From the NCBI GenBank assembly GCA_001692895.1, contig KV748232.1, positions 372,001 to 436,000 on the forward strand: 64,000 bases of DNA, read 5' to 3'. A program made the translations under genes and the position numbers. Position 1 is the stretch's first letter. Every line of letters starts with the position of its first letter. This document shows, one piece after another, positions 1 to 64,000 of this stretch. The notes under the pieces were generated by a model. It made no database searches and was not told the origin of the DNA. It saw nothing but the letters and a program-made list of their open reading frames with translations. The stretch comes from Cenococcum geophilum 1.58 (taxonomy: Eukaryota; Ascomycota; Dothideomycetes; Gloniales; Gloniaceae).

Positions 1-747
1 CAATAAGATACCTACCTATAACTTATAAGTAAGAAAGTACTATATACTAAGAGGCAAATTTTAGAATAGCAAGACTTATGTTATAATGGCAATAGTAAGT
101 AAGGAGGATTAATTTTTATTCCGCTAGTTAAGCGGTATATATATATAGATGGCAACCATAAAAGAAGAGTTGCTAGTGTTAGGAATAAAGGTAAGTGGTT
201 ACTATATAAGGTATATTACCGTCACGTATAGTAAGTTGCCGTTACGTACGGCAAGTTGCCGTCACGTGTCGCCGCGGCACTAGCGTGGTGAGGAGCCTTA
301 AGCTCCTCGCTCTCCCTTAAGAATATAGAATTAACAATTATCATACTATCTACGAACCGTAGCTACGTGATATCACCTTGTGTAACCAACAAAAGGACTA
401 GATCTTAAGGAGGGGGATAAAGTGTGGCTATTACACAAAAATTTCACAAGTCGACGACTAAGTAAGAAGTTAAACTACGTTAGATTAGGACCATTTAAAA
501 TCGCAGCTAGGATTTTAAAAGTTATATACAGACTTAACTTACTAGCGAAAATAAAGATCTACCCTATATAGTATATTACGATACTAGAGCTAAGGTATAG
601 AGATATAAAGCAGACACTTATAAAGGATAAGAAGAAGATAAATAGTAAGTTTTAAAGATTATTAGTTATAAGGACATTAATAACAAAATATAGTATAAAG
701 TAAAGTAGGTAGGCTATAATAAAACTACCTAGGAGCTACTATAAAAC
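1..747 (+). pseudogene. Gypsy family A copy A1: integrase C-terminal end and start of chromodomain
   Basis: Decayed 3' end of a Ty3/Gypsy polyprotein. From about 400 the plus strand gives the usual end of a Gypsy integrase: a GDKVWL-like segment, then KLGPFKI and the YRLNLLAKIKIYPI stretch (about 520-570), the fungal LNLPAKMKIHPVFHISLLEP block. A chromodomain begins near 690 (YSIK followed by a GYNKTT-like string) and is cut at 747, where element B is inserted; it resumes at 7120. The same nucleotide sequence, including the stretch starting ggactagatcttaaggagg, recurs in reverse at about 35.4-35.8 kb (A2) and 52.2-52.5 kb (A3), so this is family A. The 5' part of the copy lies left of the window. 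In-frame stops are TAA/TAG, as expected from RIP. The first 300 bases are too decayed to read with confidence. Confidence 0.75.
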
Positions 748-940
748 TGTTACGGAACCCCACCGCAGGGGCCTCCATAGGAGAACCCCGTGCTCTCGCG
801 TACACCTCGCGTATAGCTTATGTCAGCTACGCGTAGGTATATCACCTCCTTACGCCCTCGACCCTTACGATCGATCGCGCAACGTTTTATAGACTCCTCG
901 AATACATACGCTCTGTAGCCACTGCCTCCGTCCCGTGACA
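748..940 (+). repeat. 5' LTR of element B
   Basis: Starts TGTTACGG and ends CCGTGACA, with TG...CA ends. It is matched by the 3' copy at 6922-7114. An open frame exists across it on the minus strand, but the sequence is an LTR and the frame is not a gene. Confidence 0.93.
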
Positions 941-1139
941 TTACGTTGCGCCTTTTTTTTTACCACTGACACTCAGCCTACGACCAATTCTACGTCTCTG
1001 CAATACCGCAGGCGCTGCTAGAAGTAGCGTGTCTACGAGTTACCCTACTCTATACTTCTAAGGAACCTATAATAGTAAGACGATATTTCTTACTAGCCAC
1101 TATATTAAACCTAAAGAATAATCTAATACCTATACTTGA

Positions 1140-2570
1140 CCTACGCCGCTAATTAACCCTAGGAGAATTTAACTTATTAGCCCTAGCCTTAACCCCTAAG
1201 GGGAAGCCTAGTGGCTTAAAAGATTATAACAACCTTAATAAGGTAGACATTAACAATATCTTATCCTTTATTAACTATATAACTACGAACAAGCAAGTAG
1301 AAGAGCTACTACCTATTAAAATCAAAATACGAGACGCTAAGACGTTTATAAAAAAGGTAGTACGAGAACCTAATAAATACTACTACCTAAAGCTTATATA
1401 AGCTGAAATGCGTACTGCCTAAGATCGTGATATTATCTAAGACCTACAAGCTTATAAGGCGCTTACTAACAATATATACTAAGAGACTAAAGACGACCTC
1501 TATATATCTAAACGCGACGTCTAACGGTTAAAAAAGGCTAAAATTATACTTATTGCTACGGTTACTAAAAAAGACGGCATAATTAAATAGCTATAATCTT
1601 AGCTTAATAAGCACATTTATAATAACACTAGATACCTCTTTACTATATATAACGCCACCTAAGTCTTTACGCCCCTAGTAACTTTACCTACTTAACGCTT
1701 AATAGAGGGTTAGCGCTAAGCAGCCTTACCTAACAGGAACCCCTACTAAAGCAGCAATAATAAAAGCCATAATAATTAAACCTAAGCTGCTACTATGGGG
1801 TTTAATGCACGTTACCTTAATCCCCTAGTTTTTTAGGGAGACCGTAAGGAATATAGCTACTAGAAGATATAAATCCGTAAAAACTAACCTAAAGCGCCTG
1901 CCTTTTTCCTACGGAAGATACTAAGATTAGTTATATTATCGGGCGAATAAAGGGTATACTATTTAATAGACTCTTCGCCTAATAGGAGACTAATAGCCTT
2001 TAAAAGTGACAGTTTTACTAAAAAGTCCTTAATAATCTTAACCTAATATACCGCGACTACGACCTATTAGCCACTAGCTAAGCTAAACTATATACCCTAA
2101 AAATAAACCCCACCGAATTATTTAATAAATTCTATATTAAATCCCAGAAATATACCAGAGCCTTTACCTAAGATAATACTAAAGACTAGGAGGACCTCCT
2201 TAAAAAAGTTACTTATTGCCTTAGTTACGCAGCCGCTAGCTATAACTATAACAATATTTATAATATAGTAGCAGCTCTATAGAAGATTGAACAATAACTA
2301 AATTAAATTACTACTGCTAACTCTTACCTAAAGACCTCTCTATAGAAGCCTTCTGGGCCTACCAAACCTATATATACTAAGCCACTAACGCCTACTACCT
2401 TAAGTGCTACTAGAGCCAATATCAATTTCTCTATACCAACCTTTCTATAAAAACTCCTAAATAAAGAGCGTGAGCTACTTTAGAAACTAGGACGCTACTA
2501 TAGATGCCATTAAAAAGGCTGCTATTATAATAACCTAAACTACCTAATAGCTAGGCTTAGTAGCCGCCGC
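1140..2570 (+). pseudogene. Element B gag (capsid/nucleocapsid), decayed
   Basis: Region between the 5' LTR and the protease of element B. Translation gives a Gag-like helical segment around 1800-2290, including a stretch reading FYIKSQKYTRAFT near 2130 and a Leu-rich part after it. About 2490-2530 encodes a CxxC-type knuckle remnant (RCHKKGCYYNN), the likely nucleocapsid zinc knuckle, with a Cys apparently changed to Tyr. Gag forms the virus-like particle in the cytoplasm and binds the element RNA. Frame changes and TAG/TAA codons break it throughout, and the start is not identifiable. The assignment rests mainly on position and the knuckle remnant. Confidence 0.55.
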
Positions 2571-2829
2571 CTAACACCTAGCCTAATACCCTAAACACTA
2601 AATATATTACTATATACTACTACCATATAAGATAAAGACGTAGTAATAATAGTAGAGTTGGATATAAAAGCGGAAACCGCTAAGTCTTAGCTCTAAGTTG
2701 TAGGTTAAAACGCCCTAATAATAGAGGGATTTATATATCGGCTTACTTAATAAATAACTTAGTAAAGATAAATAAACGGAAATAGATAGTTTTACCTATA
2801 ATAGGAACTACTACTAAAAAATAATATAA

Positions 2830-5800
2830 AAGCTATTCTATAATTAATTGTAAAGCTACTAATAAATTTATAAATACCTAATTTATATGCACTTATAATC
2901 TACCTACCTTACCCCTTACTAAAGCCCACGCCCTATAACTTACTAACGGTAGTTATACCGTATAGAAGATTACCTATATAGTATAACTCTACCTAGATAT
3001 AAATAGGCACTAGGAAGAACTCTAGGCCTATATTATACCACTTACTAACTACCCTATTATCCTTAAAATAAACTAGCTTAAATAATATAACCCTACTATT
3101 AACTAGAAGAAGAGAGAAGTAACCTTTAACTTTAAATACTATAGAGAGACTTGCCTAGGGCATAGCCTAGCCACCTCTATTTACTTTCTAGGATATTAAC
3201 CTACAGAACCCCTTATTACCCCACTATAACTAACTACTACTATATAAGTGCCCTAGCCTTCTACTATATAGTATATAGGAAAGGCTAAACCGTTACTATA
3301 GCTTCCTAATTATAACTATATAAGCTTAATAAAGAATAGAACTACGTCCTTTATAGTAATAGGATAGATATAGTTAACCTTTTAGAAGATAACACCCCTA
3401 TAGAACTTTATGGACTTTTACCTTTAAACTTTAAAAAGTTTATAAAGCTTAAAAAAGGACTTACTAATAAAGAACTCCGTAAGCTCCTCCTTAAAAGGTA
3501 CTATAACTTTATTAATATATGCTTATAAAAGGGCGTAGATATACTCCCCCTATATTAACCTAACAACTATACTATTAACATTAAATAAGAAAAAATGCTA
3601 CCTTATAAGAGACCCTACCTAATATTAAAAGATAAACTTTTAGTTATAAAAAAGTATATTAACAAGCACCTTAATAAAGAATTTATTCGTCCTAGTATAT
3701 TGCTAGCAGCCGCCCCTATTCTTCTTACTAAAAAACTAAAAGGAGGTATTTAATTCTATATTAACTATAGAGGACTTAACGCTATTATAATTAAAAACTA
3801 ATACCTAGTACCGCTTATACGTAAGACCCTTAAGCGGCTTAGTTAAGCTAAAATCTATACTAAGCTTAATATTATCGCCGCCTTTAACTATCTCTAAATA
3901 CGGGAAGGTAATAAATAGAAAACCGTATTTATATCGCGCTTTAGCTAATTTAAATATACCGTTATACTCTTTAGTGTATATAATGGCCTAGGCACCTTTT
4001 AAAGCTATATTAATAACACCTTACGGGACTACTTTAATAACTTTTACTCTGCGTACCTGGACGATATACTTATTTATAATAATAACCCTTCTAAGCATAC
4101 TAAACACATTTAAAAGGTCCTATAGCGCCTTAGGGATATAGGACTTTATATTAATTTAAAGAAATATAAATTCTTAGTTATAAAAGTAAAATACCTTAAA
4201 CTAATTATTACTACTAAGGGTATCTGTATAGACCCTAAGAAAGTACGCATAATTACTAAATAGTAAGCCCTTAACTATATTAAGGACGTATAAGCTTTCC
4301 TTAATTTTACTAACTTTTATTAAAAATTTATATACAACTTCCTAAGCATAGTAGCACTACTTATAGCAATAATTTAAATAAAGGGCCTTTTTATAAAAGG
4401 AAGAAAAACGTACCTACGCTTTACCTAGACGCCTAAATACAAGAAGGCGTTCTAAGACTTTAAAAATGCCTTTACTAAAGTACTTATTCTAGCTTACTTT
4501 ATACTAGGATAATAACTCTATCTTAAAACTNACTNCTTANACNANGTTAACGNAGGCGTNNTTTCTTAAATAGGTAATAACGGTCTCCTTTACCTAGTTA
4601 TATTCTACTCGTCTAAGCTTATACTATAAGAGTATAACTATAAGATCTATAATAAAGAACTTCTTATAATTATATAAGTGTTTAAAGAATTCTAACTAGA
4701 ACTCTTCTTAGTAGAGCCTAACTAGCTAACTAAAGTCCTTATGGACTATTATAACCTTAAGTACTTTATAACTATAAAGTAGCTAAACTAACGCTAGGTA
4801 TATTAGAACAAGTTCCTCTTTAGTTTTAGCTTTAAAATTATATATAAACTAGGAGTATAAGGTACTAAACCTAATAGCCTAATACGCCGCTTATAAAACC
4901 CTCCTTAGTCTAAAGATAACCCCTATAATTAGTTCAAATAATAGACAATCTTAAAAGCACAAAATTTAGCCCTAGGTATACTATCTATAATAGAGCTAAC
5001 TGTACCTTAGCTTTATACCATAGAACTAGAGTTACCTCCTAAAATTAATAAGCTTATTAATATAGTATATAACACCTCTATTAACCTATTACTATATTAA
5101 CTTATCGCCGCAAAGACCGCTAGCGCCTATACGCTACCTACTAACCTCTAAAGCTTAGGCTAGATTAATATAGCAGCCTTAAAAGTAAAAGAGAATAGGC
5201 TCTATTATAGAGGCCGCCTATTTATCCCTAACTTAGAAAATCTATAATGGCCTACAACCTTTAATTAAGCGGCTACCCAGGTAGAGGAGGAACTTATAAG
5301 CTCCTTAGCCAATACTACTTCTGGCTAAAAATAATAGACTTAGTTAAACGCTTTATAGGTGCCTGCTATAGTTATAAGCGCGCTAAGGCCTTTAATATAA
5401 AGTACTAAGGACTACTATACCCTTTACTAGTACCTATATAATAATAGGCAGACATTGCTATAGATTTTGTTATTAACCTACTACCCTATAAATAATATGG
5501 CCGTACCTATAAGAACATCCTTATAATAATATACCGACTTATAAAAGAGCGCCACTATATCCTAACTAAAGGCGTAGCCATTAGCGATGTTACTAACGCC
5601 TTCCTCTATAAAGTTTACCGACTATATAGGTTACCTAACTTAATTACGTTTAACTAAGGTATATAATTTAATTTCGATATATAGAGACAAATCTACTAAC
5701 GCCTTAGCATCTTCGTTAAGATATCTACATCCTTTTATTATAAAACTGCTGGGTAACTAGAAAACGCTAATACGAATATAAAAGTGTACCTACGACAGGT

Positions 5801-6620
5801 AGTTACCTATAGTTAAGATAACTAGGTAGATTACCTCCTACTAGGTAAATTTATAGCGAATAACTACGTCTTAACTACTATAGGACTTACTCCGTTCTTC
5901 GCAAATAAGGGTTATTACCCCTAATCTGGTATAGAGCCACTAGAACCTATTAATAAGAAACTACTATATAGAAAACGCCTTAAGATACTACTTACTAACC
6001 AGTATATAGACCGTATAAAAAGTCTACTTAACTACTATAAGGGAGAAATGGCCTAGGCTTAAGCAAAGTAGGCCTACTTCGCTGACTATTATAAAACGCC
6101 ACTACTAGAGATACGTATTAGCGACTAGGTATAGCTAAATATACGTAATATCTCTATATAGAGGCCTATAAAGTTACTTGATTATAAGAACCTTAGCCCC
6201 TATCTAATTAAATAAGTTATTAATAGAGGAGCCATATATAAACTAGAACTCCTATCTACCCTAGCCACCCGCGGGATATAGCCTATATTTTACCTATAGC
6301 TACTATACCTCTATTAGCCTAACCCCTTACTAGGGTAAATATAGCCTAAACCCCTACTAGTACTAATCTAAGATAAGAATAAAGACGAAAACTATAAGGA
6401 GTAGACCATTAAACAAATTATTAACTCTAAATACTTTGGTAAAGGTAGAGGATGACGGCTCTACTACAGAGCTATATACATAGGATTTAATATAAATTGG
6501 CCAAAATGGCAACTATAGGAAGACTTTAAAAATGTAAAGGATTTAATTAGCAACTTTTATTATATAAACCTACAGAAACTGGGCCTAAGCAGAGATTTTA
6601 TATCTAATCCTCTATAGGAG
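2830..6620 (+). pseudogene. Element B pol: protease, RT, RNase H, integrase, chromodomain
   Basis: Decayed pol of a Ty3/Gypsy chromovirus. A retropepsin-like domain lies at about 2840-3190. RT follows at about 3600-4330, with the polymerase motif AYLDDILIYNN at 4051-4083 and the upstream segment LKGGI..FYINYRGLN near 3740. RNase H covers about 4480-4860; a patch of N at 4531-4562 hides its TDAS motif. Integrase runs from about 5230 (GYPGRGGTYKLLSQYYFW, zinc-binding region) through the core at 5460-5900. A chromodomain is visible at about 6399-6590, ending near NWPKWQLYEDFKNVKDLI. Family role: copies the RNA genome and integrates it, with the chromodomain binding histone marks. Many TAG/TAA stops; not functional. 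Confidence 0.9.
4531..4562. other. Scattered ambiguous bases in element B RNase H
   Basis: Ns are interleaved with called bases rather than forming a gap. They fall on the RNase H segment that is most alike between Gypsy families, which suggests mixed reads from several copies. Confidence 0.8.
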
Positions 6621-6907
6621 CCCTTATAGAGTTAAACCGTTATATATTACCACGTAAGGGCAAATTACCGTTAGATTGCCGTTAGATTACAGTAAAGTAC
6701 GATTACGTGACTGGAATATCGTTAAAATATCTAGGAACTTTAACCGGCGGTTAAAGTTGTCTAATTAGTCGGATTCTTAGATGCTAAGCCTTATCACATA
6801 ACGTTGTTTTAAGCCTTTAGTAATACCCCCTTTCTTCTTTTCTATACCTTAAGTGTCCCTTTTATATATATATAGTAACCACAGCGTCGCCGGAGCTCCG
6901 CCTTTAT

Positions 6908-6921
6908 AGGAGGGGGGGTAG
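6908..6921 (+). promoter_or_regulatory. Polypurine tract of element B
   Basis: A purine run (aggagggggggtag) sits directly before the 3' LTR, where plus-strand DNA synthesis is primed in LTR retrotransposons. Confidence 0.8.
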
Positions 6922-7114
6922 TATTACGGAACCCTACCGTAGGGGCCTCCATAGGAGAACCCCGTACTCTTACATACACCTCGTATACAGCTTATGTCAG
7001 CTACGCGTAGGTATATTACCTCCTTACGCCCTCAAGCCTTACGATCGATCGCGCAATGTCTTGTAGACTCCTCGAATACATACGCTCTATAGCTACTACC
7101 TCCGTCCCGTGACA
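6922..7114 (+). repeat. 3' LTR of element B
   Basis: 193 bp, the same length as the 5' LTR. The first dinucleotide TG has become TA, a RIP-type change. It ends CCCGTGACA and is followed by the target duplication AAAAC. Confidence 0.93.
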
Positions 7115-7119
7115 AAAAC

Positions 7120-7916
7120 TTAACAAACGCTATAGGAAAGGTATAGGAGTATTAAAAGAAAACGGGTTAGGTAATATTAAGAAGGAGCTAAAGATAAAGG
7201 GATTAGTTAAAGGTAATAGACGAGCCGGATTATCTAAGAGATTTACTACTAGCGTATAAACTATTTCCACCTCTTCTTAATTGGAATTCTTTTTAGCCTC
7301 CTTAGCCTTAAGCTTATAGAGACCTTACTCTATAAGACGGAACTCCTTTAAGCGCACCTTTTTATAAACTTTTTTAAGATAAAGTAGCTAAACGGATGTA
7401 GCTAGGTAAGCCTTAGTAGCATATTACTAAGCTTTTATAACCTTTTACTTTACCTTATAAGAATGATAAAGTTTATTTAGGGCTTGTAAGAGCTCCTTAT
7501 TAAGCTTTATAGCAGCGGATTAAACACGGGACCCTATAGTAGATTAGATAAGGAAGTTAGACTTTAAAGATTAATAAGACGCGTATACTTAGCGTTAGAG
7601 ATAGATTAAACATTATAGGATAACCGCATATTCGCTTACGTATACTTAGTATATAAAGAAAGTTAGCGACTAAATAGAGCCGCGATTATAATATATACTA
7701 ACTTCTTCTCNNTATAANNANAANANNNNNNNNNNNNNNNNNNNNNNNNNNNNNNNNNNNNNANTANNTANNTATAATNNTTANANNTANANGATCTAAT
7801 AGGAGGTATTAGAAATAATAAAGGTTATTAAATTAAAGATAGGAATGCTATACCTCTAATAAACAACTTAGAGATAGGAAATATCTTTAAGGACAAAGAT
7901 AAAAGGAGGGGGATAG
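7120..7916 (+). pseudogene. A1 polyprotein end: rest of chromodomain plus family A C-terminal tail
   Basis: Continuation of the A1 frame after the B insertion. It opens with the RYRKGIGVLKENG segment that also follows the chromodomain in A2 (about 35.3 kb, minus). A tail-coding region then runs about 7270-7700, readable through TAG/TAA as a segment with KRTFL.TFLR, ALVAYY.AF, SSLLSFIAAD and RILSVRDRLNIIG. Equivalent strings occur in the same order in A2 and A3. Nothing in the tail matches a domain I recognise. It ends in a purine-rich stretch (aaaaggagggggatag, 7901-7916), the polypurine tract, directly before the LTR. A run of Ns at 7711-7797 interrupts it. Confidence 0.65.
7711..7797. other. 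Run of ambiguous bases in A1
   Basis: Mixed Ns and called bases within the A1 3' region; sequence not interpretable here. Confidence 0.9.
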
Positions 7917-8339
7917 TATTACGGACCTTATATTGGTAGTAGTATAACTACTAAAAAGAGATATAAATAGGTTAGTTAAGATAGTACGGGAGGCGCTAGA
8001 ACCGATTAAGCTATAGGATAAGGGGTAGCTAAGTTATATAGCTAGTTACGTTATAAGTTCGGAACGTAGGGTTTATAAGATCTATTAGAACGTTATATAC
8101 TTAGATTATTTAACATACTAATATACTTAGTATTTCTTAGGCGTAGTATTATATATTTAAAGGACTACAGTCCCTACCTAGACAGTTCTCTTCTTTATAG
8201 TAAATCTTAGAATATAATTAGAGTTAATCTATTAGGCAACTACTCCACTAGTTATTATTACGTTGTTAACTTCTTATTCACCTATATACCTAGCCTATTA
8301 GCGAGTCTACCGTAGTATTCCCTACAAGGCTTCGTTATA
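7917..8339 (+). repeat. 3' LTR of Gypsy A1
   Basis: 423 bp, starting TATTACGGAC (from TGTTACGG) and ending CGTTATA (from CGTTACA). Its reverse complement aligns along its length with the LTRs of A2 (34231-34655, 41757-42181) and A3. It follows a polypurine tract, which fixes the plus orientation. The outer target duplication cannot be tested because the 5' end is outside the window. Confidence 0.85.
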
Positions 8340-8349
8340 TCTGCGGTAG

Positions 8350-10148
8350 GACTTTAGCTTATTTACCTAAAAATACTCTTAATAAGCCCCTTAGGCCTAA
8401 TAGAATATTTAATAAATTAGGGTCGCGTTTGTCTTTTACGTTATTATTAGGTAGGGTTTAAAGCTCCCTTAGGGTACTTATGGGCAGCGTTGCGCGCTAT
8501 AGTGGTTGCTTATATATAGTTACTACCGTATATTAAACTATTTTATATAGTAGCCAGTAGAGAATAGGGAAATTCTTAACGCAGCGTTCGAGGTGCCGTA
8601 GTATACTCTCTATATATTGCTTAAGCTAGAGTAACCTATAACGGTTAAAGTATCTTATAAGATCTTTAAAATCGCCGCCTCCCTATAATATCTCCGCGAC
8701 CTATCTAGCAGTTCCCTATAGGGTCTCTAATATAAAGGGGTTATTACCTATACTAGGCTTTATACCTACCTTACTATTAAATAGGGGTTAAATTTAATAC
8801 TCCTTTAGGTATAGAGCGTATACTATTTTACCTAAGGCTATATTCTCTAAAATATCCTTTAAGCTTATTAGTAATCTACGCCCTTCTAAATCTTTATTAT
8901 TCTACTATTTAAAGGCTCCTATTTTAAAGCGTATTTTAAAATCTACTTTTATAAGCTAAGGGTATCTAAGGATAAGATTATAGCCTATAAAGTTAGCCGC
9001 CCAGAAGGGTTATAGGCTAACTACCTTAGTATAGTTATATATATTAGCCACTAATACTATAAGCTTATAGGTACTATATAGTTTAATCTAATACTTATCT
9101 AGAAAGTTTATAATAGGTTTCCGCTACCTTAATAATAGAATAAGTTTATGCTCCTTTACCAAATTATATTATATAAAATTAATTTTAGCGCCGCTATTAA
9201 ATAGTGCTTAAAACTAACGCGTTTTACCTATAGGGAGTATTATTTCTAGCTTAATAGTAATATAGAGGGTCTTTCCTTCCGTATCTTGCCCTAGTTATAG
9301 CTAGAAGATATCCATAATTAGGGCTTCTCTTTTTTTAGATTATTAGTATATTTGCCCTACTTATTTTTCTAATAAGATTTACCTTTAGGGAAATTTCCTT
9401 TTAGCTTTTTAGAATATTCCTATAAAGGTGCCGGATAGGTATTAGGTTGGCCCTAAAAGTCTCTCCTATTATTTAAGGTCCCTAACTTTAACCCTTTTAA
9501 TATTATTCTTAAGAACGGTTTCTTTAAAAGCTTAGGTCTGCCCTATATTACTATTAAAATACTCGCGCTTTTAGTTACCCCTTAGCTTCTTACCAGAAGA
9601 GGTCTGGTTTCTTACTATATCTTTAGCGTTTAGAACCGCTTATTTAAAATTAGTATATATAATAATCCACAATAGGGCTCCTACGCGCTTTATTTTATTA
9701 TAAATTACTAGCTTAATTCTAGCCTAGATAAATCTAATTTTCTCCTTCTTACGGACGCTACTATTCTTATTTTTAAAGGGCTTTAGGTCTATTTATTAAG
9801 TATAAGTTTTTATAAAGTTTATAAACTGGCGGAAGTCTTAACGGTCCAGCTATATACCATTCCAGAATTGTTCTGTATTATTATATTATATAATATACAA
9901 ATCTTAGGTCTAACCATTTAAGAAGGTTTGTAGCTATAGCTATATTATAATTTACTCTTTATTAAGTTAATTAAGCGTAATCTAGTATATACGCTCTCTA
10001 GTATTATCTTATATTATTAGCATCTTAAAAAAGTTATTTATCTTATAAACCTAATCGTCTAAATACTAGGCATTAGGCTTATAATAGAGTTCTTAACTAC
10101 TAGAGGCCTTAGCTAATTAGTTTATATCCTTTTTTTGTTTATTATATA
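8350..10148 (-). pseudogene. Element X: gag end and aspartic protease, decayed
   Basis: Minus-strand retroelement remnant. Reading from 10148 downward there is a Gag-like region (NNFFKM near 10.03 kb, then RFVYYI..Y and an EWYIAGPLRLPP-like string around 9.9-9.8 kb) and a Lys/Ser-rich linker (about 9.4-9.6 kb). A retropepsin segment reading ALFNSGAKINFI follows at about 9170-9211 (the active-site motif D[ST]GA with Asp changed to Asn), then a YNLVKEHKLIL flap-like part. About 800 bases downstream of the protease still translate, with stops, but show no RT motif before A1 begins at 8339. So either RT was lost or this is a gag-protease-only element. Upstream gag continues at 16325 beyond element E. 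Family not identified. Confidence 0.55.
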
Positions 10149-10153
10149 AGTGC

Positions 10154-10356
10154 TGTCACGGCTAGTTTCCTGTGGGAGCGGTCCGATAGATCAAGCAACA
10201 ATAAGGGGCTATATTATGAATAGACTAAGGTAAGGGCTCGAAGAAAGGGGCGCGGTAGACGACTATGTACATGTTCGGTCGTCGGGGCAATATTAGGGCA
10301 ACGTTGATCCGTGACCGACGACGCCTTAATAGTAGCTATGTAGACGAACCGTCACA
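10154..10356 (-). repeat. 3' LTR of element E (left copy)
   Basis: 203 bp, TGTCACGG...CCGTCACA, nearly the same as 16117-16319. The adjacent run of C (cacccccctttaag, 10357-10371) is the polypurine tract read from the plus strand, which makes this the 3' LTR. Confidence 0.94.
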
Positions 10357-10371
10357 TCACCCCCCTTTAAG
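10357..10371 (-). promoter_or_regulatory. Polypurine tract of element E
   Basis: On the minus strand it reads cttaaaggggggtga, ending at the left LTR. This is the plus-strand primer site and confirms minus orientation. Confidence 0.8.
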
Positions 10372-10429
10372 CTAGGAGGATCGCCCTCGATCCTCATAGT
10401 TAGGCTCTCCTTATCCGTCTCGCCCTTCC

Positions 10430-13400
10430 GTCCTTCTCTGCTTTATTATCTTTCTCTAAGGGCTTTAGATCTACGTCCTTGTGATACGCCTCTAGCCATT
10501 GTATTAGCCGTACGGGTGGTCTAGCATTATGGGGTCTCTTATCGTGGAACGCCTTAATCTTATAGGGGGCGCTAATAAAGCTGTTTACGTTATACCAGGT
10601 GTTATCCGGGTTATAGCTTACCTAGTTAACCTTATACTATAGCCTTTTATAGTAGGTTTTACTAGCAAGGATCTTATTAATCTCGTACTCCGGCTCGCCA
10701 TTAATTAGGATTAGCTTCTCTGGCTCCCTGTTCTGGCCCGGTAGGGGGTTATCTAGGTCCTTTTACAGTCGATCGGCATAGAAGACGTTTAACATCTTTA
10801 TATTTGGGGGTAGGTCGATAATATACGAGTGTCCTTTTATGCCTAGAATCTTGTAGGACCCTACGAGCTATCTGTCTAGCTTAATACTCGGTTAGTTAGT
10901 AGCCTAGCCCTTTCTGGTAACGTATACTCGATCGCCTACTCCGAAGTCTGGTTCGCGATGGTGCCTATTTGCTTACCTTGTCTGCCGCTCTTAGGCCTTA
11001 GCCAGGTTATCTCTTACCTATTTAACTGCGTCCCAGGTCCTACGTGTAAAGACTTAAGCTTTTTATTATGTCAGCTTCTTACAAGGCGTTAAGGCTACTT
11101 GTATACATTCCTCCTAGTTAAAGTAGAGCCTTGGCTTAAATCCTAGCTCTAGCTTATATAGTGCGAAGCTAGTAGATTTATAGGGTAAGATTACTTATGC
11201 GAAGTCTATATAGGGGAGGAGCTCTGACTAATTGTCCTAGTAGTGGTTGATAAAGGGCCTCAAGCGTTAATTAATGTACTGGTTTAGTACTTCTGTATTA
11301 CTATCGGTTTGCGGGTAACCAGATATAGAGAGCTTTTACTTAACGCCAGTTAGTTTATATAGCTCGTCTATAAAGGCTGAGATAAATTAGGGTCCTTAAT
11401 CTAATATAACTGTCTCTAGAAGGCCGTACACGCGCTAGACGTGTTGGTAGTACAGGTTTACTACGTCAGCTGCGGTGGTAGTTTTATAGTAGGGTAGTAA
11501 AAAGGCTCTCTTGCCTAGTCGATTGACGACCACGAAGACGTTATTAAAGCCCTTTTTATCCGTTAGGAAGGACTTAAAATCAAAAGAGACGTGCTGCCAG
11601 CAGCGTTCACTAATTGGTAAGGGGTGTAGCAGGCCTGGGGTTTTATCGCGGGGTATATAGGTTCTCCTACAGGTCCTGCAGTTTCCTATATAGGTATCGC
11701 AGTCTGAGGGTAGTCCTGGCTAATAGTATTGGTCTACCACAAGTTTCCTAGTCTTCGTCTTGCCTGGGTAAGCGGTTACCTAGTAGGAGTGTACCTTTAC
11801 AATAAGGTAGGTATGGAGGTAATTAGTATTAGGGACCATTAGCTTGCTAAAGCGGGTTAGTAGTCCTCCTTAGAGTTTCTAGCCCTTTTAGTCTTGCTTG
11901 GCTAGCTAACGTAGCCCTACTAGCGACTCGCTAGTTTGATTGGCCTGGAGGATCTAATTAACCAGCTTATACGGTTCCTATTTATAACTTACTGCGACTA
12001 GGGGGTCCTTAGAGGTTAACTTTAGTGTAGTAATTGTAAAGGCGGGGTTAATTAGGTATATGGTGCGTGCGGCTACATCCTTCTCTTTTTGTGTCTTTAG
12101 GTCCTTTTGCCTTCGTAATAGGGTATTAGCCACTATATTTGCCGTGCCTGGCCTATATATAATCTGCATATGGAAATTAGCTAGTAGGTCTGCCTAGCAG
12201 GCTTGCCGTAGACTTAGCAGCCTCTTGGTTGTAAAGTACTTAAGGGCTTAATAATCTGTGATTACTATAAAGGGTGTATATTGGAGGCCGATAAGGTGAC
12301 CTCGCCATTCCTGTAGGCCTCTTATTACCGCTAGCATCTCTTTATCGTGGATCTCGTACCGCATCTCCGTAGGAGACATTGTCTTTAAGAAGAAGGCTAC
12401 TGGCTTCTAGGTCCCATCGTCTTGCAGCTGGTTTAGCACCCCAGCTACTACTCCGTTACTCACGTCCGTCTCTATATAGGTGTCTCGGAACGGTGAGTAG
12501 TGCTTAATTACGCTGCTAGATAGCATAAGGGCCTTAACTTACTTAAAGGCTTTAAGCTCTTCCTCCCCTAGCGGGTGCTATGCTCCCTTCTTTATAAGCT
12601 TACTAAGCGGTTATGTGACTTGGCCGTAATCCTTTAAGAAGGCCTGGTAGAAGTTATAGAATCCTAGAAAGGATTATATCCCTTTTATAGAGGTAGGGGG
12701 TTCCTAATCCTTAATTGTAGATAGCTTGTCGGTGTTTATAGCGACCCTATTAGTACCGATAACAAAGCCTAAGAACTTTGTCTTAGTAACGTTAAACTCG
12801 CTCTTCTTAATATCCGCTTATAAGCCTGCCTCTTAAAGCTTCTATAGAACCTTCTTAATATGGACTTTATACTCTAGCGGGTCGTCTAAGTAGATTAGGA
12901 TGTTGTCTATATAGGCTATATAGAAATCGTCTAGGTAGTTAAAAAGGACGTTATTAATAAATCTCTGAAAGGACGTAGGGCCGTTACATAGTCCAAAGGG
13001 TACGATATGGTACTTATATGATCCGTACCTTATACGGAAGGTGGTTAACTCCTCTACCTTTTCCTTTAGCCGTATATGGTAGAAGGCCTACTAAATATCT
13101 AGCTTGGTAAAGATCTTAGCTCTTAATAGCCTGGTCAACGTCTCCTTAATTAATAGCAGCGGGTAGTAGTCCTTCTTGGTAATTGCATTAAGCTTTTAAA
13201 AGTTAACGTAGAATTGCTACCCCCCTCCTGGCTTCTTAGCAAATAGGACCGGAGCTATAAAGGGTATATCGCTTAGTACAATAAACCCCTTTTATAGGTG
13301 CTTCTGTAGGTAGGCCTTAACTAGCTCTAGCTATTCTAATAATATGTTATACAGCGGGCTAGGGGCTAGTTCTCTGCTGCTGCTTTTAAGAATAATATTA

Positions 13401-14400
13401 TGGTCCACCCCCTTACGATATAGTGGTAGCATATTGGAGGTAGCTTTTAAGAAACCGTTAGCGTACTCTTAATAGGGCTATAGTAGCTTTTCGTAGATAA
13501 GCCGGCGGAGTTCTTCCTTATCGTTTAGTAGCGTGTCCTGTCCCTTTTTGTCTTCTATTAGCCGGTTAATCTTATAGAGGCTAGTAGATCCAATTACTAC
13601 GCCTTTACGCTTCGCTCTATATAAGAATCTCTTAGCCTTAAGTAACGCGATATCCGTAGCTCTAATATCCGCAATAGGCGAGGACTGCCTTGCTCTTAGC
13701 TTTGGTGGTAAGGCTAGCTTAGGGTAGAGCTGGTCTTACATCTTCCTTATCGCGTCTTAGGTATTAATCCTCTAGGTATACTTGTGGTTGTATAGGGCTC
13801 GTTTTGGTATAATTTTAGTGGGAGGCTTTTTCTCTTAAAGCTCTCTAATTGCGGCTGTATGTTTAAGAATACGTTAGGGCGTAGGCACAGGCTCTTGATC
13901 TAGCAGTGCGTCTCTTTAATTTGTATCTTTCTGGTGATCCTTATTAATTAGCAGGGGAAAGAGCTCCTTTTTTAGTATAATTACGTCCTGCCTGCCGTAG
14001 TAGTTCCTCTTAGTTAGCCATACTAAGGCCCGGTGTTTGCAGTTAATAAGGGCCCTAGTCTTCTTAAACCACCTACGGCTAATAAGAAGATTGTGGCGGC
14101 CCATATTGCAGAATAGGAACTATATAGGGGCTCGTTGACCGTCCATAACTAGGTTCGCCTTAAAGAGCTATCTAATTGTGTCTGTCTGCTAATTATTATA
14201 GCCAGACACGGCGACTCCTTATCCTTTAATCTTGTAGAGCTTTGGTTACAGTCGTTGCTTAATAATTAGTAGTAGCTTATAGTGTATAAAGGCCTCTCCG
14301 CCCGCACTAGAGTTGAGTAGGCTTACTATGTTAAGAGCTACGCCACCTAGCGCGATCCTGCATAGTATTGTAAGGGCTGCGCCTCCTAAGATCTCCTTTA
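10430..14400 (-). pseudogene. Element E pol: protease, RT, RNase H, integrase, chromodomain
   Basis: Well-preserved but stop-containing Gypsy pol on the minus strand. Protease is at about 14.16-14.33 kb (SLLNSSAGGEAFIH, with Asp replaced by Asn in the active-site motif). RT lies at about 13.4-12.9 kb, with GGG.QFYVNF.KLN, FGLCNGPTSFQRFI and the polymerase motif AYIDNILIYLDD at about 12.89-12.92 kb, where Asn stands in place of the second Asp. RNase H (YIETDVSNGVVAGVL, about 12.46 kb) ends at YRPGTANIVANTLLRR (12.16-12.12 kb). The integrase zinc region has CDTYIGNCRTCRRTY at about 11.69 kb, and the core spans 11.6-11.29 kb. The chromodomain is at about 10.72-10.54 kb (EYEINKILASK, then NPDNTWY). 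Asp-to-Asn changes and TAG/TAA stops are RIP products. Inactive. Confidence 0.93.
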
Positions 14401-14529
14401 GCTGTACGGGCGCTGTGTTAATTGCTCCGGTCTACTTTAGGTAGGAGACTTCTCCTAAAGCTACTCGTTTTCTAATTCCGCCGAGTTAGTGACTATCTTG
14501 TACTCTTTGCTTTAGTTAATTACTTTAGC

Positions 14530-15990
14530 TTCTATCTTCTTCGGCGCTGTGTAATCCTTAAAATAGTGTCCTTACTTACTATAGTTAAAGCAGGTAACTG
14601 GCGCTCTTGCGGCTGGTGCTGGAGTTAAAGACTACTAGGAAGGGGGGGGACCCTTAGTCTCTTTAGCGCCCCTAGTAGATGCTCTCTTCGTAGCCTAGGC
14701 TGCTCTGTAGTTACTTCGTTCCTTACCTGTCTGCTTTAGACCTTAGGTATACTATTAAGCAGTCTTATAATAAGCATGGAAGCTATAGTCTTTATCTGCT
14801 ACCTTAACTTCTATTTAGACGCGTAGGCTGTCGTAAAGCTTATTATAAAGCTCCTCTTTCTATTAATCTTGTGGCATCCTTAAGATATTTACTAGCTATA
14901 TAAAGTTAGATTAGAAATCGTTGAAGTCTCCTAGGTACGGCATCTTAAGGCCTTTAAGTTCCTGCCGGGCCTTAATGCGGCAATCTAGGTCCTTAAAGAC
15001 GTTCTCTAGAAACTTAAGTACCTCTTTACTAGTAGGGTTGCGTTTCGCGTCGCGCTCTACCTCTAGATAAGGTAAGAGGTAATTATAAGCTTTGCCTTTT
15101 ATACGCGTCTTAATGTACGCTACTTTTACATCTTCTTCTTGGCCTAGGTCGTCCTGGTAAAACTAGTCTATATTAGATTAAAGCTTATTTTATACGTGGC
15201 CGCTCTAGGCCTAATAGGTAGGTTCTTTCCTATCTATAAGCGTAGGTGGGTCTAGGAACTTCGCCGTACGTCCTAAGCCCGTAATACTGCTTGTCTAAGA
15301 AAATAGTGTCCCTTCTCGAATCGTCCGTAATAGTGTGCTTTCTCGCTCGCTGTCTTCCCGATCTGGGGCTTGTATGGTAACCTTACGGCCCATTCTTAAT
15401 ATCTTCCAATTAGCCTCGCGGAGCTCGTTAGTCCTATTATCCAGATGCTCCTTAAGCTCCGCTATCTTTACCTCGGCCTTCTCTTTTGTATTAATAGCCT
15501 TATATACGTGGTTATTTGTAAGACGCTATAGCATAGCGATCTGCTGTTTTAACGCCTTCCTTTGTATTCCCTGGAGCCTCAGCTCCTCCACAAGTTCGGT
15601 TATAGGTATCTCGGCTAGGCTTTAGGTAGTCGCGGCTGTAAACTCCCTTTTAGTCTCTATCTTAAAGTATATAGGGTTCTTATCGTCTTCCGATTATACT
15701 ATAAGACGGTCCTATTTACTCTTTATATTATCTAAAAGCTCTATCTCGCCATAGTACGGTTAGAGCTCTGGTGGCTTAAGTGTCGCGTTTACGGGTTCCT
15801 CGCAACCTGCCAGCGCTAGGTCGGTAGCTATCTCTAGTGCACTAGGCCTTAATGCGCTCTTTCTTGCTATAGTGTCTCTTTACTTCCTTAGGTAAGTCCT
15901 CTTGCTACTGAGATTATAATTAGGGTGATCCTTTTAATCTGATTGCCGTAGTCTCTTCTTTTAGCTGCTTAATCTACTATCGCAATTGCC
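14530..15990 (-). pseudogene. Element E gag with zinc-knuckle remnant
   Basis: Minus-strand Gag of element E. A capsid-like part around 15.3-14.8 kb includes YEDWHVQITNKL, KGKAYNYLLPYL and LENVFKDLD.RIKARQEL, which is the typical fungal Gypsy Gag pattern. A Ser/Pro/Ala linker follows, and then a nucleocapsid knuckle reading CFNYSK.GHYFKDY at about 14.54-14.59 kb. The CCHC pattern has lost two Cys to Tyr. Several TAG/TAA stops occur, mainly after 14.9 kb. The start codon is unclear. The plus-strand open frame at 15335-15625 is the antisense shadow of this gene. Confidence 0.8.
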
Positions 15991-16116
15991 TGCCTCGAGT
16001 AGGGCTTAGAGGGTTGGTTAGTTTATAGTTGTGGTAGTAGAACTGGCTACGCGTTTAACCGTTGGACCTAGTATTGTGTCGCCTCTATAGGCCAATTGGG
16101 GTTGACCTTAGTCTAA

Positions 16117-16319
16117 TGTCACGGCTAGCTTCCCGTGGGAGCGGTCCGATAGATTAAGCAATAATAAGGGGCTATATTATAAATAGACTAAGGTAAGGGC
16201 TCGAAGAAAGGGGCGCGGTAGACGACTATGTACATATTTAGTCGTTGGGGCAACGTTGGGGCAACGTTGATCTATGACCGACGACGCCTTGATGGTAGCT
16301 ATGTAGACGAACCGTCACA
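16117..16319 (-). repeat. 5' LTR of element E (right copy)
   Basis: 203 bp, matching 10154-10356 with a few transitions; followed by the target duplication AGTGC. Confidence 0.94.
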
Positions 16320-16324
16320 AGTGC

Positions 16325-16690
16325 CTCTCTAAGTTTTTTTTATACCTCCTTAGGTAAGTACTAGGTAACCCCTAAAAAGCCCTTAATCTTAGCTAGGTTA
16401 TAAAAGAATTTACCTAGCTTAGATTAAACCCTATTAGATATAGATTTGCCCTTAAAGGGTTCTAATATATTTATTAGTGGTTTCCTCTTATATAGCTTCT
16501 AAGAGCCTTATAATAGCTTCCTAATATCTATTTTAAAGGAGATTAGTATAGGGCTCTTAACCTTCTAAACTTAGGCCTAGAGAAGCTCCTGCTATAGAGG
16601 TAGTATTAGTACTAGTAGCTAGTGCGAGTTTCCTAATAAGCCTTAGGTCTTAAGTTAGTGCTTAAGTTTAGTTTTTTAAAGGGGTAAGCC
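16325..16690 (-). pseudogene. Element X: upstream part of gag
   Basis: Continuation of X across the E insertion. The minus strand reads a frame with NPLRAN, NLSQVNSFITQLRLRAF and YLRRYKKNLERH up to the insertion point, then on into the 10148 side. This is typical of the mid part of a fungal Gypsy Gag. No start codon or LTR could be recognised to its right. Confidence 0.45.
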
Positions 16691-18372
16691 CGCTTAGCTT
16701 ATAAGCAATTTATATACTATTACTCTACTAATTATAGGCTAGTAGTCTTCTAGGAGGGTTCTAGTTAGGTCCCTAGTTAGATATATTAGTATATTTCTTT
16801 AACATTTTTAGCTTAGGGGAAGATTTTAGAGTTACCTCTAGCGCTTAATTTTCTAATTAGCTTAGGTGGGATTAAAGGGGTTCTAGTTACTTTTTAGTAG
16901 CGTTATAATCGTTATAAAGAGTATCTACGTTTTTCTTTATAGTAACTATAGATATATAAGAGTCTTTAAGCTCCTAGCGTATCTAGGTATTAGGGCTTAT
17001 TTAGCCGTTTTACCTAAAGGTTTATATTATCGCAATCTCTTACTATTAAAGGGACCTTTTTACCTTAGCACGACGGCTTTCTATAAAGTGCCCATGGAGT
17101 TTCTATTTAGGTTATTATAAGATTTTAAGGGAGAATAGTAGTTATAAATAAAAGATATAAATAAAAAATTTAGTCCTTAAAGCCAACTACCCTTTTAAAA
17201 AGGAGTAGAAAGGATTTAAATATAAGGGGACTTTATAGATAGGGGGCTATAAGGACACAATTATAGAATAGGATAAATTAGTAAGAGAGACGAATCCTTA
17301 AGGAGGTAAGGCCTTTAGGATTATAGAGACTATATACTACGGGTATATGCCTTTAGTATATAACTAGCGACTATCTAAAGAGTATCTGGGGGTTATCCTA
17401 AGGACAACCTAAGGTGTCTATAATAATATCCCTTATAGCTAGCACCCATTTTCCAAGTCTTTAGGCGTAGTTATAGCCTAGATATATTAATATTATATTA
17501 TAGTTATATACTTATTATAATAACTTACCGCAATTATCTAATCTTTTCTTCCTATGCTTTACCGCTATATAGGCTTCTAGAGTACCCTAATAGCCTTAGT
17601 TAAGCAAATCTTTTAAATCTTTTAATAAGTGTCTTAACTAAAGAAAAAGACTTTTAGTAGTGTTTTTTTATAGTTCTATATTTAACTTCCCTTAGTATAA
17701 TATATACTTACTATAAATCTATCTATAAGTAACTAGTAGTAATAGATTTAGGATTTATTAAATACTAACTATATACTTTATAATATAAAAATATGGCTTA
17801 TACCTAGCGCTTTGCTTTATATAAGTAGTCTAATACTAAAATATATAATAAATGCTATTATAAAGCCTATATCTATGTTAATAAAAATAGATGGTATAAA
17901 TAAATATCTTACGTATTTATGTTTCTTTGTTTAATATTATCTTTATTAAATTAAATTAAATTGCTAAGAAAATATATAAGAGTTTATAACATCTATATTA
18001 TAACTTAGATATATTATCCTTTTTCTTATAGTTTATATATTCTTTTGTAGTTCTCTACCGTAATTTACTTATAGTAAAAGTTTTATAGTTAAAGGTCTAA
18101 ATATTTATAATAAAATACCCCTAAATAGGGTATCTATCTTCTAAAGTATTTTTAAAGGCTAAAAAGAGGGTATAGTATACTTATTTTGTTCTTCAATATA
18201 TATAAATATTATATCTATTTATATTAGAACCTAGTTATATAGAATCTATCTAGAATATAGTCTCTTATATAATTTTTTTATTTTAGTAATATTCTTATCA
18301 TTTAGCTATAGGCCAGATAAATTTATAATATATTTAACGTAATCTACTAACAAGCGGCCTACCCCTACTAAG
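16691..18372. other. AT-rich stretch without recognisable gene
   Basis: About 1.7 kb of RIP-like sequence. I found no LTR ends, no retroelement motif and no open frame of note on either strand. It may hold the 5' end of element X (16.7-17.1 kb) and another unidentified relic: the minus strand at 17.6-18.0 kb gives a few coding-looking strings, too broken to name. Confidence 0.5.
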
Positions 18373-18374
18373 TA

Positions 18375-18946
18375 GCCCACCTGTTACGGCCCTGATGCGT
18401 AACTTGGATAGGGGGCTTAGTCAGGGTTTAGCTAAAGGCTTGGCTCCCCCTTGTATATAGACGTGTCCTCACCGCCATCTTCTTCTGCTCCTTATCTTGA
18501 TATCCGAGTCCATAGACTACCAATTGTACAGGCTTGCATACGTTCTTTACGGCGCTCGTGCCTCGATTGACTGAGTCGCCGTAACACCACCCCAAAAACC
18601 ACCAAAAAACCCAAAAATCGCTCTTTAATATCTTAACAACAGCTTGATAAAAAATTTAAAAAAAATTATAATTAGACGTTTAAACTTACTTTAAGACCTC
18701 TATTGAAGTTTTAGAGTAATTGGTTTAGCTATTATTTAATTTATTAAGATTTATTAAGATTTAGCTCTTAAATTTAAGCTTAATCATTATATCTTAAGAA
18801 CCACTTATTAAATTACTTTAAAACTTTAATAAAGGTCTTAAAATGGGTAGAAGAGTCTAATTTTAAATTTTTATAATTTATTATTAAGCTGTTATTAAGA
18901 TATTAAAGAACGATTTTTGAGTTTTTTGGTGGTTTTTGGAGTGGGC
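18375..18946. mobile_element. Palindromic MITE (foldback), TA target duplication
   Basis: Ends are inverted copies: the left end GCCCACCCCAAAAACCACC (interrupted by a solo LTR) matches the reverse complement of the right end GGTGGTTTTTGGAGTGGGC. The inverted similarity continues inward for about 150 bp on each side, with a centre near 18.75-18.78 kb, so the whole unit can fold on itself. It is flanked by TA on both sides (18373-18374, 18947-18948), as for Tc1/mariner-type elements. Without the solo LTR it is about 360 bp. It has no coding capacity, so it depends on a transposase from elsewhere. Confidence 0.75.
18382..18586. repeat. Solo LTR inside the MITE
   Basis: 205 bp with ends TGTTACGG...CCGTAACA, flanked by CCACC at 18377-18381 and 18587-18591. 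No internal region is present, so it is a solo LTR left by LTR-LTR recombination. It matches none of the other LTR families in this window. It is only lightly affected by RIP (GC-richer, CpA and TpG present), so it may be young or single-copy. Confidence 0.85.
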
Positions 18947-18948
18947 TA

Positions 18949-19165
18949 TGTAACGGGACTAGCCTAGTTACAGTAGGAATGTCTCGGTGAAACACTCGAC
19001 AGATAAATTCCGACGCTTTAACCGAATTCTGCTAGATTAATTAAATTCTACCAAAGTCCGTTAAAGACCGCGTGCGTATATACGCACGCATCGACCACTA
19101 AGCCTCTAACTATTTAATTATATAATTCTCTTATTATTCCTTTCTCTTCTTTATATAATATCTTA
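18949..19165 (+). repeat. 5' LTR of element C, first part
   Basis: Starts TGTAACGGGACTAGCC. It aligns with 59810-59863 plus 63783-63945 of the 3' LTR. It is interrupted by S after 19165; the LTR resumes at 20189. Confidence 0.9.
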
Positions 19166-20174
19166 GGCCGTCGAAAACGGACTCTGCACCTATACGTGGT
19201 GACGGCTACGAACCTAGGTCTTCGAAGTTCAGACTCAGAGCCAACGCAAAGACGTCGCACAGCGTGCGATACAACTTCGTGGTGGTGGTTGCGAGCGTTG
19301 TGGGCGGTAGTAAAAAGTTTTCACATAGGATGGTGAGATCTCGAAAACCACCACTAATGGTACCCCTTTACGATAACAGCTACTTCTACACTGCTCTATT
19401 AGGGCACCTATACGATCCAATATAGATACGCAGTATTTAATAACATCCCCCGACCCCCAATTAAAAGCATTAACAACCTTATATTAATAAACGGCGACCG
19501 TAAACAAATAAATAAACGAGTAAATATACGGCCCCTTCTAACCCCTAGGGCGATCGCCCGCGGAGCATACGGTTACTTACCGTTAACTACTAAATACCTA
19601 GCAGCCTGGATTGCAACCCATGGTTCTCCTTGTCTCCTTTTAGGGAGTAGTAACCCTTAAAAAGGGCCTAGCTAGGGCCTAGGTATAAAAGATACCCAAA
19701 ACACAATATATCCCGCTGTTAGTATTATAGTAGTTACAGATAAATCCCCCTTACGCCTTTAATGGCTCTAGGGGGGGGGAGGTAAGGCGTATATAGTAAT
19801 AGTCTACAGGAGATAGCATATAGGGGATAGTTAAGATATGGAATATAAAGCACACAGCAATTAATTAGCAAGGCCTAGCTAGGACATAGTAAACCCTAGC
19901 TTTAAATAAGCTAGAGGAGGAAGCAGTAGTTCCTATGGAGTTTAAACATTTAAGGAGGATAGGACGTAGCTATAGGCCTATAGGGCCGCTGCTACGGACA
20001 AACATAGCAAATTAGGGGTTTTTCATCCTACTAAGGTGGCTTATAGGGTTTTTCCGTCCCCTACACAGCAGGGTTTTCTTCCTGTCAATTTACAAGTTTT
20101 CCCCCCTGCGACGGTAAGTGTCTACGTGGGCCTAGATAGGATCCGTATTAGACGTTAATTAAAGAACTTAATAA
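19166..20174 (+). mobile_element. S element copy 1: 1-kb SINE-like repeat
   Basis: 1009 bp starting GGCCGTCGAAA and ending near GACGTTAATTAAAGA plus a short A/T-rich tail. It is flanked by a 14-bp direct repeat (tatataatatctta, 19152-19165 and 20175-20188). A second copy lies in reverse at 50227-51245 with the same start. The matching unoccupied site is at 63932-63945 (tacgcaacgtcttg, the pre-RIP form). The long and variable target duplication, fixed 5' end and variable 3' tail fit target-primed reverse transcription, so a SINE or non-autonomous LINE. No protein motif is seen; a GTTCAGATCC-like box near the 5' end of copy 2 could be a pol III B box, which is weak evidence. Confidence 0.75.
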
Positions 20175-20188
20175 TATATAATATCTTA

Positions 20189-20338
20189 TTCTTAGCGAGA
20201 ACTATATACCCTTAGATTTAGATAGAATTTATATTATTCCTTTAAATCTTCCCTAAAGTCTCTCCGTGCCCTTATATTATATTATATTAATACTAATACC
20301 CTTAAAATAATAAATAAACTTAAATCCGCTATAATAAT
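20189..20338 (+). repeat. 5' LTR of element C, second part
   Basis: Continues the LTR (ttcttagcgagaactatata..., also at 63946-63998) up to taaatccgctataata. There the LINE insertion begins; the LTR picks up again at about 31771. Confidence 0.75.
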
Positions 20339-20349
20339 AATAATAATAT

Positions 20350-23300
20350 TCAATTACGCTGTTGCGGTTCCCATTAGGGTCCATATAGCGGGTCTATATA
20401 GGTGTATTATTGACCCGAGGTACGAGTGGTCTATATTTTCGGGTCCTGGATTTCAAACCCTTACCAAGCCGGCTTTTAATTGGTCTAAAAAAAAACCGCG
20501 GGCGGTATCTACCTGCAGAATACACGTGACGAACATTAAAATATTTAAGATCTCACTATTAACAAATCAACCTTTTTGTTGACATCTCTATTAATACTAC
20601 TATACGCGTCTTAACTATGGTAGAACCTGCTCTAATTAAGTGCAGCAAGTGCTGTTTAATACAACCCCATATTAATTTTATTAAAAACGGCCCATCTACT
20701 AAGCTTTTAAAGTAATGTCAATTGTGTCGGTTAAAGGCGCGTTTTCCCTATATATTTCTTCTACTTTTACTTACTTTCCTAGGGCTCTAAATATAATTTA
20801 AATAGGCGGAAAGCAGAGCTTGGTTCTACTAAGACTCGTCCTACAAAGCGCCAGCGAAATGCTTTACCTAAAACCGATACTAAGGACGTCTTTTTACCTT
20901 GCGGCCAGAACAGTTAAGATACCCCTAAAATAGCTTAACGGCGGAAGACAATTAGGGCAATATAACGGGAGCACCGCATTCTTAATCGGCGGGGTAAAGC
21001 TCACTCGCCTACTCCTCCGCTATATACTATAGATGAAGCTCCGTGCAGCAGAAGAAGCACCCCAGATGGCCCAAATACGTCCTTGCCAGAACTAGCTCCT
21101 ATGCCTACTCTACCGCTAATACCTACCCTACCACCAATACCACCTTTCTCGCGGCAAGCTCCGACTACGGCTACATTACTACCCATTTCGGCTATTAATT
21201 GGGAGCGAATTAAGAAGTTTAGGAGTATACTATAGGCTAAATGTATAGAGACGTGCAGTTATTACAAGGAGCGGTAGTTCTAAATAGGCCTAGCTACGGA
21301 GGGTGATAATATAGGTATATGCAAAGCCTGCATTAAGGACGCCGATAGCCTTAAATATCTAACCCTTTTTCCCCTGTTTGGTAAAAGCAACGGGCTCAAT
21401 CCGGGGCCTATTCCTAGCTTCCTACCTATACTTACCGCGGTGGAGGAGCTTCTAATTACGCGCGTATACGTTTATCTACAAGTCGTGCGTGTACGCGGCT
21501 AGTAACATTGCTATACTAGCCATATCTGCTGCTTTGGCCAGAACATACTAAAGACTTAGAGGCAGCTACTACGGCTACCTACTAAACTCGATATACTAGT
21601 CGTGAGGCCTATAGCAGTAGAGGGTAGCAAATACCTAGGTCGGCGGTTTACCAAGCGGTATACTATAAGGCGCTCTGCTATAGCACAGTGGCTTTACTTT
21701 CTAAAGGCCAATTATCCTAATTATCGCGACGTTGAAATATATAGCACTCGGCTTACTAGCTTACCCGAAAATAGCTCTATATTAGATCAGCTACCTTATA
21801 TTAATAAGTTAGAGTCTAATTCTAGTGGCCCAACGGCTTACCCTACTACTCCTATGCAACGTCCTTCTGCTATTAATCCTCTGCCTACCGAGCTTAGCAG
21901 TAATATACTAGACGGTGAATTTAATAACAATGTACTAGATACTTTAGTTCCTGATTTAATACCTAACCTTAATGAATTGGAGCTTTTAGGTCGTGAGGTT
22001 TAACACTAATAAGACCTATAAGCGGGCCTAGAGGTTCCCACTATACAACAGACACCTCTTTCTGAGCAATCAGCTAGCTTTATTATGCGCAACACCTTTC
22101 CTACTCTGTTTCCTTATAGCAAAGCCGATTTTAATATGCCACGAAGCCATATAGTTACCCTGGCTGCGTACGCCAAGTATATGCTTAAGTATTAGGACGG
22201 TCGGTTTGGCCGCCACCCCTTATTTCGCTACTACGTGTTTAATCGGATTATGAGAGAGCAAGCCCTTAACGCCACCCGCTTCCTTTACGGCCGATTAAAT
22301 AAGAATAGTCTATCTTTAAATAAGCTTAGTAATCTTATAAATGGTAATAGGGGTAACTAGTTGCTAAATAAGATTGTACGGCATGTACGGAACTTTAAGG
22401 GCACTAGACCTTACTAAAGGCAGAAGAGAAATAAGCTTACGGCTTATACTAAGAATATTAAGAGCGGGTCTCTATTCTTTACACTTAGCACTGCTAATCT
22501 ATATTAGCATGATCTATACTCTTATATACCTCTATTTAACGAATATAAGGCTGCTAATAAGGCTTAGCGCTACCGGATTACTTCTTAAAATCTTAACGAT
22601 AATCCGTATATTACTGCTTATTGGCTATATCGCCGCTTTAATCTGTTTAGGAAGCACGTACTTATAGGCCTATTTAATGGCACTGACTTTTAGTCTTAAT
22701 ATAAGTGGTAGGTATAAGGTAGCGGCTATATATATAGCTTCTTATAGAGTTTAACAGCCCTAAGGCCAGATCCGTCAGCTAGTGACTTAAGGGCGGCTTT
22801 TGCTAAGTACTGGGCTACTTTTATATCCATAATCAATCCTAATTAATCTAGGCCTCCTGATCTCTAATATCCTTCTACTCTTAGCTATAAAGAACAGCTT
22901 AATACTAGTGAGCTTCTTACTACCTGCCTTAATTGATTTTAACGGCACCGTAATTACACCGAATCTTACTGCTTAAGATTAAAGAAAGGCTCCACTGGAG
23001 TAAAGGAGTGCCGCTTCTATTTTCCACGCTTTCTCCGCAATAAGGCCGCTATATTAAAGGATTAAAATCCACATCACTGGACGTTCTGTCCGCAGCGTAA
23101 TAATAAGCTTCTTAATGGTTACAATGCAGCTATAATATTAGCGTGGATGGCGAATATTAATACGTCACCTGCTATAAGCATATTAGTAATAGTTAACTAT
23201 ATAGGCAAATATTGTAGTAAGAAAGAGAAGAAGTTAACTTCCTACTAGAAGTTACTCTAATTAGTATAGCCGCACGCTAATAGCCTTTATGCCTTTAGTT

Positions 23301-25830
23301 TAGTTATAGCTAGGTTTATAAACAAGCTTATTACTAAACGCGATTGGTTAGCGCAGGAGGTATACCATCTACTTTTTAACATTCCCCTTTACAAAGGCTC
23401 TAGGAATATAGTAACTTTAAACTACCGCTAGAAGGACGATTAAAGCGCTACGTATAAGCTTAATAATAGGCAACTAAGAGGGTGCGGACTGTCTAACTAT
23501 AAGAAATATAAGCGCCGCCCAGATAGGGTAGAGGATATTACTTTCCTTAATTTTCTACTCTATTTTAATTACTCTACTTATAAGCGTTAGCTAAGAGCAA
23601 GGCCTTAAGTTATATTATACTTTCCGCGATATAACGGCGATTGTTCCTATCCGCAGTATTCTAAGTTCTGCCGTATAAAGCTTATTCTTTATTACCCATA
23701 AAGGGAGTATAAGGAAGTGGCTACTTATACTAATAGATTCGGGGCCCCTAATTATATGGCTTCCTATTAGGCTTGCGTTAACTCTTATTAGCACCTACCT
23801 AACTACTTCTGTAATTGGAAACTAGAGGAAGGCCGCGAAACTGCTAATAATATTAATAAGTTTGATAGCGGTTTTGCAAACGACTTAGAGCTATACTAGT
23901 CCTTTAAGGCCCTGCATGCCCGCGTTCAAAATACTAATGGAGTTAAAATTAAGGATCCTAACAGGCTTAGTAATAGGGAGCTTAATTATAACTACGACTG
24001 GAGTATATATCGGGGTACGTACCCGCAGCTTAATAAGAGGACTTATTGGCAGAAAGCACGGCTACAGTCTCTACTATGGAGCCGCCTATCCTAAATAGCA
24101 ACTCCGTCCTCCTTATAACTAGGTTAGCGTCATATCTATAATGTTATAGTTAATCACTATAGGCAGATCTAAGTGGGCCTTAGCCCCCCCCTACTGCGGA
24201 TTAACGTTAATGGAGAGGTAGGAACCGGCAAATTATATCTTATTACTGTCCTCTCTACTACGCTCTGTAATATGGCAAGGGCTAATAGCAAGCCAATGCT
24301 ATTAGCTCGAGCGGCCCCTACTAGGGTAGCTGCCTTTAATATTAACGGCAGAACTATATATAATCTATTAAGGTTGCTAGTAAATCGCCCGTTTAAGAAA
24401 TTGCCTACTACTAGTCTTACGCCTTTATAGCAAGCTTTTAAGGATATTCACTATCTCGTCCTTAACGAGAAATCTATAATCGGGCAAGTATATCTAGCTT
24501 AGATCGATCGCCGCCTCTATTAGATCTACCCTATATATAACAACGACTACTTCGGAGGCTTAAACATCTTGCTAGTAGGCGATTTCCATTAGCTTCCCCC
24601 TGTAGGTTAGGCGGCCTTATACAGCAATCTACCCGCTAGGCCATCAGAGTTCGCTAGCTATAAAAAGGGAGCCTATAAGGCGATTGACCGAACAGCTGTC
24701 CTAGATTAAGTTATGCGGTAGGGCGGTGATAACGCTAAGAGCTCTGTATTTAGGACAGCCCTTATAGAGCTACGTAGTGATTCTATAAGTAATTCGACCT
24801 AGAAGCTTCTTTTAACTAGGTATAAGCAGGGCCTATCCACCGATAAGGTTGCGAGCTTTAATAACGCAATTCGGCTATATGGCACGCGCGCTACTATAGG
24901 TAAGTATAACACTATTCGGCTTCGCGACCTTTTACAGCCAGTGGTGGTTATTAAGTTAGTTGACACTAGTGTAGGTACGCGGAAAGTTACTCCTAATTAG
25001 TGCAATACTATAGAGAATCTAGCCCTATATATTAGCGCGAAAGTAATGCTAATATAGAATATCTGGGTTGAACTGGGCTTAGTAAACGGTACTACTAGTA
25101 TAGTTAAAGATGTTATATGGAAGGGACACACGGATATTAAAAAGGATTAGCCTCAGTTACTACTAATTACGGTAGATAGGTATAACGGACCTACCCTATT
25201 TACTCGGCAGAATAGTAAAAAAGTCGTCCCTATATTTTCTATACTTTATAAGTGGGAGGGTATAAGAGGCTCTTGCTTACAGCGTTAATTTCTAATTACT
25301 CTAGCTTTTGCTCTTACTATATATAAAAGCTAGGGCCTAACACTTAACTAGGTAGTTCTAGATATTAAGGAAAAGAATAAGACAGCCGGGCTAATCTATG
25401 TAGCAATCTTACGAGTTAAGAAGCTTTTAGGGCTTATATTTAAACGTAGGTTTAATATAAAACGATTTTAGTCATCTATAAGTAAGACTAAAGAGGTATA
25501 ATAAGAAGATTTTGTATGGAGGCAGCAGCAACTACTTATAAACGACTTTTCCTAAATAGGAAATTATATACTGGCTCAGAGGTAAGCGGAGAATGCGGCA
25601 TTCGTCTTAGTTTCCTAATTTTTGAATAGCTTAACCGCGAAATCCAATTTTCTAAATTTCAACCCCCCTATCCGTCCTACCTTCTTACCGCTTCTGGAGC
25701 TGTTAGATATATATATAATGGTATACAGGGAGAATTAGCAGTCTTACCGGATTAATATTGCTGCTGTCTATAGTGTTAATCGATTTTTGGAATTTTTTAA
25801 GTTTTTTTTAAAGGGCGGAAATATCGCTTA
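20350..25830 (+). mobile_element. Helitron, autonomous type, decayed (ends approximate)
   Basis: Rolling-circle transposon identified by its Rep-helicase protein at 20617-25560. Helitrons insert between A and T without target duplication, begin TC and end CTRR after a hairpin. I could not place those ends with confidence, so the borders are set by the LINE tail on the left and the LTR-like sequence on the right. Confidence 0.6.
20617..25560 (+). pseudogene. Helitron Rep/helicase protein, broken by stops
   Basis: Long plus-strand frame interrupted by scattered TAG/TAA. The N-terminus has Cys pairs (CSKCC...CQLC, 20641-20730), then a Pro-rich part (about 21000-21190) and an exchange-type N-domain with CKACIKDADSL (about 21.32 kb) and NGLNPGPIPSF. 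It continues through a clean 133-codon piece at 21602-22003 containing AIAQWLYFLKANYPNYRDVEI. The Helitron-like N region starts about 22140 (PRSHIVTLAAYAKYML), and a Rep-type YIGKYCSKKEKK string, with the likely catalytic Tyr, is near 23.2 kb. The Pif1-like helicase has Walker A GEVGTGKLYL (about 24213-24242), a LNEKSIIG Walker B remnant (24460-24485) and LVGDFH.LPPVG (about 24571-24606). The C-terminus ends near INDFS. Role: nick, unwind and roll-circle copy the element. Less damaged than the Gypsy copies nearby. Confidence 0.88.
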
Positions 25831-25834
25831 TATA

Positions 25835-26041
25835 AGGAGTCACGTAACCTCCGAGAATACATGCTACTTGGGACCGCATATTAGCAGCCACGACTTCTTT
25901 ACCCTATAGTTAAGATTTTATATATACCGCACCTAGAGCTACTTATAATAACTGTTACCTATAGATCTGCCGATTTATAAATTAAAAATTAGACGTGGTT
26001 AGAGCTGTTAGTAAGGGTTATCAATCGCACTCCCCGTGACA
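25835..26041 (+). repeat. Possible 5' LTR of a Copia element
   Basis: Shares blocks with 27424-27628 in the same order and direction (gattttata..., gagcta/tgcttataata, agatctgccg, end ctccccgtgaca versus ctcccaggaca), and is followed 117 bases later by a Copia gag start. Similarity is patchy and the 5' border is guessed. Confidence 0.4.
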
Positions 26042-26157
26042 AAATTTTGGATTTTAGTAATCCAAACTAATGAATTAAATTAACGTCCAAATAAGGTTCT
26101 GCTAAGACGCTAGCTAGACCCTAACCTAAACCCTTCCTAACCTATTAAATTCTAAAA

Positions 26158-26596
26158 ATGATAACCCTTACCGAATTAAAAATCAACCTTATCCTTAACA
26201 AGCCATCTAATTAGATTTAATAGTTCTTTATTATCTAAAACATAGCTAAAACTAATGAGGTATAGTAGTATATCGACCCATCTAAGAAGAAAGACGATCT
26301 TCCAAATCTTCTAAAGCTAGAACTACTAAGTCGGCCTACACCAAGGGATATACTACCTACGGCTACATTAATAGCAAAGCTAGACCCAAACCAGCTCACT
26401 ACCTATAACTAGCTTTACGCCAAATACAAGGACGATCTACGCGTATACTAGAAGCAAAAACAGGCCATAAACAATATCAACAACTATATCATTTGCACCA
26501 TATCGGTAGCCTACCTTCCACTTATCGACAGCCTTAGTAGTCGGTTACATCAAATATTTAAGGCGTCTCTACCACTGCAGTAGCCACTACAGTGAC
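26158..26596 (+). pseudogene. Ty1/Copia gag N-terminal fragment
   Basis: Starts with ATG and reads MITLTELKINLILNKPSN, then FFII.NIAKTNEV..YIDPSKKKDDLP, a Pro/Thr stretch (RPTPRDILPTATLI) and YAKYKDDLRVY.KQKQAINNI followed by YIICTISVAYLPLI. This is the start of fungal Copia Gag (DUF4219/UBN2-like: a W-x-x-W-type start and a region of about 100 residues before the helical core). Stops are TAG, mostly where Gln or Trp is expected. It breaks off at about 26590 and runs into tandem repeats, so the rest of the element, including all of pol, is missing. It is the only Copia-type coding sequence seen in the window. Confidence 0.7.
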
Positions 26597-26686
26597 AGAG
26601 ATACCCTATATTTTGGTAAGCAATCAAGCCCATCTTGTACGAGAATCTCATGCTATTAGTACTTACCAAATCACGTGCTCGCAGGG

Positions 26687-27413
26687 CCTCCTCCCGTCTA
26701 TAAATACTCCTTCTATACCTTCCTCTCTTCCTTTCTTCTTCCTTACAAGAGCTGGCGGTACTCTAATACTCCTCCTTAGTCCCCACTAAGGGACCTATTA
26801 GTTAACGTGGCGATATAGACAGCATCGGACGAGGAGACGGGCGAGAGAGAAGATAGGAAGGACGGAGGAGCCTCCGGTAGGTGTCAGTCAAGCAACGTCA
26901 ATGGCTATATTATGGCTGCCTAACCTCCTGTACTTGCAGGCCTCCTCCCGTCTATAAATACTCCCTCCTTTACACCTTCCTCTCTTCTTTTCTTCTTCCT
27001 TATAAGAGCTGGAGGTGCTCTAATACTCCTCCTTAGTCCCCACTAAGGGACCTATTAGTTGACGTAGCGATATAGACAGCATCGGACGAAGAGACGGGTG
27101 AGAGAGAAGACAGGAAGGACGGAGGAGCCTCTAGTAGGTGTCAGTCGAGTAACGTTAATGGCTATATTATGGCTGCCTAATCTCCTATGCTTACAGGCCT
27201 CCTCCCATCTATAAATACTCCCTCCTTTATACCTTCCTCTCTTCTTTTCTTCTTCCTTATAAGAGCTAGAGGTGCTCTAATACTCCTTAGTCCCTACTAA
27301 GAGATCTATTGGTTAACGTGGCGATATAGATAGTATCGGATAAGGAGACGGGCGAGAGAGAAGATAGGAAGGACGGAGGAACCTCCGGTAGGTGTTAGTT
27401 GAGCAATATTAAT
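26687..27413 (+). repeat. Tandem repeat, about 255-bp unit, nearly three copies
   Basis: Copies begin at 26687, 26941 and 27198 with cctcctcccgtctataaata. Periods are 254 and 257 bp, and the last copy is partial. Each unit holds a TATA-like tataaata, a pyrimidine-rich tract, a short inverted stretch (ccttagtccccactaagg) and a purine-rich tract. Units differ mainly by transitions. No coding sequence; it could be a repeated LTR or 5' leader. Confidence 0.85.
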
Positions 27414-27423
27414 AGCTGGTTTT

Positions 27424-27628
27424 TGTCACCCAAAAATTGCGTTACGTAACAATATTTGGGAACGCAAATATATACCCTGTCCCATACTTATACCACTACT
27501 AAATATTCTAGATTTTATACTCGGAGCTGCTTATAATAGGCATTCCTAAAAGATCTGCCGGTTTAAAGCTCTACAATTAAACGTTGTTAACGTTTTATAT
27601 AGGGGTCGTTAATTAAGCTCCCAGGACA
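27424..27628 (+). repeat. Possible 3' LTR of the Copia element
   Basis: 205 bp with ends TGTCACCC...CCAGGACA, partly similar to 25835-26041. Read as the partner LTR of a Copia element with most of its interior replaced by tandem repeats. The pairing is tentative. Confidence 0.4.
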
Positions 27629-27731
27629 CGATTTTTAAAGTTTAACACTATACCAATATTACGACCTTCTTGCAGTGGCCGAGCTACCCCCAATCTCCTC
27701 CCCTTCCTCTTCTCCCTCCCATTACTCAGCG

Positions 27732-27788
27732 CCAAGCTATTGTGTCGTCGCTAAGCTATTGTGTCGTCGCTAAGCTATTGTGTCGTCG
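27732..27788. repeat. Minisatellite, 19 bp x 3
   Basis: Three head-to-tail copies of ctaagctattgtgtcgtcg; the first has cc in place of ct. Confidence 0.95.
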
Positions 27789-28547
27789 TACGTCCGAACT
27801 GGGTGGGCAATAACGTGGTTAATAGTTATTAGGCATTAAAAATATTTAGTATATAAAGCTTTAAATTGGAATTATAATCTACTATATTATATCCTACGTA
27901 GAGGGCTCTGTATTAAAGCTCTGCAGTCTAAATATGTGCTATATTCGTGACCAATATATTCTTTAGGCCCGGCTTAAGTAGGGCGCCTCGGTTACTGCAG
28001 TAGATCCTTACCTAGCAGTAACCAAGGCGCCTTAATCTTACTACTACTTCTAAATTAAGCAAAAGCTCTATATAGGGGGGTCCCAGGGGGTCTCCCCCTG
28101 GAAAACCTCATCTCTATATATATTAATTAAAGTTTATATAATAAAGCTCTAAATTAAAGCTTTGGGTTAACTAATTAGCTTATTACACTCGGGTTAAAAT
28201 TTGCGTTGGGGGACCAACGTTCCGCATGTTATATATAAGAGGGGAACCGTACAGAGCCGGGTAAAACCTCTCCTTCTTCTATTACGTGGCCTATATGGCC
28301 TCTCTTCTAATTAGTAACTACTAAGCATAAGTAAACGTCTCCTTAAGGCGCTATAGAAAAGCCATCTTAATGCGTACTCCTAGGTCCGTCTAGTGGGTGT
28401 ATAGCTAGGCCTAGGTTCGGTGTCCTAGGGTTAGTCCCGTGGTATATTCCTAGTTGCTCCCGTTATCTAGGTAGGGCGTAGGCCAGCGGCCCGCAAGGCT
28501 AGTGGTGTCGAAAGTTTATAGTAGGGAGGTAGATATTTTGCTATATT
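27789..28547. other. Non-coding stretch, probably LINE 3' region or unidentified relic
   Basis: No protein motif on either strand. It contains a 16-bp hairpin (27982-28031), a short C/G palindrome (tcccaggggg...ccccctgg, about 28081-28101), and repeated aaagctct/agagctt words, which also occur in the hAT element at 60.1-60.4 kb. Confidence 0.5.
27982..28031. repeat. Strong hairpin
   Basis: Arms ggcgcctcggttactg (27982-27997) and cagtaaccaaggcgcc (28016-28031) pair with one mismatch around an 18-base loop. It could be the terminal hairpin of a rolling-circle element, a terminator-like fold or part of a foldback unit; no CTRR end could be assigned. Confidence 0.8.
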
Positions 28548-28830
28548 CTGCCGTATTCTACTAAGTTCTACCGTATTCTACTAATTTCTACTAACAGGTA
28601 GGTGGAATATAGTAGAGGTTAAGGTGGTCCTATTATATTCTACTAAATTCTACTAAATTCTGCTAAATTCTGTTAACGGGGTAGGTAGAATACAGTGGAA
28701 TACGGTGGAATACGGTAGAGGTAGAATACGGTGGAGGTGGAATACGGTAGAGGTAGAATACGGTAGAGGTGGAAAACGGTAGAGGTGGAAAACGGTAGGG
28801 GTGGAAAGCGGTGGAGGTTGGTAGAGTCAA
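28548..28830 (-). repeat. Short-period degenerate repeat downstream of LINE ORF2
   Basis: Many copies of words such as ggtagaggtggaatacggt, and in the left half their complement-like forms (attctaccgtattctacta). It lies directly 3' of the LINE ORF on the minus strand, so it is part of its 3' untranslated region. Similar words occur in the LTRs of element D. Confidence 0.7.
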
Positions 28831-28849
28831 GGCGGTAGGGACGGGTGGG

Positions 28850-30145
28850 CATTAGGATTAGGCTCCTCTATAGTCCTCTTCCTCCTCTTAACGCGCTTCT
28901 TAGCCTCCTCCCTTTACCCTAGCCAGCTCTCTAGCTGGTAAGAGGTATAGTAGGAGGTTTATCTATATAAACCAGTCCGTAACTACCTTAGCAGCCTTAG
29001 GCTTAGTTAGGAGTTCTTTATATATAGACATTCTGGCACAGTAATATATTTCTACTTGGCTAGCGGCGTGTCTAGGGCAGAATACCACTACATGCATTGT
29101 TAATTGTTAATTATAGCCGCATAGGCAGGCCGGTGTTAGGTACCCTAGTACTTTTCGGTAGTAGAGGTATCTATTAAGCCCTATATACTTAGTTCTAAGT
29201 AGTATATTAATTATACTCTCTACCTTAGTAAGCTTTATGTGGCGTTTAAAGGCCTTCTTATTCTATAGCTCGGCCTAGGCCGTTATACGGTAAGTAAGTA
29301 TGCTCTAGTACTTTTCCTACTCCCTTTTCCACCGCTCTTTGAACGCCTCTTATACCTTAGCCCTTCTACTCTTCCTATACTGCGCTTTAGATAGGTCCGC
29401 CAACCGCTTATCTATCCCTAAGATAGCGGCCGCTATCCTCTTAAGCTTATCCCGTCTGGTGGGCCGCATTAGTAGCTTTATTCTAGGCTGGAGCTAGTAG
29501 GCTATTATAGCCCGTATAGTGTTGTACTCCCTTTTAATATGCTCTCTTACCGGCCCCTCCCGCGTCCTCTCTGCATAGGCTATAGCTAGCTCCTCTAGGT
29601 GTATCTAAAGCGGCGGGAACCCCGTCTCGTGCTCTAGTACTACTATTAGCGTTAATTTATACGCCCCCGCAACAGTACAAAGGCATAGGTTCTGTGCTAC
29701 GTCCAGCTAGCGCAGCTTAGCTTTACTTATCTCCTTAGGCTTTGTCCACTCTGGCAATAAGTACCAGGTGCTATATCCGTATAAGATTGCCGGCCGGACT
29801 ACAGCGGAGTATATCGTCCTCGCCTTTTAGAAGGAGGCGCCCTATATAGAGGCCGTAAGCCGGGTTAGTGCGGCCATTTGGGTAACCGTCTTCGCCTTAA
29901 CGATGTTGATATGCGGCCCCTATTTGAGCTTTGAGTCGACCTGCACCCCTAGCACGCGTAGGTTGCTAACTAGGCCCTCCGTAAAGCCGCGTATGTTAAC
30001 TGTAACCTTCATGTTGAACTTCTTATAGCTCCTTGTAAAGTGGCAGGTAGTTATATATTAGCTAGTAATACAGTAGAGTTCAACACGCCTACTTATCTAG
30101 GCCTCTACCCCAGTTTTCTGGTACCTCAGTTCTAGTCTATAAGCA
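28850..30145 (-). pseudogene. LINE ORF2: reverse transcriptase C-terminal part (Tad1-like)
   Basis: Minus-strand frame giving the end of a fungal Tad1-clade LINE RT. From about 30.13 kb it reads TGVEA.ISRRVELYCI, HFTRSYKKFNM, TVNIRGFTEG, NLRVLGVQVDSKLK, and KAKTVTQMAALTRLTAS, the typical segment after the RT palm. Then come SAVVRPAILYGYSTWYLLP and the conserved LRQLDVAQNLCLCTVAGAYK. Near the C-terminus (about 29.13-29.04 kb) is a Cys/His cluster of CxC...H...C type (CLCGY, HVVVFCPRH). It is cut at about 30150: the catalytic YxDD part, endonuclease and ORF1 are absent and GC-rich leader sequence abuts directly, an internal deletion. A few TAG/TAA stops; otherwise well preserved. Confidence 0.85.
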
Positions 30146-31075
30146 GTTAGCTGCCACCACCTAATACGGGGATTCTCACCAGTTCTTTCAGATATCTTAT
30201 AACGGGATTGGCCCGAGTACTAGTCCGCCCCCCAGCGGTCTATATAAGAGTTTCCTCCTAGAGTTGGTACGCTTTCGTACGGCTTAGGAGCCTTCCATAG
30301 CCTCTAGTTTTACGCTTCTCTTTATTGTTTCCGCCAGCGCGGGCATAAGCTGCCATTTGCAGGGGTCGCAACTCCCGTCTTACGCGCCTACTGGCGTAGT
30401 CCTATGAGGGCGTCGTGGCTGCATCCTGCAATGTAGCTAGGTATACCTTCTACGGTTAAGGCCCAGCCAAAACCTCTCCCGCCTGAGTAACTCCTGTTTG
30501 CTCCTTAAGCGTCCCTCACCAGCGTACTGCCCTAGCGAGCAGTCCTGTCTATTGGTACACCGACACGCGCATCCGTTCTCTCGAGCCACGTAGTAGTCTC
30601 TCCGGCCAGGACGTGATCCTGCCTGCCTACCAGGTGCACTAGGGGTCAGAGCCCAGCTAAGGGGTGAGGTCCTTAGAGCCAGCAGTGGCTACTACGTACT
30701 ACGCCCCGCGGGCCTTTTAGTTCCCGTTTCGCGTTACCTGTAAGAGTCTCCTTATGACAGGCCGACCGTGTCTTGCAGGAGGGGGCTATAGACCAGGTCC
30801 CGTGCCAGGCGACCTGTTCCCCCCTCTCCTACTAACCAAGCTTGTGTCCCCCCTTTTTATAAGCTGGCCTGTGTCTCTAACTATTGAGGACCTCATCCGA
30901 CTGGCCTGTGTTTCCTTAGAGCCTCCCCCATATATATACGCGTCAGGTTGCGTGCACCACGCCTATTAAGACCCTCCTGTGAGTCACCTGGTTGAACGCC
31001 ATGGGGCCGTCGAAGCTGGCCTGTGTTTCCGCTGCCTAGAGCTTTGCCCGTGTTTCCACCTCTTCGAGCCGTCTG

Positions 31076-31126
31076 GTCGCCGTCGCGTCGCCGTCGCGTC
31101 GCTGTCGCGTCGCTGTCGCGTCTGTC
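31076..31126. repeat. GTCGC minisatellite
   Basis: Units of about 11 bp (cgtcgcgtcgc/t) repeated four to five times within the GC-rich LINE leader. Confidence 0.85.
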
Positions 31127-31209
31127 GTCCAGGTCGCGCGCACCACGCCTATTAAGACCCTCTTCTGAGTCACCTGAGTGTCGAGTAGTACCAGATAGGC
31201 CCTCGTAGA

Positions 31210-31322
31210 GGGGCCTTAACGAGTTCTCTAGGCAGGGCCTTAACAAGTTCTTCGCGGTGGCCTTGGGGCCTTAACAAGTTTCGTACGAGGTGCCTGCGAC
31301 GCGTTAACCTTAACAAGTTCTT
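31210..31322. repeat. Spaced repeat ccttaacaagttc, four copies
   Basis: Near-exact copies at about 31212, 31235, 31269 and 31308, with irregular spacers of 10-26 bases. Confidence 0.8.
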
Positions 31323-31770
31323 ATAAAAAGAGGTTCCCTACGCCCTCGCCGCATCCCTTTGCGATCTCAGAGCTAGTGCAAGCCCAAGGGTGTCCTGTTG
31401 TACGCCTAGGGCGCGTCCACGTTGACTGGCTATGATAAGACCAGTTTCGGGCCTGGCTACGAGCCAGGTAGTTGTACATCGGGTGGTTTTCGTATCCCAG
31501 TTTCCCTTGATAGGCCTCCCTAGGTGGTAGAGCAGGAGCCTCAAGCGGAGGCAGTAAGGCTCCTGGTGTTGTTGAGGGCGATGCTTTGGTACGCGTCGCG
31601 GGCTCAACACCACAGAACCGCGACGACAGCGCGTTGCATGCGCTGCGACGGCTCCCTACCATCGCCTCTGCACTTAGCCATCAAAAGGAACGAATTCCTG
31701 ATGATGTTTCCACCCGCGGCGGCGTGGACGCGTGCAGTAGGGCTTCGCGGGTTTAAATCCGCTATAATAA

Positions 31771-31989
31771 CTATTATAGCCCTAGTTAGGGAATAAATAA
31801 CTATAATATAATAGTCCTTTATAGATACCTTGGCCTAGTAATAAACTATACTAAAAGCTTAGTATTAGTAATTAATTAAAGTAATATGCAAAGGACTTTA
31901 TAATACTAAAGTACTTGCATTAGAGACCCTAATAGCAACACCTATAAACGAAAATTAAAATAATTATATACGAACCTAACCTATTAAAT
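31771..31989 (+). other. End of element C 5' LTR and leader
   Basis: Follows the right copy of the LINE target duplication. It should contain the last part of the LTR, the primer-binding site and the gag leader, but the 3' border of the LTR cannot be fixed because the 3' LTR runs off the window before this point. Confidence 0.45.
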
Positions 31990-32860
31990 ATAAACCCTAA
32001 ACTAGTAATAGCAGCTTAACCTATACCTATAATAAACCTAATACCTACTACGAAATCTAAAAAGCTCCCTAACCCTCTAATGTTTAATAGAAATTAAAAT
32101 AACCTACGTCCCTTTATAACTAAGCTCCGTCTTAAACTTTTAATAAACTATAACTAATACTCTACTAAAGCTAGCAAGATTAGCTATAGAATATCTTATT
32201 TAAGTAAAAACGCTATATAAACTATAAACCTATTCTTCCATAATAGCACCTTTATTAATTTTAAAATCTTTATCTCTCTACTAGAATAAACGTATAATAA
32301 CGCCAGCTGTAAATATATAGCTATTACTAAACTTAAAAACCTATAATAACGGAACCGAGACTTTACTAGCTTCTTTTCGGAATTTTTAGGCTTTATTAAT
32401 AAACTAGATTGGAATAAAGCCGCTAGAGTTATTACCCTCCATTAAGCTATTTCGGATAAAATTAAAGTATAGTTAGTAGGTAGAGAACTACTAAAGGACT
32501 TACCCAAATTTGCTATAATATATTAACGAATTAATAAGGACCTTTAATATAATAAATAGACTTGTTTCCTAAAGCTAACCACACCTTATATTTAAAACTC
32601 CACGAAACTAGTATATACCCTAAAGCGCGATCTATCTCTAAGACCTAAAAGCCCTATATATAACCCTATAGACCTTAATACTACTTAATCCTATACATCC
32701 TTAGGAACTAATAAATAAAGAATATAAGCCGTAAATAGAGAATATTTTAGATGTGGAAAAAAGGGATATATTTAAAGGGATTGCCAAACTTACCCTTTTA
32801 AAAAGGTTTGCTGTAGCTCCTCTTAATTCTTAAGTTGCACTTATTTTATAAATTGTACTT
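31990..32860 (+). pseudogene. Element C gag
   Basis: Plus-strand Gag frame. The capsid part reads INFKIFISLLE.TYNNASCKYIAITKL (about 32255-32340), RNRDFTSFFSEFLGFINKLDWN (about 32355-32420) and ISDKIKV.LVGRELLKDLPKF (about 32450-32515), the characteristic fungal Gypsy Gag helical core. A nucleocapsid CCHC knuckle follows at about 32739-32787, reading FRCGKKGYI.RDC, with the first Cys changed to Tyr. Stops are TAA/TAG. Gag would coat the element RNA; protease and RT follow in order from 33 kb, in the normal arrangement. Confidence 0.88.
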
Positions 32861-33049
32861 ATTCTATAAATTATACTTAGTTACTATAAAGCGTCTTATC
32901 TTCGGTTAATTCGGAAAATAAATTATCCTAGGACTAAGTTATGCCTTAAGATAAGAAGTGGAAGAGCATAAGTGTCTAGGCTTTTTTAGCGCTAATATAT
33001 AATATAACTCCCTTAATATACTTAGCAAAATTTAAACACTTAAAAAATA

Positions 33050-34230
33050 AAAGGAAGTATAAATCCTTATAGACAGCGGAGCTATTAGTATAGGCTTTAT
33101 TAATATAAACTACGTAAAAACTTAACGCTTAAATTTAAAAAAAACTTAATAAGCTATAAGGCCTATAAGGCTTTAATAGTAAGCCTTTAATATACGGCGA
33201 ACTAACGCACTATACTCTTATAAAGATGCGGATAGGCAAATACCTTAAATATATTTCCCTATTTATAACACCCTTAAAGCATTATAAGGTAATACTTAGA
33301 TATAGATAGCTAAAATAACACGACCCTTTAATTAAAGAAACACTAAAATTCCGTATAACCTACTACCGAAGTTATTACTTAAAATACTACTTACCCTATA
33401 AACATGTATATAACTATTTAAATTTAATATAATATAAATTACCCTTACTATAAATCTTAAACTAATATAATAAAGTTATAACTACTAATTGTAGTAAAGA
33501 ATGCGAAGATAATATATTAAAACCCCATAAAATTTATATAGTATAAGCCGCATTCTTTTATTTATTAGCAAGAAAACAAGACTATAAGATTTTTACTATA
33601 ACACTAAAAGATATTAAAAAGGCGTTAGAACTAAAGTAATATATTAACCCCTAACCTCTTATACCTAAAGAATATTATAATCTAATTAATATATTTAAGA
33701 AACGATTTATAGACTAACTATCCCTATATTAAAACGAGTATAATTTTAAGATAGAACTTAAACCTAGTATAACGCTAAAGTTTGGCCCGTTATACGGTAT
33801 ATCGCAAAAAGAGCTATTTATAATGCGATAATACCTTAAAGAGCACCTAGAGAAAGGATTTATTTGCCCTAGTTAATTACTATTTACCTTACTTATACTA
33901 TTTATTAAGAAACCTAAAAGAGGCTTAAGATTCTATATTAATTATTAAGCCCTAAATATAATTATAATTTAAAACCAATATCTAATTCCTCTGCTTTAAG
34001 AAACGCTTAACTATTTAGTAAAAGTATAATACTTTATAAAGCTTAACGTAGTTACTGCCTTTAATTAAATCCGTATTTATAAAGGAGATAAGAAGTATAC
34101 GGCTTTCTATATATAATAGGGACTTTTTAAATACCTAGTAATGCCGTTTAGTATAAAGAACGGTCCTAGTATATTTTAGCAATACGTTAATAATACGCTT
34201 CGCGAATTCCTTAATATATTTATTACCGCG
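33050..34230 (+). pseudogene. Element C pol, part 1: protease and N-terminal half of RT
   Basis: Aspartic protease with ILIDSGAISIGFIN at about 33067-33110 (intact D-S-G-A). RT begins about 33760 (LKFGPLYGIS, KEHLEKGFICPS), followed by LFIKKPKRGLRFYINY (about 33895-33945) and MPFSIKNGPSIF.QYVNNTLREF (about 34140-34205), with the cut just after FITA at 34230. The missing next residues, including the polymerase Asp pair region, resume at 42187 after A2. The target duplication CCGCG is at 34226-34230 and 42182-42186. Broken by TAA/TAG. Confidence 0.88.
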
Positions 34231-34655
34231 TGTAACGGAACCTTGTAGCAAGAACTACGGTAGGCTCATTATTAGGCTAGGTGTATAGGAAATGCAAGTA
34301 TAAGAGTTAACAACGTAATAATAACTAGTGGAGTGGTTACCTAACAGATTAACTCTAATTGTATTCTAAAAATCACTATAAGGAAGGAACTATCTAGGTA
34401 GGGATTAAGGGTCCTTAAATACACAACCGTACTCCTATGAAATCCTTCTTATACGTGATATACGTCTTATATATAAGGTACATAAGTTCCTCTCGTTCCT
34501 CTTATTCAATATATAGCATATTATATAACCTTAGTTACCATTCCTCGTCACATAGTTCTATCGGCTCTATCCTAAACCGTGCCTAAATTAACCAACTAGC
34601 TTCTTCCGTTTCTTCTCTAAGTAGTTATAATATCATACTTAAAGCGTCCGTAACA
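34231..34655 (-). repeat. 3' LTR of A2 (left copy)
   Basis: Plus-strand ends TGTAACGG...CCGTAACA. The adjacent ctatctccctcctctt is the polypurine tract on the minus strand, making this the 3' LTR. Confidence 0.93.
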
Positions 34656-37600
34656 CTATCTCCCTCCTCTTTATCTTCGTCCTCAAAAATTCAAAACATC
34701 TCTAAGTTATTCACTAGAGGTATAATATCCGTTTAATTAATTTGGTTAACATTATTACTTATTATACCTAAAGTAATTTCTTCTTTACACGCCTAACGTC
34801 GTACTCGCACTATTACTGCAATATTATCTCTTAATGAGATTATACCGTCTCCGTATTCTCATTATTTAAAAGAGGGGTTAGTTTATATTGCGTTAGCGAA
34901 CCCATCTTCGCGATAACCGTCCTCTTATTTAGAGTGTACTAAAGCGAATATTTATTCGTCCTATAACGTTCGCTCTACTTTTAATACTAAATATACGCGA
35001 CCTATTACTCTTAATAGTCATCTAGTTCCCTAATTGATTTGTCTTAGGGTCTTATATTTAATCTGCTACTGCGCGGCTAGATAGTAAACTATTATAAGCC
35101 CTTGCTAAGTTAGAATGTTCCTATAACGCGGAATAGAAGGCCCTAGATGCTTGGATTACGGCATTTACTTATCTGCTTTGTCTTAAAAAGGTTTATAAGA
35201 AGGTTTATTTTAAGGAGTGGAAACTTATAGAATAAGGTTTATAGGAACTAGGTAATAAAAGAACGGATTCTCCTCTAATAGAGAAGGAAACAAATCTAAG
35301 TAGTTCAGCAACTGCTCTTTTTAGGTCCCCCTTAGGTAACTTATTTTTTAGCGATTCTTCTTTATTAATACTGCCTGACCTAATCTCTTCCGATACTCCT
35401 ATACCTTTCCTATAGCGTTCTTTAAATTTTCTAGTAGCTTCTAGGTAGTCTTAGTATAGCCTATCCACTTAACCTCGTACTATATCTCATCGTTAGTGTT
35501 CTTATAATTAACAATCTTTAAAACTTACTATTTGTCTTCTTCTTATCCTCTATATATATCTGCTTTATAGACCGGTGGCTTAATATTCCCATATACTGGC
35601 TTTAGCATTGTGATATGCTATATAGGGTAGATCTTTATTTTGGCTAGTAGGTTTAACTTAAATATAACCAGTAAAATCCTTTATGTAATTTTAAAAGGTC
35701 CTAGTTTAACATGGTTTAACTTCTTACTTAGTTATCAACTCTTAAAATTTTTATATAGTAACCACACTTTATCTCCCTCCTTAAGATCTAGTCCCTCAGA
35801 TCTCTTAGTATCGTAGTACTTTTTTATTCTCTCTTATACTTTCTTTACTAATTCCATAAGGTCTATATAAAGATTCATTAACGTCTTTATTCTCTCTTTA
35901 GCTATACTACTTATTTTCTTTACTTGCCGTAGTAATAATAATATTCTTAGCTTATATCCGTAATTTGCCTTAAATAGTAATATACCTGTTCCTTCTTAAG
36001 GTGTTGCATTATATGCGAACTATATAACTAGTAATAGTAATACCTAATTATTCTGTACATAATTAATATAATGCCTTAGATACTGCTCTAGCGTCTAATT
36101 TAATCTTTCTATTTAACCGTCTGTCTACAGGTAATATACGGTGGAAGTTACTGCTTAAACTCCTTACTCCGCTAAAAAGACTTCCCAGAATACTACTATA
36201 AATCTTAGATCTCTATCTAATATAATCTTGCTTAATACTCCATGTCTTGCAAACACTTCTTTAACGTAGATTCTAGCAATATCTTCCGCTAAGATTTCTT
36301 CTATGCATGCTATAAAGTATCCCCACTTCATAAGCTTGTCTACTATTACTAAGATTACATTATAATCTTATCCGGTAATAGGATCTTTTAATTTTAGCAA
36401 CTTAATAATAAAGTCCTATAATATAACCTCCTATAGTCTCTCTGGTATTTTAATAGGTTATAGCCCTCCGTATAGCTTATACCTTATTAGTTTATTCCTT
36501 TAGCAATCTAGATATTCCTTTATAACCCTTTTAACTATCCTCTAGATTCCGTTAATAATGTACTCCTCCTAGAGTCTTGACACTAAGCCCGTAGCTCCAT
36601 TATGTCCTTAGGTTAATCCCTTATAGAAGTCCTCCACAAACTACTCTGCTATGCTTCTTAGGATATACTTTACTTCTTAATTTTCGTATATATCCGTCTA
36701 TAGATCTTCTAGCTGTACTTCTAGAATTCTTTATACCTAAAAGCTTTCTAGTGTTTTATAGACTTTCTCTAGTTTATTATCTTCTTAAATTACTACGATT
36801 TTTGGATAATTATACCTAATTAATCTATCTATATCTTTTTGTAATAAAGCCCCTAATAGCTTTTCTTCATTTTATAGTTCAGCTTTACAGCTTAGAGTAT
36901 CTGCCCTTATATTGTCTGTACCCTTAGTATACTAAATCTTAAAATGGTATTCCGTAAGTATCTCTACCTATTTAACCTATCTTTAGTTAAGTTCCTTTAT
37001 TATTAGGAATCCTATTAGGTTCTTATAATCCGTCTTAACTATAAATGGTTTCTCTATACCTTATAAAAATGCTCTCTATTTTTTTAATACTATAACTATA
37101 CCTAATAACTCCTTATTATAGATGTCATAGTTTAACTCTAGTGGTGTCATTTTCCGACTATAGTATACCACTAGGTGCCATCTATCTTAATGCCTTTATA
37201 TAAAGTATGCCCCTAGTGTATAGTTTAATATATCTATTTCTACAACCGTCTCTAGTTTTAGTTAATAGATCTTAAGAACTGGCTCCTGGGTAAACAACTC
37301 TTTAACTTTCTTAAAGAGTTCTTTTTACTCCTTTCCCTATACCCATAGTTCTTCTTTCTTTATTAACCGCGTAAATGGCTTAATATCCTTTAACTACTAC
37401 GCTATAAACCTTCTACAGTAATTGCAAAACCCTAGGAACGATCTTAACTATATAACGTTCTCTAGTTCCTGCCAATTTACTATAGCCTCAATCTTTTTTA
37501 GATCTATGCTAAGTTGGCCTAGTTTAATAATAAATTTAACAAAATCAGTCTTCCTGGTAAAGAACTCGCATTTCTTAATTGCTACTGGCATCTATTCTTC

Positions 37601-38690
37601 TTATAGTCTCTTTAAAACCCATTTAATGTGTTCCCCATATTCTTTTTTAGTCATTAAGTAGATAATAATATCGTTAAGATATACTATAACAAATTTATCC
37701 AAGTATTCTCCTAATATATTATTAATACACTTCTGGAATATTACTGGTGCGTTTATAAGTCCGAATTGTATAACTAATAGTTTATATAGTCCTTCTTTTA
37801 ACCTAAAGGCTGCCTTCTATTTATTACCTTCCTTAATTCTAATCTAATAGTACGCCTATCTTAGATCTATCTTTATGAAGATTTGCGCATTACCTATCCT
37901 ATTTTAGATTTCGCTAATTAAGGGTAAAGGATACCTATCCTTCCTAGTAATGCTGTTTAACTATCTATAGTTAATACACAGCCTTAGTTTGCTATTCTTC
38001 TTTGGTATAAATAGTACTAGATAACCCACTAATAACTGCGATGGTCTAATGTATCCCTTTTATAGATTTTTCTAGATAAACTCTTTTAACGCTCTACCTT
38101 CTTCTTTAGTAAGCTTATAGATTAGAAAGAACTTTAGACTTGTTTCTAGTTCCAACTCTATTTTATAGTCCCATGCTACATATTTTGACAGCTTTTTACT
38201 TTCCGGTAACCATAGTTTCTTACCATACTTGTAGTATCTCTTTAGTATATAGCTTAGTCCTTTTTTTATTTCTTCATAGGTTGCTCCTACTTAGTACTAT
38301 ACCAACTTGGCTTATTATTATATCTTGCGGCGTTAAGTATCTCTAATATTGACCTAATCTATAATCCAATTGATCCTTGGATTATATTCCTATAACTAAG
38401 GTATACCTAATACTGCCTCGTCCTATCCTAATAGTAGGATATTAAAAGACACCTTAATTTATCTCCCTTTAATAGTTATCCGAATAGGTCCTGTTTTAAG
38501 ATTAATAATCCCTCCTCTATAGGTTATTAGATCTCCTAAAATCGTAACTAATAGGTAAGGTTACTCCTTTTATCTATAAGGTAGTCCTATTCTCTTAACT
38601 GCTGCTAGTAAGATATAGTTTCGCGTTACTCCACTATCTATTAGCGCTTTAAACTACTAATCTTGCTAACTAACTTATAAATTTAGGTGT
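34656..38690 (-). pseudogene. A2 pol with chromodomain and C-terminal tail
   Basis: Minus-strand pol. Protease is at about 38.62 kb (ALIDSGVTRNYILL). RT lies at about 38.1-37.5 kb, with YLDKFVIVYLNDIIIYL at about 37.64-37.70 kb and then KKCEFFTRKTDFVKFIIK. RNase H is at about 37.2-36.9 kb and integrase at about 36.6-35.7 kb, where many stops occur. The integrase end (YIKLNLLAKIKIYPI) and chromodomain lie at about 35.65-35.43 kb. After RYRKGIGV a further coding-like tail runs to about 34.8 kb (SFHSLK.TFL.TFLRQSR, then ASRAFYSAL, YNSLLSSRAVAD). That tail is shared with A1 and A3 and is not a domain I know. Broken by TAA/TAG and frame changes. Confidence 0.88.
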
Positions 38691-38959
38691 CGTCCTTAAA
38701 TTCCTTTAAGGGTCTAAGGCTCTACCACTAGCTCCCTCTGGTCCCGTAGGCCTCTACTTTTCCCAACTATTAACTGCTTAATCTTGGTGCACTTAGCTCG
38801 CTCTTTAGCTAATGCCTAGTTCGCTTTTTATCTTTAATATACCATAGATATATATTTTCTGGGCATTCCTACTACTATTGTCCGTCTAAGCATTCTTCTG
38901 TAAGGAATCTTCCTAGTTAAAGTACTAAACTTCCTTCCTCTTGGACCTCTGCTGGATGC

Positions 38960-41642
38960 CATCTATATATATATTTAGCATTTCTATACTATTACTCGTC
39001 CATTATCCAGTATATCTTTATAGGGTATTTCCGATTCTTTTCCTTCGGATTTTTATATATTTCGTATATATTGTCCACATACGCAATCTATAATAACGTG
39101 TAGTATACTAGGTGCTTTGGGTTAACTCTTAGCTTATCTTTATCCCTAAGTTTAAACCTTTATTATGCTAATCTAAACGTTATAACCTTATTTATAGGTG
39201 CTAAGATGCGTCTCTCGCTTCTCTAGTCCTCTAAACGTTCCTTTAGATCCTTTAACGTTATAATTAAGGCTCCTTTAATATATGTTATAGCCTTCTTTAT
39301 AATCGGGTGGTCCTAGATAACTTTTTTATCTAACCATATATAGAAATCTTCCTACTTATTATTATGCCTTTGCCTATACCACTTTTAGTATAGCTACTAG
39401 AGTATATATAGTTTATCCGTAAGGAAGTATCTTCTTATTACTGCATCGTGACAGCCCTTTATATATCGTTCCTTAAACCTAGTAGGAATCCCTAAATCCT
39501 CTTTATCTTCTAGTTTAGTAAGCCACTTAGCTCTTAGTGTGCCTACTCTTAGCCTATTAGTGATTCTTTATACTAGTACTCTGTCCTTTATACGTCCTAA
39601 TATGCTAGATCTCTTATCTAGTTTCTATTCTTGCTATATAATAATTCTTTATCTAAACTCTTCTATAGTTTCTTTTGGTTTGCGCCTTGCGCTCTAATCC
39701 TTAAAGTTGTCTTACTTCTTAATCCTAGTATTAACTTTTTAATCTTTAGTCCGAATACTTTGTTTAACTAGTAAATCCTCTAAGTCTATGTATTCGTCTC
39801 CTAGTCTAATTACTGTTTATACCGCAGATTCTCTAATCTATAAAGAAGCTCCTTATCTTTTATCTATAGATATCCTAATTCGCACTCCAAATTCTTAACC
39901 CCTTAAGTTCTTTAATCCCGAGCTTACTTCTAACTTAAGCTTAGCTCTAGCCTTAGTCCAACTAGGCTTATTTAGTGTTCTTATCTCATTTTAAGAGTCT
40001 TAAATCTCACTTATCTTATCTTAAGAATCTTATACCTGTAGGAACTTTTGTCCTAAGCTTATTTATATAGTTCTAAACTAAGCTACTACTCTACTCTATC
40101 GGTTATTATCTGTTGTAGGTCCTTAAGCTTACCTTATCTCGTCTTAAGAATCTTGGTTATCTCTTATCTCGCTATAAAAATCTTAAGCCTTTGGCCTTTT
40201 GCCTTTATTAAGTGCCGAAGTGGTTCGCTATCCTACTTCTCTTACGTCTTATAAAGCGATAGACATCGTGTTTAGTGGGGTTTTAATCCCTACTAATATT
40301 CCCTATTCTATAGTGGAATTATCCTCTACCTTTGGTATGACATTTCTGAGGTCTACTCGCTCCTAGTAAGCGGCCCTTATTGCCTTATCGTTATGGAATG
40401 TTTCGCCTAGGTTGAATTTATTATCCTTAATGTCCGATCTACGAACTGGTTCATTAGTTCCTCTGTATCCTATAGGTGCTAGCTCTTATAGCTAATAGCT
40501 TGCGCCGTACTTAGCGTCCTTATAAATTCGGTATACGTTATTATAACAAAACGCAAAACTTTTAATTAAACATTTTTTTGTTCCTTATAGTATATTATCG
40601 TCCCTCTATACGTATATATCGTCTACTAGTCTCATACCTTTTACTATATAGTAACTCTGCCTACTTCTACAGTCTCTAACGTAATAACCCTATTTTCCGC
40701 AATTTATATAAGCTCCTTCTTTAAACCATTTCTCTTACTATAGAGTCCGTTTAAATATCTTCTGCTAATAAGATCCCTAATTTGGCCTCTACTTCTTAGA
40801 CTTTTAATTACTTAATCCTTATTCTCTAGGTTTCTATAGTTTGCTCTATCCCCTATAGGCTTCTTTGGTACTACTTAGGTCTATTAGCTCTACGCTATAC
40901 CATAGTTTCTAACTTGGCTTTTATTGTTGCGTACTCTACGCCTTATATAACTATAAAACTCTATCCTAGCCTCTCTTAGCCTATTCCCTTTAGTAGATTT
41001 AATTATTAATCTTAATTACCTAATCTATTAGATCCTTTAGGGTGTTTATATCTTTTATTAGGATAATTATGTCCTAGACTTTAGCCTTAAGTCCCTATTT
41101 ATACTGTGCCATAAGCGCCCTATTATTCTACTTTACTTATATTGCTAGTGTCTAGAACTATATTATATACTTAATTACTAAAGTTCGTTATATAAGGTTC
41201 TAGAGTTTTTTTTTCGCTATAGTTATTTCTTCTAGGTCTCTAAATATCTGTGTTAGTTGCTCTATAAATCCTTCCTAACTTAAGAACATAAATCGCACGT
41301 CTTAGTTAGTGGTCGTTATTTCGTTTGCTTATATCTCTATAAGGTAAAATTTAAACCACTTAAGTGCTTTTCCTAATAAGAATAGTCCTGCGTAGGCTAT
41401 CTAATTTATAGGTGTAGGTAACTTTACTTTTTCTTATAAGACCTTAAAATGTATCTATATAAGGAATCCTTTAAGCTTTAACCTCTCTCTAGTAAATCTC
41501 CTAATTAATAGTAGCTTAATCTTTACTGCTCCTATCCCGTTAAGTCTTTCTTCTAATACTATATTATTAGCTATTAGCTGGTTAACTATTTCCTATAGCT
41601 ATCTAACCGTTATAGGTTGCTATAAGTTAGTATTTGCCATAC
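38960..41642 (-). pseudogene. A2 gag, with a long spacer to protease
   Basis: Minus-strand Gag starting about 41642 (MANTNL, then PITVR). It has the capsid core KLPTPIN.IAYAGLFLLGKALKWF (about 41.42-41.34 kb), DVRFMF.S.EGFIEQLTQIFRDLEE (about 41.30-41.23 kb) and ALMAQYK.GLKAKV.D (about 41.12-41.07 kb). This is the large Gag type of fungal chromoviruses. A Lys/Arg/Gln-rich part follows, and a knuckle may lie near 40.7 kb (SKRGYYVR-like). About 2 kb of decayed sequence between gag and protease (38.7-40.5 kb) reads as low-complexity coding (repeated ctcttatctt/aagaatctta words at 39.95-40.2 kb). Confidence 0.75.
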
Positions 41643-41756
41643 TAGTATTACCTCCTATCCTTAAAGTAGTTGCTGCTGTTAATAGCGTTGTAGTGGCTGC
41701 TTTTAGTAGCATATTGTTTAACTTCTTATATTAATATTGTAACTAGGTAGTAATTA

Positions 41757-42181
41757 TATAACGGAACCTTGTAGCAAGAACTACGGTAGGCTTGTTATTA
41801 GGCTAGATATATAGGAAATGCAAATATAAGAGTTAACAACGTAATAATAACTAGTGGAGTAGTTGCCCAACAGATTAACTCTAATTGTATTCTGAGAATT
41901 ACTATAAGGAAGGAACTATTTAGGTAGGGACTAAGGGTCCTTAAATACACAACCATACTCCTATGAAATCCTTCTTATATGTAATATACGTCTTATATAT
42001 AAGGTATATAAGTTCCTCTTATTCCTCTTGTTTAATACATAGCACATTATATAACCTTGGTTACTATTCCTCGTTATATAGTTCTATCGGCTCCATCCTA
42101 GACCGTGCCTAAATTAACCAACTAGCTTCTTCCGTCTCTTCTCCAAGTAGTTATAACATCGTACTTAAAGCGTCTGTAACA
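41757..42181 (-). repeat. 5' LTR of A2 (right copy)
   Basis: 425 bp, aligned end to end with 34231-34655 apart from transitions. Confidence 0.93.
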
Positions 42182-42186
42182 CCGCG

Positions 42187-43712
42187 TATATTAATAATAT
42201 CTTAATTTATTCGTCTTTGCTTTTTAAGCATTAAAAGTATATTTAAATAGTCCTTAAACGCCTATAAGACGCAGGCTTATAATGTAATATTAAGAAATAC
42301 AAGTTCTATATATCCAAAGTTATATACTTAGGCCTAATTATATCCCGCAACGAAATTAAAATAGACCCTAAAAAAATCGCTATAATTATAAACTGGGAAA
42401 GTCCTAATAGTGTATAAGACATTTAAGGATTTCTAGAATTTGCAAATTTCTACCGTTAATTTATTAATCACTTCTTAAAAATTATTTAGCTATTAGTAAA
42501 CTTAATAAGAAAGAATATAAGATTTAAATAGACTACTAAATATAAATAAGCTTTTAATAACCTAAAATATTATTTTATAACTGCTTTAATTCTTACCNAC
42601 TTTAANCTAGACCTTAAATNTATTATTAAAANAGACTNNTCTAATTATATANTANGAGGAGTNTTATTATAATATAATAAGAACGGCGAGCTACGCCTAG
42701 TAGCCTTTCTCTCCTAGAAACTTACCCCTGTTAAATTAAACTATAAAATATATAATAAGGAACTGCTTATAATTATTAGATGCTTTAAATAATAGCGTCT
42801 AGAACTTAAAGGATTATTATTTCTAATACGCGTATTAACGGACTATAAAAACCTATAGTACTTTATAACTATAAGTAATTAACGCAGCGCTAAATTTATT
42901 AGGCTAAATACCTCTTATAATTTAACTTTAAGATTATATACTAACCTAGTAAACTTAATTAGAAGCCTAACTTATTAATATAATAATTATAGAACTTACC
43001 TATAAACGCCTCTAATAAACGGATTATAAATTAATTATAAATTCTACTACCCCCTAAACGCTTTAAGAAACTACACCCTATATTTTTAAATACGGAACTT
43101 AATAGGAATAAATTAGAAATTAATAAGTGGGATATAGAAATTAATAAATTAATAGAGTATAAATATAAGAACGACCCCTAGATAGCAGATATAATAAAAG
43201 CAATTTAAATAGAGAAACGGCAATATAAGGATATTACACTCGCTAAATGCGAAATCCGCAATAATCAGTTATACTATTAATAGAAAATAGTAGTCCTAAA
43301 TTCTAAACCCTTATAATTTAAGATACTCAAATTTATACACGATTCCCCTATAGTAGGGTATTTTAGCTATATAAAGACCTATAAGATTATCTAACAAGTA
43401 TATTACTAGCCTATAATGCACGACTATATATAAAAATACATTTAAGCATATAGAATGTGCGTACGTGGGAAGACCTCTTATATAAAGAAATAAGGAGTAC
43501 TTTAACCGTTGCCAATTCTAATATAAAGATAGCAAGATATTTTAATTAACTTTATAGTTAACCTGCCTAATAGTAATAGGTTTATAAATATTATAGTAGT
43601 TATTAACCGTCTTATAAAAATGTAATATATAATTTCTATAGACTTAATTAATGCAATATTAGTAGCTAAATATTTTATTAAGTACGTCTTTAAGCTACAC
43701 AGACTTCCTAAT
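42187..43712 (+). pseudogene. Element C pol, part 2: RT end, RNase H, integrase start
   Basis: Resumes with YINNILIYSS (about 42.2 kb), the RT polymerase motif with Asn in place of Asp, then the thumb (KKYKFYISKVIYLGLII, FLEFANFYR.FINHF). RNase H lies at about 42.59-42.95 kb, with Ns at 42598-42664 over the TDAS motif, then LVAFLS.KL and YNKELL. The integrase zinc domain (about 43.33-43.5 kb) and the start of the core (LINFIVNLPNSN, about 43.54 kb; IIVVINRLIK) follow. It breaks at LHRLPN (43712), where D is inserted (CTAAT at 43708-43712 and 49617-49621), and continues at 49622. Confidence 0.88.
42598..42664. other. Scattered ambiguous bases in element C RNase H
   Basis: Interleaved Ns over the same conserved RNase H segment as in element B at 4531-4562. 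Confidence 0.8.
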
Positions 43713-44071
43713 TGTCACGGGACACCCCCATGACACCTTATACACGTCCACCTGTTTCCACCAACTCAGCAACTAAAGACTAACCACAAGACGGCAATTT
43801 ACGGCAATCTGACGGCAATCTGCCATATTCTACCATATTCCGCCAAGTTTTACTAAATCCTACTAAGTTCTACTAGGACTACTACCTAAATCCTATTCTA
43901 CTCTATATATATATTAACTAAGCAACCAAGCTAACAATATATACCCTTTCTTCCCATTTCCCTACCTTCTCTCCTTACGTAACATCTTAACCTTATTACA
44001 CAGTTCATATATATAACTTAATAGTATCTACTTTACTACATATTATCGCCGCTTATACTCACTCCGTAACA
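43713..44071 (+). repeat. 5' LTR of element D
   Basis: TGTCACGGGACACCCCC...CCGTAACA. Contains a run of gccatattctaccatattcc-like words resembling the LINE 3' repeat at 28.55-28.7 kb. Confidence 0.94.
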
Positions 44072-44089
44072 CTATATTACGTTAACTAC

Positions 44090-45140
44090 CTATACTACCG
44101 TTAAAATACAGACTAAACCTAAAGCCCCTATAATAACCGCCAGTATTATATCCGCACTCTAAGAATAATTAGTAGAAATATAGAAGTCTTTTATAGACGC
44201 CCTTATACAGAACTAAGCCACTTTAAATTAATAATAAGCCGAATAAGAAGCACGACACCGACAATTAATTAAGAACCTCTAAGAAGAAGTCCGCACCCTT
44301 AAGATGCTTACGCTAGGACCTTAAGACCGAACGCCGTCTTTAGAAATAAATACGCGGAACGCGAGCCCCAAACCCGCAGTAGTTACTTACCCTAAACCGA
44401 CTACTGCACCGCAATAATCTAAACGACTACTAGACCCTCTAATATTTACTAGCAAATAACGAGAACTCTAATTATTTCTAAGCTAGCTTAAAAATAAGCT
44501 AACTGGTAATGCTAACCGCTACCTAACTAAAGCTAACTAACTCTGCTACGCCCTAAGTCGACTAGAAAAAGACGCAGCTAACTTTATTAAACCCCTTTAA
44601 CCGAACTTAGTACTAAGTCTAGTTATACTTCTTAAAGCTATATATAGTAACCTAAACCGCTAAGCTACTGCTTAGAGAAAGATAAACTATATAACTTAAG
44701 GAACGAAAAGCTTTCTAGTATACTTCTTTAAATTTAACTATTACGCAAAGAAAACAGGCTAGAACGACTCCGTACTAATTAACAGCCTTATTAAATCCTT
44801 AAGCTCTAAACTAAAAACCTCCCTAATAGGCGTAGACCTACTAGGAGCCCTTAATACCTACGCAAACGTTATTAATAAACGGTATAACGATATACTACGC
44901 CTAACACTAAAGCCTGCCCCCCGATACAATATAACAACCCTATAAATATCTACTAAGTCATTATCTTAGCCTAAGCACCCCGACGCCATAGATATTAACA
45001 CTAGAATCCTAGATTATGCCCTACTAGGGTCCTCTAAATAAAAACAATGCCTTAAGCTAGGCCTCTGCTTTAAATGCGGAAGGAAGGATTATATCTTAAA
45101 ACACTACCTTATTCCCCTACCTACGCACTAAAACGATTTA
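44090..45140 (+). pseudogene. Element D gag
   Basis: Plus-strand Gag. A coiled N-terminal part is at about 44.2-44.35 kb. The capsid core has LQLFLS.LKNKLTGNANRY (about 44.46-44.52 kb), ANQLCYALSRLEKDAANFI (about 44.54-44.59 kb), FKFNYYAKKTG.NDSVLI (about 44.73-44.79 kb) and INKRYNDILRLTL (about 44.87-44.91 kb). A CCHC knuckle LCFKCGRKDYILKHY sits at about 45.06-45.11 kb, with the last Cys changed to Tyr. It is open over long stretches, with TAA/TAG at expected Gln or Trp positions. The order gag then protease is normal for the family. Confidence 0.9.
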
Positions 45141-45429
45141 TAAACGGCTAACACTAACAGCCGTTTACCGTATTGATCTTCCGGTTACCGTCCCCAATCT
45201 TTATCTAGTTCCAGCCCTATATTTAGCAAGCACTATTTATAAAGACGAAGTTCCAACTAACACTCTATAAGAACCCCGCCCTAATTACCTCTAAAAGGAA
45301 AGTCCTAGAGCTAAGTCGCTCTCTAGGACGGCTTTGCCTTAGGATCTTATTAAACATATTTAACGTTATAAACTCCAACTCTTAGGACTGTAGCATAACT
45401 ATTAACTACCGTCTTTAGCAGAATAGTTA

Positions 45430-48400
45430 ATAGGCTAATACTTAAATCCTAATTAATACAGGAGCTAGCGGCATAGGATTTATTAACAAAATCTTTATAT
45501 AAGATAATAGTTTCACCCTAACCCCCCTTAACCGGCATATTAACGTATTTGGATTTAACGGCAAACACACCGTCTTAGGCTGTATCACCTATATAGCAGC
45601 CCTAAGACTCTAATACCTAAACCACAAAAAACTAATTAAGCTTTTTATTACCACCTTAGGTTACCTAGTAATCCTTAAATAACCTTAGATAAAGCTATAT
45701 AAGGTAACTATTGACTAGAATAACCTTAAGCTTCTATTTACCGCCTCCTATTGCAAGCAGAAGTACCTTATAACTCGCTGCCCTAACCCTAAACTAAAAC
45801 CCAAAAAATCCACCAGATTCTACTAACCTAAGAATTCCACTAAATTCCACTAACATAAGATTTCCACCGATATCCACTAAAGATCTAAAAATTCCACTAA
45901 ACCCCATAAACTAACCCCAACTACTACACCACCCTAAACTAAGCAGAAGCTTAAGCTTAGTATATAGGAGTACCAAAAGAACTAGTACCCTATAATAAAA
46001 AGAATACTTAAAGAACCTAAACCTAAATCTAATACCGACTTTATACCTAATACTAAACCTAAACCTAAACAAGAAACTATATAAGAGACTATAGACGATC
46101 CGAGAGAGCTTAACACCCTAAATATCCGCATAATTAGAGCTACTCCGCTAGCTTAGCTTACTAAGAAGCCTAAATATACGATTTTCGCTGTTATAATAGC
46201 TAATATTAAGAAAGCCTTAGCACTAAAGAAGCACACCAACCCTATTATAAAGGTACTAGCAGAGTACTATTACCGCTTAGACGCATTCTTATAAAAGAAA
46301 GTTAATAAGCTACTAGAATACCGACTATACAACTATAAGATTATACTTAAAGAAGGAAAGTAGCCCGGATTTGGACCCCTATACGGAATATCCCAAAACA
46401 AACTCTAAGTGCTATAAAAGTATCTAGACGAGAACCTAAGTAAAGGATTTATTAGAGCAAGCTCTTTACCTATAGCTATACTAGTAATCTTCGTTAAGAA
46501 ACCTAGCGGCGGTCTGCGCTTCTATGTAAATTACTAAGCCCTTAACGCCGTTACTATTAAGAACCGATATCCGATCCCATTAATATAAAAAACGCTAAAC
46601 TAACTAAGTAAGGCTCGCTACTATATAAAGCTTAATATTATCTCTGCATTTAACTGCCTCCGTATAATAAAGGGAGATAAATAGCTTACCGTATTTCGTA
46701 CTCGGTATAGATTATTTAAATACTTAATAACGCTATTTAGCCTCGCAAATACTCCGAGCTCGTTTTAACATTATATAAATAATACCCTACGCCCCTACCT
46801 AGACATCTTCTATACTGCTTATATTAATGATATCTTAATATATAGTAATAACCTAACCAAATATTAGAAACACGTTAACCTTATTCTATAAGCCCTACAC
46901 GGAGCTAGTCTATAATTAGATATAGATAAATATGAGTTTTATAAGACGGAAGTCTTATACCTTAGGCTTCTTATTTTTATAGACGGTATATAAATGGACC
47001 TAAAGAAAATTAAAGTAATTATAAACTGGTAAGAACCTAAGAACGTTAAGGACGTAAGAGCTTTTATAAGATTTGCTAATTTCTACTAACAGTTTATTAA
47101 CAACTTCTCCGCCCTAGTTTTACCCCTTATAGCTCTAACCTAAAAGGATAAAGCCTTTATCTTTGACAAGGAATATAAGAAGGCCTTTACTTATCTAAAG
47201 GTTATATTTACTACCGCGCCCGTACTCTAATACTTTAACCCAAACCGAATAAGTGTTATAAAAGCTAACTTATCTAACTACGTTACTAGAGGCATCCTGT
47301 CTTAATATAATAAAGAGGGAGTATTGCACCCTATAGCATACTACTTAAAACAACTAAGCCTAGCCGAATGTAACTATGAGATCTACAATAAGGAACTGCT
47401 AGCTATTATTAGATGCTTTAAGCAATAGCAACCTAAACTAGAAGGCGCTGGATTCCTAATTAAGGTCTTTAGCAATTACAAAAACCTATAGTACTTTACA
47501 ACTATAAAATAGCTAAGCCACCGTTAGGCCCGCTGGTTAGAATACCTATCTCGTTTCCAATTCTTAATTACGTACCGCCTAGGCGTTTAAGGCTAGAAGC
47601 CTAATGCCCTAACCCGACACTCGCAAGACGCGCCAGTACTAGAAGAGGCACATTCTTACTAAAATTAGACCCTACTTCGCCCCAAACTATTTAACCCTCC
47701 TACTAAAGATCTTATAGTATAAGTCCTCAAAATAACTAATTAATTAATTAAATATATTATAATTAATAAATACCTAAATAACGAGTTTATCTAAGAGACG
47801 CTTAAGCTAATTTAAGATAGCGTTAGACGCTCTAAAAAGATCTCTTTAAGTGAATATAAAGCTTGCGGAAACCGCTTATATTACTAGAACCATCTAGTTA
47901 TTCCTAATTACAATAAACTTAAGCTTAAGCTCCTTAAATACGTACATAACCTACTAGTAGCCGGCCACCTAGGCTAAGGAAAAACCCTAGAGCTACTCTA
48001 ATAGGAGTACTACTAGCTAAACATATATAATATAACACAAAGGTACGTCTCTAGCTATTACGTCTACTAACGAGCCAAAGCTTTGCATAAGATATATAAC
48101 GGCCTTCTAAAGTTACTGCCTATTCTAGACTAAAGATAGAAGGACGTCTTAATTAACTTTATTATTAACCTCCCTATAAGTAAAGGCTGTATAAATATTA
48201 TAGTAGTTATAAACCGACTATCTAAGATAAGACACTTAATCGCCTGCCCCAATATATTAACACCTACCGTCGCCCAACTGTTCCTAGACTACGTATAGAA
48301 ACTCTACGGACTCTCTAAAACAATTATCTCCAATAAAGGCAGCCAGTTTATCTCTATATTTTAAAAAAAACTAACTACCTAACTCTATATTAAAGCACTG

Positions 48401-49240
48401 TTATTTATAGCATATTATTTAGAAACGGATAGTTAAACGGAACGTGTAAACGCTATAATAGAATAGTATATTCGGATATATACGTCGTACTTATAAGATA
48501 ACTAGATTAATTAGCTTATATTCGCCGAGTTTACCGCAAATAATTCCGTTTCGGAAACTATAAAGGTCTCCCCATTCCTAGCTAACTACGGCCAGCATCT
48601 ATAAATAGGTTTTAAACCCTTTAGTAATGTTCCTTGCCCTACTTATTACACCTTATAAGTTGCGGAAGTAAATGAATTTATAGAGAAGATAGAGGAACTA
48701 TAATAGTTCCTTACTAACGAAATAATATAGGCTCAATCTATCTATAAAGCCGCAGCGAATAAGAAATAAACCCCAGCACCGGCCTACTAAATTAGTGACT
48801 TTGTCTAGCTAGATATAAGAAATCTAAACACAAAACGACCTGCTAAGAAGCTTAATTGGAAGAACGCTAGCCCTTATAAGGTTAAGAAGGTTGTTTCCTC
48901 CTACGCCTACTAACTAAAGCTCCCTAATATGGTTAAAATCCACCCTATATTCCACACGTTAGTCCTCTACCCTACTACTTTCGCATTAGACGCCCTGCCC
49001 GGACAAATATAAGACCCTCCCCTACCAGTTAAAGTGGATAGTAAGAACAAGTACTTTATTAAAAGAATTAATAATATTAAGTATAATAAACGGAAACGTT
49101 AATATATATATTTTATAAAATAGAGAGGCTTTATTAAGCCCTTATAGGAACCTATTAACTCTATAGGACTTATATAAGCCGCAGAAGACTTTTATAAACT
49201 CCATCTAGAACTACTATAGCCCCATCTCGCAGAAGCTTAA
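45430..49240 (+). pseudogene. Element D pol: protease, RT, RNase H, integrase, chromodomain
   Basis: Protease at about 45.44-45.78 kb (LINTGASGIGFINKIFI, with Asp of the active site replaced by Asn). A Pro/Ser/Thr-rich spacer with repeated attccacta words follows (45.79-45.92 kb). RT covers about 46.37-47.0 kb ([33 protein letters not shown] near 46.82-46.85 kb). RNase H covers about 47.25-47.65 kb ([27 protein letters not shown]). The integrase zinc domain is at about 47.95 kb and the core at about 48.13-48.6 kb (LINFIINLPISKG, INRLSK.RHLI, SNKGSQFIS). A chromodomain is at about 49.03-49.19 kb (YFIKRINNIKYNKRKR, IYFIK.RGF). Catalytic Asp residues have become Asn in several places. Inactive. 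Confidence 0.92.
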
Positions 49241-49242
49241 GT

Positions 49243-49257
49243 TTAAAGGGGGGGTAC
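49243..49257 (+). promoter_or_regulatory. Polypurine tract of element D
   Basis: taaaggggggggtac-type purine run directly before the 3' LTR. Confidence 0.8.
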
Positions 49258-49616
49258 TATTATGGGACACCCCCGTAATACCTTATACACGTCCACCTAT
49301 TTCCACTAACTTAGCAACTAAAGACTAACTATAAGACGGCAATTTGCGGCAATCTAACGGCAATCTGCTATATTCTGCCATATTCCGCCAAGTTCTACTA
49401 AATCCTATTAAGTTCTGCCAGGACCACCACCTAAATCCTATTCTACTCCGTATATGTATTAACTAAGCAACCAAGCTAACGATATATACCCTTTCTTCCT
49501 ATTTCCCTGCCTTCTCTCCTTACGTAACGTCTTGACCTTATTACACAGTTTATATACATAGCTTAATAGTATCTACTTTGCTACATATTATCGCCGCTTA
49601 TACTCACTCCGTAACA
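49258..49616 (+). repeat. 3' LTR of element D
   Basis: 359 bp, the same length as the 5' LTR, with transitions such as TGTCACGG to TATTATGG; followed by CTAAT. Confidence 0.94.
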
Positions 49617-49621
49617 CTAAT

Positions 49622-49906
49622 TTAATAATATCTAACTATAGAAGCTAGTTTATTTTAGACTTCTAGTAAGCCCTATATAAATAATTAAGTATATAAATAC
49701 AACTCTTAACCATATTTTATCTAAAGATAGATAGTTAAACTAAAATTACAAACGCGATTATAGAATAATACCTATAAATATACTGCTCCTACCTATAAGA
49801 TAACTAGGAAAAGTAGCTACCTTTAGCTAAGTTTACTATAAATAATATAAGAAACAAATTAACAGGCGTAACGCTGTTCTACGCAACCTATAAATAAGAC
49901 CCTTAA
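49622..49906 (+). pseudogene. Element C pol, part 3: integrase core
   Basis: Continues the integrase after D: SNYRSQFILDF, then LLTIFYLKIDS.TKITNAIIE (the HPQTDGQTE region with the catalytic Glu side), YCSYL.DN.EK.LPLAKFTINN and TGVTLFYATY. It ends where A3 inserts (CTTAA at 49902-49906). Joined to 43712 on one side and 58780 on the other, it restores the normal integrase order. Confidence 0.88.
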
Positions 49907-50226
49907 TGTAACGGAACCTTATAGCAGGTACTACGATAGGCTCGTTATTAGGCTAGGTGTGTAGGTATTGTAAGTAAGTTAACAACGTAATAATAACTGG
50001 TAGAGTGGTTGCCTAATAGATTAACTCTAATTATATTCTAAGAATTACTATAAAGAAGGAACTATCTAGGTAGGGACTAAGGGTCCTTAAATACATAACC
50101 ATACTCCTAAGAAATCCTTCTTATATATAATGTACGTGTTGTATATATTATACGTACATTCCTCTTATATACTGTGTATACTGCGTATAATATTATATAA
50201 CTCATTTACTATTCCTTATTATATAG
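49907..50226 (-). repeat. 3' LTR of A3, first part
   Basis: Left part of the LTR, up to attccttattatatag, where S copy 2 is inserted. The rest of the LTR is at 51262-51361. Confidence 0.9.
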
Positions 50227-51245
50227 TAGTAGATCTTTAATTAACGTCTAATACGGATCCTATCTAGGCCCACTCAGACTACTCCGTACATAAGGGGAAA
50301 GTAATATTGATAGGAAAAACCCCTTGCTATTAGGGGGGAGGAAAAACCCTATAAGCCACCTTAGTAGGATAAAAACCCCCGAATTGCCATACCTACACGT
50401 AGCAGCGGCCCTACGGGCCTATAGCTACGTCCTCCTCCTTAGATGTTTTAAACTCCTTAGGAACTACTGCTTCCTTCTCTAGCTTATCTAGAGCTAGGGT
50501 TCACTACGTCCTAGCTAGGCCTTACTAATCGATTGCTATACGCTTATAGTTATATCCCGTATCTTAACTACCTCCTATATACTATCTCTTATTAACCATT
50601 ACCATATACGCCTTGCCTCCCCCCCCCTAAGGCCTATTAAAGGCGTAAGGGGGATTTATCCGTTCTACTATCCTAATACTAAAAGACGAAAGCGGGATGT
50701 GTATATATGTATATCTAGGTATCTTTTATACCTAGGCCCTAGTTACTAGGCCCTCTCTAAGGGCACCACTCCGTTAAAAGGAGATAAGGAAAACCGTACG
50801 GGGTTATCCAGCTGCCTTTTAGTAGTATTATGGTAGTACGGTAAGTGACCGCATGCTCCGCGGGCGATCGCCCTAGGGGTTAGGAGGGGCCGTATATTTA
50901 CTCATTCGTTCGCTCGCGCTTGTCTATTCGTCAATATAAGGTCGTTAATGCTTTCCATTAGGGTTTTTGGGGATGTTATTAAAAACTACTTATCCATGTT
51001 GGATCGTATAGGTGCCCTAGATAGAACAGTGTAGTAGTAGTCGTCGTATTGTAGAGGGCCAATAGTAGTGGTTTTCAAGATCTCACCATCCGAAAATTTT
51101 TCACCACCGCCCTTAACGCCCATAACCACCACTAGGTCCTGTCCGCACGCTATGCGACGTTTCTGCGTTGGCTCTGGATCTGAACTTCAAAGACTAGGTT
51201 TGTAGCCGTCACCACGTATAGGTGCAGAGTCCGATTTCGACGGCC
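50227..51245 (-). mobile_element. S element copy 2: 1-kb SINE-like repeat
   Basis: 1019 bp, reverse of copy 1 (19166-20174). On the minus strand it starts GGCCGTCGAAA at 51245 and ends near GACGTTAATTAAAGA at about 50233, with a short tail. It is flanked by a 16-bp direct repeat attccttattatatag (50211-50226 and 51246-51261). It differs from copy 1 by many transitions and some indels. No open frame resembles a known protein. It is GC-richer than the surrounding LTR, including a gcgatcgccc-containing stretch (about 50.86 kb) shared with copy 1 at about 19.55 kb. Confidence 0.78.
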
Positions 51246-51261
51246 ATTCCTTATTATATAG

Positions 51262-51361
51262 TTCTACTAAATCTATCCTAGACTATACCTATATTAACTA
51301 ACTAGCTTCTTTTAACTCTTCTCTAAGTAGTTATAATATTGTACTTAAAGCGTCCGTAATA
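51262..51361 (-). repeat. 3' LTR of A3, second part
   Basis: Completes the LTR after S; ends CGTCCGTAATA (from CCGTAACA) and abuts a polypurine tract read from the minus strand (ctatctccctccttttt, 51362-51378). Confidence 0.9.
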
Positions 51362-51378
51362 CTATCTCCCTCCTTTTT

Positions 51379-54300
51379 ATCTTTGTCCTTAAAGATTTCT
51401 AATATCTTTAAGTTGTTTACTAGAGGTATAATATCTATCTAATTAATTTAGTTAATATTATTACTTATTATATCTCCTAAGGTTTCTAAACCTCCTTTAT
51501 TTTTATAAGCATAGCGTTATACTTATACTATTGCTAGCATACTATCGCTTAGTAAGATAATGCTATCTCTATATTCTCGTTGTGCGAAAGAGGGGTTAGT
51601 TTATATTGCGTTAGCGAGTTTTTTCTCCTAGCAACCCTTCTTATTTTTGGAGTGTACTAAAGTAAATATTTATTTGTCCTATAACGTTCGCTTTATCTCT
51701 AACGCTAAGTATACGCGTCCTATTACTTTTAATAGTTATTAAGTTCCCTAAGTAATTTATTATAGGGTTTTATATTTAATTTACCGCTATAAAGCTTAAT
51801 AGTAAGCTATTATAGGCTTTTGTTAAGCTTAAGTGTTTTTATAATACGGAATAGAAAGCCCTAGATGCTTAGATTATAGCGTTTACCCATCTTCTTTATC
51901 TTAAGAAAGTGTATAAGAAGGTTTGTTTTAAGGAGTAGAAACTTATAAAATAAGGTCTGTAGGAACTTAGTAATAAGAAAACTAACTTTCTTTTAATAAA
52001 GGAAATAACTTTAAGTAGCTTGGCAGTCGCTCTTCCTAGGTCCCCCTTAGGTAACTTATTCTTTAGCGATCCTTCCTTATTAATATTACCTAACCTATTT
52101 TCTTTTAATACTCCTATACCTTTCCTATAGCGTTCTTTAAATTCTCTAGTAGCTTCTAGGTAGTCTTAGTATAGCCTATCTACTTTACTTTATACTATGT
52201 TTTATTATCTACGTCCTTATAACTAATAATCCTTAAAACTTGCTATTTATCCTCTTCTTGCCCTTTATATGTGTCTTCTTTATAAACTAGTNGCTTAATA
52301 TTCCCGTATACTGGCTCTAGCATTATAATGTGCTGTACTAGGTAGATTTTTATTTTTGTTAGTAGATTTAACTTAAACGTAACCGGTAAAATCCTTTATA
52401 TAATTTTAAAAGGTCCTAGTCTAATATAGTCTAACTTCTTGCTTAGTTGTTAACTCTTGAAATTTTTATATAGTAGCTATACTTTATTTTTCTCCTTAAG
52501 ATCTAGTCCCTCAGATCTTTTAGCATTGTAGTATTTCTTTATTCTTTACTATACTACTTTAGCTGTTTCTATAAGGTTTGTATAAAGATTTATTAAAGTC
52601 TCCATTCTTTACTTAGCTATGCTATTTATCTTCTTTGCTTAATATAGCGATAACAATGTTTTTAGCTCGTATCTATAATTCGCCTTAAATAGTGAAGTGC
52701 CTATTCCTTCCTATGGTGTTATATTATATATAAGCTATATAACTAGTAATAGTGATACCTAATTATTCTGTGCGTAATTAATATAGTATCTTAGATACTG
52801 CTTTAGTGTCTAATTTAATTTTTCCGTTTAACCGTCTGTCTGTAGATAATATACAGTAGAAGTTACTGCTTGAACTCCTTGCTCCGCTAAGAATACCTTT
52901 TAGAATACTACTATAAATCTTAGATCTTTGTCTAATATAATTTTACTTAGTGCTCTATATCTTACAAACACTTCTTTAATATAGATTCTAGCGACATCTT
53001 TCGCTGAGATTTCTTCTATATAGGCTATAAAGTATCCCTACTTTATAAGCTTGTCTACTATTACTAAGATCGCGTTATAATCTTGTCCTATAATAGGATC
53101 TCTTAATTTTAGTAACTTAATAATAAAGTCTTATAATATAACCTCCTATGGTCTTTCTAGTATTTTAATAGGTTGTAGCCCTCTGTATGGCTTATACCTT
53201 ATTAGTTTATTCCTTTAGCAATCTAAATACTTCTTTATGACTTTTCGTGCTATGCCCTAGATTCTGTTAATAATATACTCCTCTTAAAGTCTTAACACTA
53301 AGCCCGTAGCTCTATTATGTCCTTAAGTTAGTCCCTTATAGAAATCTTCTATAAAGTGCTTTGCTATACTTCTTAAGATATACTTTGCCTCTCTATACTT
53401 ATATAGTATTTCTTCTCCTAAATATTCTAACTGTTCTTCTAGCTATGTCTTAAAGATTCTTTATGCCTAAAAGCTTTCTAGTAACTTATAAACTCTCTCT
53501 AGTTTATTTTCCTAAGTTACTATAATTTTTAAATAATTATATCTAATTAGTTTATCTATGTCCTTTTGCAGTAAAGCCCCTAATAGCTTTTTATTATTCT
53601 GTAGTTTAGCCTTTTAACTTAACGCATCGGCTCGCGTATTGTCTATACCCTTAGTATACTAAATCTTAAAATAGTATTCTATAAGCATCTCTGCCTATTT
53701 AACCTATCTTTAGTTAAGTTTTTTTATTATTAGGAATCCTGTTAGGTTCTTATAATCCGTCTTAACTATAAATAGTTTCTCTATACCTTGTAAGAATACT
53801 CTCTATTTTTTTAGTGCTGTAACTATACCTAATAACTCCTTATTATAGATGTTATAGTTTAGTTCTGGTGGTGTTATCTTCTAACTATAGTATGCTACTA
53901 GGTGCTATTTATTTAGATGCTTTTATATAAAGTACGCCCCTAGTATAAAGTCTAATATATCTGTTTTTATAACCGTCTCTAGTCCTAGTTAATAGATCTT
54001 AAGAACTAGCTCCTAGGTAAATAACCTCTTAACTTCCTTAAATAGTTTTTATTGTTCTTTTCCCCATAACTATAGTTCCTCTTTCTTTATTAACCGCGTA
54101 AATAGCTTAATATCTTTTAACTATTGCGCTATAAACCTTCTACAGTAATTGTAAAACCCTAGGAATAATCTTAACTATATAACGTTCTCTAGTTTCTACC
54201 AATTTACTATAGCCTTGATCTTCTTTAGATCTATACTAAGTTAGCCTAGTTTAATAATAAATCCTATAAAATTGGTCTTCCTGGTAAAGAACTCGCATTT

Positions 54301-55420
54301 CTTAATTGCTACTAGTATCTATTCTTCTTATAGTCTCTTTAAGACCCATTTAACGTGTTCTCTATATTCTTCCTTAGTTATTAAGTAGATAATAATATTG
54401 TTAAAATATACTATAACAAATTTATCTAAGTGTTCTCTTAATATATTATTAATTCGCTTCTAGAATATTACTAGTACGTTTATAAGCCCGAATTGCATAA
54501 CTAATAGTTTATATAGTCCTTCCTTTAATTTAAAGGCTGCCTTCTATTCGTCGCCTTCCTTAATTCTAATCTAATAATACGCCTATCTTAAATCTATCTT
54601 CGTAAAGATTTGCGTATTACTTATCCTGTTTTAGATTTTGCTAATTAAGGGTAAAGGATATCTATCCTTTCTAGTAATGCTGTTTAACTATCTATAGTCG
54701 ATATACAGCCTTAGTTTACCATTTTTCTTTAGTATAAATAGTACTGGATAACCCGCTGATAACTATAATGGTCTAATGTATCCCTTTTATAAGTTTTCCT
54801 AAATAAACTCTTTTAATGCTCTACCTTCTTCTTTAGTAAGCTTATAGATTAGAAAGAACCTTAGACTTATTCCTAGTTTTAATTCTATCTTATAGTCCTA
54901 TACTATATACTTTAACAGCTTTTTACTCTTTAGTAACTATAGTTTCTTACTATACTTATAGTATCTCTTTAGTATATAATCTAACCCTTTTTTAGTTTCT
55001 TTATATATTACTTTAACTTAGTACCATACCAACTTAGCTTATTATTATATCTTGCGGCATTAAGTATCTCTAATATTGACCTAACCTATAACCTAATTAA
55101 TCTTTAGATTGTATTCCTGTAACTAAGGTATTTCTAGTACTGCCTTATTATTTCCTAATAGTAATATATTAAAAGATATCTTAACTTATCTCCCTTTAAT
55201 GGTTAACTAAATAGGTCCTGTTTTAAGATTAATAATACCTCCTTTATAAGCTATTAGATCTCCTAAAATTGTTATTAATAAGTAAGGATATTTCTTTTTC
55301 CTGTATAGTAACCCCATTTTTTTAACTGCTGCTAGCAAGATATAGTTCCTTATTACTCCACTATCTATTAATACCTTAAACTATTAATCTTGCCACTTTA
55401 CTTATAGATTTAGGTGTTAA
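51379..55420 (-). pseudogene. A3 pol with chromodomain and C-terminal tail
   Basis: Parallel to A2. Protease at about 55.36-55.40 kb. RT at about 54.9-54.2 kb, with the polymerase motif region at about 54.38-54.42 kb. RNase H at about 53.9-53.6 kb and integrase at about 53.4-52.4 kb. Chromodomain near 52.25-52.14 kb. After it comes the family A tail, clearest at 51.95-51.6 kb on the minus strand (SLK.TFLYTFLR, ASRAFYSVL, YNSLLSFIAV, RTRILSVRDKANVIG). The strings RILSVRD and NVIG/NIIG agree with A1 in the same frame. Many TAA/TAG; inactive. One N at 52293. Confidence 0.87.
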
Positions 55421-55649
55421 CCTTAAATTTCTTTAAGGGTTTAAGGCTCTACTACTAGTTCCCTCTAGTTTTATAGGCCTCTACTTTTCCTAACTATTAG
55501 CTGCTAGATTCTGTTTATACTTAGTTTAACTTAAGCTAATACTTAGTTCGCTTTTTATCTTTAATATACTATAGATACGTATTTTCTAAATATTCCTACT
55601 ACTATTATCCATCTAGGCATTCTTCTATAAGGAATCTTCCTAGCTAAAG

Positions 55650-58245
55650 TGTTAAGTCCCCTTATTCTTAAACTTCTACTAGGTACCAACTATGTATATA
55701 CTTAGTGTTTTGGTATTTTGCCTTATCTATTATCCAATATATTCTTATTAAATACTTCTAATTTTTATTCTTAGGTGCTCTATATATATTATACGCATTA
55801 TCCACGTATGCTATCTACGATAGTGTTTTAGGTTAACTCTTAGCTTATCTTTATCCTTAAGTTTAAACCTTTCTTGTGTTAATCTAAGCGTTATAACTTC
55901 ATTTATAGGTACTAAGATTCACCTTTTACTTCTCTAGTCCTCTAATTACTCCTTTAGATCCTTTAACGTTATAATTAAGGCTCCTTTAATATAAGTTATA
56001 GCCTTTTCTATAATCGGGTAGTCTTAGATAACTTTCTCGTCTAATTATATATAAAAATCTTTCTACTTATTATTATGTCGTTGCCTATACCACTTTTAGT
56101 ACAGCCCTTTAAGTGTATACAGCTTATCCGTAAGAAAGTATCTCCTTATTACTGCGTCGTAATAGCCCTTTATATGTTATTCCTTAAACCTAGTTAGAAT
56201 CCCTAGATCCTCTTCTTATTCTAGTTTAGTAAGCTACTTAGCTCTTAGTGTGCCTACTCTAGGCCTATTAGTAATTCTTTATATAGGTGCTCTATCCCTT
56301 ATANANCCTANNATNCTAGATCTCTTATCTAGTTTCTGCTCTTGCTATAAGGTAATTCTTACTCTAAATTCCTCTATAGTTTCTTTCTTTTCGCGTCTTA
56401 TAAGTGGATCCTTAAAGTCTTCTTACTTCTTAATCTTGTCGGTAGTCCTTATTTATATATTAAAATCTTGGTTTTATAGGATTCTTAATCCTAAGCTTGC
56501 TTCTAACTTAAGCTTAGCTCTCGCCTTAGTCTAACTAGGCGTTTATAGTATTCTTATCTCGTTTTAAAAGTCTTAAATCTTACTTATCTTATCTTAAGAA
56601 TCTTATGCCGTAGGAAACTTTTATCCTAAGCTTATTTGTATGTCTTTAAACTAAGCTACTACTCTACTTTATCGGTTTTTATCCATTATAGGTCCTTAAG
56701 CTATTCTTATCCTATTTTTAGAATCTTAGATCTCTCTTATCTCTTCTTAAGAATTTTAAGCCTTTTGCCTTTTGCCTTTATTAAGTGGTAAGCTAGCACT
56801 AGCAGTCGTCTACTTATTTAATCTTCTTTAGATATTACTCCTTTCGTCTTATAAAGCGATAGATGCTATATTTAATGGTATTATAATACCCGTTACTAAA
56901 CCTTACTCTATAGTAGTCTTAGTCTCTACTTCTATTATAACTTTTTTAAGGTTTGTACGTTTCTAGTAAACTGCCTTTATTACCTTATTGTCTGTAAATG
57001 TTTTGCCTATATTAAACTTGTTATCTTTAATGTCCGGCCTATACGATGGTTTGTTAGTTCCTCTACACTTTATAGATTTTAGCTCTTATAGCTAATAGCT
57101 TACGCTATACTTAGCATCTTTATAAATTTAGTATGCGTTGTTATAATAAAACGCAAAACTTTTAATTAAACACTCTTTTGTTCCTCGTAATATACTATTA
57201 TCCCTCTATATATGTATGTCTTCTGCTAGTCTAGTTCCCTTTATTATATAGTAACTTTAACCATCTTTATAATCCCTTATAAAGTAACCATATTTACCAT
57301 AATTTATATAAGCTCTATCTTTAAACCACTAACTTTACTATAAAGTCCGCCTAAACGTCTTTTACTACTAAGATCCCTAGTTTAGCCTTTACTTCCTAGT
57401 CCTATAATTACTAGATCCTTAACCTTTAGGTTTTTATAGTTTCTTACTCCATCTCTTATAGGCTTCTTTAATACTACTTAGGTCTATTAGCTCTGCGCCA
57501 TACTATAGTTTCTAACTTGGCTTTAGTCGTTATGTACTTTACGTCTTATATAACTATAGAACTTTGTCCTAGCCTCTCTTAGCCTATTCCCTTTAGTAGA
57601 TCCAATTATTAATCTTAATTACTTAATCTATTAAATCCCTTAGGGTATCCGTATCTTCTATTAGAATAATTACGTCCTAAACTTTAGCCTTAAGTCCCTA
57701 TTTATACTGTGCCATAAGCGCCTTGTTATTCTACTTAACTTATATAGCTAACATTTAGAACTATATTGTATACTCTATTACTAAGGTTTATTACGTAATA
57801 TTTTAGAGTTTTCTTTCCGCTGTAGTTACCGCCTCTAGGTCTCTAAATATCTATATAAGTCGCTCCGTAAACTCTTCCTAACTTAAGAATATAAACCGCA
57901 CCTCTTGGTTAGTGGTTGTTATTCTATTTACCTATATTTCTATAAGGTAAGGCTTAAACTATTTAAGTGCCCTTTTTAATAGGAATAGTCCTATATAAGC
58001 TATTCGATCTATAGGTATTAGCAGTTTCGCTCCTTCTTACGTGACCTTAAAGTGTATTTGCGTAAGGAACCCTTTAAGCTTTAATCTCTCCCCTAAGAAT
58101 CTCTTAATTAAAGGTAACTTAATCTTCGCTACCCCTATCCCATTAATCCTTTATTTAAGTGTCGCATTATTCTCTATTAACTAGTTAACTATCTCTTATA
58201 GTTGCCTAACCGTTACAGGTTGTTATAAGTTAGTATCTACTATAC
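55650..58245 (-). pseudogene. A3 gag
   Basis: Minus-strand Gag in the same position as in A2, starting near 58245. The capsid core lies at about 58.05-57.65 kb, matching the A2 words (YAGLFL, EGFI/EEFTE, LTQIF-like, MAQYK.GLKAKV at about 57.71 kb). The 3' part (56.4-57.2 kb) is a decayed linker that again shows repeated ctcttatctt/aagaatctta words (56.56-56.77 kb). Ns at 56305-56314 blur the part nearest the protease. The plus-strand open frame at 56250-56534 runs through these Ns and is a shadow. Confidence 0.7.
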
Positions 58246-58354
58246 TGGTATTACCTCCTAACCTTAAAGTAGTTACTTCCGTCGATAGTGTTATAGTGGC
58301 TGCTTTTAGTGGCATATTATTTAACTTATTAAAACCGTAACTAGGTAGTAATTA

Positions 58355-58774
58355 TATAACGGAACCTTGTAGTAGGTACTATAATAGGCTTGTTATTGGG
58401 CTAGGTGTATAGGTATTATAAGTAAGTTAATAACGTAATAATAACTAGTGGAGTGGTTACCTAATAGATTAACTCTAATTGTATTCTAAGAATTACTATA
58501 AGGAAGGAACTATCTAGGTAGGGACTAAGGGTCCTTAAATACATAACCGTACTCCTAAGAAATCCTTCTTATACGTAATATACGTGTTATACGTATTATA
58601 CGTACGTTCCTCTTATACACTGCGTACACTGCGTATAATATTATATAACTCGCTTACTATTCCTCATTATATGGTTTTACCGGATCTATCCTAGACCGTG
58701 CCTGTATTAACTAACTAGCTTCTTCTAACTCTTCTCTAAGTAGTTATAACATCGTACTTAAAGCGTCCGTAACA
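58355..58774 (-). repeat. 5' LTR of A3 (right copy)
   Basis: 420 bp, uninterrupted, starting TATAACGG (from TGTAACGG) and ending CCGTAACA; it shows what the left LTR looked like before S inserted. Confidence 0.92.
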
Positions 58775-58779
58775 CTTAA

Positions 58780-59809
58780 CTTAGGTTTAAACTATAACCC
58801 AAAATTAATATAATAGGCCCTATAATTAAGAGGATTTAACTAATTAACGCGTATAACTTTACTAATTAAATAAAGCAGTTAATGGAACTATTATAAAGTA
58901 AATTAGCGTACGCTTAAATGGTATAGAAATGGCATATAAATAAAGAATAAGCTCCTATATAGGACTTTAAGGAAGGTAATATAGTTTACCTAAATATACA
59001 AAACCTAAAGACTTAACGACCCTTAAAGAAACTAGACTAGAAGTTTACGGGCCTATACTAAATTAAGAAGAAACTAAGCCCGTATACTTATAAGCTTAAA
59101 CTACTAACTAAAATAAAAATAAATCTAACGTTTTACGTAAACTTGCTATAACCCTTAAAGGGTAAACCTATAACTTGCGAAGTACCACCGCTACCTTCTA
59201 TAATTATTAATAATGGTAATAGTTCTTACTTTATTAACTTAATTAACAATATATAATAGAAAACATAATCTAAATAATTTAAACTTCTTATTAAATGGGA
59301 AGGATATAAAATATAAACTTAGGAAACCTATAACTAGATTAAGACCAACGCGCCTTCCCTAGTAAAAGAATTCTATAAAGACTATTCTTTACGGCCTGCT
59401 TTAGCTAGATAGATATAATATAAAGGTAAATAACTACTACCTAATATAAATATATAAAACACAATAGCAGAAAGCTTAAAATTAAAAAGAATTTAAAATA
59501 CGTTATAACGTTTATAATATAATTATATAATACGTAAGATATTAAGGAACTTTAACTACTAGTTAAAGTTATCTAATTAGTTAGATCCGCCTTGCTAAGA
59601 CCTACTATAAAGATATTAGCTCTGCTTACCGCCTTAACTAAGCTAATAGTAATTTTCTATCCTGGGGATAGAAAATCCTAATTGGCCCATTTAATAATAG
59701 AATCGGTAAAACTCTATACCGCCACCTAACGTGAAAATATAACACGCAATAAGTTATAAGTCTTAACTAAAATTAAATTATTTAGACCTTCGGCTAAAAG
59801 GGGGGGTAC
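58780..59809 (+). pseudogene. Element C pol, part 4: integrase end, chromodomain, polypurine tract
   Basis: Last part of the element C polyprotein: GNIVYLNIQNLKT.RPLKKLD.KF (about 58.97-59.05 kb), KLSPYTYKLKLLTKIKINL (about 59.07-59.13 kb), then a chromodomain reading FKLLIK.EGYKI.T.E (about 59.28-59.33 kb) and SLVKEFYKDYSLRPAL (about 59.36-59.40 kb). About 400 bases of untranslated sequence follow, then the purine run aaaagggggggtac (59797-59809), the polypurine tract before the 3' LTR. Confidence 0.9.
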
Positions 59810-60124
59810 TATAATGGGACTAGCCTAGTTATAGTAGGAATGTCTTAGTGAAACACTTAACAGCAGACCTGCGGAGGATAGGCCGGATAGGCCTCTCGGA
59901 TAATAGACTTATTAGCTGATAGTATCCGGAGACTATCCGGATAGTCTCCGGATAGTCTTGGCAAAAACCCCTAATATACTTACACTTATAATGCACCCCC
60001 CAATATTAAATAAATAATTTTTCTATTAGTATAGATTTATAGAGCTTATAAAGCGCTTTAAAATGGTACCACTTTTATCTAAATATCCTAAGGATAAGTA
60101 ATATTATATAGATATAAGGCTTAC

Positions 60125-60446
60125 AAGAGCTCTGCGGGGGAGCCCCGCACAGAGCTCTACCAAAGCTCAGCAAAAGCTCCGCACGAAGCTCTGCGGAGGC
60201 TCCGCTCGAAGCTCTACGGAGGCTCCACTCAAAGCTCTGCGGAGGCTCCGCATAAAGCTCTACACGAAGCTCTATATAAAGCTCTGTACAAAGCTTTTAT
60301 ATAGAGCCTCCGTAGTAGAGCCGTTATACACAAAACCGTCGTACACAAAGCCGTCGTGTAGAGCCTTCATATATAGAGCTTTGTGCAGAGCTTTATATAG
60401 AGCCTCCGTAGAGCTTCATACAGAGCTTCGTATAGAGCCTTAGCAA
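60125..60446. repeat. Subterminal array of inverted GCTCTGCGGAGGCTCC-type words in hAT
   Basis: About 320 bp built from gctctgcggaggctccgc-like units in the left half and their complements (gagcctccgtagagctt) in the right half, with shorter agagctt/aagctct words between. Individual units are also palindromic, so the stretch can fold in many ways. GC-rich part on the left. Confidence 0.85.
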
Positions 60447-60549
60447 ATACCTTTAGCTTTCCTACTAATTAGATATCTTCTTTCTACCTTTTTATTTATA
60501 TTTCTCTTTATATAAAATACTATAAAATAAAATAAAAATAGGAAAAAAG

Positions 60550-61150
60550 AGAGAAGACCCAGCAGTTTAAATTTAGTAACTTTTTTCTACTCCTTATCAT
60601 CCCCCAGTTCCACGATCCAATCCTTACCCTTTAATACTCCCGCTACCGCCACTATAGGCTAAGAATTTATATTGTACAACGAATATCGAGCTCTATAATC
60701 CCGCCACTTACAATTTCCACAGCACCTACTACAGAACCCTAGGAGACTCCAATATTTAGTAAAGGGGCAAGGGCCCACTAGACGACGTAGAGTCGCCGTA
60801 TAAGCCTTGCAAGGCTAGTATTAATTAGCTCTCTGCCTTATACAAGTAATATAGATTACTTATAGTTATATTTAGAGACCTACAGCTCTAAATTAGAATT
60901 GCATTTATATATAAGGGCCTCCCTATCTACACCTACCTCTCCAACACACCCCTAACCCAAGCCTCCACATTAATTGCCAGTAAAGCTTCTACCCTCTCTT
61001 ACTTATTCTAAGAGTAGTTAGTTATATAAGTATATTATACGGAAAGGAGAGTTTACTTACAGTATGGTAATATTGCCGGAGAATCTATTATACGGTAGGA
61101 CGAGAAGTATACCAGACAATTGTATTTCCCAATTCTTAATAAAGGACGAC
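60550..61150. other. hAT internal non-coding stretch
   Basis: Moderately AT-rich, less RIP-like than the transposase. No domain recognised on either strand; a plus-strand series of short coding-like strings is too broken to name. Confidence 0.4.
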
Positions 61151-61222
61151 GTTAGTGGGATTTAAACTTATAATCTATTAAGTTTAAAGTTAGCATATAT
61201 TTACCTATGCCACCTACGCGCC
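61151..61222 (-). ncRNA. tRNA-like sequence inside hAT
   Basis: The minus strand reads a possible A box (ggtggcataggtaaatatat) and a possible B box (agtttaaatcccact, close to GGTTCGAATCC after C-to-T change) with tRNA-like spacing, and some pairing for D and T arms. The acceptor and anticodon stems do not pair cleanly, so if it was a tRNA or tRNA-derived element it is decayed. Confidence 0.25.
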
Positions 61223-61329
61223 TTTAGTGGTTACCTTTTGCCTAAAATTATTTTATTTATATACCCCCCTACCCCCCTTTAGTATTATATAATATACCCC
61301 TTATATACTTTCCCTTATACGACTATAAG

Positions 61330-63240
61330 AGAATACTTAGAATCTTATAAGCTGCCTAGTCCTTCACGCATTCTAATACCTTAAGTATTTATAGAGTAGT
61401 ACTTATACGATCCCATAGAACGCGACGTTAAGAACCTAAAAATACTCTCTCTAGCTTATCGCTTATTTTAGGTATTAAGAGAACTTTAATTGCAAGCTAT
61501 AAGAGTTATAGAAATCTTATATACTAAAGAGGCTGGTTCTACCATTAAATAGCCATTGTATGGCTATTAAGCGGAATTAGATTCTTATTAATATAGTTAT
61601 TAAACTTATCTAAACTCTACGGACGAGTATATTTTAAATAATACTAAAGATAAGCCTTATAGAAGGTAGAGAGATTTTCTTTAGACTTTAAAGGCGGCTT
61701 TTAAGTTTTCTTAGTTGCGTACAATATAGTTAAACCTAAAAGTATTACTTTCTTGCGGAATCTCTCCTAGAGCTTTTATACGCTAAAAAGCTTTTTTTTT
61801 TTCCTTTAATGGTAATACAATCGTTCCGATCTTTTAAGAAAGCTATATAATACTTTAGGTTAAGAACTTATGCCGCTAGATAGTAGGGAGAATTATCTAG
61901 CTTTTTAATGTACTTTATAAGCTTTTCCTTAGCACATTAGAGTTAAGGAGTCATAAACTTATCCTTAGCCTTAGTAGCTATTACCTATAGGAAAGTTAGC
62001 TAAAGAAATATTAAGAGTATCGTATAATATACTAATGCGGTCTATATTATATTCTTAAGAATATTAACTAATTCCAGAACCCTCTTTAGTATTGTATAAT
62101 CTCCTTAAAGAAATAGAGTTACTTCATAGAAAGACTAAAGGAAATCACGAATTATATAAAGATATATCCATTCGCTTATTAAGAGGATATTATTTTTTAA
62201 GTTATCCTTATAGTGCTCTACGTAGAGTTAAAGCCTAGCCTTTACCTTATCCTCTAGAGCTATATATAGTATAAGAAACCAGCTATTCTATCTTATACGG
62301 TTATTAAGAGGAACTATTTTACTAGCACGTTTAGTAAACTATATTATACGGTTAGCTAAGCTATAGATATAAACGATATAGTTATAAAGCTTTCCCATTA
62401 GCCCTATAATATTTTAAATATTTTTACCTCTTTTACGCTTTTCGTCTAATGCTAGCTCTAATTCTTTATCCTTCTTTTTCTTTTTTTTAACTAGCGGTAG
62501 TACTTATCGTATAACTTCTTCTTCTTCCTCCTTTTCTTCTTCGTCCTATTCCTTATCCTCTTTATTATATAAGTTTATAAGCTTCTTATCATTTTTTAAA
62601 CTAAATAAATAATAAGATTAATAACGTGCCCCTAATAGCGAATTCTTTAATACGTTATAATTTAGTTAATTTTATACTTAAGGCTAAGCCATTAGCCAAT
62701 CGTATAATAGAGAACATCGTTTAATCTAGTATTATCGCTAACAAAAGCTCTAATCTTTATTTTAATGCTATACTTAATAAGAACCGGACGAAGCGCCTTC
62801 TATTAATCTATACTACTCTAACTAGACACCGTATAAAGGGCAATTAAGGGGTTCCGGTATTTATCCTAGATATTAATAAAGCTAGTATAGATTCTAAGAA
62901 AAAGGGAATAACTTAGAGAGGTCCAGATATCTATAGCAAGGTAAATATTTATTTTTGCAGATTAAAGTACTTTTTATATAATATCTTAACTTTTAGTAAA
63001 GTGTTTAAGAATCTAGGCTATAATTTTTAAGTGGTATATAGGGATAATTAAGGGTGCTTTTTAATTTAATGCTTTTATAAAAGTATAAAACTCTAGCCAT
63101 TCTATATATAAGAAGGGAAGCCATTATACGATAATTAGATCTAGAAGTGCTTGCTTTACAGTATTTTAATATACCATACGCTTTAGAATCTTACCCTTAA
63201 GACCTTAAACTTCTTTTTTTACTAAAAGCTTTTAATATAG
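61330..63240 (-). pseudogene. hAT transposase, broken by stops
   Basis: Minus-strand frame of a fungal hAT transposase. In order from the N-terminal side: a Glu/Lys-rich acidic segment (about 62.56-62.46 kb) and NRIR.NSWFLILYIALEDK (about 62.31-62.25 kb), where the Trp-containing motif of the RNase H-like fold is expected. Next are YVEHYKDNLKN, IRDFL.SFYEVTLFL.GDY (about 62.14-62.08 kb) and KKLDNSPYYLAA.VLNLKYY (about 61.91-61.85 kb). The C-terminal dimerisation region has IPKISDKLERVF (about 61.48-61.44 kb), matching the IPAMSxEPERVFS-type motif, then a decayed tail to about 61.33 kb. It would cut and paste the element through the terminal repeats. Stops are TAA/TAG. A BED-type zinc finger, expected upstream, could not be read; the start is uncertain. 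Confidence 0.85.
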
Positions 63241-64000
63241 TTCTAAAAGAGATCTCTCCCCTTAATCTTTTACTGTCGTACACTCCTAGTTCTCTGCTGG
63301 ATTCTATTTAATATTATATTTTTTAAGATAGCCTTATAATCTAACGGTTAAGAAATAGTGTCCTTTTAGGTCTTAAGGAGGATAGTATTTACAAAAGTAG
63401 CGTTTCTTTATATAAGCCTTTTCTTCCTTTATTGCCGTACGAGTATATTTATGAATTAAGGAGACTTATCTTAAGATCTGTGTTATATAAGTAGTTAGGA
63501 TTAAACCAGTATTAGCTTTGGTCTTAACGCCGCTTAAAAGGGCGGAAAGTGTATTAACTTTAAAGGAATTATTATCATTAAAGTTTTTAGGGTGAATTTT
63601 ACTAGTACTAGCTATATTTATAGCGTCGTATAATAGGCGGTAAAGGTTTAGTTTTATAGTTAAAATTTTGCGGATATCTAGATGTTATCCGGATATTATC
63701 CGATATCCGGGCTATCCTCGGATAGGATTATTATCCGCCCGACCGGATAGGATAATCTATCCTCCGTAGGTCTGCTTAACAGATGAATTCTAACGCTTTG
63801 ACCGAATTCTACTAGATTAATTAAATTCTACTAAAGTCCGTTAAAGACCGCGTGCGTATATACGCACGCATTGACCACTAAGCCCCTAACTATTTAATTA
63901 TATAATTCTCTTGTTATTCCTTTCTCTTCTTTACGCAACGTCTTGTTCTTAGCGAGAACTATATACCCTTAGATTTAGATAGAATTTATATTGTTCCTTC

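Follow-up and report, generated by a model that had tools for sequence, protein, structure and literature searches.

A dispersed retroposon family of Cenococcum geophilum with a candidate HDV-like ribozyme at its first nucleotide and a LINE-related 3' end

The R2 SIDEs and R2/R1 hybrid SIDEs of Drosophila are non-autonomous elements in which a 5' ribozyme is joined to the 3' end of a LINE; in the hybrids, the R2 ribozyme is combined with the 3' end of another LINE, R1, with 14-bp duplications, as described in PMC3414825. The trypanosomatid elements NARTc, RIME and SIDER are short, related to LINEs, and carry an HDV-like ribozyme at their head, within the Pr77 region (PMC4035085). Retrozymes are also ribozyme-bearing non-autonomous retroelements (PMC4918200, PMC7761336), while fungal SINEs, such as those of Aspergillus fumigatus, are short, non-autonomous and flanked by target duplications (PMC5063351). 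Moreover, 230 variant HDV ribozymes are reported from 26 fungal species, two of them assayed and found active, with variable gene associations (PMC5640933); a word search of that text returned neither "transposon" nor "retrotransposon". Our literature search, which covered mainly openly accessible papers, revealed no fungal retroposon described as beginning with an HDV-like ribozyme, which is no proof of absence. In this context, we describe a family, S, which is very probably a two-module non-autonomous retroposon, composed of an HDV-like ribozyme head and a LINE C-type 3' UTR and moved by a LINE enzyme.

The DNA analysed is a stretch of 64,000 nucleotides (the window), in which CpA is strongly depleted and TpA enriched, the signature of repeat-induced point mutation (RIP), which indicates a filamentous fungus, and in which only one open reading frame of at least 120 aa occurs, at 21602-22003; the window is a RIP-degraded repeat region. 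About three tandem copies of a unit of some 257 bp lie at 26685-27481. The same mutational pattern is found within S: over 42 copies, C-to-T changes relative to the majority affect 720 of 1872 sites before A, with 61 of 2765 before C, 157 of 1811 before G and 162 of 2571 before T.

An earlier note on this DNA had proposed a family of about 1 kb with two copies in the window, which was borne out by patterns in the window, by the genome search and by the duplications (Table 1). The 5' start common to both copies, GGCCGTCGAAA, has two matches in the window with none expected, and the common 3' end, GACGTTAATTAAAGA, has two exact matches; the latter, being A+T-rich, is weak alone, as 0.42 matches are expected with up to two mismatches and two were reached in 11 of 100 shuffles. 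The copies share their first 11 and last 15 bases and are 80% identical overall, their tails are short and one-sided (ACTTAATAA, 9 nt, in copy 1; TCTACT, 6 nt, in copy 2), and no terminal inverted or long direct repeats are present in either of them. The unit had been placed at 19166..20174; its start stands, while the end takes in the 9-nt tail (20166-20174), S proper ending at 20165. Similarly, the 14-bp duplication given for copy 1 was right, and that of copy 2 measures 17 rather than 16 bp, both duplications being recovered independently by a repeat finder.

A search of the 177-Mb genome (162 contigs) with the full unit gave 41 matches, drawn from the 40 best-scoring of 860 candidates, all covering at least query positions 9-993; window copy 2 is absent from these best-scoring ones. 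Together with that copy (42) and 38 others, from 40 loci picked out of the 80 top matches of probes covering either the first 150 or the last 100 bases of S, 80 copies were read, the 5'-incomplete L056 and L059 having been left out of this set; L077, in which S is interrupted by an insertion, was left out before duplications were counted (n=79). An exact target duplication of at least 10 bp flanks 73 of the 79 copies, as against 17 of 1557 mismatched flank pairs. The duplications span 11-21 bp, with 48 of the 73 at 14-15 bp, and 58 start with TA; they end exactly at nt 1 in 51 copies, one base inside in 12 and elsewhere within 3 nt in 10. Tails in the 79 copies consist mostly of TTA, CTA or ATT repeats. 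Among the six copies lacking a duplication, L036, L057 and L060 differ, by eye, through single RIP-like changes, L031 is a chimera, and the others are L037 and L070. The exact 5' end and long duplications first noticed in the window pair hold, in this way, for most of the 79 copies.

The copies are biased towards full length, which was found in 18 of 20 loci selected by the 3' end alone (20 of the 40 best 3'-probe matches), and the loci taken with the 5' probe comprise 19 full-length copies of 20, the other being interrupted. RIP-tolerant end patterns identified 537 five-prime cores and 566 three-prime ends in the genome, with no match to the reversed-pattern controls, which puts the copy number at roughly 540-570. 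Among the matches listed for contigs C1-C5 (89 cores and 94 ends), 64 cores have a partner end at a distance of 940-986 bp. Six of the unpaired cores were inspected; five belong to S copies of full length in which the 3' end is variant, and the sixth is not S, so the pattern counts miss variants and include a few chance matches. Pairwise identity over 42 copies has a median of 81% and reaches 99.3%, and since two copies are this close, activity of S was fairly recent.

Table 1. Features of the S copies and of unit R in the window
Feature	Position	Strand	Remarks
S copy 1, full length, noncoding	19166..20165, 1000 bp	+	
S copy 2, full length	50234..51245, 1012 bp	-	
Copy 1, 5' target duplication	19152..19165		14 bp
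Copy 1, 3' target duplication	20175..20188		14 bp, after 9-nt tail
Copy 2, 5' target duplication	51246..51262		17 bp
Copy 2, 3' target duplication	50211..50227		17 bp, after 6-nt tail
Putative HDV-like ribozyme region, copy 1, P1 to P2'	19166..19251	+	Predicted cleavage just before 19166; C.A mismatch in P2; fails strict descriptor
Putative HDV-like ribozyme region, copy 2	51161..51245	-	Strict descriptor match at nt 1, the sole one in the window on either strand
LINE C-related 3' part, copy 1	19920..20165	+	First ~28 and last ~64 nt match, middle diverged
LINE C-related 3' part, copy 2	50234..50473	-	By consensus comparison
Terminal 3' hairpin, copy 1	20120..20153	+	GTCTA...TAGAC
Unit R, second ribozyme-headed unit (putative), ~1711 nt	30042..31752	-	Unrelated to S; fused to LINE sequence
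Putative HDV-like ribozyme region of R	31668..31752	-	P1 ACCCGCG/CGCGGGT, P2 CTGCAC/GTGCAG, P3 GCG/CGC, J4/2 GCTAA
Downstream of R	20334..30041	-	Holds LINE remnants (30042-28966 by tblastn), one or more nested repeats and a 3' end of LINE type

The core of HDV ribozymes comprises a G.U or A-U pair at the cleavage site, a U and a G in L3 and the active-site C in a GCNAA-like J4/2. The first 86 nt of S fold as an HDV-like ribozyme whose predicted cleavage site lies directly before nt 1, with P1, P2, P3, P1.1 and P4 in the fixed order of a nested double pseudoknot: P1 (GGCCGUC/GACGGCU, with a G1.U wobble) is followed by J1/2, P2 (CUCUGC/GCAGAG) directly by P3 (ACC/GGU), L3 reads UGUACGU, with U first and G sixth, P1.1 is GU/AC, and the 3' part holds the P4 hairpin and J4/2 AGCCAAC. 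The G1.U wobble, the U and G of L3 and the GCNAA of J4/2 are kept in most copies, and a G.U pair in L3 is given for R2 ribozymes (PMC3774820). Pairing was counted over 70 distinct copies, ten of the 80 fragments, identical over the first 95 nt, being left out. Of the cells, 93.6% pair overall (P1 93.7%, P2 97.4%, P3 96.2%, P1.1 79.3%, P4 93.2%), as against 28.7-42.7% when the 3' partners were slid, the non-standard fifth of the P1.1 cells arising mostly through RIP-type changes. Cells changed on both sides numbered 59, versus at most 16 when slid and a mean of 22.8 when shuffled. The pairs with a double change (7) and the further pair types (24) were matched or exceeded in 70 and 71 of 500 shuffles, respectively, with no clear excess; two of the five pair measures are thus not above shuffles, and related copies inflate the others.

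The strongest point in favour of the ribozyme is the compensatory change apparent between two subfamilies. In nine of the 70 copies, P1 pair 5 is flipped from G-C to C-G (eight) or U-G (one), and P4 has another inner stem with a UUCG-like loop at the same place, the outer three pairs being shared; the predicted cleavage falls at the exact element end in both subfamilies. P4 is shortened in three copies. A strict descriptor, composed after S had been seen and applied to one copy per locus (76 rather than 79), is matched at nt 1 in 40 of 76 loci, or 50 of 76 with one P1 mismatch allowed, as against none of 66,986 other positions of S copies and one of 100,000 shuffles of the first 95 nt of one copy; the failure of the remaining 36 loci, window copy 1 included, is attributed to RIP. 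A looser descriptor gave many further matches in A+T-rich LINE loci, in repeats and in the window, which are taken for chance, the full feature set being recognised by eye only at window positions 51245 and 31752. The HDV models of Rfam returned no HDV family in six S loci (E up to 5), and a viral collection held no exact match to the S ribozyme core; most members of the class were found through structure-based searches (PMC5640933). On this evidence, the HDV-like ribozyme at nt 1 is a candidate cause of the exact 5' end of S.

At the opposite end, the likeness to a LINE 3' end, noticed earlier as a loose one, is confirmed by UTR matches and by a hairpin, and the link is stronger than first read. 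The last ~245 nt of S are related to both ends of the 3' UTR of LINE C, an APE-type element: S 950-1013 (64 nt) matches it with E 3e-12 and S 760-787 (28 nt) is colinear with its start with E 4e-4, both in a database of three loci, the middle of the module being too diverged to align. In S the terminal hairpin reads GTCTG/CAGAC, as compared with GTCCG/CGGAC in the LINE C 3' ends of L101, L107 and L108 and GCCTG/CGGGC in LINE B, and is thus kept by compensatory change between S and the LINEs; it was located in 77 of 79 S copies, with all five pairs kept in 75. The scan for this hairpin listed L101, L023, L068 and window copy 2, and missed those of L107 and L108, which were shown separately. LINE B, whose protein has RVT_1 and endonuclease domains, shows a weak sequence likeness to S at its 3' end (scores 28 and 32, versus a best of 24 in 500 shuffles). 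A "228-bp SINE" at L101:2983-3210 proved to be LINE C 3' UTR, which is present after ORF2 in L107, and its 1-228 bounds reflect the query cut. Beside LINEs B and C, with their hairpins and TTA tails, a separate family, LINE A (L091-L099, L102, L108), has poly-A ends wherever the end was seen; L102 and L108 carry such ends, L108 also two LINE C 3' ends, and no LINE end was recognised in L103, L104 and L106.

An origin of S as an internally deleted LINE, in which the ribozyme region and the 3' end would both come from one ribozyme-headed LINE, is unlikely, although the 3' end is LINE-related and such an origin is reported for R2 SIDEs (PMC3414825) and for NARTc and RIME (PMC4035085). The LINE C copy at C101:246929-252798, read outside C101:249457-251999, carries frames resembling ORF1 and ORF2, an Exo_endo_phos_2 match (4.7e-16) and, following ORF2, its 3' UTR; it is flanked by a duplication of 16 bp, right after which it starts with AACAAAAAAC. 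This one LINE C 5' end lacks an S-like ribozyme, and its similarity to the 5' end of S is not above chance (best E 0.14); no LINE source of the 5' part of S was found in this comparison. The earlier note had considered that a longer coding parent continuous with the unit would make S a deletion derivative; such a parent exists for the 3' quarter, in the form of the LINE C UTR following ORF2, and the 5' end of LINE C is unrelated. In addition, where it was looked for, the ribozyme core headed no body other than that of S, namely in 20 of 20 5'-probe loci and in five of the six unpaired cores (the sixth not being S), few LINE 5' ends being among the sequences read. Because the one LINE C 5' end read is without ribozyme, S seems to be a hybrid element and not just a LINE with its middle deleted.

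It is very improbable that the 5' fold, as a structured RNA, serves some other function, such as binding of a LINE protein or that of a promoter like Pr77, and has lost cleavage. The Pr77 region of trypanosomatids is both promoter and ribozyme (PMC8190864, PMC4748587, PMC4035085), P1 pairs are broken in some S copies, and a T.C mismatch at P1 pair 3, present in all nine copies of the smaller subfamily, speaks against the fold; one or two P1 mismatches are also reported for about a quarter of R2 elements, though these lie in the uppermost part of the stem (PMC3774820). Against a fold that does not cleave stand the core features, the G1.U wobble, the U and G of L3 and GCNAA, kept as they are in most copies, as well as the position of the predicted cut at the element end in both subfamilies.

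It is very improbable that S is an ordinary pol III SINE with a diverged head, nt 1 being the start of transcription and the fold a coincidence. The high copy number, the LINE-related 3' end, the duplications and the repeat tail are those of a SINE, and A and B boxes could be hidden by RIP; but a scan for these boxes, as proposed in the earlier note, detected neither of them within the first 150 nt, whether the consensus was taken as it is or corrected for RIP, the 64-kb window has no tRNA, no Rfam family is matched in S, and no promoter of tRNA, 7SL or 5S type was recognised; the compensatory changes in the fold and the coincidence of the predicted cleavage site with nt 1 also speak against this reading. 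The label SINE-like, given at first, therefore holds for a noncoding retroposon with duplications and a LINE-related 3' end, and not for a SINE in the strict sense. The absence of protein motifs was also upheld, the consensus having no stop-free frame above 73 aa, and only one of 116 aa at most after RIP correction, which artificially removes stops; a coding parent reading of S itself was rejected on these frames. Finally, a decayed LTR, MITE or Helitron derivative, suggested by the noncoding character and the length of about 1 kb, is in effect refuted by duplications of 11-21 bp, rather than short and fixed ones, by one-sided repeat tails, by the lack of terminal repeats in the window copies and by the LINE match of the 3' end.

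A second putative ribozyme-headed unit, R, provides an indication of how such hybrids arise. Its first 85 nt divide into HDV-like helices, with P1 GCCCGCG/CGCGGGU in three less mutated copies, L3 UCCACGU, P1.1 CC/GG and J4/2 GCUAA in four of the five copies shown, or the RIP-like GCCAA. The Rfam HDV model scores 25.9-28.4 bits (E 0.077 to 0.75) on the R copies of the window, L111 and L112, below the 50-bit cut-off, and gives no match up to E 1 on that of L110. R was rejected as a relative of S, with no similarity (best E 1.5). Among the 40 best places of R, the match begins at nt 1-2 in 35; leaving the window aside, it terminates at 1690-1718 in 30 of 39, with sequence beyond the end differing between copies. 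In all 14 junctions read, chosen among copies reaching the end, the match stops within 2 nt of the R end; eight meet known LINE sequence within the next 520 nt, six of these within 6 nt, and the other six are unplaced. The junctions fall at several different LINE positions, L118 and L125 sharing one. Three more R copies were read whole, two running into LINE A at different places and L111, with the junction of L120, being unplaced; moreover, two S copies are fused to R, one (L031) at about nt 8 of S and the other (L059, with R to 1688) near position 488. At L029:601-3214, two S copies and one R copy stand in tandem with a TATATATATCTTCA-type target between them, as if one site had been struck thrice.

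In the window, the 14-bp sequence TATAGCGGATTTAA flanks R and the LINE-type 3' end (31753-31766 and 20320-20333) and occurs nowhere else in it; because the same sequence flanks both, the "LINE 3' end" at 20359 appears to belong to a separate insertion that starts with R at 31752, and R with its downstream sequence is probably one truncated LINE insertion. On the minus strand, 20407-20933 is a repeat, mostly 83-96% identical across its 40 best places, which breaks off abruptly near 20407, a short way before the 3' end of LINE type at 20334, and is probably a nested element. Fusions such as those of R would result if the reverse transcriptase, having copied part of a LINE or of S, switched templates to the 3' end of another RNA, R then presumably existing as a discrete RNA; template jumps of R2 to U12 and tRNA are reported (PMC3414825). 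This suggests a way in which ribozyme-LINE hybrids such as S arise.

Taking S as a ribozyme-headed retroposon moved by a LINE enzyme, its cycle may be outlined as follows. The 5' module, of about 750 nt and beginning with the HDV-like ribozyme, would be transcribed as part of a longer RNA; cleavage by the ribozyme immediately ahead of nt 1 would provide all the resulting RNAs with the same 5' end. The other module, at the 3' end and about 245 nt long, would present its hairpin and three-base repeat tail to a LINE C-type reverse transcriptase, supplied by LINE C or a relative, which would nick A+T-rich targets, prime on the tail and copy the RNA up to the end made by the ribozyme; insertion would leave the duplications of 11-21 bp, mostly 14-15 bp, and the copies would later be mutated by RIP. 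We regard as possible, and rather short of probable, a wider scheme in which a pool of ribozyme-headed noncoding RNAs is captured by template jumps of LINE reverse transcriptases, S being such an R-type jump that landed on the 3' UTR of LINE C. If true, the jump would have supplied S with a 5' end of its own making together with a 3' end that can be mobilised, which would be a birth route for new SINE-like families, and the capture of ribozyme-headed RNAs would give HDV-class ribozymes a role in fungi.

The family is of interest because a candidate HDV-like ribozyme lies precisely at nt 1 of a unit dispersed in hundreds of copies, and because a second, unrelated candidate heads another repeated unit, R. 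If the S ribozyme is real, setting the 5' ends of retroposon RNAs would be a concrete role for HDV-like ribozymes of fungi; the family offers many natural ribozyme variants, and the R chimeras add a testable route of hybrid formation.

By analogy, S appears to work like the R2 SIDEs and like the NARTc and SIDER elements of trypanosomatids, having the predicted ribozyme fold at its exact 5' end and the LINE-related 3' end of a SIDE; its ribozyme sequence presumably differs from that of the R2 SIDEs. While the SIDEs lie in rRNA gene loci and are rare in Drosophila (PMC3414825), S is dispersed, with hundreds of copies and a body of ~650 nt. The 5' end of NARTc, RIME and SIDER is shared with their own LINE (PMC4035085), whereas the LINE C 5' end read here is without the S ribozyme. 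Retrozymes carry hammerhead ribozymes and form circular RNAs (PMC4918200, PMC7761336), unlike S, which has one HDV-like ribozyme per copy, so that no circle would be expected from cutting a single unit; SINEs of the Aspergillus fumigatus type have a tRNA- or 5S-related head (PMC5063351), none of which was found in S. As for the fungal variant HDV ribozymes, these typically cleave next to a C-G pair, their P4 contains an E-loop, and one additional nucleotide separates P2 from P3 (PMC5640933), whereas by inspection S has a G.U, a plain P4 and a P2 abutting P3, features which set its candidate ribozyme apart from that class.
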